This document shows, in pieces, positions 1 through 37,466 of a stretch of 37,466 nucleotides of DNA. The DNA comes from a virus, in the IMG/VR virus record IMGVR_UViG_3300030406_004894, positions 1 through 37,466 of that record, one strand, 5' to 3'. Every line of letters starts with the position of its first letter. Within the stretch, counting starts at the first letter, position 1. Below the pieces are notes generated by a model, which was given only the letters and a program-made list of their open reading frames with translations, did no database searches and had not been told where the DNA came from. A program made the translations under genes and the position numbers.

Positions 1-888
1 GAACTTTACCATAGAGATTTTTCTTCTGCTATGCAGCATGCATACAAGCATGCTAAGTCAAAGCTTGGAGTAGATGTTGACCCGGATGAGATTGATAGAA
101 AAGTTGCTATGGGGCCTCGCAAACCATCCAAGGGTAAGACAAACAAATACCGTCTTTTGGATAAGGATGGTAAGAAAGCGATTCAAGTTCAAGTCTATGG
201 TATGGACAATGGCAAGTATGAACTGAATATGTACAAAGAGTCTGTAGATGAAGGTTACAGAGATAAGCAGGATGCTTCCTACACTGACCGTTATGCTACG
301 GGCGGTAAAGATACTGCTGACATGCAGAAGCGTCGTAAGGCACTTATCCAAAAGGCTGCTGATCGTTTTAAAAAGACTGGTTCGTACACTGGTAAAAAAG
401 AGTCTGTAGAAGAACGTTACTCTGGCAAACAGGTAAAGATGGCTATGGGTATTGCCTCTGACCCTCGCTACAAGCAAGGTAATTATACAGGTGCTGTAAA
501 CAAAATTGAAAAGATTGCAAAAGGTTTGTCTAAGCATCCATCTGTTGCTTCTTATCTCAAGAAGATGAACGAATACCTTGAGATTGGTACAGATGATATT
601 CGTAAGACATATGCATCTGAAACTCCCGGCCAGGAAGTTGTTAAGGAATTGGCAACAGGCACAGACAGAGCAATTGCATTAGGTGCTATTGGTGCAACTG
701 CATATGCTGCAAAGAAAGCAAAAGATAGATTTGATCCTGTAAAAGTTGCTAAAGCAAGACAGGACCGTGCAGACAAAAGACAGGCACGTCAAGATGCTCA
801 AGATCAAATCAGACAGCAGAATAAAGCAAGACGTGAAAGAATGAGAGACCGCTTCAAGAGTAAACCAGCTCGGAGGCCTGCTGGATAA
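1..888 (+). CDS. Conserved marine-phage protein, probably structural/assembly (5' partial)
   Basis: The frame is open from the first base. The ten residues before the first ATG (position 31) read like coding sequence, so the true start most likely lies left of the window. The N-terminal part (M-Q-H-A-Y-K-H-A-K, then VDPDEID and GPRKPS) and a segment ending in ELNMYKE resemble proteins I know from the structural regions of marine T4-like phages; their function is not established. The protein is lysine- and arginine-rich. Residues about 225-285 form a strongly basic, Arg/Gln-rich tail that could be helical or bind nucleic acid. It ends at TAA, one base into the next gene (TAATG), so the two are probably translationally coupled. 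A structural or head-assembly role is inferred from family context only. Confidence 0.75.
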   Translation, partial: ELYHRDFSSAMQHAYKHAKSKLGVDVDPDEIDRKVAMGPRKPSKGKTNKYRLLDKDGKKAIQVQVYGMDNGKYELNMYKESVDEGYRDKQDASYTDRYATGGKDTADMQKRRKALIQKAADRFKKTGSYTGKKESVEERYSGKQVKMAMGIASDPRYKQGNYTGAVNKIEKIAKGLSKHPSVASYLKKMNEYLEIGTDDIRKTYASETPGQEVVKELATGTDRAIALGAIGATAYAAKKAKDRFDPVKVAKARQDRADKRQARQDAQDQIRQQNKARRERMRDRFKSKPARRPAG

Positions 889-1766
889 TGAAATCGTTTA
901 AGTTCTTTACGGAAGAGTTTTTAGCAGAAGAAGCACAGATGCTGATGGAGAAACTTATCACGTTCGGTGGTAAGGCATATCCTAAGTTTGGTAACGTTGT
1001 TATCATGGCTGGTGGTGCTGGTTCTGGTAAAGGATTTGTGCAAGACAGACTGGTTGGCCTAGAGGGTAAGTCTTTTGATCCTGATGAACTCAAAAAGTTG
1101 GCAGGTAAATCTCCACTTATCAATAAAAGAGTAAAAGATGAGTTTGGTGTAGACCTGAAGGACTTAGGCACTAAACTTAGAGTACCTGAAAATGTTTCTA
1201 AGTTACATGAAATTATTGGTGATGCACTGAACTTACCAAACAGAAAGCAAGCGGCATTCTTTGGTTCTGTCATGACAGCTGCCGCTGATCGCAAACCAAA
1301 TATTATTTTTGATACAACTCTTAAAGATGCTGGTAAGTTACAGAAACTTTCTCGGCAAGTTACAACACTTGGATATGATAAAAAGAACATCCATATTGTA
1401 TGGGTTGTAAATGATATTGAAATTGCAAAGAAGCAAAACTTAGAACGTCCTAGAGTTGTTCCTACAGAGATTTTAATCAATACTCATAGAGGTGCATCTA
1501 ATACTATGGGTGACATTCTCAAAATGGGTGAAACACTGCGCAAATATATGGACGGTGATCTTGTATTTGCGTTTAATAAAATTGGTGTAGACTCTGAGTT
1601 GGTTACAAGTAGAAAGGGTGGATCATACGTTAAAGAAGCAGATTACGTTTATATCAAACGTGCTGGTAAGTCACTGCCACCTTTAGATAAATTAAACAAA
1701 GCAATGCTTTCTAAAGTTAAATCATATGTTCCAAAGAACATTGATTGGGAGAACTTGGAACTATGA
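888..1766 (+). CDS. Zeta-toxin-like P-loop kinase
   Basis: A 292-residue protein with a clear Walker A loop at residues about 41-49 (AGGAGSGKG, Lys48), preceded by a beta strand (NVVIMA). This is the layout of zeta-toxin/polynucleotide-kinase-type P-loop phosphotransferases. A downstream IIFDTTLKD segment (about residues 138-146) fits the Walker B/substrate strand, and an Arg-rich stretch (LERPRVV) could form the lid. Such enzymes phosphorylate small molecules such as UDP-sugars, or nucleic acid ends; the substrate here is unknown. The start ATG overlaps the upstream TAA and has a good ribosome site (CGGAGG at 871-876). No antitoxin-like partner is visible, so I do not call it a toxin-antitoxin system. 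Confidence 0.75.
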   Translation: MKSFKFFTEEFLAEEAQMLMEKLITFGGKAYPKFGNVVIMAGGAGSGKGFVQDRLVGLEGKSFDPDELKKLAGKSPLINKRVKDEFGVDLKDLGTKLRVPENVSKLHEIIGDALNLPNRKQAAFFGSVMTAAADRKPNIIFDTTLKDAGKLQKLSRQVTTLGYDKKNIHIVWVVNDIEIAKKQNLERPRVVPTEILINTHRGASNTMGDILKMGETLRKYMDGDLVFAFNKIGVDSELVTSRKGGSYVKEADYVYIKRAGKSLPPLDKLNKAMLSKVKSYVPKNIDWENLEL

Positions 1767-2077
1767 GAACGTTCAAAGAAAATATGAAACAAGACCCGGT
1801 GATTATGGAAGCAGAGTACCAAGGCAAAAAGGTTACTCTGAACAATCCATTTAGAACTTCCGGTGGTCCTAAGAAGTTTTCTGTATATGTTAAGAATGAA
1901 AAAGGTAATGTTGTCAAAGTAAACTTTGGTGATCCGAATATGGAAATCAAACGGGATGATCCCAATCGTCGTAAGAACTTTAGAGCAAGACACAATTGTG
2001 ACAACCCCGGTCCTAAAACAAAAGCAAGATACTGGTCCTGCTACCAGTGGAGAGCAGGAGCGAAGGTAGACAACTAA
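1763..2077 (+). CDS. Small conserved marine-phage protein with RxRHxCD and YWSC motif
   Basis: A 104-residue protein. I chose the ATG at 1763, which forms an ATGA overlap with the preceding stop; an in-frame ATG at 1745 would only add residues inside the upstream gene. The C-terminal part runs GDPNMEIKRDDPNRRKNFRA, then RHNCD and YWSCYQW. This pattern is familiar from small proteins or protein C-termini next to structural genes of marine T4-like phages. The His and two Cys could bind a metal, but no complete zinc-finger spacing is seen. Function unknown. Confidence 0.75.
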   Translation: MRTFKENMKQDPVIMEAEYQGKKVTLNNPFRTSGGPKKFSVYVKNEKGNVVKVNFGDPNMEIKRDDPNRRKNFRARHNCDNPGPKTKARYWSCYQWRAGAKVDN

Positions 2078-2364
2078 TGGTTACACAAGCAGAACGCATG
2101 GATCGCATTGAGTCGAAGATCGACAAACTTTCAGAAGTTCTTATACAAATGGCTCGGGTTGAAGAGAAATTAATCAACCAAGAAGAAGACCATAAGATTC
2201 TTAGAAAAGATATTTATGACCTTTATGAAAAGGTTGGTGATATGGAAAAAGTAGTACAAAAAAATCAGATCACTGTAAATATTATAAATAGAATCAGTTG
2301 GATAATCATTACAGGCGTGGTGGGTGGTTTCGGCACCTTAATCACCTACCTGTTCAATAAGTAA
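2077..2364 (+). CDS. Coiled-coil membrane protein, XhlA/holin-like
   Basis: A 95-residue protein. The N-terminal two thirds (residues about 5-70) have heptad-like hydrophobic spacing typical of a coiled coil. A single transmembrane segment follows near residues 73-92 (ISWIIITGVVGGFGTLITYL), then a short tail NK. This layout matches XhlA-type phage proteins that sit with holins in lysis modules. The ATG at 2077 overlaps the upstream TAA (TAATG); a longer version from 2047 lies entirely in the upstream gene. With the three-TM holin at 4836 it may form part of the lysis machinery. A structural membrane role cannot be excluded. Confidence 0.65.
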   Translation: MVTQAERMDRIESKIDKLSEVLIQMARVEEKLINQEEDHKILRKDIYDLYEKVGDMEKVVQKNQITVNIINRISWIIITGVVGGFGTLITYLFNK

Positions 2365-2374
2365 GGAATAACAA

Positions 2375-3277
2375 ATGTCTATTAGAAAAGCATTGATGGA
2401 AATGGCGAATCCCAAAACAGAACGTGCTGCATGGGTGCCAGAGTCTATCACAGATGAGCAAGTAGAAGCATTCATGGAAGCTGCTGTCACTTCTATGCTG
2501 GAAGGTGCAGACACTTTTGTGTTTGAAGGTAAACACTATAAAACAAAATCTAAGAAAGAAGCAAAGAAGCTTGACCCTGTAGGTAAAGCAGATGCTGATA
2601 TTGACAATGACGGTGATGTAGATAGTTCTGATGAATATCTGAAGAACCGTCGTAAGGCAATCAAGAAGGCAATGGATGAAGCATTGGACGCTAAAGACAC
2701 TGATACAGTTAAGGCAGTAGTTAAAGCACTAAAAGGTGCTAGTAAAGCCCATGCTGGACAAGCTAAGCAACTTAAAAAAGACTTACAAGATGCTGCTCAT
2801 ACGGAGATGGATCCAAAAAAACACGTTAAGTACAATGACGAAATGAAAATGTACTGTGTATATAATAAAGATGGTAAGGTCGTTGCTAAATTTGAAGATG
2901 AGGAAGAGGCGAATGCATACGCAATGAAGAACCATGATGCTCTTATGGGTAAAGAAGAGATGGATGAGGCAGCTGCTCCCGGTTCTACTGCACAACATGG
3001 CGCAACTAAAGAAACATCTGACACCTTTGAAAAGCAAATTGGTGGTGGACGTTCCCCTAGAGAAAAAGAATTTGTAGACATGCACAACATGGAAGTTGGC
3101 ATGGATATTGAAAAGGTTACTGATCAGAACAAAGAAAGCATGGAAAAGGCTCTGAAGCAAACTCCTGCTAGAATGGGTGATCAGAAAACAGGTGATACTT
3201 CTTTTGTAAATCCTGTCAAAGCAGATATCATTGATGGTATCACTAAAGCATTACAGCAAATGAAAACGAATAGTTAA
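2375..3277 (+). CDS. Acidic marine-phage protein with EF-hand/dockerin-like calcium loop
   Basis: A 300-residue, highly charged protein. Residues about 75-87 read DIDNDGDVDSSDE, with Asp at positions 1, 3 and 5, Gly at 6 and an acidic residue at 12, as in EF-hand or dockerin calcium loops. A basic helix (KNRRKAIKKAM) follows. This PVGKADADIDNDGDVDSSDE module is one I know from structural-region proteins of marine T4-like phages. The rest is low-complexity Lys/Glu/Ala/Met sequence that suggests helical, perhaps scaffold or internal head protein, but function is not established. A ribosome site (AAGGA, 2364-2368) precedes the ATG. Confidence 0.7.
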   Translation: MSIRKALMEMANPKTERAAWVPESITDEQVEAFMEAAVTSMLEGADTFVFEGKHYKTKSKKEAKKLDPVGKADADIDNDGDVDSSDEYLKNRRKAIKKAMDEALDAKDTDTVKAVVKALKGASKAHAGQAKQLKKDLQDAAHTEMDPKKHVKYNDEMKMYCVYNKDGKVVAKFEDEEEANAYAMKNHDALMGKEEMDEAAAPGSTAQHGATKETSDTFEKQIGGGRSPREKEFVDMHNMEVGMDIEKVTDQNKESMEKALKQTPARMGDQKTGDTSFVNPVKADIIDGITKALQQMKTNS

Positions 3278-3288
3278 GGATTAATACT

Positions 3289-3690
3289 ATGTTGAAAGCA
3301 CCAGCTTGGGCGAAACATGCAGTACCGACACCTAGAGGTTGGCAAGACCCAAATACGGGTGAACTGTTAGTATCTCGCCGTTTAAGTGACAGACAAGTTG
3401 ATGAGTGGCATACTCACAAATCTGCTCAAGGTTTAGCTAAACCGCAGGTTCAACCAGCTCCTGCCCCCGCTCCGGCACCAAAGCCAGAACCAATCATTGA
3501 AGCAGACCCTGTTGTAGAAGAAGTGGCACCTACTGCTGAACCTTTGATTGAGGCAGACCCTGTTGATCATGATCATGCAAGTATGACTAAAGCACAATTA
3601 GCAGAGCATGCGCATGCAGTTCATGGAATTGATCTTGACACTTCTATGACTAAAGCACAAATGATTGAGGAACTTGAAGCACAACTTTAA
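3289..3690 (+). CDS. Unknown protein with Pro/Ala linker and SAP/HeH-like C-terminus
   Basis: A 133-residue protein in three parts. The N-terminal 45 residues are rich in Trp and Pro (APAWAKHAVPTPRGWQDP). Residues about 55-85 are a Pro-Ala linker (QPAPAPAPAPKPEP), with two copies of an IEADPV motif. The C-terminus has two MTKAQ repeats (MTKAQLAEHAHAVHGI and MTKAQMIEELEAQL), resembling the helix-extended-helix fold of SAP/Rho-N-like domains that often bind DNA or act as tethers. The Shine-Dalgarno AAGGA at 3276-3280 fixes the start. A structural or packaging accessory role is only a guess from position. Confidence 0.65.
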   Translation: MLKAPAWAKHAVPTPRGWQDPNTGELLVSRRLSDRQVDEWHTHKSAQGLAKPQVQPAPAPAPAPKPEPIIEADPVVEEVAPTAEPLIEADPVDHDHASMTKAQLAEHAHAVHGIDLDTSMTKAQMIEELEAQL

Positions 3691-3693
3691 ATA

Positions 3694-4071
3694 ATGAAAA
3701 TCCTTAGTGAAAAAACAGAAGTAACAGAAGATAATTATCTTATTGTTGCTGCTAAACATTATAATAATCCGCAGTGTTCTAGTACTGATGAATTCTATGC
3801 TGACCTTGATCGTATCAAGTACATCAAAAGAATTATCAATCGTTACTTAGAATCTGGGGATTTATCAGAAAGATTACTTCTGAATCATATTATTGTATTT
3901 TGTAATGTTTTTGGTGTTGAGATTGGCGTGAAGATGATGGCAGTAAAACTAGAATACAAATACTGGTCTGTCATCAAAACCATTTTGGTATTTCTAAAGT
4001 ATATTGAACCTAGTGATTTGGTTGGTATTGATATGGACTCAAAAATTATTAACGTTCTTAGAGAGATTTAA
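3694..4071 (+). CDS. Conserved marine-phage protein of unknown function
   Basis: A 125-residue protein starting two codons after the preceding stop. Its middle part (LLNHIIVFCNVFGVEIGVKM, then KLEYKYW and a hydrophobic FLKYIEPSDL) matches a small helical family I recognise from marine T4-like phages, where it sits with structural genes; its function is not known. No transmembrane segment is certain, although residues about 60-80 and 95-105 are hydrophobic. It ends in a TAATG overlap with the next gene, suggesting coupled translation with 4071-4835. Confidence 0.7.
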   Translation: MKILSEKTEVTEDNYLIVAAKHYNNPQCSSTDEFYADLDRIKYIKRIINRYLESGDLSERLLLNHIIVFCNVFGVEIGVKMMAVKLEYKYWSVIKTILVFLKYIEPSDLVGIDMDSKIINVLREI

Positions 4072-4835
4072 TGTCAGTTTCTACATTTGCTGATACCGTA
4101 TATACCTATAGGTTTTTGAAATTGTTGGTGACCCCATTCAACAAAACGAAAGCCTATGAGTTTGGCATTGTAGATGATAATGGTAAACGCACTGACAAAG
4201 AAATCAAAACACAAGAAGAAAGAGATTCATTCAATCTTTTTCACAGACTTGTGTTTAACTTAAAAAGACTACTTGGCGCTGCGCCGGGTGGTAAATCTCG
4301 CATTGCATCCTATGCGGCTGCACTGGTTCTACTTAGAGAAAATTATGGTGTAGATACAAAATATGCAATGAATGAGATGTGTCTTGATGGTGATACACAA
4401 AAAACTCTGGCTATGATGATTGAGCAATACTCTGGGGATGAAAATTTTATTGAGGAAAACAAACGCATTCCTCGTAAAAAAGGTCAACCTGCAAACAGTA
4501 AAAAGCATAGTGATCTATATACAGATGAAAATCCCAAAGGTACTATTCATGGCTTAAAGTTTGCAACTGTTGATGATGCCAAATCTTCTGTCAATAAAAT
4601 AGAAAATTCTGATAGAAGTCACGCTCACAAGATTCAAGCTGCTATAGCGATGGAGCAAAGGGCAAGGGTCATGGGTAAAGATAGTGCAGCGAATGTGTAT
4701 AGAGAATACATTAATAAAATGAAAAAGAAAACAAAGAAGCCAGTGAAAGAAACCGGCACAACTACTGCTGATGTAGCGATGCCCCCTACAAAAATGAAAT
4801 TTAAGGCTTTCTTAAGACGCAAGAAAGACGATTAA
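4071..4835 (+). CDS. Conserved marine-phage protein, probably virion-associated
   Basis: A 254-residue protein. The N-terminal half contains a recognisable marine-phage signature: DTVYTYRFLKLLVTPF, FHRLVFNLKRLL and PGGKSRIASYAAAL (about residues 8-90). The C-terminal half is Lys-rich, with a segment (RSHAHKIQAAIAMEQRARVM) that looks like a long helix. The family sits in the structural/assembly part of marine T4-like genomes, but I know of no proven role. TAATG overlap upstream and direct abutment (TAAATG) to the holin gene downstream place it in one transcription unit with them. Confidence 0.7.
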   Translation: MSVSTFADTVYTYRFLKLLVTPFNKTKAYEFGIVDDNGKRTDKEIKTQEERDSFNLFHRLVFNLKRLLGAAPGGKSRIASYAAALVLLRENYGVDTKYAMNEMCLDGDTQKTLAMMIEQYSGDENFIEENKRIPRKKGQPANSKKHSDLYTDENPKGTIHGLKFATVDDAKSSVNKIENSDRSHAHKIQAAIAMEQRARVMGKDSAANVYREYINKMKKKTKKPVKETGTTTADVAMPPTKMKFKAFLRRKKDD

Positions 4836-5288
4836 ATGTTTGCACTTCTAGGTTCGGTTCTAGGGTTTGGTACGTCTTTTGCTCCAAAGATTTTGGAGAC
4901 AATAAATAAGGGACAAGAGCAAAAACACGAGCTCGCCAAAATGAGAGCGTCTGCTGAATTAAAGATGCAGATGCAAGATGCTGAATTTGACTACCAGAAG
5001 GAAATGGCACATCATGAGGAACACAAGCGTCTTATTGAACATGATATTGCTATCTCAAAAGAAACAGGTTTCTTTGCAGGACTTAAGAAAGGTGTGCGAC
5101 CAATTCTCACCTACTGTTTCTTCGGTTTCTTTCTGTTTTACAAGACAGTACTAGTTATGGAAGCAATGCGTAGTGGTCAAACCATTTCGGATATTTCAGA
5201 TGTTATCTGGGACGAACAGTCGCAGGCTATCTTTGCAGCAATCATCTCATTCTGGTTTGGATCAAGGGCAGTTGAGAAATTAAAATAG
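4836..5288 (+). CDS. Holin, three-TM gene-transfer-agent type
   Basis: A 150-residue protein with a hydrophobic N-terminus (residues about 1-18), a long charged coiled-coil-like helix (about 22-75), then two membrane segments. The first is RPILTYCFFGFFLFYKTVLV (about 88-107), the second AIFAAIISFWFG (about 131-142), and the protein ends in SRAVEKLK. The order, the R-P-I-L-T-Y motif and the FWFGSRAVEK ending match the family of three-TM holins first described from alphaproteobacterial gene transfer agents. Holins permeabilise the inner membrane at the end of infection. No endolysin is visible in the window, so it must lie elsewhere if present. Confidence 0.8.
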   Translation: MFALLGSVLGFGTSFAPKILETINKGQEQKHELAKMRASAELKMQMQDAEFDYQKEMAHHEEHKRLIEHDIAISKETGFFAGLKKGVRPILTYCFFGFFLFYKTVLVMEAMRSGQTISDISDVIWDEQSQAIFAAIISFWFGSRAVEKLK

Positions 5289-5295
5289 GATTATT

Positions 5296-5802
5296 ATGTG
5301 GACAGTTTTGAATGAAGAGTATGACATTAAATGTACTTTTTTAGATGTTAGTGATGAATTATTGAATAAACTTGGGGATGATATTAAAAAAACTGGTGAT
5401 AAAACTTACGGAACCACCAATTTAAAAGCAGAAATGACAAACTGGAAAACAGAACTGAAGTCATTTTTTCAATTAGAATCATTTATTGCTGATAAATTTA
5501 CAAAAAGATGTACCTTTGTAGATCATTGGGGCGCAGTGTATCGTGATGGTGATCATGCTTTACCACATGACCATACTGAATATGGTGACAATGGTGGAGA
5601 ATCATTTGTATTTTATGTAGATGTTCCAGAAGGGTCTGGAAACATTTATTTTAGTGAAGCTGATCTTACTGTTGAACCTCAAAATAAAATGCTTGTGTCA
5701 TTCCCGGCAACTGTGATTCATGAGGTATACCCTAACACTATATCTGGTATTGAAAGAATTATTACAGCAGGAAATATTGAATTTTCAGTTGACAATGTGT
5801 AA
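5296..5802 (+). CDS. 2OG-Fe(II) oxygenase-like protein (HxH type)
   Basis: A 168-residue protein with a double-stranded beta-helix pattern. His91-x-His93 (PHDH) is followed by a YVDVPEGSGNIYF strand pair, a distal His142 (VIHEV) and Arg154 (ERIITAGN). This fits putative 2-oxoglutarate/Fe(II)-dependent oxygenases in which the first metal motif is HxH rather than HxD. Such enzymes hydroxylate proteins, sugars or other small molecules; the substrate is unknown. Residues 1-75 are a helical lead-in. The last codons overlap the -35 box of the nrdJ promoter. It resembles the protein at 25467-26072 in its H-x-H ... H ... R spacing. Confidence 0.7.
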   Translation: MWTVLNEEYDIKCTFLDVSDELLNKLGDDIKKTGDKTYGTTNLKAEMTNWKTELKSFFQLESFIADKFTKRCTFVDHWGAVYRDGDHALPHDHTEYGDNGGESFVFYVDVPEGSGNIYFSEADLTVEPQNKMLVSFPATVIHEVYPNTISGIERIITAGNIEFSVDNV

Positions 5803-5820
5803 AAAATAAGATAGTATAAG
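5789..5820 (+). promoter_or_regulatory. Sigma70-type promoter for nrdJ
   Basis: TTGACA (5789-5794), a 17-nt spacer and TAGTAT (5812-5817, 4 of 6 matches to consensus). The -35 box lies within the last codons and stop region of the upstream oxygenase. The ribosome site AAGAGG and the nrdJ ATG (5867) follow. Confidence 0.6.
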
Positions 5821-5866
5821 TACTACACAATTTTAAAAATCACTCCAAAATTAAGAGGTGCGTTCT

Positions 5867-8083
5867 ATGACAAACGGTCTAGACATGAGGGACTTTTTAT
5901 CCCAAACAAAGTTTTACGAAGCTTATTCCCGATACATTGATGATGAAAACAGGTATGAAAGTTGGGACGAATCTGTAGACCGTGTTATGGCAATGCACAA
6001 AGATTATTATAAAGACAAAATGTCTACAGCATTGGTAAATGAGATGGCTGCTGCTTCCAATGCATATAAAGAAAAACGTGTACTTGGTGCGCAACGTGCC
6101 TTGCAGTTTGGTGGTGACCAACTGCTTAAACACCAGATGAAAATGTATAACTGTACATCTTCCTATGTTGACCGTGCTTCTTTCTTTGGCGAATACTTCT
6201 ATATCCTTCTGTGTGGTGCTGGCGCTGGTTTCTCTGTACAAAACCATCATGTCAACAAACTTCCTATGGTAGCAGAACGTAAGAAGCAAGCAAAAGGTTA
6301 TATTGTAGAAGATAGTATTGAAGGTTGGGCGTCTGCTCTTGATGTTCTCATGTCATCCTACTTTGTCGGTGGTGGCGTACATCCTGAGTTTGAAGGTCGG
6401 CGTGTATTCTTTGATATGACTAATATTCGTCCAAAGGGTGCAAAGATTTCCGGTGGATTTAAAGCTCCCGGTCCTGATGGTCTGAGACAAGCACTGGACC
6501 GTATTGAGTATCTTATTCAGGGCATTGTAATGTCTTCTAAAGACCCTGTACAACTCCGTCCTATCCATGTATACGATATTGCCATGCATTGTGCTGATGC
6601 GGTCCTGTCGGGTGGTGTGAGACGTTCTGCAACCATCTGTCTGTTCTCTCCTGATGACACAGAGATGATGAATGCTAAGACTGGTAACTGGTTTGTAGAT
6701 AATCCACAACGTGCACGTTCTAATAACTCTGCTGTGATTGTTCGTAAAGAAACTAAGAAAGAAGACTTTATGGCAATCATGGATAGCATTAAACAGTTTG
6801 GTGAACCGGGATTTGTATTTGTTGAGTCTACTGAACACACCACTAACCCATGTGTTGAGATTGGTATGTTCCCACAGATTGATGGACAGTCTGGCTGGCA
6901 AGGGTGTAACCTGACAGAGATTAATGGTGGTCTTTGTGTAGATGAAGAATCATTCTACAAGGCATGTGAAGCAGCATCTATCCTTGGTACACTACAGGCT
7001 GGTTATACTGACTTTAAATTCCTTCCAGATACTACAAAGCAAATCTTTGACCGTGAAGCATTGCTTGGTGTATCTATCACTGGATGGATGAACAACCCGG
7101 AGATTTTGTTTGATGAAAAGATTTTGGAAAAAGGTGCCAAGATTGTTAAAGATACTAATAAGAGAGTTGCTGATCTTCTCGGGATTAATCCTGCTGCTCG
7201 GACTACTTGCGTTAAGCCTAGTGGCAATGCTTCTGTACTCTTGGGAACAGCAAGTGGAATCCACGCTGAACACTCTGAGAGGTATATCAGAAATATCCAA
7301 CTAAACAAAGATTCTGAAGTTGCACAACTCATTGCTAAAACAAATCCAGAGATGGTAGAAGACTCTGTATGGTCTGCTTCTGGAACTGATTGGGTTGTAT
7401 CTTTCCCAATTACACCAAAGCAAGGTTCTATTCTGAAAGATAAACTTATTGGAACTGACCACCTTGAATTGGTTGCAAAGGCACAAAAGCATTGGGTAAA
7501 TACTGGTAAGAACAAAGAACTTTGTGCAGACCCTACAGTATCACATAACGTATCAAATACTATTCTAGTAGAGGATTGGGATGATGTTGCTGAATATGTT
7601 TATAGCAATAGGAATAACTTCGCTGGTATTTCTTTCTTGTCTACTTCTGGCGATAAGGATTTTAATCAAGCGCCGAACACTGAAGTCATCGACGCTGAAA
7701 AGATGGTGGAAAAATATGGCGTGGCGGCTGTTCTAGCATCTGGTCTGGTAGTAGATGGACTTGCTGCTTTTGGTGACCTTTGGATGGGCTGCCAGACCGC
7801 ACAAGGTTTCGGTGAAGATATCTCAGCTGAAAACTCTAAGAACACTCTGAAGAAAGATTGGGTGCGACGCTTCCAAGCATTTGCTGATAAATACCTTGAA
7901 GGTGACCTTAAGAGAACTGAGTACTGCCTGAAGGATGCATTCCTTATTCACAAGTGGGAAAAAATCAAAAGGTCTTACATGCAAGTAGAATGGATCAGTG
8001 AACTGTCTGAAAAGAAATACACTGATGTTGACACTCTTGGTGCAGCAGCCTGTGCAGGTGGTGCTTGCGAGATTGACTTTTAG
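5867..8083 (+). CDS. nrdJ: Class II (adenosylcobalamin-dependent) ribonucleotide reductase
   Basis: A 738-residue monomeric B12-dependent ribonucleotide reductase, which makes deoxyribonucleotides for phage DNA synthesis without oxygen or a separate radical-generating subunit. Signatures include the NCTSS motif near residue 98, SGGVRRSA of class II enzymes, the active-site loop NPCVEI with the predicted thiyl-radical Cys at residue 329, the redox partner in GWQGCNLTEING, and the C-terminal reducing Cys pair C729-x4-C734 (CAGGACEI). NPCVEI carries Val where many homologues have Gly. I chose the ATG at 5867, about 9 nt after AAGAGG, over an in-frame GTG at 5858 that overlaps this ribosome site. 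It has its own promoter and is followed by a mini zinc ribbon and a terminator. A need for B12 implies a B12-making or B12-importing host. Confidence 0.95.
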   Translation: MTNGLDMRDFLSQTKFYEAYSRYIDDENRYESWDESVDRVMAMHKDYYKDKMSTALVNEMAAASNAYKEKRVLGAQRALQFGGDQLLKHQMKMYNCTSSYVDRASFFGEYFYILLCGAGAGFSVQNHHVNKLPMVAERKKQAKGYIVEDSIEGWASALDVLMSSYFVGGGVHPEFEGRRVFFDMTNIRPKGAKISGGFKAPGPDGLRQALDRIEYLIQGIVMSSKDPVQLRPIHVYDIAMHCADAVLSGGVRRSATICLFSPDDTEMMNAKTGNWFVDNPQRARSNNSAVIVRKETKKEDFMAIMDSIKQFGEPGFVFVESTEHTTNPCVEIGMFPQIDGQSGWQGCNLTEINGGLCVDEESFYKACEAASILGTLQAGYTDFKFLPDTTKQIFDREALLGVSITGWMNNPEILFDEKILEKGAKIVKDTNKRVADLLGINPAARTTCVKPSGNASVLLGTASGIHAEHSERYIRNIQLNKDSEVAQLIAKTNPEMVEDSVWSASGTDWVVSFPITPKQGSILKDKLIGTDHLELVAKAQKHWVNTGKNKELCADPTVSHNVSNTILVEDWDDVAEYVYSNRNNFAGISFLSTSGDKDFNQAPNTEVIDAEKMVEKYGVAAVLASGLVVDGLAAFGDLWMGCQTAQGFGEDISAENSKNTLKKDWVRRFQAFADKYLEGDLKRTEYCLKDAFLIHKWEKIKRSYMQVEWISELSEKKYTDVDTLGAAACAGGACEIDF

Positions 8084-8091
8084 GAGGGTCT

Positions 8092-8241
8092 ATGAAATAC
8101 CGAATTATCTGTGACGATTGTGAAGTAGAAAGTGTAGTTCATCTGATTTATGATGAAAAACCAAATCACTGTCCATATTGTGGTTCTGAACTAACAGATG
8201 ATGAAGTATCAGAATATGACGCAGGATGCCTTTGTGACTAA
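8092..8241 (+). CDS. 49-residue zinc-ribbon protein downstream of nrdJ
   Basis: A short gene with a strong ribosome site (GGAGGG, 8083-8088, overlapping the nrdJ stop). The product has Cys7-x2-Cys10 and Cys27-x2-Cys30 (CPYCG), the four-Cys layout of a zinc ribbon, plus a C-terminal CLCD. It lies between nrdJ and a terminator, so it is co-transcribed with nrdJ. It could be a regulator or a small redox/metal partner, but nothing shows which. Confidence 0.75.
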   Translation: MKYRIICDDCEVESVVHLIYDEKPNHCPYCGSELTDDEVSEYDAGCLCD

Positions 8242-8247
8242 TATAAG

Positions 8248-8282
8248 TAACCTCAGTTGAAACACACTGAGGTTATTTTTTT
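8248..8282 (+). terminator. Rho-independent terminator after nrdJ unit
   Basis: A perfect 9-bp stem, TAACCTCAG (8248-8256) with CTGAGGTTA (8267-8275), 10-nt loop, followed by seven T residues ending directly before the next ATG at 8283. Confidence 0.9.
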
Positions 8283-8729
8283 ATGTCTGATCATTATACA
8301 GGATGGTACTATGAGTTTGGCGAATATGATCCTGAAACAGCGCCAGAAGAGTTTGTAGGGTTCGTCTACCGCATTCAAAACCTAGACACACTACAGAAGT
8401 ACATCGGCAAGAAACTCTTCTGGAACCGCAGGAAAACCAAGGTAAAGACCAAGACAGGTGGAACCAAAACAAAGTATGTGACAAAAGAATCTGACTGGCG
8501 TACATATTATGGTTCAAACAAGGCTCTCCAAGAACAAGTCCAAGAAGTCGGCGGTGATAAATACTACAGAGAAATTTTGAAGTTTTGTAAAACAAAGGGC
8601 GATTGTTCTTACTATGAAGCAAAATATCAATTTGAATATGACGTGCTATTACGAGATGACTACTTTAATGAATACATCCAGTGTCGGATTAATGCGAAAC
8701 ATTTGAAAAGAGAAGATGATGGTGAATAA
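8283..8729 (+). CDS. SegE-like GIY-YIG endonuclease-type protein
   Basis: A 148-residue protein. The FVYRIQN (about residue 27) and KYIGKK (about 39) pair corresponds to the GIY-YIG nuclease core. Downstream SDWRTYYGSN and a Glu in SYYEAKYQFE match the SegE-type GIY-YIG domain of T4-like phages, seen both as homing endonucleases and as free-standing genes. The catalytic Arg could be one of the Arg residues after the YIG strand, and the Glu fits the metal ligand. The ATG directly follows the T-tract of the terminator and has no purine-rich ribosome site, so expression may depend on read-through or an undetected promoter. It overlaps the next gene by a few codons. Confidence 0.75.
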   Translation: MSDHYTGWYYEFGEYDPETAPEEFVGFVYRIQNLDTLQKYIGKKLFWNRRKTKVKTKTGGTKTKYVTKESDWRTYYGSNKALQEQVQEVGGDKYYREILKFCKTKGDCSYYEAKYQFEYDVLLRDDYFNEYIQCRINAKHLKREDDGE

Positions 8730-9147
8730 GATTACACTTAATATTTTTGAAATCCTAGAGAAAATTGGTTCTGCTAAAAAGAAGGCAGACAAGATTGCTT
8801 TACTTAAAGAACATGATTCTTTTGGGTTAAGAACTATTCTTCAAGGTTGCTACAATCCAACTATAAAACTTCAGTTGCCAGAAGGTGAACCACCTTATGA
8901 GCCTTGCGAAGCTCATAACGCACCTTCAAATCTTTTCAAAAGGTCTAATCAGTTTGCTAACTTTGTTGGCAAGAGAGCTAAAGAATTAGGCACAATTAAA
9001 AGAGAAAGATTTTTCATCCAACTCTTAGAATCTATCCATCCAGAAGATGCAAAGATTGTATTGCAGATGAAAGATAAAAAACCATTCAAAGGTATTTCAT
9101 CTGCTCTAGTCAAGGAGGTCTATCCAAATTTGATGCCCCCTGACTAA
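8716..9147 (+). CDS. Conserved marine T4-like phage protein (possibly DUF6433 family)
   Basis: A 143-residue protein with the pattern IALLKEHDSFGLRTILQG, LPEGEPPYEP, then ESIHPEDAKIVLQMK and KGISSALVKEVYPNLMP. I recognise this family from marine T4-like phages; from memory it is listed as DUF6433, with no known function. The start is ATG at 8716 or 8719, preceded by AGAGAAG inside the end of the GIY-YIG gene. The overlap suggests coupled translation. Confidence 0.75.
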   Translation: MMVNKITLNIFEILEKIGSAKKKADKIALLKEHDSFGLRTILQGCYNPTIKLQLPEGEPPYEPCEAHNAPSNLFKRSNQFANFVGKRAKELGTIKRERFFIQLLESIHPEDAKIVLQMKDKKPFKGISSALVKEVYPNLMPPD

Positions 9148-9185
9148 TTTGTTATGTCCTATTAACTTTTTAAGGAATGCATTAT

Positions 9186-9353
9186 ATGCTCGTTTCTCAA
9201 ATTGACCGTCTCAAAAAAGATTATCGTGAACTTGAACATTATGAAAGAAAACTCGTAAAACAAGGGAGAGATACTTTAGTAAGGCAAATGAAATTGAAAC
9301 GGGACTATCTGGGTAGATCAATAAAAGATTTGGAGGAACAACTTTTTCGTTGA
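9186..9353 (+). CDS. 55-residue coiled-coil protein
   Basis: M-L-V-S-Q-I-D-R-L-K-K is followed by a Lys/Glu/Arg-rich helix with regular leucines up to LEEQLFR, so a short coiled coil is likely. AAGGA at 9172-9176 is 9 nt before the ATG at 9186. An in-frame ATG at 9177 sits directly on the ribosome site and is less likely. The TGA stop lies inside the TTGACA -35 box of the next promoter. Function unknown. Confidence 0.6.
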   Translation: MLVSQIDRLKKDYRELEHYERKLVKQGRDTLVRQMKLKRDYLGRSIKDLEEQLFR

Positions 9354-9378
9354 CAAGACATAAAAACTGATATATAAT
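9350..9378 (+). promoter_or_regulatory. Consensus sigma70 promoter
   Basis: TTGACA (9350-9355), exactly 17 nt, TATAAT (9373-9378): a perfect consensus promoter. Transcription would start near 9385, only a few bases before a terminator-like hairpin. Confidence 0.85.
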
Positions 9379-9391
9379 CTATATGTCTTTT

Positions 9392-9430
9392 GGGGCGAGG
9401 GAATATATACTTCTCGCCCCTTTCTTATCT
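9392..9430 (+). terminator. GC-rich hairpin with U-rich tail, terminator or short RNA
   Basis: GGGGCGAG (9392-9399) pairs perfectly with CTCGCCCC (9413-9420) around a 13-nt AT-rich loop, followed by TTTCTTATCT. It would end transcripts from upstream, and also those from the consensus promoter at 9350, leaving an RNA of about 40 nt. Confidence 0.7.
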
Positions 9431-9443
9431 TAGGAGTAAAAAA

Positions 9444-9533
9444 GTGTTAAAAAAGATATTCTGGAAGATTTTTTCTCTTGACACAAGCAAGCATAGGCAG
9501 TATACTCTTCTTTATGATGATTTGTGTATGTGA
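9444..9533 (+). CDS. Possible 29-residue peptide (GTG start)
   Basis: GTG at 9444 is 7-8 nt after GGAG (9433-9436). The reading frame gives a 29-residue peptide starting M-L-K-K-I-F-W-K-I-F. The frame runs across the tRNA-Leu promoter and ends before the tRNA. It is short and without recognisable similarity; it may be chance. Confidence 0.25.
   Translation: MLKKIFWKIFSLDTSKHRQYTLLYDDLCM
9478..9506 (+). promoter_or_regulatory. Sigma70 promoter for tRNA-Leu and downstream genes
   Basis: TTGACA (9478-9483), 17-nt spacer, TATACT (9501-9506). It lies about 40 nt upstream of the tRNA-Leu 5' end, and no terminator separates it from the tRNA. Confidence 0.8.
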
Positions 9534-9544
9534 ATAACGAGTAT

Positions 9545-9630
9545 GCTCCCTTGGCGGAAATGGTAGACGCTGCGGACTTAAAATCCGTTTTCCTTTGGAA
9601 GTGCCGGTTCGACTCCGGCAGGGAGTACCA
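9545..9630 (+). tRNA. tRNA-Leu (anticodon TAA), CCA encoded
   Basis: The acceptor GCTCCCT pairs with AGGGAGT with one G-U. The anticodon arm is GCGGA-CTTAAAA-TCCGT with anticodon TAA at 9579-9581. A long variable arm is present as in class II tRNAs, and the T loop is GGTTCGACTCC. Discriminator A and CCA are encoded (9627-9630). It reads UUA/UUG, common in this AT-rich genome. The next ATG starts only 3 nt after the CCA. Confidence 0.95.
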
Positions 9631-9633
9631 ATT

Positions 9634-9810
9634 ATGTATGTAACACCTTGTGTGTCTCTTTGCAAGATAGAGGGTGGTGAGTGTATTGGTTGCGGCCGCA
9701 CTAGAGAACAGATTGCAAGGTGGACTAGATACACTGATGAAGAAAGACTTGACATAATGCGTAAATTAGGGTATGGTAATAAACGTACCCAACGCAGGAA
9801 TAAACCATGA
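9634..9810 (+). CDS. DUF1289-like Cys-rich small protein
   Basis: A 58-residue protein: TPCVSLCKIEGGECIGCGRT, then a segment with IARWTRY and EERLDIM. Cys positions C-x3-C and C-x2-C, and the GCGRT...E..RW pattern, match the DUF1289 family found mostly in Proteobacteria (function unknown, possible iron or zinc binding). The ATG at 9634 lies 3 nt after the tRNA-Leu CCA end with no ribosome site of its own. A longer frame would have to start inside the tRNA. It overlaps the next gene by ATGA. Confidence 0.85.
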   Translation: MYVTPCVSLCKIEGGECIGCGRTREQIARWTRYTDEERLDIMRKLGYGNKRTQRRNKP

Positions 9811-10385
9811 ATATTTTCTATCTTGATCCCAATCCAGTCAAAGCAGCACAGATGCATTGTGACCAGCATGTACATAAGATGCTGTTAGAGACTGCTCAAA
9901 TGCTGTCTACTGCACACAGAATGCTGGACGGGACCAAGACTAAACGTTCATCAGTATCAGGTAAACGCATGGTAGACTACTATGTACACCCTGATCCTGT
10001 ACTAGAACATACACTCTACAAAGCAGTGCACTTCAAGCATCCATCTAATATATGGATTCGTCAAACTATGGAACAGTATGGCTGGGCAAAAGATTTGATG
10101 AATGCACTTGCTGATGAGTATGAGTATCGTTTTGGCAAGCAACACGGCACTGCTCTTACTGTCCTACCGTATCTTCAACTTCCACCTAAGTCTATGAAAA
10201 TGAATGGTGGTTGGACTCCACCCCCTCAGTGTATGGACGATTACCTCAAACGTTCTAACACAGTACAGGCATATCGGGACTTTTATATCCACGAAAAATC
10301 TAAGTTTGCACGGTGGAAAAAAACACGAAAAAGTCCAAATTGGTACTTGACAAACCCTACTCAAGATACTATATTAAGTATGTAA
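9807..10385 (+). CDS. Conserved marine-phage protein, MNIFYLDP family
   Basis: A 192-residue protein. The N-terminus (IFYLDPNPVKAAQMHCDQHV, then HKMLLETAQMLSTAHR) has several conserved-looking His, Cys, Glu and Arg residues in a helix pair. I recognise this signature from marine phages but know of no function. The middle is rich in His, Trp and Pro (HPSNIWIRQTMEQYGWAKDL; LPPKSMKMNGGWTPPP), and the C-terminus (KSKFARWKKTRKSPNWY) is basic, so nucleic acid binding is possible. ATGA overlap with the DUF1289-like gene. Its last codons contain the -35 box of the next promoter. Confidence 0.7.
   Translation: MNIFYLDPNPVKAAQMHCDQHVHKMLLETAQMLSTAHRMLDGTKTKRSSVSGKRMVDYYVHPDPVLEHTLYKAVHFKHPSNIWIRQTMEQYGWAKDLMNALADEYEYRFGKQHGTALTVLPYLQLPPKSMKMNGGWTPPPQCMDDYLKRSNTVQAYRDFYIHEKSKFARWKKTRKSPNWYLTNPTQDTILSM
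10347..10375 (+). promoter_or_regulatory. Sigma70-type promoter (TATATT cassette, copy 1)
   Basis: TTGACA (10347-10352), 17-nt spacer ending in TAC, TATATT (10370-10375). It lies inside the 3' end of the preceding gene and drives the run of small genes from 10404. The -10 and downstream bases (10368-10389) are repeated exactly at 36269-36290. Confidence 0.7.
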
Positions 10386-10389
10386 GAGA
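10368..10389 (+). repeat. 22-bp direct repeat at a promoter -10 region, copy 1
   Basis: Identical to 36269-36290. It starts ACTATATTAAGTATG and ends GTAAGAGA; the bases cover the -10 box and the predicted start site. Confidence 0.85.
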
Positions 10390-10403
10390 AAAAGGTAAGT
10401 TTG

Positions 10404-10550
10404 ATGATTGAACAGATTAAAAGTTACATTGCTGCTTGTGAAGCAAACCTTGCTAAGTATCAGCAGATTGAAGACCCTGTTGAACGTGAACGTGCTGTTG
10501 CTGCCTGTGAAGGTATGATTGCAGACTTTAAAGCACTTATTGAGGAATAA
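10404..10550 (+). CDS. 48-residue unknown protein
   Basis: A small helical protein (M-I-E-Q-I-K-S-Y-I-A-A-C-E...) with two related halves: YIAACEANLAKY and AVAACEGMIADF. This suggests a two-helix hairpin with one Cys in each helix. AAAGGTAAG precedes the start. It is first in a run of five overlapping or closely packed small genes driven by the promoter at 10347. Function unknown. Confidence 0.65.
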   Translation: MIEQIKSYIAACEANLAKYQQIEDPVERERAVAACEGMIADFKALIEE

Positions 10551-10555
10551 GACAG

Positions 10556-10714
10556 ATGACTGAATGGTGGGTAATGAACATGACTGACATGAAAGTTGTC
10601 AATAAAGAAGCCTGCCCCGGTAACGCTGCTGAACTGATGATGATTCTTGAAGAAATGAATCCTGACATTAAGTTCAGTATTAAAGAGGTTGAGCTTTTTA
10701 CAGAGGTTGAGTAA
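10556..10714 (+). CDS. 52-residue unknown protein
   Basis: Starts MTEWWVMNMTDMKVV and contains a CPGNAAELMMILEEMNPDI helix, then FSIKEVELFTEVE. The alternation of strand, helix and strand suggests a small alpha/beta fold. It overlaps the next gene by TAATG. GAATAAGA before the ATG is a weak ribosome site. Function unknown. Confidence 0.6.
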   Translation: MTEWWVMNMTDMKVVNKEACPGNAAELMMILEEMNPDIKFSIKEVELFTEVE

Positions 10715-10890
10715 TGAAAAAGAAGTCTTTTGTAATTCGTGATGCAGTCAGTAACGGTATTCGTTTTGGTCTGCTTGAACCAATCACTTCTGAACGTCAA
10801 GCCAAGAAGTTTATGCGTGACTTTGAAAAACGTATGAAGGCATGTGGCATTGAAGTACAATGTGTGATTCAAGAGGTTAAAGATGCGTGA
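10714..10890 (+). CDS. 58-residue unknown protein
   Basis: Basic N-terminus (MKKKSFVIRDAVSNGIRFGL), a helix rich in Lys, Phe and Arg, and a strand (IEVQCVIQEV). The starting ATG overlaps the upstream stop (TAATG) and the 3' end overlaps the next gene by 8 nt, so translation is probably coupled. The layout resembles the preceding small protein. Function unknown. Confidence 0.6.
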   Translation: MKKKSFVIRDAVSNGIRFGLLEPITSERQAKKFMRDFEKRMKACGIEVQCVIQEVKDA

Positions 10891-11101
10891 AACAGTTCAC
10901 CTAAAAGGCATTACCAAAAAAGGTAAGCAACGTATTCAAGAGCATGGTGCCTTATGGGAAGTTCTTGAAAAGCGTCCCGGAACTTTTGAGGGTCTGCTGT
11001 TAGGTTCTCCTAAAACTGGCAATATTCGTTGGTTGACAACAGACTTTGAAGTTATGAATGAAAATGAACATGTTGTAGACATAGATGGAGCAACAGATTG
11101 A
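10883..11101 (+). CDS. 72-residue conserved phage protein
   Basis: KGITKKGKQRIQEHGALWEV, followed by a beta-rich part (GNIRWLTTDFEVMNENEHVV). I recognise the KGKQRI.EHG..WEV pattern from small marine-phage proteins of unknown function. The stop TGA overlaps the TTG start of the next gene. The upstream ribosome site AAGAGG lies within the preceding gene. Confidence 0.6.
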   Translation: MRETVHLKGITKKGKQRIQEHGALWEVLEKRPGTFEGLLLGSPKTGNIRWLTTDFEVMNENEHVVDIDGATD

Positions 11102-11673
11102 CAGAAGAAATGCCTTGGTTTTTTCATGTAGTTAAACATGGACTTGATGTTGAAGAACTAAAAAAATGGGTTCTTAGCAAACAGATCATTACAACTGATG
11201 GATATGGTGCGTATAGCGGCCGAGGGGATAGCACTCAACATTTCTTTGATGATGGTTCTAAAGGCGAGAGTTTACCAGTAAAAGATTCTTACGTCAAAGA
11301 TTTTTTCTATGATATGGTCAAAGGTATCTGTGAAAGAAATAATATACCACATTTTGAAAATATGGAATATGTAAATTCATGGACCATAGATGGATATAAG
11401 GGTTCTAGGCATGGTATTCATCAGCATAGCAATCCAGCTGGATTAGTGAGAGAAGGTATGAGTGTTTTACTCTACCTTAATTTGCCAGAAGACATGTCAG
11501 ATATGAAAGGATGGTTTTCTTATATTGACAAAGATGGAGAATGGTGTTATCTTAAACCTGAGTTAGACACTGTGTTTATCTTTTCACATCAGATACCACA
11601 TTGTGCACTTGAACAAGGTGAAGGTTTACGCAAAACCTTAAACATAGAATTTTTGAAAGATAAGGAAAAGTAA
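11098..11673 (+). CDS. 2OG-Fe(II) oxygenase-like protein (HxH type)
   Basis: A 191-residue protein. I chose the TTG start at 11098 because GGAG (11087-11090) lies exactly 7 nt upstream and the TTGA overlaps the preceding stop; an ATG at 11110 is the alternative. The fold signature is His108-x-His110 (GIHQHSN), a VLLYLNLPE strand, GWFSYID, distal His168 (IPHCAL) and Arg178 (LRKTLNIEF). This fits prolyl-hydroxylase/PiuC-like 2-oxoglutarate Fe(II) oxygenases. Substrate unknown. It ends in a TAATG overlap with the HAD phosphatase gene. Confidence 0.7.
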   Translation: MTEEMPWFFHVVKHGLDVEELKKWVLSKQIITTDGYGAYSGRGDSTQHFFDDGSKGESLPVKDSYVKDFFYDMVKGICERNNIPHFENMEYVNSWTIDGYKGSRHGIHQHSNPAGLVREGMSVLLYLNLPEDMSDMKGWFSYIDKDGEWCYLKPELDTVFIFSHQIPHCALEQGEGLRKTLNIEFLKDKEK

Positions 11674-12263
11674 TGAAAAGCGACCTTGCAGATAAGGTAA
11701 TCCTCACTGACTGTGATGGAGTTCTAGTAGATTGGCTCTTTGGTTTCAAAGAGTTTATGGCAGACCGTGGGTATACTGAACAAGACCCTACCGGATATGC
11801 TATTTGGAAACGGTATGGTTTTATCAACAAAAATGCTGGTGAACCTCTTGTTCGTGAGTTTAACAACTCCGCTGCTATGGCATACCTGACCCCGCACTTG
11901 GATGCAGTCAAATATGTTAAGAAGTTGCATGAGGAATGTGGTTATGTCCTGCGTGTAATTACTTCCATGTCTCTGAACAAGTATGCGTACAAGGCACGTC
12001 TACAAAACCTGCACGCCCTGTTTGGTGAAACTGTTATTGATGAACTGGTATGTCTAGATACTGGTGCTGATAAAGATGATGCACTTGAACAGTATCGTGG
12101 CACGGGTTGTGTTTGGGTAGAAGATAAGTACAAGAATGCTGTGCTAGGTGAAGAACTTGGACTTGAATCTTATCTAATTGACTTGCCTCACAATCAGCAG
12201 TTTGACTTTGCTAATCGTGTTAACGGTTGGGAAGATATTTACTATTCCATTGTAGGAGCTTAA
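11673..12263 (+). CDS. HAD-superfamily phosphatase, possibly a 5'-nucleotidase
   Basis: A 196-residue protein with HAD motif I (LTDCDGVLVDW, nucleophile Asp near residue 13 and second Asp two later). Motif II is VITSMS and the acidic motif IV is WVEDKYKNA near residue 150. The size and the DCDGVLVDW start resemble deoxyribonucleotidase-like HAD proteins of phages, which could recycle nucleotides during infection. Substrate not shown by sequence. It is coupled to the upstream oxygenase (TAATG) and followed one base later by the lipoprotein gene. Confidence 0.8.
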   Translation: MKSDLADKVILTDCDGVLVDWLFGFKEFMADRGYTEQDPTGYAIWKRYGFINKNAGEPLVREFNNSAAMAYLTPHLDAVKYVKKLHEECGYVLRVITSMSLNKYAYKARLQNLHALFGETVIDELVCLDTGADKDDALEQYRGTGCVWVEDKYKNAVLGEELGLESYLIDLPHNQQFDFANRVNGWEDIYYSIVGA

Positions 12264-12264
12264 A

Positions 12265-12567
12265 ATGAAATCTATTATTATTGCATCTGTTGCGATGCTT
12301 GGTTTGACTGGATGTGCGCAACTTACTAAACCTCTTGGTGAATGTACCAATGTAATGTACTATAATGAAAAAACACCACAGTATGCAGCACTTGGTGCAG
12401 TAGCTGGTACAGCTGCTATGGTTGTTCTTTCTGATGGCAACGTAGGTGGAACCGATGCACTCTTTGGTGCTGCTACAGGCGCTCTTGCTGGTACTGTAGC
12501 ATCCGGTGGACTATATACAGCAGAGATTTGTCCATCAATGACAGAAGTATTAAAGGAAGTTCAATGA
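12265..12567 (+). CDS. Small predicted lipoprotein
   Basis: A 100-residue protein. The signal peptide MKSIIIASVAMLGLTGC ends in a clear lipobox (LTGC, Cys17), so the mature protein would be lipid-anchored. Residues about 40-80 are Gly/Ala-rich (ALGAVAGTAAMVVLSDG, GAATGALAGTVASGG), like glycine zippers of outer-membrane lipoproteins. GGAG precedes the ATG. ATGA overlap with the next glycine-zipper gene implies the two act together. Possible jobs are superinfection exclusion, envelope change or lysis. The sequence does not decide. Confidence 0.75.
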   Translation: MKSIIIASVAMLGLTGCAQLTKPLGECTNVMYYNEKTPQYAALGAVAGTAAMVVLSDGNVGGTDALFGAATGALAGTVASGGLYTAEICPSMTEVLKEVQ

Positions 12568-13088
12568 AACGTATTCTAGCCGTTTTATCTATGGTAGGGG
12601 TTGGTGCATGCGCCAGTCCCGCCGCAGCGGAGACTGCAATTGTAACTGATGTAGAACCTAACTGGATTGAGGTTGTACGAGATGTACCCGTAACAAAGTG
12701 TAGTATTGCACAAGTACCAATCTATGAGAATGTACAAGGTCAAGGTGCTACTGGTTTAGAAGTTCTTTTTGGATCAGTCTTTGGCGGTTTGCTTGGTAAA
12801 GCAGTGACTGATAAAGATGAAGGTGCTGTTGCTGGTGCAGTTATTGGTGGTGTGGTTGCTGCTGAAGCAGGCCGTGCACCAGAACTTCGTATCGTAGGAT
12901 ATGAAGACAAAGAGATTTGTACAACTCGTTATGTTCAACGCACTGAGTCTGTTCCTGAAGATTATACCATTCAATATGATTGGAACGGATATCAGGGTTG
13001 GGGGGTTGTCAAAGATCAATATGCTGTAGGCGACGAAATTGAAGTGAATGTTTCTGTGACTATTTGTCGTAGTCAAAATTGTAATTGA
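12564..13088 (+). CDS. Glycine-zipper outer-membrane-like protein
   Basis: A 174-residue protein starting at the ATG that overlaps the upstream TGA, with AAAGGAAG just upstream. The signal peptide (MKRILAVLSMVGVGACASPA) offers a lipobox-like GVGAC or an Ala-x-Ala site. Residues about 80-105 contain GSVFGGLLGKAV and GAVAGAVIGGVVAAEAG, a glycine-zipper 2TM motif as in the rickettsial 17-kDa antigen family. Two pairs of Cys (TKCSIAQ; EICTTR; TICRSQNC) could form disulfides in the periplasm. It looks like a host-derived envelope protein carried by the phage. Confidence 0.75.
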   Translation: MKRILAVLSMVGVGACASPAAAETAIVTDVEPNWIEVVRDVPVTKCSIAQVPIYENVQGQGATGLEVLFGSVFGGLLGKAVTDKDEGAVAGAVIGGVVAAEAGRAPELRIVGYEDKEICTTRYVQRTESVPEDYTIQYDWNGYQGWGVVKDQYAVGDEIEVNVSVTICRSQNCN

Positions 13089-13096
13089 TTTGTTAT

Positions 13097-13173
13097 CTGC
13101 CCGTAGCTCAATTGGATAGAGCAACGGCCTTCTAAGCCGTAGGTTGTAGGTTCGACTCCTACCGGGCAGGCCA
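13097..13173 (+). tRNA. tRNA-Arg (anticodon TCT), CCA encoded
   Basis: The acceptor CTGCCCG pairs with CGGGCAG. D arm is GCTC...GAGC, anticodon arm ACGGC-CTTCTAA-GCCGT, and T arm GTAGG-TTCGACT-CCTAC. Discriminator G and CCA are encoded (13170-13173). It reads AGA/AGG, abundant in this phage. A coding start follows 5 nt after the CCA. Confidence 0.95.
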
Positions 13174-13178
13174 ATTCT

Positions 13179-14819
13179 ATGGAAGTCACATCAAAGAAAA
13201 ATATTCTTCTTGGTAATTTTAATCACATTCCACTTTGGGAAAGTAAAAAAACTAAGAAATATGCAACATCAGAAGGATTAGATGCATGGTTGCCTTATTC
13301 CTCTGGATGTTTGATTTGGCATGCCATAAAAAATCCAAAAATTAATAAAAAATACAATTTCTACGATCCTTTATTCATACCTAAACCTGTAGAAGAATTT
13401 GATGATATTTTGTCAGAGACAGATATTTTTGGATTGACCAACTATACATGGAATCAATATTATAGTGATTTAATCTCTGAGCATTATAAAAAAATTAAAC
13501 CTGATGGTATTGTAGTATATGGTGGGCCACAAGTACCTAAACACAAGGATGTATTAGAAAAGTATAGAGAAGATCGTCCTTGGGTTGATGTACACATAGA
13601 AGGTCTAGCAGAATATGCATTTGAAGAATGGTTATTAGATGAACCTATCAGTGGTAATAAAATTAGAGAACTTCCGACGCCATATAGTGATGGTATTTTT
13701 GACTATGTTTTTGATAATCCAGAAAAATATAATGTAGGAAGAATAATGGTCCCTGTAGAAACTGATAGGGGTTGTCCATATAAATGTGCTTTTTGTGATT
13801 GGGGTGGCAATGCGAGTAGTAAAATCACAAAGTTTGAGTTACAAAAATGTGTAGATGAACTAGAGTTTTTATACAAGAAAAAAGTGAATAGCATGTTTAT
13901 TACAAATGCTAACTTTGGCATTTTTAAAGATGATGTGACTGTTTTGGAAAAGATGGTAGATTTCCAAGAAAAGTATAATCATAAGGTTAATGTTATTTAC
14001 GGTGGTCTTGCAAAAAATGGTAGTAAAAATCTAACCAAAATTGTTGACTTATTAGAGAATCAACTTTCTCTTACTCAAAATAATATGAAAGTTAGTTTTC
14101 AAACCCACACACCAGAAGTGCTAGAGATTATTGATAGAGCAAATATTAAGAATGAAAAACTTTTACCTGTTATTGCAGAACAAAAAGCTTTAGGTAATGA
14201 AATCACAGCAGAAATGATTATCACTCTTCCCGGTGAAACTGCTGACAGTTGGCTTCAAACCTTACATCATAATATACACAATCTTGGTATTGACAAGACC
14301 ATGACGTTTATTGCTCTTGTAGTTGCTAACACTTCTTTTGGTACACCAGAATATCAAGAAAAACACAAGATTAAAACAAAAAAGGTATTTTTTAGTAAAT
14401 TCCAATACTATGAAATTATGTATGAGTCACTAAGTTTTGATTTAGAAGAATTAGTAAAAATGTTTGACTACCAATGGTTCTGGCATAATTTTGTTAACAC
14501 TAACATTGCAACGGATAAAATTTATGATTTAACAAAACAGACAAAAGATTTTTATGATAATTTAGATGAATACCCTATCTTGAGTAGTTGTGTGGAGATG
14601 CAAAGAAATTTGATAAGAAGAGTTTTTGCACCTGAAAGCGAAACCACAATTACTGATGAGTTTGAAACTATCTGGTTTACTAGAAGTATGAGAATGGGTG
14701 AATTGAAAGTTATGGCAGACAACTATATACAAACAGAACAAGAACTAGAAAAGTTGTTTGGTGAAAAAATTAATGTAGATTGGGCAAAATTTAATATGCC
14801 CCTTAGATGGACTTATTAG
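13179..14819 (+). CDS. Radical SAM enzyme with N-terminal B12-binding-like domain
   Basis: A 546-residue protein. The N-terminal 170 residues look like a Rossmann-type cobalamin-binding domain (NILLGNFNHIPLW; GIVVYGGPQVP; IEGLAEYAFEEWL) but without an obvious D-x-H-x-x-G motif. The radical SAM core has the cluster Cys199-x3-Cys203-x2-Cys206 (RGCPYKCAFC), followed by later core strands (AEMIITLPGET). The family carries out methylations and other difficult C-H or C-C chemistry. The ATG is only 5 nt downstream of the tRNA-Arg CCA end, without a ribosome site. Its sequence differs clearly from the tandem radical SAM pair at 32522-35841. Target unknown. Confidence 0.85.
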   Translation: MEVTSKKNILLGNFNHIPLWESKKTKKYATSEGLDAWLPYSSGCLIWHAIKNPKINKKYNFYDPLFIPKPVEEFDDILSETDIFGLTNYTWNQYYSDLISEHYKKIKPDGIVVYGGPQVPKHKDVLEKYREDRPWVDVHIEGLAEYAFEEWLLDEPISGNKIRELPTPYSDGIFDYVFDNPEKYNVGRIMVPVETDRGCPYKCAFCDWGGNASSKITKFELQKCVDELEFLYKKKVNSMFITNANFGIFKDDVTVLEKMVDFQEKYNHKVNVIYGGLAKNGSKNLTKIVDLLENQLSLTQNNMKVSFQTHTPEVLEIIDRANIKNEKLLPVIAEQKALGNEITAEMIITLPGETADSWLQTLHHNIHNLGIDKTMTFIALVVANTSFGTPEYQEKHKIKTKKVFFSKFQYYEIMYESLSFDLEELVKMFDYQWFWHNFVNTNIATDKIYDLTKQTKDFYDNLDEYPILSSCVEMQRNLIRRVFAPESETTITDEFETIWFTRSMRMGELKVMADNYIQTEQELEKLFGEKINVDWAKFNMPLRWTY

Positions 14820-14828
14820 GAGAATATA

Positions 14829-15263
14829 ATGTTGTTTCTTGGTGTAGGCGCAGTTATGTTTACTGCAACTTTGTTTATTGGTGGCTGGGTATTGTATGAC
14901 CAGTTCTGGGGTGGTGAAAAAGAAGACACTACTGAAAGTGAAACTCCTACTGTAGCATACTATGCAGAAGCAGAATGGTTTTCAGAACCACAGGCTGGAA
15001 TTAAATATCTTGTAGAAGATGATGATGGTATTGACGCAGACCTGACACTAAATGCTGTGATGGATTGGGTTGAGGCAGATGAACCTAATATCTGGACAGG
15101 TGATTGGGAAGTCAAAGTCTGGACTTGGAATGATGCTGGTGTCGTTTCTATTAATGGTGATGCTTCTACTCTGATTGAAGACCGTTATGATGATGTTGAA
15201 GTTCCTTACTTTACTGGTGATGGATTTATTGAACATGCAACAGTTGACTTAGACTTTACATAA
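14829..15263 (+). CDS. Membrane-anchored protein of unknown function
   Basis: A 144-residue protein. One N-terminal transmembrane segment (LFLGVGAVMFTATLFIGGWV) is followed by an acidic soluble domain rich in Trp, Asp and beta-type residues (WTGDWEVKVWTWNDAGVV), ending ATVDLDFT. The first segment is probably a membrane anchor with the rest in the periplasm or cytoplasm. AGGAG precedes the ATG. No family recognised. Confidence 0.6.
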   Translation: MLFLGVGAVMFTATLFIGGWVLYDQFWGGEKEDTTESETPTVAYYAEAEWFSEPQAGIKYLVEDDDGIDADLTLNAVMDWVEADEPNIWTGDWEVKVWTWNDAGVVSINGDASTLIEDRYDDVEVPYFTGDGFIEHATVDLDFT

Positions 15264-15268
15264 AATTA

Positions 15269-15288
15269 GAAACGATAGTTGAAAAAAA
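15269..15288 (+). repeat. 20-bp direct repeat upstream of a promoter, copy 1
   Basis: GAAACGATAGTTGAAAAAAA, identical to 36214-36233. It lies 3 nt upstream of the -35 box at 15292, in the position of an UP element or activator site. Confidence 0.8.
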
Positions 15289-15291
15289 GGC

Positions 15292-15320
15292 TTGAAATCT
15301 TATCCAAGATGTACTATATT
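15292..15320 (+). promoter_or_regulatory. Sigma70-type promoter (TATATT cassette, copy 2)
   Basis: TTGAAA (15292-15297), 17-nt spacer ending in TAC, TATATT (15315-15320). The AA after the -10 box resembles the promoters at 10347 and 36248. It would drive the 15349 gene, the tRNA-Pro, the candidate RNA, tRNA-Thr and possibly guaC. Confidence 0.65.
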
Positions 15321-15348
15321 AATAATGTAGTGTTGACAGAGAAGAGTT

Positions 15349-15549
15349 ATGAAAGCAACCATTCTTAAAATTATCGGTGAGGAACACCTGAGCCTGCATC
15401 AGTATCCCGGCTATTTTGTCTGGACGTATGATGACGGTGATACCTATGAAGAGCAGAGTGTCTATGTAGATAAGATCACTCACCTGACTACTCAGCAATG
15501 GGTAGAAGATGGTCAAGCGTTTATGGAGTATGTTAAAGCTGATAAGTAG
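15349..15549 (+). CDS. 66-residue unknown protein
   Basis: A small, acidic protein starting MKATILKIIGEEHLSLHQY, then FVWTYDDGD and a C-terminal helix (EDGQAFMEYVKAD). AGAAGAG precedes the ATG. It ends 2 nt before tRNA-Pro and shares its promoter. Function unknown. Confidence 0.55.
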   Translation: MKATILKIIGEEHLSLHQYPGYFVWTYDDGDTYEEQSVYVDKITHLTTQQWVEDGQAFMEYVKADK

Positions 15550-15551
15550 TA

Positions 15552-15628
<77 letters not shown>

Positions 15629-15815
15629 ATAGGATTTCCTGCGACGGCAGGAATGGTATAGTGACTGAATAATCCGTGGCAGATGCGGATAAGGTAATAC
15701 CGAAGGGGTTTAGCGGCCCGTCTTAGCGGATGCAGGTAGGTTTGGACCGAGTAGACAGGAGTTTGCCAGTGGTCCATTGTGGGTAATCCTTAATCCCACC
15801 TATACATTTTATTAT
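15629..15815 (+). ncRNA. Candidate structured RNA between tRNA-Pro and tRNA-Thr (unidentified)
   Basis: No gene fits this stretch of about 187 nt, but it is dense in helices. TTCCTGC/GCAGGAA (15636-15642 with 15647-15653) has a GACG loop. GGTAT/ATACC (15655-15659 with 15697-15701) encloses ATCCG/CGGAT (15672-15676 with 15686-15690). GGACC/GGTCC pairs 15744-15748 with 15771-15775, and GTGGG/CCCAC pairs 15779-15783 with 15795-15799. Loops appear to pair with each other: 15677-15683 with 15762-15768 (7 bp, one G-U), and 15631-15636 with 15785-15790 (6 bp). It does not look like tmRNA, RNase P RNA, 6S or a cobalamin riboswitch. It should be co-transcribed with the tRNAs and released by tRNA processing. 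Confidence 0.45.
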
Positions 15816-15891
15816 GCTGGCGTAGCTCAGTTGGTAGAGCAGGGGTTTTGTAAACCTCAGGCCGGGAGTTCAAGTCTCTCCGCCAGCACCA
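15816..15891 (+). tRNA. tRNA-Thr (anticodon TGT), CCA encoded
   Basis: The acceptor GCTGGCG pairs with CGCCAGC. D arm is GCTC...GAGC, anticodon arm GGGGT-TTTGTAA-ACCTC (one G-U) with anticodon TGT. The T arm is GGGAG-TTCAAGT-CTCTC with one G-U pair. Discriminator A and CCA are encoded. It reads ACA/ACN codons. Confidence 0.93.
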
Positions 15892-15914
15892 TTATTTTAG
15901 GGAGATAACAACAA

Positions 15915-17024
15915 ATGCATATTGAGAGTGATACTAAGTTAGACTATTCGGATGTTCTTCTAAGACCGAAACGATCTACTCTAGAATCCCGAAAAGAAGT
16001 TAAACTCACCAGACAGTTTAAATTTCCTCACTCTCAAAGAACACTTGAAGTTATCCCTATTATTGCTGCCAACATGGATGGTGTTGGCACTATTAATATG
16101 GCAAAAGCATTCTCAAAAGAGAACATGATGGTTGCCATGAATAAAAGTTACAGTGTTGATGAACTTACTAAACTCCATCTACATGCAGACATTTACGACA
16201 AAGACCGTATGAAAGAAAGTCTGTGTTTGACTGTAGGTATGCAAGACGCAGACTATGATAAGGTTCGTTCTCTTAAGAATAAGTTTCCAGTAATTTGTAT
16301 TGACACTCCAAATGGGTATATGGAGAAGTATGTCAAGTTTGTAAAGTCCATTCGTGAACTATGTGGTGTAAATAATATTATCATTGCAGGTAACGTGGTT
16401 ACCGCTGATCAGACACAGGAGTTAATTCTAAATGGAGCTGACGTGGTTAAAGTGGGTATTGGGCCTGGAAGTGTTTGCACAACTCGTATTGTTACTGGTG
16501 TTGGTTATCCGCAACTATCAACGGTTATGGAGTGTGCGGATGCTGCTCATGGCCTTGGTGGTCACATCGTCGCTGACGGTGGTTGCGTTTCTCCGGGCGA
16601 TGTAGCAAAAGCATTTGCCGCAGGAGCCGACTTTGTAATGCTAGGTGGAATGCTTGCTGGTCATGACGAAGGTGGTGGTGAACCAGTCTACAAGTATATC
16701 CATAACAATGAATACTACTATATGAAAGAAGATGAAATCTATAAGCCTGTTATTGAACGCAAAGAGTTTAGACAGTTCTATGGTATGTCATCCAATACAG
16801 CTAACAAGAAGCATGCAGGTGGACTGAAGAACTATCGTGCATCTGAAGGTCGTGATATTCTTGTACCCTATCGTGGTCCTGTAGCAGATACAATGCAGTA
16901 TATTCTTGGTGGTCTGCGTTCTACTTGTACCTACATTGGCGCTAGGCAGATTAAAGACCTTACTAAGTGTGCAACATTTGTGCGAGTGAACAATCAATAC
17001 AATAAGGTATACGAAAATGCTTAA
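15915..17024 (+). CDS. guaC: GMP reductase
   Basis: A 369-residue protein of the IMP dehydrogenase/GMP reductase family. Motifs fit GMP reductase rather than IMP dehydrogenase: [24 protein letters not shown], the catalytic Cys188 in [25 protein letters not shown] (IMPDH has DGGI/DGGIR), FYGMSS and YRGPV. It converts GMP to IMP with NADPH, so the phage could turn host guanine nucleotides towards adenine, useful for an AT-rich genome. It is some 20 residues longer than bacterial GuaC. An insertion near residues 258-287 (Tyr/Glu-rich) precedes FYGMSS. AGGGAGAT precedes the ATG. The 3' end overlaps heme oxygenase by 8 nt. Confidence 0.93.
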
Positions 17025-17604
17025 ACTCCGTGAACTAACAATGAACCATCATAAAGAAGCAGAACGTTCAGAGTTTGCTAAGAAACTTGTGTCGGGCAAA
17101 GTTACTCCATTTGAGTATTGTGTTTACCTCTATAATATGGGATTTGTTTACAACACCCTAGAGAACCTTGCATGGCAGGCTGATGCTTTGGATGGTATTG
17201 AGTCTATTCGTCGGGCCGAGAAAATCTGGCAAGATCATAAAGAAATGAAAGATGAGTTTCCCCTTGCTCCGCTGCTAGATTCTGTTCGGGAGTATATGGA
17301 CTATCTTATGTCTATTAGATACAACCGAAGTAAAATCTTGGCACATGTTTATGTACGACACATGGGCGACTTGTCCGGCGGGCAAATTATCTCTAAACGA
17401 CTTGGTGATAAGTTTCCTACCAACTTTTACCAGTTTGATGAAGATCAGGATATGTTGAAAGAGAAGTTAAAAGAAAAACTAAATAATGACATGGCGGAAG
17501 AGGCAATGCGTGCTTTTGACCATGCTCACTATATTTTTCTTGAATTGGATAAATTGAATGATATGGGATCGCTTGGAGGAAATCCAGAGATTTCTGGAAC
17601 ATAA
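17017..17604 (+). CDS. ho1: Heme oxygenase (biliverdin-forming)
   Basis: A 195-residue protein of the all-helical biliverdin-type heme oxygenase family. The proximal heme ligand is probably His12 (NHHKEAE, as in the family pattern H-x-x-A-E). The distal helix carries VRHMGDLSGGQ (residues about 113-123), the flexible Gly-rich stretch that closes over heme. It would cleave heme to biliverdin IX-alpha, CO and iron, using reduced ferredoxin or another reductant from the host. The start overlaps guaC by 8 nt and the end overlaps the bilin reductase by 47 nt, so the three are probably translated from one mRNA. Size is short (HO-1 types are about 235), but the core is complete. Confidence 0.95.
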   Translation: MLKLRELTMNHHKEAERSEFAKKLVSGKVTPFEYCVYLYNMGFVYNTLENLAWQADALDGIESIRRAEKIWQDHKEMKDEFPLAPLLDSVREYMDYLMSIRYNRSKILAHVYVRHMGDLSGGQIISKRLGDKFPTNFYQFDEDQDMLKEKLKEKLNNDMAEEAMRAFDHAHYIFLELDKLNDMGSLGGNPEISGT

Positions 17605-18238
17605 GTTTGAAAGTACAGGCACAGAAGTCCAAGAAGAGGGGATGGATCAGTTCAATCGTCCCGGCTGGGTTAATCGTGTCTGGACTTCTAATGCTTATCG
17701 CAGAGCGCATGTTGATGTAGTAGATGCCAGAGAAACTAAGAAACTCTGGATGATGCATGTTTGCGTCTTTCCACATCTAAAGAGTGATGCCCCTGTCTTT
17801 GGGTTTGATGTTATTGCTGGACAGAAAAAGATCACCGGGTGCTTTTTTGATTTTAGTCCAACTATTGATAAGAGTCACAGTATGATCAATTGGTTTGGTA
17901 ATACTATGGCAAAGTACGGATATAATAAGACTAGAGAACTTCCTGATTGGGCAAAACAAATCTTTAGTCGGCATATGGTAGCTGCTGGAAATGTTTCTCA
18001 AGAATCTGAGATGGAGATGATCACTAAAATGATTCATGAGGGTGCAGAATACTATTTAAATAATGTTACTAACTATAATGGTACATATATCCACGACACT
18101 TTAGGTAAAGAAGCACAGAATAGATATGCTTATTATCAAAAACAAAATCCACATACTCCAAGAACTATGACTTCTCTTGGTCTAGGTGAAGATGACGTTA
18201 GACTTTTCATTGATAAATGTTTGTTTCCAGAGGTATAA
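17558..18238 (+). CDS. pcyX: Ferredoxin-dependent bilin reductase, PcyX-like (phycoerythrobilin synthase)
   Basis: A 226-residue ferredoxin-dependent bilin reductase. Diagnostic parts are MDQFNRPGWVNRVWTS and YRRAHVDVVDAR, followed by MMHVCVFPH with His67. FGFDVIAG carries Asp84, ITGCFFDFSP follows, and RYAYYQKQN lies at about 189-197. His67 and Asp84 correspond to the catalytic His88 and Asp105 of PcyA. Asp53 (HVD) sits where PcyA has Glu76 (HLE), the Glu-to-Asp change reported for PcyX. PcyX makes phycoerythrobilin from biliverdin by a four-electron reduction. PebS/PebA-type enzymes lack the His at this position. The residue after QKQN is Pro198 where PcyA has Asp. ATG 17558 lies inside heme oxygenase. 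The reductant (ferredoxin) is not seen in the window. Confidence 0.9.
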   Translation: MIWDRLEEIQRFLEHKFESTGTEVQEEGMDQFNRPGWVNRVWTSNAYRRAHVDVVDARETKKLWMMHVCVFPHLKSDAPVFGFDVIAGQKKITGCFFDFSPTIDKSHSMINWFGNTMAKYGYNKTRELPDWAKQIFSRHMVAAGNVSQESEMEMITKMIHEGAEYYLNNVTNYNGTYIHDTLGKEAQNRYAYYQKQNPHTPRTMTSLGLGEDDVRLFIDKCLFPEV

Positions 18239-18744
18239 TGAAAGAACTTATTGTTATAGATGACTTTCTTCCTGAAGAAGATCATCAGAAAATTTACGAA
18301 TTGACTATGAAAAGAGAGTGGAATCCTGTAAATGACACAGAAGAAGACCCACTAACTAGTCAATCTGGATATAACTCAGGGGATACCTTTGATGAACTTG
18401 GTACACAAATTATCCTTAGTGAGTGTCTAGCATATCCAAATCTTAAAAAAATTCTCAACACTTCTTATGAAAAAACTCTTTATAATAAATATGATGCTAA
18501 GACGCCTACATATTTTCATTATGATCATAAAGATGGTGGTTGGACTTTTATCTACTTTCCTGACATTGCAAAATATCATTATCAAATGGGTGGAGAAACG
18601 CAGATTTTAGTTGACAACCAGATAGTAGGTGTGTTACCATTACCAAATAGATTGATGGCTTTTGATGGTAGTAAAATGCACAAAGGTACATCATTCACTA
18701 ATGATCAACCTAGATATTCACTAGCAATTCAGTTTAGAGATTAA
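18238..18744 (+). CDS. 2OG-Fe(II) oxygenase, prolyl-hydroxylase-like (HxD type)
   Basis: A 168-residue protein. The iron triad is clear: His94-x-Asp96 (YFHYDHKDGG), His148 (KMHKGT) and 2-oxoglutarate Arg159 (PRYSLAIQF), within the beta strands TFIYFPD, GGETQILV and MAFDGS. This matches small prolyl-4-hydroxylase-type 2OG-Fe(II) oxygenases. The ATG overlaps the stop of the bilin reductase (TAATG) and is preceded by AGAGG, so it is in the same operon as the bilin genes. Whether it acts on a bilin, a protein or a sugar is unknown; the tight coupling makes the first worth testing. Confidence 0.8.
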   Translation: MKELIVIDDFLPEEDHQKIYELTMKREWNPVNDTEEDPLTSQSGYNSGDTFDELGTQIILSECLAYPNLKKILNTSYEKTLYNKYDAKTPTYFHYDHKDGGWTFIYFPDIAKYHYQMGGETQILVDNQIVGVLPLPNRLMAFDGSKMHKGTSFTNDQPRYSLAIQFRD

Positions 18745-18745
18745 T

Positions 18746-18979
18746 ATGCCAGTATACACAGTTAGAAATGACGTAACAGAAGAAACTATGGATGTAAACA
18801 TGTCTTATAAAGACTTGCAAGACTTCCTGCATGGTAATCCTGAGTATTCTCAGATTTTTAAAATGCCAGCAACAGTTTCTGGTGCAATCTCTACACACCG
18901 AAGAGCTGGTGAGGGTTGGTCTGATCTTTTGAAGAAGGTCAAGAAGGCTTCAGGGAAAGACAATACTATCAATGTCTAA
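18746..18979 (+). CDS. Small phage protein, FmdB-like without zinc ribbon
   Basis: A 77-residue protein: MPVYTVRNDVTEETMDVNMS, then a DLQDFLHGNPEYSQIFKMPA segment, and a C-terminal GEGWSDLLKKVKKASG. This resembles small phage proteins annotated as FmdB-like; the Cys pairs of true FmdB zinc ribbons are absent. In marine phages such genes sit next to phoH, as here. The end overlaps phoH by 8 nt. Function unknown. Confidence 0.7.
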   Translation: MPVYTVRNDVTEETMDVNMSYKDLQDFLHGNPEYSQIFKMPATVSGAISTHRRAGEGWSDLLKKVKKASGKDNTINV

Positions 18980-19655
18980 CAACAAACTGAGGTTTCGTTT
19001 AGAAGACCTTCCTGAGATTGAACCAATCACAAAAAATCAGGAAAAGATTTTTGATGCCTATGAGAAAGGTGATCATGTCATTCTTTCTGGTGCAGCTGGA
19101 ACAGGTAAAACCTTTGTTGCACTTGCCCTCGCATTAGAAGACGTACTAGACAAGGAAACTCCCTATGATCAAATCGTATTGGTTAGGTCTGTTGTACCCA
19201 CCCGTGATACAGGCTTTCTCCCCGGAACCAAAGAAGAAAAAGAAGACCCCTACACAAAACCCTATCGTGGTATTTGTGCGGAACTGTTTGGACAGAATGA
19301 CAGCTGGAACAAACTAATCCAAGCTGGCACTGTCCACTTTGAGTCCACGTCGCATCTGCGTGGCACTACATTCAATAATACAGTTGTGATTATTGATGAG
19401 ATGCAGAACCTTAACTTCCATGAACTTGATTCTGTAATCACCCGTGTAGGTCGTGATTGTAGATTTATCATGTGTGGTGACTATTACCAATCTGACTTTG
19501 AAAAAGAAAAAGACAAGAATGGTATTCTGATGTTTATGAACATTGTTGAGCAGCTTAGAAACTTTACAACCGTAGAATTTGGTTGGGAAGATATTGTTCG
19601 TTCCGACTTTGTGAGAGACTATATTATGACCAAAGAAATGTTAGGCATTAAGTAA
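18972..19655 (+). CDS. phoH: PhoH-like ATPase
   Basis: A 227-residue P-loop protein. Walker A is GAAGTGKT (residues 40-47) and Walker B VVIIDEMQN (about 138-146), with the VLVRSVVPTRDTGFLPG segment and CGDYYQSD typical of PhoH. PhoH-like proteins are widespread in marine phages and are thought to be RNA helicase- or nuclease-associated ATPases, sometimes linked to phosphate stress; their function in phages is not settled. It lies at the end of the guaC-bilin unit, overlapping the preceding gene by 8 nt. Confidence 0.93.
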   Translation: MSNNKLRFRLEDLPEIEPITKNQEKIFDAYEKGDHVILSGAAGTGKTFVALALALEDVLDKETPYDQIVLVRSVVPTRDTGFLPGTKEEKEDPYTKPYRGICAELFGQNDSWNKLIQAGTVHFESTSHLRGTTFNNTVVIIDEMQNLNFHELDSVITRVGRDCRFIMCGDYYQSDFEKEKDKNGILMFMNIVEQLRNFTTVEFGWEDIVRSDFVRDYIMTKEMLGIK

Positions 19656-19673
19656 AAGGAGATATGAAAGATA

Positions 19674-19865
19674 ATGGCTAAATTTTCTCGTTTTGACCCC
19701 CGTAATAAAAAGAACGGCCGTCACAAAAAGATGAGTATTGGGGAATACCCAAAAAACAAAAAGAATACTTTTGATGTAGATGAAGACCGACTCTACAACA
19801 AATATAAAAAGATTGATTTTGTTGATGAAGAAGCAGAAGAAGAATTGGGATGGCCAGTTCGGTAA
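19674..19865 (+). CDS. 63-residue basic/acidic small protein
   Basis: N-terminal half basic (AKFSRFDPRNKKNGRHKKMS), C-terminal half acidic (FVDEEAEEELGWPVR). AAAGGAGAT is 10 nt before the ATG. A shorter out-of-frame ATG at 19664 gives only five codons. Similar small proteins follow phoH in marine T4-like phages; function unknown. It overlaps the next gene. Confidence 0.6.
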   Translation: MAKFSRFDPRNKKNGRHKKMSIGEYPKNKKNTFDVDEDRLYNKYKKIDFVDEEAEEELGWPVR

Positions 19866-20773
19866 AAAAGAATAAATTAAAATCCACTCATTTTAGTGCT
19901 GAGTTGACTATTGATTATGACCAGTCTATTGTAGATAGGGTATACCGAGACTTCCCCGATACCTTTGTTAAACAATATGAAAACCAACTCAAGTTTTCAT
20001 ATTCAGATACAAAACATCAATGGCCATATGAAATATATGGTCAACATCCCATAAGCAAATATGTTGATGGAAAGAGTTATCCTTGGACAGTCTGGGGAAT
20101 AAAAAAACTACCTGATAACTGTACACATTTTGTACCTAGACCAAAAAATCATAATATATTTTGGGATAAAAAACAGAATTGCCTAGTTAAACTTTTCGCA
20201 TGGTGGTCATTATATGTTGAAAATCTTTTAGAAGCGCCATTTATATTTAATGTTAATGTATTAGAAGATTGTGAGATTTCAGCATTTTTATCTTTTACCA
20301 GATTGACTTTTTGGAATAGTTTATATAATAAACCAAAACTCAAACCAATAGATGACTATGAAGGAATTTTGTATAATACAACTGGAATTACTTCAGACTA
20401 TGTTAAAAACTTTTTTGGAAAAAATGTTGTTCAACTTGATCCTAAAAAATATACAAAATATATGGACATAAGATACTTAGGTCAAAATACTTTTGAATTT
20501 GGTCCCAATAAAAGAGATATGGAATGGACAAAACGTTGGGATACTAGGTGGAGTAAATTTGTAAACGAAATTAAAAATCATGATTACGAAATTAATATAT
20601 ACTGTCATGATGAGTTAATGATGAAAATACCGACAGGTAAAAAGCCTTTGAGAATTAATATTGATTATGATGACAGCAGAAGTTCTTTAGGGTTGTGTCA
20701 ATTTACTTTATGGTTTTTCTTTGGTGTAACAAGATGGCAAGATGATAAACAATATTTTAGTATAGGAGATTGA
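19850..20773 (+). CDS. Unknown 307-residue protein
   Basis: A Tyr/Trp/Asp-rich protein without a recognised domain. Its order of motifs (VWGIKKLPDNC, VNVLEDCEISAFL, then INIYCHDELMMKIPTGKKP, RINIDYDD, and LWFFFGV) resembles that of the protein at 21109-21852, so the two may be distant relatives. The coding sequence is noticeably richer in AT than its neighbours phoH and the nuclease. The ATG overlaps the preceding gene by 16 nt. Function unknown. Confidence 0.6.
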   Translation: MASSVKKNKLKSTHFSAELTIDYDQSIVDRVYRDFPDTFVKQYENQLKFSYSDTKHQWPYEIYGQHPISKYVDGKSYPWTVWGIKKLPDNCTHFVPRPKNHNIFWDKKQNCLVKLFAWWSLYVENLLEAPFIFNVNVLEDCEISAFLSFTRLTFWNSLYNKPKLKPIDDYEGILYNTTGITSDYVKNFFGKNVVQLDPKKYTKYMDIRYLGQNTFEFGPNKRDMEWTKRWDTRWSKFVNEIKNHDYEINIYCHDELMMKIPTGKKPLRINIDYDDSRSSLGLCQFTLWFFFGVTRWQDDKQYFSIGD

Positions 20774-20774
20774 A

Positions 20775-21119
20775 ATGATTGCAGGTAAAGTATGGGGTTC
20801 TACAGAACTGATTGAAGCAAACGGGGCGTTAGAATTTCACCGCATTCAAACAAAAAAAGGTGGAGTATGCTCCAAACATAAACACGAATTTAAGTGGAAT
20901 GGATTCTATGTTGAGTCGGGATATTTGCTTATTCGTGTTTGGCAGAATGATTATGACTTGGTTGATGAAACTGTAGTAGGTCCGGGTGAATGGACTAAAG
21001 TTAAACCCGGTGTAATGCACCAGTTTGAATGTCTTGAAGATGCTGTAGCTTTTGAAGTTTACTGGGCTGAATTTAATCACAATGACATTGTGCGTGAGAC
21101 TGTAGGGTATGCCCAATAA
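20775..21119 (+). CDS. Cupin-domain protein
   Basis: A 114-residue single-domain cupin. The first metal motif is at KHKHEFKWNGFYVESG (His-x-His ... Glu), the second at GEWTKVKPGVMHQFECLED (His). This matches small metal-binding cupins related to the C-terminal domain of mannose-6-phosphate isomerase. Such proteins bind sugars or modify nucleotide sugars, fitting the downstream glycan cluster. AGGAGAT precedes the ATG, and the 3' end overlaps the next gene by 11 nt. Confidence 0.8.
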   Translation: MIAGKVWGSTELIEANGALEFHRIQTKKGGVCSKHKHEFKWNGFYVESGYLLIRVWQNDYDLVDETVVGPGEWTKVKPGVMHQFECLEDAVAFEVYWAEFNHNDIVRETVGYAQ

Positions 21120-21852
21120 ACTTCATTATAAAGAAAATGACTATGCTTGGAATCATGCCAATAAAATTGGAGCGCATAAATTTATTAATGCTCTGAAAGA
21201 TGTTAAACCATCTACATCAAATAAACCTTGGGTGTTAAAGATTTATGAGATTGACAAACTCCCAAAAAATTGGCGTTGTAAACAGGTTGAAGAAACTCTT
21301 TCATCAGATGACTTAATTGGACCTACTGGATCAGTGTATGCCACATACACAACACGGGATGAACTGGTTAATAAACATATCAATATTGGATTAAAGAATA
21401 ATCAATACTATGTTCATCCCGGTACGCAAAGGTATTTACTGAACTGTGTAGAAGATGATTTTGAAATTTCTGCTCTAATAATTGATTATGATCAAAATGA
21501 AGAAAAGATATTGAAAGATTTTCCTGATGCCAAAGTTGCAAGTTCAGAAGATATGGACTTTCACTTTCATAAATCAGGTGACAGTTATACTATTAAATTA
21601 AATTCTGGGTGGCCATATGAATGGTCTTGGGAAAGTTTCACACTGGAAGCAATTAATTTTTATGAATACATATGGCCAAATTCTGATCATTCTGTGAATA
21701 TTTTTCTTGACAAACGTAAGTTAATATCGTATGATAATGAGAAACCTAACATGAATGTCTATGTTGATGATATCTATGGTTGGGCAAGGTTTATTATTGA
21801 TTACTACTGTGAAAGAAAACTGACATATAATGGATACCAGACGGACATTTGA
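21109..21852 (+). CDS. Unknown 247-residue protein, possibly related to 19850-20773
   Basis: No domain recognised. Motif order (KIYEIDKLPKNW, NCVEDDFEISALI, then SVNIFLDKRKLISYDNEKP, MNVYVDDIYG and FIIDYYC) parallels that of the protein two genes upstream, although identity is low. The protein is rich in Asp and aromatic residues. The start overlaps the cupin gene and the end overlaps the nuclease gene. The cupin lies between the two relatives, so the trio may work together. Function unknown. Confidence 0.6.
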   Translation: MPNKLHYKENDYAWNHANKIGAHKFINALKDVKPSTSNKPWVLKIYEIDKLPKNWRCKQVEETLSSDDLIGPTGSVYATYTTRDELVNKHINIGLKNNQYYVHPGTQRYLLNCVEDDFEISALIIDYDQNEEKILKDFPDAKVASSEDMDFHFHKSGDSYTIKLNSGWPYEWSWESFTLEAINFYEYIWPNSDHSVNIFLDKRKLISYDNEKPNMNVYVDDIYGWARFIIDYYCERKLTYNGYQTDI

Positions 21853-22522
21853 ACATGTAAAAGTTCACTTTGATTATGATGATCTTCTATCGGAAGATAC
21901 TGAAAACGGACGAAAGTATGTAACGGAGGATAACAAAAAATATCCTTCTATCACAACTGTTCTGTCTATTCTCTCCCGTGCTGCTATTGCTGCATGGCGT
22001 AAACGTGTAGGAGACGAAGAAGCAGACCGTGTATCACGGCAGGCCACTACCCGTGGTTCTGCTGTGCATCAGATTGTAGAAGACTATATTGATAACAAGC
22101 CTGACTATGATGCTGGATACTTTCCTCATGTCCTAGAAAACTTTCATCAGATTAAAGACATTATTGATAAACGTATCGGTAAGGTTTATGCACAAGAGCA
22201 ACCTCTCTATTCACATCACTTGAAGGTTGCTGGACGTGTAGACTGTGTAGCAGAGTTTGATGGTAAGTTGTCTATTATTGACTTCAAGACTTCTAAGAAA
22301 CGTAAAACTCGTAGTCGGTGTTATAACTATTTCATGCAGGAAGCAGCCTATGCTATCATGTGGGAAGAACGTACCAAGATGCCTATTACACAACTGGTTA
22401 CTATCATGTCTGTTGATGATGACCACCCACTTGTATTTGTAGAACAACGTGACGATTGGACGGAGAAACTTCGTGAAACGATTGAACAATATGAAGCAGA
22501 ACAATCCACCCTTAATGGGTGA
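21830..22522 (+). CDS. RecB/Cas4-type PD-(D/E)XK nuclease
   Basis: A 230-residue nuclease of the Cas4/RecB family. Visible are RGSAVH (His80), GRVD (Asp138), SIIDFKTSK (Asp151, Lys153) and YNYFMQ (Gln170), the ordered residues of this fold. Marine T4-like phages carry such genes as Cas4-like exonucleases, probably for DNA processing or recombination. No Cys cluster for a 4Fe-4S site is seen, unlike true Cas4. There is no CRISPR array in the window. Confidence 0.85.
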   Translation: MDTRRTFEHVKVHFDYDDLLSEDTENGRKYVTEDNKKYPSITTVLSILSRAAIAAWRKRVGDEEADRVSRQATTRGSAVHQIVEDYIDNKPDYDAGYFPHVLENFHQIKDIIDKRIGKVYAQEQPLYSHHLKVAGRVDCVAEFDGKLSIIDFKTSKKRKTRSRCYNYFMQEAAYAIMWEERTKMPITQLVTIMSVDDDHPLVFVEQRDDWTEKLRETIEQYEAEQSTLNG

Positions 22523-22805
22523 AACCAAGACTGGTAAAGAGTTGGTTCCTCAAAAACTCACTCCGGTAAAAGGTGACATTCGGTTTTATAATCCTGATGG
22601 TGGATACTGCACTCTAAACAGTTGTATAGATAAATTTGATACTGTTGAACGATTTGTTGAGAAGACAGGTAAAGGTAATAAGTATTATGCTTACTACCAT
22701 GTCTGCAAAGACTGTAACCGTAAACACATATCTTCTCGCAATAAAACAGATACAGCAGAGTCTAAACGCCGTGCTGATCTTGGATATAAGGAAGTTGAAC
22801 TATGA
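22491..22805 (+). CDS. Small Cys-rich, probably zinc-binding protein
   Basis: A 104-residue protein from ATG 22491 (or 96 residues from ATG 22515, which overlaps the upstream stop by 8 nt). Cys in CTLNSC and CKDC plus a nearby HxC (HVCKDCNRKH) suggest a zinc site. The C-terminus is basic (AESKRRADLGYKEVEL), so DNA or RNA binding is possible. The start is uncertain because both candidates lack a strong ribosome site. ATGA overlap with the ClpP-like gene downstream. Confidence 0.6.
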   Translation: MKQNNPPLMGETKTGKELVPQKLTPVKGDIRFYNPDGGYCTLNSCIDKFDTVERFVEKTGKGNKYYAYYHVCKDCNRKHISSRNKTDTAESKRRADLGYKEVEL

Positions 22806-23428
22806 TGGACCCTCTAGGACTTGATGAATTGTTGGGTATGGGACAAAAAAATAAAAATATGTTCCCTAGTAAGTCTGTTGTAACAAAACATGACTTGTAT
22901 CTAACTGGTGAGATTAAGTCTGCTGAACAATACACTGACTGGTTTGAACTTATCCGTAGTGGTGGTAAGTCAGATATTATCACCATCCATATCAACTCTT
23001 ATGGTGGTGACTTGTTTACTGCTATTCAGTTGATGCGATGTATTCAAGAGTCAGATGCTATCATTACTGCATCGGTAGAGGGTGCGTGTATGTCTGCCGC
23101 AACTATGGTATTCTTACAAGCACAGTCATTTGAAATCTCTGACCACTCTGCCTTTATGTTCCATAACTATTCTGGTATTGCTGTAGGTAAAGGTGCAGAG
23201 ATGTTTGCTCAAGTATCTTTTGAGAAAAAACTTATTGACAAGATGATGAAAAAGGTATATAGTGGTTTTCTAAGTGATACTGAAATCAAGGATGTTCTTG
23301 AAGGTAAAGACTTGTGGCTTGATGGTGAAGAAGTTATTCTTCGTCTAAAAGCTATGAAGAAAAATGTTGAGCAGCTGGAGCTAGATTTAGATGATGATGA
23401 CGAAGAACCAAAAGATGTGGGATGTTGA
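22802..23428 (+). CDS. ClpP-like serine protease
   Basis: A 208-residue protein of the ClpP fold. INSYGGD (about 64-70) is the oxyanion strand, the nucleophile Ser98 lies in EGACMSAATM, and the catalytic His121 in MFHNYSG. The third residue of the triad could be the Asp in DLWLDGEE. ClpP-like proteins of phages process proteins during head maturation or redirect host proteolysis. AAGGAAG precedes ATG 22802, and the acidic C-terminal tail is phage-specific. It sits among nucleic acid genes, not head genes, which favours a host-takeover role. Confidence 0.9.
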   Translation: MMDPLGLDELLGMGQKNKNMFPSKSVVTKHDLYLTGEIKSAEQYTDWFELIRSGGKSDIITIHINSYGGDLFTAIQLMRCIQESDAIITASVEGACMSAATMVFLQAQSFEISDHSAFMFHNYSGIAVGKGAEMFAQVSFEKKLIDKMMKKVYSGFLSDTEIKDVLEGKDLWLDGEEVILRLKAMKKNVEQLELDLDDDDEEPKDVGC

Positions 23429-23558
23429 GCAGAATGAACTTCTGAAAGAATATGTAGATTCTGCTGCTGGTTACGAAACCACTATGGAAGAAGCAAAAGA
23501 GTTTGTTGAAATGATTCATGACTCTGATATTGACTATTATGATCTACGGATGATTTAA
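23415..23558 (+). CDS. 47-residue acidic unknown protein
   Basis: Starts MWDVEQNELLKEYVDSA and ends DIDYYDLRMI. Acidic, mostly helical, overlapping the end of the ClpP-like gene by 14 nt in another frame. GAAGAACC is a weak ribosome site. A partner or inhibitor of the protease is possible, but nothing shows it. Confidence 0.5.
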   Translation: MWDVEQNELLKEYVDSAAGYETTMEEAKEFVEMIHDSDIDYYDLRMI

Positions 23559-23564
23559 AATATC

Positions 23565-24344
23565 ATGAAAAAACTCATTGTTCAATATTGGGTGCCGTTC
23601 TCTGAGTATCAACACACTTATGATGAGAGTGTAAAACTTGAAGGGAACGGCACTCTTTGTCACAGTATAGCAAAATATAATGGTGACTATCACCAAGAAT
23701 TTATTGCAGACTATTCTAAAAAATCATTTGAACTTTATGCTCAAAAGTATGGGCATGATTATAAAAGGTTTTGTGATCCTGAGATTAATTTCTTTCATCC
23801 AACATGGGAGCAAATTAATACATGGTTTAATGATGATATTTGGAATAATTATGATCAGGTTCTTTATGCAGATACTGACATTCTAGCTTTGCCTTGGGCC
23901 GGGGATATTTTCACAGATACCAATACCTATAAGACTACTGAAGGTGGTACTTCAGGTGTGTATGTTTTGACTAAAGAAGTTAGAGAAAAGACCAAAGATG
24001 CTATGATGAATATTCTAAGCAACATGCGGTTGTATCATAAAGGTGAAAATGATGACATAGAAATTATCAAAGCTACAAAGTTTAAATATATGTCAGAGAA
24101 ACCTAAACACCCTTTCAATTTACACTTTGCTGGTAATGAACCGATGGTTGATTATGTCATAGACCGATGGGCCAAAGAGTATATTGAAATAATTGATGAT
24201 AACTGGAATGCTATAACAGGACTTGATAAAATCTCAACACCGATTAAACTCAAAGATCAAAACTTTGCACACCTACGTTCTATGAAAGACAGATTGAATA
24301 TCAAAAAAATTCATCTGGAAAGATTTTTTAGGAAATACTATTAA
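23565..24344 (+). CDS. Glycosyltransferase, probably GT-A fold
   Basis: A 259-residue protein with LIVQYWVPF at the N-terminus. The metal-binding DxD is at residues 103-105 (QVLYADTDILAL), flanked by strands typical of GT-A transferases such as GT8-like enzymes. HFAGNEPMVDYVID and FAHLRSMKDR lie towards the C-terminus. It starts a long block of glycan genes. The donor is not predictable. The coding sequence is AT-rich compared with its neighbours. Confidence 0.8.
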   Translation: MKKLIVQYWVPFSEYQHTYDESVKLEGNGTLCHSIAKYNGDYHQEFIADYSKKSFELYAQKYGHDYKRFCDPEINFFHPTWEQINTWFNDDIWNNYDQVLYADTDILALPWAGDIFTDTNTYKTTEGGTSGVYVLTKEVREKTKDAMMNILSNMRLYHKGENDDIEIIKATKFKYMSEKPKHPFNLHFAGNEPMVDYVIDRWAKEYIEIIDDNWNAITGLDKISTPIKLKDQNFAHLRSMKDRLNIKKIHLERFFRKYY

Positions 24345-24345
24345 T

Positions 24346-24558
24346 ATGAAATTTATTGACTATCTAAATTGTCGGAGCGAGTATGAACGACTCGTCTCCG
24401 GTTTCGTTCTACCAGAAGATAAATATCATGGTACAATTCAAAGTATGGAATGGTTTGTTAAAAAAGGATATACCGCAAATCGTTTTCGTAAAGGATTTGA
24501 TGATGCACTTGAAGTGTGCCAAAAGGTAATCAATGAATATAGACAGAGCGGTAATTGA
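24346..24558 (+). CDS. 70-residue unknown protein
   Basis: MKFIDYLNCRSEYERLVSGF, then KYHGTIQSMEWFVKKG and FDDALEVCQKVINEY. Mostly helical. It begins one base after the preceding stop and overlaps the radical SAM gene by 26 nt, so it is probably co-translated with it. Function unknown; it could be a small partner of that enzyme. Confidence 0.5.
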   Translation: MKFIDYLNCRSEYERLVSGFVLPEDKYHGTIQSMEWFVKKGYTANRFRKGFDDALEVCQKVINEYRQSGN

Positions 24559-25483
24559 GATTAATGGTGGATGCAACTACAGTTGTCAGATGTGTCCACA
24601 ATCCGCCCCCGGCGGCCGGGGAAAAAACTGGTTAAAAAAACTTAGTCTCAAAAACTTTGAAGCAATCATTGAAGAGTTATCTGATAAGGGGTTAAATGTA
24701 GTTAACCTTGAAGGTTCTGGTGAACCTACCCTCAATCCTGACTTACCTGAATATGTAAAGATTGTAAAAAAATATGGCGCCAAAGCATTTATGTTCTCCA
24801 ACGGATATAAAATGCGTGGTAACTTTATGAAACGAGTTGTAGATGCTGGCGCAGACTTCTTTCGTTTCTCTATCATTGGATACAACAAAGAAACCTATAA
24901 AGCATGGATGAATTCAGATTACTTTGATATTGTAATTGATAATCTGCATGAGATGCAGAAATATGTAGAACAGTCTGGTTCTTCTTGTGACGTATCAACT
25001 TATCATCTTATTATGGATAATGATAATGTTGACTATGAAGTAGAGCAGTATCGTAAGATTGTAGATAGTGCTAGAGTACAAACAGAGATTTGGAAGATGC
25101 ACAACTGGTCTGGTGTTTATAGACCACCTGAAGAACGCACTGGTGAAGTTAAGACTTGTGGTAGACCTTTCTCTCCTGACCTTGTTATTCGTGCTGGGGG
25201 TGAGGAAGGTAAATGGGGAGCAGTGCACCCTTGCTGCCAAGTCTTAGGTAGAGATGATGAAGCAATCCTTGGTCATGTTTCAGAAGAAAGCATTGAAGAC
25301 ATTTGGACAGGTGATAAGTATACAGAACTAAGACAGCAACATCTTACAGGAAACTATCCTGACTTTTGTAAGGGTTGTGACTTTTTGATTGACGATCCTG
25401 AAGTTTTAGTATATACTAATCATACTCGGGATTTGTATAAAATGCATGGTACAAGGTTTGACTTGAATGACTTTAGATATTAG
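24533..25483 (+). CDS. Radical SAM/SPASM-type enzyme
   Basis: A 316-residue radical SAM protein. The cluster motif is Cys14-x3-Cys18-x2-Cys21 (CNYSCQMC), followed by NLEGSGEPTLN (the GGEP-like strand) and FMFSNGY. The C-terminal part has CGRPFSPDLVIR, HPCCQV and FCKGCDFL, a Cys-rich layout as in SPASM/twitch domains that hold extra Fe-S clusters. Such enzymes modify peptides or sugars. The N-terminus begins directly with a beta strand, so ATG 24533 is likely. Lying among glycan genes, it may modify a sugar or a surface component. Confidence 0.85.
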   Translation: MNIDRAVIEINGGCNYSCQMCPQSAPGGRGKNWLKKLSLKNFEAIIEELSDKGLNVVNLEGSGEPTLNPDLPEYVKIVKKYGAKAFMFSNGYKMRGNFMKRVVDAGADFFRFSIIGYNKETYKAWMNSDYFDIVIDNLHEMQKYVEQSGSSCDVSTYHLIMDNDNVDYEVEQYRKIVDSARVQTEIWKMHNWSGVYRPPEERTGEVKTCGRPFSPDLVIRAGGEEGKWGAVHPCCQVLGRDDEAILGHVSEESIEDIWTGDKYTELRQQHLTGNYPDFCKGCDFLIDDPEVLVYTNHTRDLYKMHGTRFDLNDFRY

Positions 25484-26072
25484 AGAGTTTCATACTCATT
25501 TTATAGCTGTTAAAGATGTTCCTGACCATGATAAGTGGAAACAGTATTTTGTTTCGGCTATTGATAAAGAACTTTCACACCAAGATAAAATTGCTATGAA
25601 AACTAGTGAACATGGATCAGTTATGGGTTGGGAGCAGCAACGAAATAGTTCTACATCATACTTTAACGAATCAAGTTCTATAAATTATGATGATTTTACA
25701 GATGAAGTTGTCAGACCTGTTGTTAGTGAAGTCATTGAAGAATTAAATTTTAATTCATACCCCGTAAAGTTTATTGATTATTGGTATAACCGATATAATA
25801 AAATGGGACACCATGACCCCCATAATCATCCAGACTCTGACTTGTGTTTAATTTATCTATTGCATTTAGAGGAACCAAACACAACTGTATTTCATAATAC
25901 AATGTTTGATAGAAGTTTTCTTAAAAAAGAAATGTATACAGATGATTTAAAAGAAGGTCAAATCATTATCTTTCCTTGGCATTTGATGCACGAAGTACAG
26001 CCGCAGTGGTCAGAAAAGAAAAGATATACAATTGCAGGAAATATTGTTTTAGATGACAAAAGAGAATCTTAG
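25467..26072 (+). CDS. 2OG-Fe(II) oxygenase-like protein (HxH type)
   Basis: A 201-residue protein. Iron motif His119-x-His121 (DPHNHPDSDL), the strand CLIYLLHLEE, distal His175 (WHLMHEVQPQ) and Arg186 (KKRYTIAGNIVL) fit the putative 2OG-Fe(II) oxygenase family with HxH, like the protein at 5296-5802. It overlaps the radical SAM gene upstream and the glycosyltransferase gene downstream. The context suggests hydroxylation of a sugar or a protein in the glycan pathway. Substrate unknown. Confidence 0.75.
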   Translation: MTLDIREFHTHFIAVKDVPDHDKWKQYFVSAIDKELSHQDKIAMKTSEHGSVMGWEQQRNSSTSYFNESSSINYDDFTDEVVRPVVSEVIEELNFNSYPVKFIDYWYNRYNKMGHHDPHNHPDSDLCLIYLLHLEEPNTTVFHNTMFDRSFLKKEMYTDDLKEGQIIIFPWHLMHEVQPQWSEKKRYTIAGNIVLDDKRES

Positions 26073-27003
26073 GTTTTTAAATCCTGTTGATTTAAAAGGC
26101 AGGGTATCAGCATCAGCAAGAATTAGAATGGTTACTCCATCAAGAGGTATGGAGAAACTTGGATTTGATGGTGGGTTTAACAAACCCACTAATTCTGATA
26201 GTATTGGCGTGATAATGAAAACTTCCACCAATCTGCTGAACACAAAGTGCAAAAAGATTGTATGGGATGTTTGTGACAATTATTTTTCTGATCGCCGCCG
26301 CAGTCAAGCAATAGAACTTTTGAAGAAATGTGATGCTGTAACGACAACTACAGATAGACTCAAGAAGGTCATTGAAGAAGAATGTAAAAAGTTAAAGATT
26401 GAAAAGAAAATCTTTATCATTGATGATCCTGTATTCTATGACTTTAATGAACCTAGTTTTAGTCCAAAAGACATTTTAAAAGTAACTTGGTATGGCAATG
26501 ATGGTAACCTACAATATGCTGACTGGAAAAAATTAGTATTTGGCCCGTTAGCAGAACGGCAAAATGAATTACCACCTATTAAATTTACGGTAATTAATCG
26601 TAACGGAACTATGCCAGCTGGCGTTGGGTCTTTGAATGGTGAATACAGAAATGTAAAGTGGACAGAAAAAATCCAAAAGATCATTACAACCAAGTCTGAT
26701 TTTATCATCTTACCAATTGATCCAGAGCATCCTTTTACTCTTGGTAAGAGTCATAACAAACTTGTAGATGGATTAGCATGCGGAACTATGGTACTTGCAT
26801 CTCCACAAGACAGTTATCTTAAGTTCTCTGACTATGCTTATGTAAATGATAACTTTGTAGATAATATGATTGAGTGTCTGAAAAATCCTGCGCAGACACT
26901 GGAAAGAATACGTTTAGGACAGGAATATATACAACAGAACTTATCTGATATTAATATTGCTAAACAATGGATTGAAGTGGTAAAGGAACTATCTAATGAC
27001 TAA
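26053..27003 (+). CDS. Glycosyltransferase, GT-B (GT4-like)
   Basis: A 316-residue protein. The C-terminal half carries the family pattern around TLGKSHNKLVDGLACGTMVL (residues about 229-248), where GT4 enzymes bind the nucleotide sugar, and VASP-like sequences follow. The N-terminal part has KGRVSASARIRM and GVIMKTST. It probably acts on lipid- or protein-linked glycan. Starts within the upstream oxygenase gene (20-nt overlap) and overlaps rfbB-like by 8 nt. Specificity unknown. Confidence 0.75.
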   Translation: MTKENLRFLNPVDLKGRVSASARIRMVTPSRGMEKLGFDGGFNKPTNSDSIGVIMKTSTNLLNTKCKKIVWDVCDNYFSDRRRSQAIELLKKCDAVTTTTDRLKKVIEEECKKLKIEKKIFIIDDPVFYDFNEPSFSPKDILKVTWYGNDGNLQYADWKKLVFGPLAERQNELPPIKFTVINRNGTMPAGVGSLNGEYRNVKWTEKIQKIITTKSDFIILPIDPEHPFTLGKSHNKLVDGLACGTMVLASPQDSYLKFSDYAYVNDNFVDNMIECLKNPAQTLERIRLGQEYIQQNLSDINIAKQWIEVVKELSND

Positions 27004-28021
27004 AACTATTCTGATTACAGGTGGCGCCGGTTTTATTGCGCACCATGTAGTTGATTATCTTCTGGCTAAGACTGACTGGAATATTGTAACTCTAGACAGA
27101 CTTGACTACAGTGGTAATCTGAACAGACTGCATGATGTTGTTCGTCGGCATGAAAAAGCAACACAGAACCGTGTGCGCACAGTCTTTCATGATTTGAAAG
27201 CAGAACTCAATCCACAAATTATTAATACAATTGGACATGTAGACTATATTGCACACTTAGCAGCTGGCAGTCATGTGGACCGTAGTATTGACTACCCTAT
27301 GGAATTTGTTTTGGACAATGTTGTAGGCACAGTAAACATTCTGGAATATGCTCGTAAGGTAAAAGGTCTAGAAAAGTTCATTTACTTCTCTACAGATGAA
27401 GTCTTTGGTCCTGCACCAGAAGGTGTTCACTATAAAGAGAATGACAGATACAACTCTACTAACCCCTATAGTGCATCTAAGGCTGGTGCAGAAGAGTTGG
27501 TAGTAGCATATGAAAACACTTACAACCTTCCTGCTATTATTACTCATACAATGAACGTATTCGGTGAACGCCAGCATCCTGAGAAGTATATTCCTATGTG
27601 TATCAAACGTGCACGGGATGGTGAGAAGGTCACTGTGCATAGTGATCCATTAAAAGAGAAAGCGGGATCACGTCACTATATTCACGCCTATGATGTGGCA
27701 GATGCACTCTACTTCCTCATGAACTATGATATGTCTCAGCTTGAAGCAGACTATGGTGGTGCTAAGTGTCACAAATTTAATATTGTTGGTGGTGAAGAAC
27801 TTGATAATCTTCAACTGGCAAAAATGATTGCAGACATTCAAGGCAAGGAACTGAACTATGAAATGGTAGACTTCCATTCCTCACGGCCAGGTCATGATTT
27901 GCGTTATGCTTTGGACGGTTCTAAGATGGCAGAAATGGGCTGGACACCTAAACCTGTTCGGGAACGTTTAGTTGAAACTGTAGACTGGTCTTTGAAAAAT
28001 AATGAGTGGCTGGAGTGGTAG
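26996..28021 (+). CDS. rfbB: dTDP-glucose 4,6-dehydratase-like (RmlB family)
   Basis: A 341-residue extended short-chain dehydrogenase. TGGAGFIA (residues 8-15) is the NAD-binding loop, LAAGSHVDRS the next signature, and FSTDEVFG (Thr133, Asp134, Glu135) plus YSASK (Tyr158, Lys162) form the catalytic set. The Asp-Glu pair is the hallmark of nucleotide-sugar 4,6-dehydratases such as RmlB. It would make a 4-keto-6-deoxy nucleotide sugar, the entry point to rhamnose and amino-deoxy sugars. No RmlA, RmlC or RmlD is seen in the window. It overlaps its neighbours on both sides or abuts them. Confidence 0.9.
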   Translation: MTKTILITGGAGFIAHHVVDYLLAKTDWNIVTLDRLDYSGNLNRLHDVVRRHEKATQNRVRTVFHDLKAELNPQIINTIGHVDYIAHLAAGSHVDRSIDYPMEFVLDNVVGTVNILEYARKVKGLEKFIYFSTDEVFGPAPEGVHYKENDRYNSTNPYSASKAGAEELVVAYENTYNLPAIITHTMNVFGERQHPEKYIPMCIKRARDGEKVTVHSDPLKEKAGSRHYIHAYDVADALYFLMNYDMSQLEADYGGAKCHKFNIVGGEELDNLQLAKMIADIQGKELNYEMVDFHSSRPGHDLRYALDGSKMAEMGWTPKPVRERLVETVDWSLKNNEWLEW

Positions 28022-28022
28022 G

Positions 28023-28643
28023 ATGCGAGAGCGTTTTGATATTATCAATTTTCTAATCAGAGAAAATAAATATGAAAAATATCTAGAGATTGGTGTAAGA
28101 CGTTCAAGAGAGTGCTTTGATCGGATTAGTTGTAAAATTAAACATGCAGTTGATCCAAGTTTTTTAGAAGCACCTAAAGAATATCCAAAAGCATCTGAAA
28201 ACTTTCATATGACTTCAGATGAATTTTTTGCACAGAATAAAAATAAGTATGACATTATTTTTGTTGATGGACTTCATACCGCAGAGCAAGTATACAAAGA
28301 TGTTGAAAACGGTCTGAAAGTCTTGAAAAAGGGTGGGACTATTGTTATGCATGATTGCAATCCACCCACAGAGTGGCACCAAAGACCAGCTGAACAGTAT
28401 AATGGAACAGGTTCTTGGAACGGAACTGTATGGAAAGCTTTTGTCAAACTTAGAAATAATCCAGACCTAGAAATGCTTACAATTAATACAGATTGTGGTG
28501 TTGGTATTGTTCAACGGGGAAAGCAAGAACCTCTATTTGTTCCAGAAGGTCAACTTACATATCTTGGTCTAGATATGAACAGAGTTGAATGGCTTAACTT
28601 AATGACGGTAAAAAACTTTGAAAAGATCAGCAAGAAAACATAA
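28023..28643 (+). CDS. SAM-dependent methyltransferase (Methyltransf_24-like)
   Basis: A 206-residue class I methyltransferase. YLEIGVRRSRECFDRI (motif I), YDIIFVDGLHTAEQ (acidic motif) and GLKVLKKGGTIVMHDCNPP (motif V) match the family that includes macrocin O-methyltransferases and CmcI-type enzymes. GGAG (28012-28015) lies 7 nt before ATG 28023, so I prefer this to an in-frame upstream start at 28002. It probably methylates a sugar in the cluster. Confidence 0.85.
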   Translation: MRERFDIINFLIRENKYEKYLEIGVRRSRECFDRISCKIKHAVDPSFLEAPKEYPKASENFHMTSDEFFAQNKNKYDIIFVDGLHTAEQVYKDVENGLKVLKKGGTIVMHDCNPPTEWHQRPAEQYNGTGSWNGTVWKAFVKLRNNPDLEMLTINTDCGVGIVQRGKQEPLFVPEGQLTYLGLDMNRVEWLNLMTVKNFEKISKKT

Positions 28644-29667
28644 TCAGTTCAAACTCTGGTTTTTTCAGAAGACTGCTCAATCCCAAGAAAAAAAAGAAAT
28701 GATGGCCCGGTGGGTAAAAGGCGTTTCTGCTTGTGGAGATGAATACATTTGGGCTAATGATGGAATGACTCAACCTGTCAAAAATCAAGACAGGGAGTTT
28801 GGACTTATGTGGGGTTGGCCTTTACATGGTCGTGATGCTGTTCAAGTTGAAGAGGGTTTCATTAACACAAGTGCAAAAAACCGTTCTGATCTTAGGCAGA
28901 AGTGTCTGACTTCTTTTGAAGAAGCAGGCGGAACCAGAAAGAACATGTTTTTCTTTGAAGGCAATGTTCTAAAGCATTTTGAAAAGTCTGGCCGGATTAG
29001 GTATTATAGATTTCCTCTAAACTCTATCCATGCTAATCAATCTGATTTTTTGGAATTTGATGATAATGTAGACAAAAGAGTTGAACAAATAACATCTGAT
29101 TTGAATTTAAAAGTTCATGATTGGAAAACTAAGGGTGATCACATCATGATTTTCCTTAATCGTGGTGTTGGTGGTTGGTCACACATGGGTATTGATGTTT
29201 ATACTTGGTTGAAAGAAACAGTTCTTGAATTGAGAAAGTACACTGACAGACCTATTAAGGTTAAAGACCATCCTGGCCGACATGCTATGAATGAGACACA
29301 CAAAAATGAAGTCTTGAGATTTTTACAATATAGTGTTAAGGATGTTGAATACTACCACAGTGTCACAAAAGTTTTGGGTGACTATTCCAATGCTTATCTG
29401 AAAACAGCATGGGCAAGTGTTATCCTAACAAGCACGGCTGGTGCGGTAAGTATGATGAAAGGTGTTCCAACTTTTGTTACTCATGACGCAGCATATATAA
29501 AACCGTGGTCAGCTGGTGAACTAAAAGATATTGAAAATCCAAATTTAAATGTTGACAGAGATGAGTTTTTGAGGTATTATGCAAATTCACATTGGAGTCT
29601 AGAAGAAGTTGAGCAAGGCGACTTATGGAGAAAATTGAGAGAGCAAAGAGGGTTCGGTAATGATTAA
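28618..29667 (+). CDS. Glycan biosynthesis protein, related to 30333-31187
   Basis: A 349-residue protein if it starts with TTG at 28618 (overlapping the methyltransferase by 26 nt); an ATG at 28699 would give 322 residues. The start is uncertain because neither site has a strong ribosome site. The C-terminal part (KVHDWKTKGDHIMIFLNRG, then KYTDRPIKVKDHPGRH, a SVILTSTAGAVSMMKGVPT segment and GELKDIENPNLNVDRDEFL) clearly matches the order of motifs in the protein at 30333-31187. The SAGAV-like turn and the ...KGVPTFVTHDAAY segment recall GT-B capsule-type enzymes. Function otherwise unknown. Confidence 0.65.
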   Translation: MKRSARKHNQFKLWFFQKTAQSQEKKEMMARWVKGVSACGDEYIWANDGMTQPVKNQDREFGLMWGWPLHGRDAVQVEEGFINTSAKNRSDLRQKCLTSFEEAGGTRKNMFFFEGNVLKHFEKSGRIRYYRFPLNSIHANQSDFLEFDDNVDKRVEQITSDLNLKVHDWKTKGDHIMIFLNRGVGGWSHMGIDVYTWLKETVLELRKYTDRPIKVKDHPGRHAMNETHKNEVLRFLQYSVKDVEYYHSVTKVLGDYSNAYLKTAWASVILTSTAGAVSMMKGVPTFVTHDAAYIKPWSAGELKDIENPNLNVDRDEFLRYYANSHWSLEEVEQGDLWRKLREQRGFGND

Positions 29668-30343
29668 TGTATTCATTGGATATGACAGCAAAGAAAAAGC
29701 TGCATTTAGTACACTGTCATATTCTATCTTGAAACATAGTACACAACCTGTAGCAATCACGCCTATTTACCTGAAGAATATTAAGGATGATTTTTCTCGT
29801 AAGCGCAATAAGATTTCTTCTACAGAATTTTCTTTCAGTCGGTTCATTGTACCGCACTTGATGAACTATCAGGGGTGGGCTTTGTTTATGGACTGTGACA
29901 TGTTGATGAAATCAGATATCGCAGAACTATGGCGTATGCGTGATGATCGGTATGCAGTGCAAGTTTGTCAACACGACTATATGCCAAAGTCAGAAACAAA
30001 ATTCTTGAACCAGACACAGACAGTTTACCCAAAGAAAAACTGGTCTAGTTTTATGCTGATGAACTGTGCAGAATGTACAAGACTAACACCCGACTATGTT
30101 AACTCTGCTTCTGGTCTAGAACTGCACCAATTTAAATGGCTGGATAATGAGACAAAGATTGGTGGACTTCCTCTAGAGTGGAACTGGCTTGCTTCCGAAT
30201 ATGAGTATAAAGAAGACGTGAACAATGTGCACTACACTGAAGGTGGACCTTGGTTTGAATCATATAAAAAGACAGACTATGCTGAAGATTGGTGGAGAGA
30301 TTATTTTGAAATGTCACAAGTGGGGATGAGAGATGCGATTTAG
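29660..30343 (+). CDS. Glycosyltransferase, GT-A fold (DxD)
   Basis: A 227-residue protein. DxD at 78-80 (LFMDCDML), with IFVGYD-like N-terminus (MINVFIGYDSKEKAAF) as in GT8-like glycosyltransferases. The C-terminal NWLASEY and VHYTEGGPWF supply a conserved His-containing motif. It lies between the two related proteins at 28618 and 30333, overlapping both by 8-11 nt. Donor and acceptor unknown. Confidence 0.85.
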   Translation: MINVFIGYDSKEKAAFSTLSYSILKHSTQPVAITPIYLKNIKDDFSRKRNKISSTEFSFSRFIVPHLMNYQGWALFMDCDMLMKSDIAELWRMRDDRYAVQVCQHDYMPKSETKFLNQTQTVYPKKNWSSFMLMNCAECTRLTPDYVNSASGLELHQFKWLDNETKIGGLPLEWNWLASEYEYKEDVNNVHYTEGGPWFESYKKTDYAEDWWRDYFEMSQVGMRDAI

Positions 30344-31187
30344 TTTATTTACAGAACATGGTGCACTAAACAGTCCATCTATCTTTGAAGCATTTGAAAC
30401 TTCTCTGAAGAATGCTGGCCATGATGTTGTACATAATGATATGGAAGCTGATGTTGCTGTTATCTGGTCTGTACTTTGGTCTGGACGTATGAAACCTAAC
30501 AAAAAAGTATTTGATCATTTTAAAGATCAAAACAAACCTGTACTAGTCCTAGAGGTTGGCAGTATCAAACGTGGTAAGACATGGAAGATTGGTCTTAACG
30601 GTGTCAATAAAATGAATTATCCTTATCTGGATAAGATTGATATGGACATGTCCAGAGCAGAAAAGTTTGATATCAAATTAAAAGATTGGACATACACCGG
30701 AGACAAAATTCTTATTGCATGTCAACATGGTAAGAGTTTGCAATGGTCTGGTCTAATGAAACCTGATGACTGGATTATGAGAGCTGTAGAAAGAATTAGA
30801 GAGCATACAGATAGACCTATTGCTTTGCGACCACACCCAAGAGCTCCTATCAGCATTCATAAATTTTATGGTTTGGTTGATGAACTTCAGCAGCCAGAGA
30901 AAGTCAATTCCTTTGATGAATTTGATTTGAGTTTTGATAATGTTTGGGCAGTAGTGAACTGGTCTAGCAGTCCCGGTATTCGTGCAGTACTTGATGGTGT
31001 CCCTGCATATACTGGTCCTAGAAGCATTGCATATCCGGTAGCAAATCCTATCAAAGATTTTAGTAACATTGAAAATCCTGATCGTCCTGACCGTGAAGAA
31101 TGGTTTAAGAGATATTTGTATTCAGAATTCACAGTCAAAGAAATTCGTGAAGGTTTTGCATGGGACTTAGTTTCTAAAGGAATGTAA
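30333..31187 (+). CDS. Glycan biosynthesis protein, paralogue of 28618-29667
   Basis: A 284-residue protein. Shared order with the gene two positions upstream: KLKDWTYTGDKILIACQHGK, REHTDRPIALRPHPRA, a VVNWSSSPGIRAVLDGVPAY segment and KDFSNIENPDRPDREEWF. The Ser-rich turn followed by ...LDGVPAYTGPRS is a pattern of GT-B-type capsule or Kdo transferases. The pair flanks the GT-A enzyme, suggesting a duplicated glycan cassette. The ATG overlaps the preceding gene by 11 nt. No specificity can be given. Confidence 0.7.
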   Translation: MRFSLFTEHGALNSPSIFEAFETSLKNAGHDVVHNDMEADVAVIWSVLWSGRMKPNKKVFDHFKDQNKPVLVLEVGSIKRGKTWKIGLNGVNKMNYPYLDKIDMDMSRAEKFDIKLKDWTYTGDKILIACQHGKSLQWSGLMKPDDWIMRAVERIREHTDRPIALRPHPRAPISIHKFYGLVDELQQPEKVNSFDEFDLSFDNVWAVVNWSSSPGIRAVLDGVPAYTGPRSIAYPVANPIKDFSNIENPDRPDREEWFKRYLYSEFTVKEIREGFAWDLVSKGM

Positions 31188-31188
31188 A

Positions 31189-31875
31189 ATGGTTACTGTA
31201 GCATGTGTATTTTGGGGTGACAAGTTTTCTGAGGATTACGTTTATAATCTGAAGTCTATGGTAGAACGTAACACAACTGTAGAGCATCAGTTTGTGTGCC
31301 TGACTGACCGTAAAAAAATGGATGGTATTAGAACTGTTTCACTTATTCCCGGATATGATGGCTGGTGGAATAAACTACAACTTTTCAATACAGACCATAG
31401 ACTAGGAAGCAGAGTTGTTTATCTTGATCTTGATACCCTTATCGTAAGCAATATTGATTGGTTGCTGAAGTATGACGGCATTTTCATGGGGATTGAAGAC
31501 CTTGGTTCTGTAAATGAACATCAACCATACCTTAGAAATAGATTACAATCTGCTGTAATGGCTTGGGACTATAACTTTAATGCTGATGTTTGGCGCAGAT
31601 TTGCTAATAATCCACAAGTAATGCAACAGTTTAGAGGCGATGGTGAATATCTCAATACTGCTATTTCTAGCATGTCTAGAGATTTTATCCAGAAAAGATT
31701 TCCCGGTAAACTAAAATCATACAAGTACCAAGTATATCCAGATAACCTTACAGAGAAACTTTCTATTGTATGCTTTCATGGTAGACCTAGTATTGTACAA
31801 GCAATTAACAATACTGTAAAAACTCCATTTGGTATTTACAAACCTCAGAAATGGGTAAAAGATAATTGGAAGTAG
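31189..31875 (+). CDS. Glycosyltransferase, GT-A fold (DxD)
   Basis: A 228-residue protein. DxD at 80-82 (VVYLDLDTLIV), preceded by GWWNKLQLF, and ending in a CFHGRPSIVQAI motif typical of GT-A transferases found in phages and bacterial glycan clusters. It starts one base after the previous stop. It is the third GT-A enzyme of the cluster. Specificity unknown. Confidence 0.85.
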   Translation: MVTVACVFWGDKFSEDYVYNLKSMVERNTTVEHQFVCLTDRKKMDGIRTVSLIPGYDGWWNKLQLFNTDHRLGSRVVYLDLDTLIVSNIDWLLKYDGIFMGIEDLGSVNEHQPYLRNRLQSAVMAWDYNFNADVWRRFANNPQVMQQFRGDGEYLNTAISSMSRDFIQKRFPGKLKSYKYQVYPDNLTEKLSIVCFHGRPSIVQAINNTVKTPFGIYKPQKWVKDNWK

Positions 31876-31928
31876 TAAAGTGACTAGATACTCTTTAGTT
31901 GATTGGTTATCAGGAGTTAAAAAGAATA

Positions 31929-32525
31929 ATGGCTAGAGTAGTTCATATTATTGGTAATGGTGATAATGCTGTTCATTACAAACCTGCAAAGGGTTTGAAG
32001 ATCACATGCAATCTGCCCCCATTTGAAGTACCCAATGTGTATGTTTCTTGTATGGTTGATTTCAAGATGATGAAAGCAATCACAGAAGGTAGTGTTATAA
32101 ATCCTTATCCGTGGGTTCTTGGAGTAAGACCTAAGAAGTGGATGGAGATGCGACAAAGCTTCTATATGAAATACTCCCCACAAGTAAAAGAATTCTATGA
32201 GGTTTTGCCTAAATATGCAAAGAACTATACTGATTTCAATTGTGGTCACTTTGCAACTCACTATGCAGCAAACAAATTAAAGGCGGACGAAATTCACATC
32301 TATGGTTTTGATTCTATTATGGATTTTGATATTCGGTCCAAAACCGATTTCTATCTTCCATCTGATCGGGGAGCCACTAATACCGAAAGATTGACCCGTG
32401 TATGGCGCCCAATCTTCCAAGGGATTTTTAAAGAGTTTAGTGGTACGCAATTTGTTATCCATCATAAACATGATAACGTTCCATTTAAAAAACCAGATAA
32501 TTTAGATATTAAGGTTCACAAATGA
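31929..32525 (+). CDS. Conserved phage protein with GNGDN-type Rossmann motif
   Basis: A 198-residue protein. The N-terminus VVHIIGNGDNAVHY is a nucleotide-binding-like loop. FNCGHFATHYAANKLKADEI, then IYGFDSIM and later SDRGATNTERL are motifs I know from glycan clusters of marine phages, resembling MptE/DUF115-like or sialyltransferase-like folds. I take ATG 31929, with AGGAG 12 nt upstream, although a TTG at 31899 is open in frame. The last codons overlap the radical SAM gene by 4 nt. Confidence 0.65.
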   Translation: MARVVHIIGNGDNAVHYKPAKGLKITCNLPPFEVPNVYVSCMVDFKMMKAITEGSVINPYPWVLGVRPKKWMEMRQSFYMKYSPQVKEFYEVLPKYAKNYTDFNCGHFATHYAANKLKADEIHIYGFDSIMDFDIRSKTDFYLPSDRGATNTERLTRVWRPIFQGIFKEFSGTQFVIHHKHDNVPFKKPDNLDIKVHK

Positions 32526-34219
32526 TTGCCAATCCAAGGGTATTACTTGTATACCCTAACATTCCATTAATGTTCTCTCCACCTATTTCTATGGCAATTC
32601 TTACATCTATTTGTAAGGAAATGAATGCCCCTGTAGATTTATTTGAAACAACAGCTTATACAGACCAATTTCAAAGTCGGAGAATTGCAACAAAAAAGTC
32701 TGGTCACCAAGGTAGAGCAGAATTAGATGCAAATGATTGGATTGATATCAAACCATCCAAACAAGCTGTTCCTGACTTTATTGCTAAAGTAGAAGAATTT
32801 AAACCAGACCTTATCTTAGTTTCTTGTGTAGAAGATTCTTTTAGTGTTGGTATTGATCTATTAGAATCTATCCGGGATAAAAATATCCCTAATATCATGG
32901 GTGGTGTATTCACTACATTTGCTCCTGAAGAAGTCCTAAAGTATGATGTTGTAAATCAACTTTGTCATCAAGAAGGCGAGCAAGTTGTTAGAGATGCTAT
33001 TACATGCTTGCGTGAAGGCAATCCTCTTCATGACATTAGAGGCACTACCTATAGATTTGATGATCATGCACAAAAGAACCTTCCTGCTGATCTAGTAGAT
33101 ATTAATGAAGTTACGCCAGACTTTGAATTTTTTGATAAGAAAAGGTTTGGACGTTTTCAGGGTGGACGTTGGTTCAACTTTTCTATGCAGATGGAAACAT
33201 ATCGTGGTTGCCCCTATTCTTGCACATACTGCAACTCTCCCGGCCAAAGAGCATTCTCTAAAGATGCTGGAACTGGCAACTTTATGAGAAGAAAGTCTGC
33301 TGATGTTATTAAAGCAGAGTTTGAAACTTTCTTTGAACGGCACCAAGTAGATCATGTAAACTTTGTTGATGACTCATTCCTAGCAAGACCAATGAAAGAA
33401 TTGGAGGCGTTTGCAAAAGTTTGGAGTGAACACAAAACTCCTTTCTGGTGCAACACTCGCATTGAAAACTGCACTCCTGAAATCATGCAGATGATGAAAG
33501 AGTGTGGTATGTACAGAATTACATTTGGTCTTGAGTCTGGTAACGAAGAATATAGAAGAGACTTCCTGAAAAGAAATGTTACTAATGAAAAGTATCTACA
33601 GCATATTGACTATGTGAATAAGTCTAATGTTCCATACTCTATCAATGTTATTATTGGTATGCCCTATGAGACAAAAGAAATGGCACTAGACTCTGCTAGA
33701 TTTTCTAGAGAGTGTGGTGGACATGATTCCTTTACTGTGTCGGCATGGTCACCTTATCACGGTACTGAGTTAAGAGATATTGCAGTTGAAGCTGGTTTTA
33801 TGAAAGCTGATCTAACATGGACACTTGAGCAAAAACTTGGTAAAGGTGATGGCAGTAATGATGGATTTAGAACACCATTAATTAAAATGCCAAAACCTTA
33901 TCTACAGCCAGAAGAAATTTCTGATTTAGTTCAGTTATTTCCACTTTATGCTTATTACCCTGATGAAATGTGGCCTGAGATTGATGCCAAAGAAAATATT
34001 GATAAACTGTTAGAAATTCGTAATAAAGAATACTACGGTGCAGAATATCAGGAAGGTGGTCAAGAAAAGATTGACAGACTGCAAAAAGCATGGCAAGATA
34101 GAAGTAATAAGGTCAAGAAATTTACTCCAAAGCAAACTGCTGAATGGGTAAAGGCATGGTCTATTGGTTGTGCTAATCATGATCCTAGTATTGAAGATCA
34201 TTTTGGAGTTGTCGCTTGA
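32522..34219 (+). CDS. B12-binding-type radical SAM enzyme (tandem copy 1)
   Basis: A 565-residue protein. Residues 1-170 form a cobalamin-binding-like Rossmann domain (PRVLLVYPNIPLMF, DLILVSCVEDSF, NIMGGVFTTF, CHQEGEQVVRDA); the canonical D-x-H-x-x-G is absent. The radical SAM core has Cys230-x3-Cys234-x2-Cys237 (RGCPYSCTYC), then NFVDDSF and ITFGLESGNEEYR. The C-terminus ends in WSIGCANHD. The family methylates or rearranges unreactive carbons. Strongly similar, motif by motif, to the next gene. It overlaps the upstream gene by 4 nt. Confidence 0.9.
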   Translation: MIANPRVLLVYPNIPLMFSPPISMAILTSICKEMNAPVDLFETTAYTDQFQSRRIATKKSGHQGRAELDANDWIDIKPSKQAVPDFIAKVEEFKPDLILVSCVEDSFSVGIDLLESIRDKNIPNIMGGVFTTFAPEEVLKYDVVNQLCHQEGEQVVRDAITCLREGNPLHDIRGTTYRFDDHAQKNLPADLVDINEVTPDFEFFDKKRFGRFQGGRWFNFSMQMETYRGCPYSCTYCNSPGQRAFSKDAGTGNFMRRKSADVIKAEFETFFERHQVDHVNFVDDSFLARPMKELEAFAKVWSEHKTPFWCNTRIENCTPEIMQMMKECGMYRITFGLESGNEEYRRDFLKRNVTNEKYLQHIDYVNKSNVPYSINVIIGMPYETKEMALDSARFSRECGGHDSFTVSAWSPYHGTELRDIAVEAGFMKADLTWTLEQKLGKGDGSNDGFRTPLIKMPKPYLQPEEISDLVQLFPLYAYYPDEMWPEIDAKENIDKLLEIRNKEYYGAEYQEGGQEKIDRLQKAWQDRSNKVKKFTPKQTAEWVKAWSIGCANHDPSIEDHFGVVA

Positions 34220-35841
34220 AGGTTCTAATCCTTTATCCAAATTTGCCTATGATGTTTACCCCTGCACTTAGTGTGGGGTTATTCACTGCTATCTGCAAAG
34301 AAGAAGATGTTGAAGTAGATATTTTTGAAACAACATATCATTCTGATCAGTTTAAAAATAGACATGTTACTTTGACTAGTGTTGGTGCAAATCAAACATC
34401 TGATGCGGAAGAGTTTTTTGAAATTCGTGACCCTGACAATCTAATAAGTGATTTTCAACTTAAAGTCAAAGAATATAATCCAGATTTAATTTTAATGTCT
34501 GTAGCAGAAGATACTTACAAACTTGGTATTGAACTGCTAGAATCTATTCGTGAAAAGAATATTCCTAATATAGTTGGCGGTGTGTTTGCTAGAGAAGCAA
34601 GAGATATGCTGTTGCAACATGATGTGGTTAATCAAGTATGTCATCATGAGGGTGAATATGTTGTCAGAGATGCTATCCATGCATGGAAGAGAAATGAGTC
34701 TTTAGAAAATATCAAAGGAACTACTTACAGGTACAAAGATCATGCGCACACAAATGTAGAGCAAGAACTTTGTAACATTGCGGCTATCACCCCGGACTTC
34801 TCTTTGTTTGATGATTCTCGCTGGGCAAGACCTATGGGTGGTAGAGTATTCCAGAGAGTTGTGCCAATGGAGACTTACAGGGGTTGTCCATACAATTGTA
34901 CATACTGCAACTCACCATCACAACGTGCTTTCTCCAAAGAAAATAATCAAGGCAATTTCATGCGTCGTAAAGATGCTAGAGTGATTGAAAAAGAAATTGT
35001 CGCAATTATTGAAAAGCATGATCCTGAAATGATTATGTTTATGGATGATTCTTTCTTGGCTAGACCAAAAAAAGAGATTGAAGAGTTTTCAAAGGTTTGG
35101 TCAAAATACAAAATTCCATTCTGGATGAATACTCGTATTGAAAATTGTACACCAGAAACAATGTCCATGATGAAAGAGGCTGGATGTTATCGCATGTCAT
35201 TTGGTCTTGAGTCTGGCAATGAGAAGTTCCGCAAAGATATTCTGAGCAGAAATGTAACAAACGAAACATACTTAAAGCATATGGAGTATATCAATGAATC
35301 TGATATTCCATATAACTTCAATATCATACTTGGCATGCCATATGAAACGCCAGCAATGGTAGAAGAGACTGCTCGGTTTACCAGAGAATGTCGTGGTTGG
35401 GATGCACTAACTATTGCATCTTTTGTTCCATATCGTGGTACTGGTCTTAGAAACCTTGCTGTCAATGCTGGATTTCTAGACCCAAATTATGTTTCTAGGG
35501 GTGGGTTCCTTACAGAATGGGTGCTGAATATGCCAAAACCATATATTCAACACGACGAAGTTTTTGATTATCTCAAAATCTTTACCTTACTTTCTTTCTT
35601 TCCTGATGAGAGATGGCCTGAGATTAAAGCATCTCTGAAAAATAAAAGTCAATATGATAATCTTATGAAAGAATATAAGTCTCTACAATGGTCTGAGTAT
35701 CAAGAAGGTGGAAAGACCCGTATTGCAAGACTGAATAAAAAAGTAAAACAAAAATACAAAGAACCATTTGGCATTAAAGCATGGTCTAAAGGATGTGCTA
35801 ATCATGATGAAAGTTCATCTTTGATGTTTTCAGTGGCTTGA
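34216..35841 (+). CDS. B12-binding-type radical SAM enzyme (tandem copy 2)
   Basis: A 541-residue paralogue of the preceding protein, with the same domain order. The core has Cys224-x3-Cys228-x2-Cys231 (RGCPYNCTYC), NSPSQRAFSKE, GNFMRRK, MSFGLESGNE and WSKGCANHD near the end. TTG at 34216 is the likely start. It gives the beta strand KVLILYPN that copy 1 also has, GGAG lies 8 nt upstream, and TTGA overlaps the stop of copy 1. The duplication looks recent in gene order but old in sequence. Its TGA stop is inside a TTGACA box. Confidence 0.9.
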   Translation: MKVLILYPNLPMMFTPALSVGLFTAICKEEDVEVDIFETTYHSDQFKNRHVTLTSVGANQTSDAEEFFEIRDPDNLISDFQLKVKEYNPDLILMSVAEDTYKLGIELLESIREKNIPNIVGGVFAREARDMLLQHDVVNQVCHHEGEYVVRDAIHAWKRNESLENIKGTTYRYKDHAHTNVEQELCNIAAITPDFSLFDDSRWARPMGGRVFQRVVPMETYRGCPYNCTYCNSPSQRAFSKENNQGNFMRRKDARVIEKEIVAIIEKHDPEMIMFMDDSFLARPKKEIEEFSKVWSKYKIPFWMNTRIENCTPETMSMMKEAGCYRMSFGLESGNEKFRKDILSRNVTNETYLKHMEYINESDIPYNFNIILGMPYETPAMVEETARFTRECRGWDALTIASFVPYRGTGLRNLAVNAGFLDPNYVSRGGFLTEWVLNMPKPYIQHDEVFDYLKIFTLLSFFPDERWPEIKASLKNKSQYDNLMKEYKSLQWSEYQEGGKTRIARLNKKVKQKYKEPFGIKAWSKGCANHDESSSLMFSVA

Positions 35842-35871
35842 CAAGATTAAAATAGTGTGGTAGTCTATAAT
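35838..35871 (+). promoter_or_regulatory. Possible promoter before AT-hook gene
   Basis: TTGACA (35838-35843) overlaps the upstream stop. TATAAT (35866-35871) is 22 nt away, too far for a standard pair. With a 17-nt spacer the -10 would be TAGTCT, a poor match. So the promoter is uncertain. Confidence 0.35.
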
Positions 35872-35892
35872 GGTTTCTAAAAGGAGATTGTT

Positions 35893-36204
35893 ATGCCACG
35901 AGGCCGTCCAAAGGGTTCTAAGAACAAACCCAAGAATGTAGTCAAGACACCTGAAGTAGAAGTTGATAACTACTTCTCACGAATTGCAGAAATTGGTGAT
36001 AAACCTATTATTTCAAACTGGAATGCCAAGAAGGGTGAGTATACCTCACGCATGTATGGCAGCCTTAATGATATCATTCGGGTTATTGAACCTGATGGAG
36101 TTATCTCTTTACAGGGTAACAATATCATTCAATCTGTAGACAAAAAGAATGTCCGCACTCTGACTGATGGTCGGAAGTTTGATGGTATGGGTTGGCCAGT
36201 TTAG
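35893..36204 (+). CDS. Small AT-hook-like DNA-binding protein
   Basis: A 103-residue protein beginning MPRGRPKGSKNKPKN, where RGRPKGSKNK is an AT-hook-like motif for the minor groove of AT-rich DNA. The rest is a small beta-rich domain (GEYTSRMYGSLNDIIRVI, then DGVISLQGN). AAAAGGAG precedes the ATG. Possible nucleoid or regulatory protein of the phage; no proof. Confidence 0.7.
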   Translation: MPRGRPKGSKNKPKNVVKTPEVEVDNYFSRIAEIGDKPIISNWNAKKGEYTSRMYGSLNDIIRVIEPDGVISLQGNNIIQSVDKKNVRTLTDGRKFDGMGWPV

Positions 36205-36213
36205 ATAAAATCC

Positions 36214-36233
36214 GAAACGATAGTTGAAAAAAA
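36214..36233 (+). repeat. 20-bp direct repeat upstream of a promoter, copy 2
   Basis: Identical to 15269-15288. It lies upstream of a terminator hairpin and of the promoter at 36248, 14 nt from the -35 box. Confidence 0.8.
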
Positions 36234-36240
36234 ATTAAAA

Positions 36241-36268
36241 AAGGGGCTTGCAATTGCGGCCCCTTTTT
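36241..36268 (+). terminator. Rho-independent terminator with an embedded -35 box
   Basis: AAGGGGC (36241-36247) pairs with GCCCCTT (36259-36265), 11-nt loop TTGCAATTGCG, followed by TTT. It should end the AT-hook transcript. The loop holds the -35 hexamer of the next promoter. Confidence 0.8.
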
Positions 36269-36276
36269 ACTATATT
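36248..36276 (+). promoter_or_regulatory. Sigma70-type promoter (TATATT cassette, copy 3) inside a terminator
   Basis: TTGCAA (36248-36253), 17-nt spacer ending in TAC, TATATT (36271-36276). The -35 is in the terminator loop and the spacer includes the 3' stem and T run. It drives the gene at 36308. Confidence 0.65.
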
Positions 36277-36290
36277 AAGTATGTAAGAGA
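36269..36290 (+). repeat. 22-bp direct repeat at a promoter -10 region, copy 2
   Basis: Identical to 10368-10389 over the -10 box and the predicted start site. Confidence 0.85.
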
Positions 36291-36307
36291 GAGAAAGAGA
36301 GTTTGAC

Positions 36308-36478
36308 ATGACCAATCTTGAAAATGCATACGTTGCTGCTTTCAACGAAGCAATCCAGATGTTGGAAATGATGGAAGACCTTGAGATTCGGTCTGCTCTG
36401 AAGCAAAGTGCATGGGACAACGGCATTGAAGAAGTGCAGTCCTATGTAGAGTGGGCAGAGAAAATTCTGTTCGCATAG
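36308..36478 (+). CDS. 56-residue unknown protein
   Basis: Starts MTNLENAYVAAFNEAIQMLE and continues MMEDLEIRSALKQSAWDNGI, ending VEWAEKILFA. It is helical and acidic. I believe close relatives occur in marine phages, without function. The promoter at 36248 lies just upstream; GAGAGAAAGAGAG could serve as a ribosome site. Confidence 0.65.
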   Translation: MTNLENAYVAAFNEAIQMLEMMEDLEIRSALKQSAWDNGIEEVQSYVEWAEKILFA

Positions 36479-36501
36479 TAACTAAAGAAAGGAATTGCCA
36501 G

Positions 36502-36963
36502 ATGGCTACCCGTGCTAATATCATGATCACCTCGGACTGGAAAAACTTTGCTACGGCATACTGTCATTGGGATGGTGGTCTTTGGTATGTCGGTAAAGTA
36601 CTTAATGAGCATTACAATGACACTGACACCATTCTTGACCTTGTAGCTCTCGGTGACATGTCCAGTCTGAAAGAGACTGTAGAAGAGACTGCCACTGATG
36701 AAGGTAATGTTTACAAAGAGTCTGGTGGTAAAGTTGAGATGAAAACTGAAGAGAATGTTTTTATCCCTAGTTGTGGTGAAGAATATCTCTATGTTTGGGA
36801 TGCTAATCAAGAGATTTGGTTTGTAGGAACCTATTACACTAGCACTCCTAATTTTCGGCTTCTGGAGCAAGCACTCAAATCGTTCTCAAATGGTTTTGAT
36901 GAGAAGGGTATCTTCGGTGAAGACTATACGGGCGAAGTCTTTTACGAGGCTGAGGCTGCATAA
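36502..36963 (+). CDS. Conserved phage/plasmid protein with HWDGG motif
   Basis: A 153-residue protein. MATRANIMITSDW and TAYCHWDGGLWYVGKVLNEH are motifs of a small family seen in phages and plasmids (ATR..I....HWDG....G..L..HY), function unknown. LVALGDMSSL follows. AAAGGAA is 7-8 nt before ATG 36502; a start at 36451 would overlap the upstream gene without a ribosome site. Transcription probably continues from the promoter at 36248. Confidence 0.75.
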   Translation: MATRANIMITSDWKNFATAYCHWDGGLWYVGKVLNEHYNDTDTILDLVALGDMSSLKETVEETATDEGNVYKESGGKVEMKTEENVFIPSCGEEYLYVWDANQEIWFVGTYYTSTPNFRLLEQALKSFSNGFDEKGIFGEDYTGEVFYEAEAA

Positions 36964-36972
36964 AAAAAGTTG

Positions 36973-37001
36973 TTGACTTTTGGTTTTAAACCAAGTATAA
37001 T
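36973..37001 (+). promoter_or_regulatory. Strong sigma70 promoter for the DUF932 gene
   Basis: TTGACT (36973-36978), 17-nt spacer, TATAAT (36996-37001). AAAGGAAAA and the ATG at 37031 follow. Confidence 0.85.
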
Positions 37002-37030
37002 GCAAGAGTATCTTAAGAAAGGAAAACAAG

Positions 37031-37466
37031 ATGTCTCACGAAATTGAAATGGTAAACGGTGTTGCTCAGATGGCTTATGCGGGTGACACACCTTGGCATG
37101 GTCTTGGCACTCAGGTCTCTGATGACATTACCACAGATGGCATGATGGAAGCTGCTGGTCTTGACTGGTCTGTGACCAAGCAGCCTATGTACTACATGGA
37201 TGATCTTGGTGAGATGGGCGAGGTTCCCGGCAAGTCTGCCTTGGTTCGTTCTTCTGACAACAAAGTCATGGACATTGTAGGTTCTGACTGGAATCCTGTC
37301 CAGAACGCAGAAGCATTTGACTTCTTCCGTGAATTCGTTGATGCTGGTGACATGAAAATGCACACCGCTGGTTCCCTCAAGGATGGTAAGATGGTCTGGG
37401 CATTGGCAAAAGTCAATGACGGTTTCACCATCAAGACTGATCAGGGTGAAGACTCTGTAGAGTCCT
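37031..37466 (+). CDS. DUF932 phage/plasmid-like protein (3' partial)
   Basis: The first 145 residues of a DUF932 protein: MSHEIEMVNGVAQMAYAGDT, PWHGLGTQV, then a VGSDWNPVQNAEAFDFFREF segment and GSLKDGKMVWALAKV. The W-H-G-L-G and Y-x-x-x-Q/N-x-x-E-A-F layout are typical. DUF932 proteins occur widely in phages and plasmids, with unclear function in DNA metabolism. The frame is open to the right edge. AAAGGAAAA and a near-consensus promoter make it a probably strongly expressed early gene. Confidence 0.85.
   Translation, partial: MSHEIEMVNGVAQMAYAGDTPWHGLGTQVSDDITTDGMMEAAGLDWSVTKQPMYYMDDLGEMGEVPGKSALVRSSDNKVMDIVGSDWNPVQNAEAFDFFREFVDAGDMKMHTAGSLKDGKMVWALAKVNDGFTIKTDQGEDSVES

Follow-up and report, generated by a model that had tools for sequence, protein, structure and literature searches.

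The repeat that links two distant loci in the genome of an uncultured virus is very likely the −10 and start part of a sigma-70-type, probably early, promoter family, the fuller form of which is a gene-border cassette of a T4-like lineage. This cassette spans about 95–115 bp. It opens with a 29-bp box located at the stop codon of the preceding gene or immediately past it, continues with an optional terminator hairpin that has the −35 hexamer in its loop and the −10 hexamer right behind its T run, and closes with a purine-rich leader that runs to the next ATG. The promoter itself is ordinary, and the gene-exchange cassette with its unexplained invariant box is the more interesting feature.

The stretch analyzed, hereafter the window, comprises all 37,466 nucleotides of the 37-kb virus contig IMGVR_UViG_3300030406_004894. 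A 68-kb contig (G001) belongs to the same virus (99.9% over 30.7 kb), and the sister contig G002 is IMGVR_UViG_3300006793_000238. T4-type proteins occur in this virus and a relative; baseplate wedge and hub/lysozyme proteins, PhoH and a B12-dependent ribonucleotide reductase indicate a myovirus of the T4-like kind. Among named DNA, Marine virus AG-345-L05, assigned to Kyanoviridae, comes nearest, with a match over 3% of the query. PhoH is nearest to that of Synechococcus phages (about 50%), and the best cultured match of the reductase is in Rhizobium phage RHph_I1_18 (60.7% over 97%). Beside the reductase gene (5858–8083) occur genes for three radical SAM proteins (13179–14819, 32522–34219 and 34216–35841, plus strand), the two adjacent ones having a B12-binding domain and about 65% mutual DNA identity, a tandem duplication. 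An ORF at 888–1766 (plus strand) carries a zeta-toxin-like kinase domain (PF06414, 7.1e-9) and matches phrog_5268 over its full length.

Three copies of a promoter in the window

The 22-bp repeat reported in a preliminary description of this DNA is borne out at coordinates one base lower, where TACTATATTAAGTATGTAAGAGA is identical over 23 bases at 10367–10389 and 36268–36290, including 11 bases past the −10 hexamer. With up to three mismatches the 22-mer occurs at only these two window sites (0 of 100 dinucleotide shuffles held any), and the start and leader motif recurs in many unrelated viral contigs. The copy at 10.3 kb overlaps the 3′ end of ORF 9807–10385, whose TAA lies inside the repeat. 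As for the third copy, TACTATATTAA is exact at 15312–15322 (plus strand), one base below the claimed 15313, and is by itself weak evidence because the 11-mer with one mismatch allowed has five window matches against 1.4 expected. The ORFs behind the three copies, the first and last of which had been described as unrelated, have no PHROG family in common, and two of the three match none. The 15.3- and 36.2-kb places have a second common repeat upstream, which is 34 bp long and 91% identical (D10). A manA RNA (RF01745; 65.2 bits, gathering threshold 55.2) stands at 15637–15809 (plus strand), between tRNA-Pro and tRNA-Thr; promoter 2 with its small gene precedes it by 300 bp.

Table 1. Positions of the promoter copies, boxes, hairpin and downstream genes in the window.
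Feature	Position	Strand	Details
Promoter 1	10347–10375	+	TTGACA (10347–10352), 17 bp, TATATT (10370–10375)
Repeat copy 1	10367–10389	+	Covers −10 and presumed start region; no box, no terminator; fold z −1.0
Gene behind promoter 1	10404–10550	+	48 aa; other gene in L078 and L143
Box, 15.3-kb copy	15260–15288	+	ATAAAATTAGAAACGATAGTTGAAAAAAA; begins at stop codon of ORF 14829–15263
Promoter 2	15292–15320	+	TTGAAA at 15292, 17 bp, TATATT; shares TACTATATTAA (15312–15322); no terminator hairpin
Gene behind promoter 2	15349–15549	+	66 aa, phrog_23727
Box, 36.2-kb copy	36205–36233	+	ATAAAATCCGAAACGATAGTTGAAAAAAA; directly after TAG of ORF 35893–36204
Terminator-like hairpin	36238–36268	+	AAAAAGGGGC...GCCCCTTTTT, −35 in loop; −18.9 kcal/mol, z −3.5
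Promoter 3	36248–36276	+	TTGCAA (36248–36253), 17 bp, TATATT (36271–36276)
Repeat copy 2	36268–36290	+	Covers −10 and presumed start region
Gene behind promoter 3	36308–36478	+	56 aa; different gene in sister contig G002

All three copies show a sigma-70-like layout, with a −35-like hexamer, a 17-bp spacer and TATATT (Table 1). A scan of viral contigs with TATATTAA(G/T)(A/T)ATGTAAG gave at least 119 stretches, from which 106 distinct sites, two of them the window's own, were drawn as a sample; 105 were used for −35 spacing, L011 being dropped as it is without upstream sequence. Among these listed matches, exact TTGACA stands at a spacer of 16–18 bp in 35 of the 105 sites (3 at 16, 29 at 17 and 3 at 18 bp) and at any other spacer from 4 to 49 bp in none. 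This confinement points to a true promoter class. The remaining 70 of the 105 listed sites are without exact TTGACA in place, some having a near one, and many of them, which by eye lie within coding sequence, are probably chance matches. When the 10.3-kb site is compared across four contigs, the −35 (6/6) and the −10/start block (18/18) are identical in every column, as are 10 of 17 spacer columns and 70 of 90 columns of the preceding coding stretch.

The suggestion that these sites form a promoter class under common control by a phage factor thus holds in its first part, through the TTGACA spacing. Its second part is not borne out, with scores of 9 to 12 out of 12 for the sites against TTGACA/TATATT and the upstream box present at only two of the three copies. 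Given such scores, the host sigma-70 polymerase should read the promoters unaided, and action of a phage factor on them is possible. Early expression of the class is inferred from its sigma-70 type together with the presence of a distinct late motif of T4 type, the T4 late promoter sequence TATAAATA. In this virus and in G003 that motif is placed a short way ahead of several structural genes; with totals near background (8 against 6.1; 13 against 9.1), its positions alone support the late-promoter reading. A leader peptide in the ATGAAAGAGAG leader was ruled out by eye, as it is missing from AGAGAGAAAGAGAG-type leaders.

Scores of 11 or 12 out of 12 are reached at 19 sites in 75 kb, compared with 6–12 in eight random sequences, so the genome has additional sigma-70-like promoters, and a few of these are of a different type (TATAAT at 9350 and 36973). 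The matrix scan was trained on sites picked by the exact motif and is biased toward that motif. A 16-mer scan of genome contigs returned, among the matches listed, scattered bacteria and was uninformative. Positions 9350–9430 (plus strand) hold a perfect TTGACA-17-TATAAT promoter with a strong hairpin behind it, and both G002 and G003 have counterparts; in the three related viruses the arms differ and the loop is similar, GAATATA(T)AC, and the element may be a structured leader or small RNA.

The upstream box and the terminator hairpin

The promoter repeat seen in the preliminary description stands as one part of the pattern, while the box, the 36.2-kb terminator and the gene exchange had been overlooked. 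The box common to the 15.3- and 36.2-kb places reads ATAAAAT(TA/CC)GAAACGATAGTTGAAAAAAA and is absent at the 10.3-kb copy, so that two of three window copies carry it. In the cases read, it starts either at the stop codon of the preceding gene or directly behind it, and it folds into a 3-bp stem only. The exact box 18-mer has 23 matches in 22 viral contig stretches, 20 with a promoter behind (two of these, identical copies, were removed) and three, in L041, L049 and L055, without one. The working set of 30 box sites leaves out L041, L049, L055, L082 and L111, which have at most three mismatches and are without a cassette, and all four-mismatch rows, including L036:6767 and L053:678, which combine perfect promoters with half a box. 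Copy number differs among genomes, with six box sites in 96 kb in G003, three of them within 2.3 kb, and two in 75 kb in the window's virus.

The box is the most conserved part of the cassette. Its distance to the −10 hexamer is 46–48 bp in 9 of the 30 sites and 55–58 bp in the other 21, with none between; the two distances are about one helical turn apart. This spacing is consistent with a protein bound along one face of the helix and also with two fixed layouts. The box occurs in three variants: GAAACG (18 sites), TTTACA(C/T)G (9) and AAAACG (3). TTTACACGATAG is found in five of six G003 sites and both G004 sites, and GAAACGATAG in the window's clade. Since G003 has five TTTACAC and one AAAACG, the variant change is only partly genome-wide. 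BLAST against 50,697 phage records did not find the box, the best match in cultured phages being 19 exact bases, and the motif strings were found in no paper among open main texts. Kinship with the matched Klebsiella phages was rejected, as only query positions 33–90 align (A-run, hairpin and −10 start), not the box; the KLB24 match sits between a tip attachment gene and a hypothetical gene, and the matching record of Klebsiella cp17 carries no annotation. The box was also considered as a T4 late promoter, since ATAAAAT resembles TATAAATA, and this was rejected because, unlike TATAAATA, the box is not placed a short way ahead of structural genes.

One of the three window copies, that at 36.2 kb, has a terminator-like hairpin, which is placed between the box and the −10 hexamer, is followed by a T run and is matched in fold by 1 of 200 shuffles. 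No stem-loop was detected at the 15.3-kb copy, where the fold is not better than shuffles (z +1.1), or at the 10.3-kb copy, where it is no better than shuffles or nearly so. Across the 30 box sites, hairpin strength is −13 kcal/mol or better in 16, intermediate in 6 and weaker than −5 kcal/mol in 8. The arms vary (GGAGGG/CCCTCC, GGGGGC/GCCCCC, GGGGC/GCCCC) yet are predicted to pair in each site, as read from single folds; an alignment of nine hairpins was shifted in two rows, so no covariation statistic was drawn from it. A different arrangement is seen at L027:9552 and on the reverse strand of L034 at 4793 (G3f and G4b), where the −10 lies within one arm of a long inverted repeat, GAATATAGG(A/G)CTTT ... 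AAAGTCCTATATTC, instead of a T run behind. The reverse complement of G002 near 13687 carries a terminator-promoter fusion without a box, GGGGGTTGACAGACCCCCTTTTTT...TATATT, and window positions 21123–21825 have no DNA match in G002 where this fusion stands.

Exchange of genes at the cassette

The contigs compared are metagenome assemblies, and the counts cannot be treated as independent because the sites share descent. Grouped by the 200 bases that precede the box, the 30 sites form 12 groups; grouped by the first 150 bases of the next gene, 29 of them form 17. Upstream genes U0 and U1 are each found joined to downstream genes D0, D2 and D4, and the reverse is also seen, with different upstream genes before the same downstream gene; the break lies at the cassette. 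Pairwise comparison used 18 of the 30 sites, near-duplicates and singletons (G7b, G5, G6, L43, L48, G3a, G3b, G3c, G3e, L58b, L96a and L96b) having been removed. In 22 pairs with the same upstream and different downstream genes, identity is 0.80 upstream, 0.92 in the box and 0.48 downstream (shuffled 0.45). In the six pairs with different upstream and the same downstream genes, it is 0.49 (shuffled 0.47), 0.95 and 0.81, respectively. Box identity is still 0.90 in 123 pairs unrelated on both sides. A mobile insertion element was rejected, as terminal repeats were not seen by eye in the 18 cassettes compared.

All three window copies show a change of partner at the promoter or cassette. The gene preceding the 10.3-kb copy is joined to another downstream gene in L078 and L143, with the same break, and in L040 the gene ahead of the 15.3-kb copy has a different downstream partner. 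Upstream of the 36.2-kb copy stands a gene that is joined to three others elsewhere, one in G002 and G004, one in L050 and one in G003. The match between G002 and the window runs to 36311 and resumes at 36484, so the two differ in the small gene enclosed.

In the proposed mechanism, the host polymerase would read the promoters into the small genes (48, 66 and 56 aa in the window) early in infection, and the hairpin, where present, would stop the transcript of the preceding gene. Homologous recombination between cassettes would then swap genes, each new gene arriving with a promoter. Since near-identical cassettes stand at several borders, recombination could exchange the gene behind a cassette while leaving genes unbroken and promoters in place. 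The cassette may serve as a DNA signature predicting where such phages exchange small genes.

The role of the box and relation to known systems

That the copies arose by chance convergence toward a strong sigma-70 promoter, or by a single recent duplication, with no cassette involved, is very improbable. Convergence is conceivable for the 10.3-kb copy, which shares the promoter alone, but it leaves 11 identical bases beyond the −10 hexamer out of 23, as well as the recurrence of the start and leader motif across many unrelated contigs, to be accounted for, and at 15.3 and 36.2 kb the box makes it difficult to maintain. It is also unlikely that the sites form a regulon under a phage-encoded factor that would bind the box as an operator and switch them together. 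The box could bind a factor: its conservation between otherwise unlike sites goes beyond the need of sigma-70, and its two distances, about one helical turn apart with none between, suit such binding. These distances may, however, be the layouts without and with the hairpin, a view weakened in turn by L044 and L053, which have the long distance without a strong hairpin. Moreover, the core promoters are near consensus, no regulator was identified, and the boxless 10.3-kb copy means that a site common to all members is missing. In a more elaborate form, the box is the operator of a phage regulator, the cassette is a mobile operator-promoter-terminator unit, and the box positions and the TTTACACGATAG/GAAACGATAG variants reflect co-change of factor and site. 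This form is quite improbable; if true, a swapped-in gene would at once come under the phage's own regulon.

A doubtful but tenable alternative is that the box has no role in initiation and is recombination homology only, or a 3′-end element of the upstream transcript. Where it starts, at the upstream stop codon or directly behind it, agrees with this, as does the exchange of genes at the cassette, but the box is kept in terminator-less sites (the 8 of 30 weaker than −5 kcal/mol) and forms only a 3-bp stem, and recombination alone leaves the fixed distances to the −10 hexamer unexplained. The preferred reading, a promoter family with a gene-border cassette as its fuller form, extends promoter-terminator gene shuffling to an uncultured T4-like lineage. 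In it the invariant box allows a direct test of whether a gene swap also swaps regulation.

Several known systems resemble parts of this arrangement. Alphaproteobacterial sigma-70 promoters have the form CTTGAC-N17-CTATAT, which looks the same as the (C)TTGACA-N17-(C)TATATT found here. The T4 late promoter TATAAATA differs from the class in sequence and position. A whole scan of RHph_I1_18 gave four sites of 11/12, none with a cassette, and there the box is at least three mismatches away. PeSL (promoter-early stem-loop) cassettes of T4-type phages were reportedly described by Arbiol et al. in 2010 and Comeau et al. in 2014. PeSLs are marked by promoter and terminator activity in infected cells, excised mini-circles and high density in the hyperplastic region, and we know of no such upstream box in published ones. 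Parts of PMC4503421 and PMC3950731 report PeSLs as shuffling cassettes in T4-like phages, and passages of PMC7029224, PMC2993671, PMC5931544 and PMC5348500 describe no such cassette. In haloarchaeal virus HGTV-1, according to part of PMC3950731, a conserved promoter with an inverted-repeat motif precedes many ORFs. There too a promoter-like motif recurs together with an inverted repeat, and a part in regulation and shuffling has been proposed for it, but the promoter is archaeal and TATA-like, the virus belongs to another group, and the likeness is one of description.

The closest likeness is to PeSLs, which also couple a sigma-70-like promoter to a stem-loop terminator at the borders between genes, occur more than once in a genome, mark gene exchange with one flank kept and the other changed, and lie in T4-like phages. 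The 36.2-kb copy combines promoter, stem-loop, exchange point and T4-like phage. The 10.3- and 15.3-kb copies are classed on their sequence as promoters of the family, not PeSLs, because the stem-loop is missing. Unlike in PeSLs, a 29-bp box of fixed sequence stands upstream at one of two distances from the −10 hexamer, the −35 hexamer lies inside the terminator loop, and many copies, two of three in the window, are without a terminator. The pattern is known from T4 cousins, and the novelty here is the extra, unexplained conserved box.
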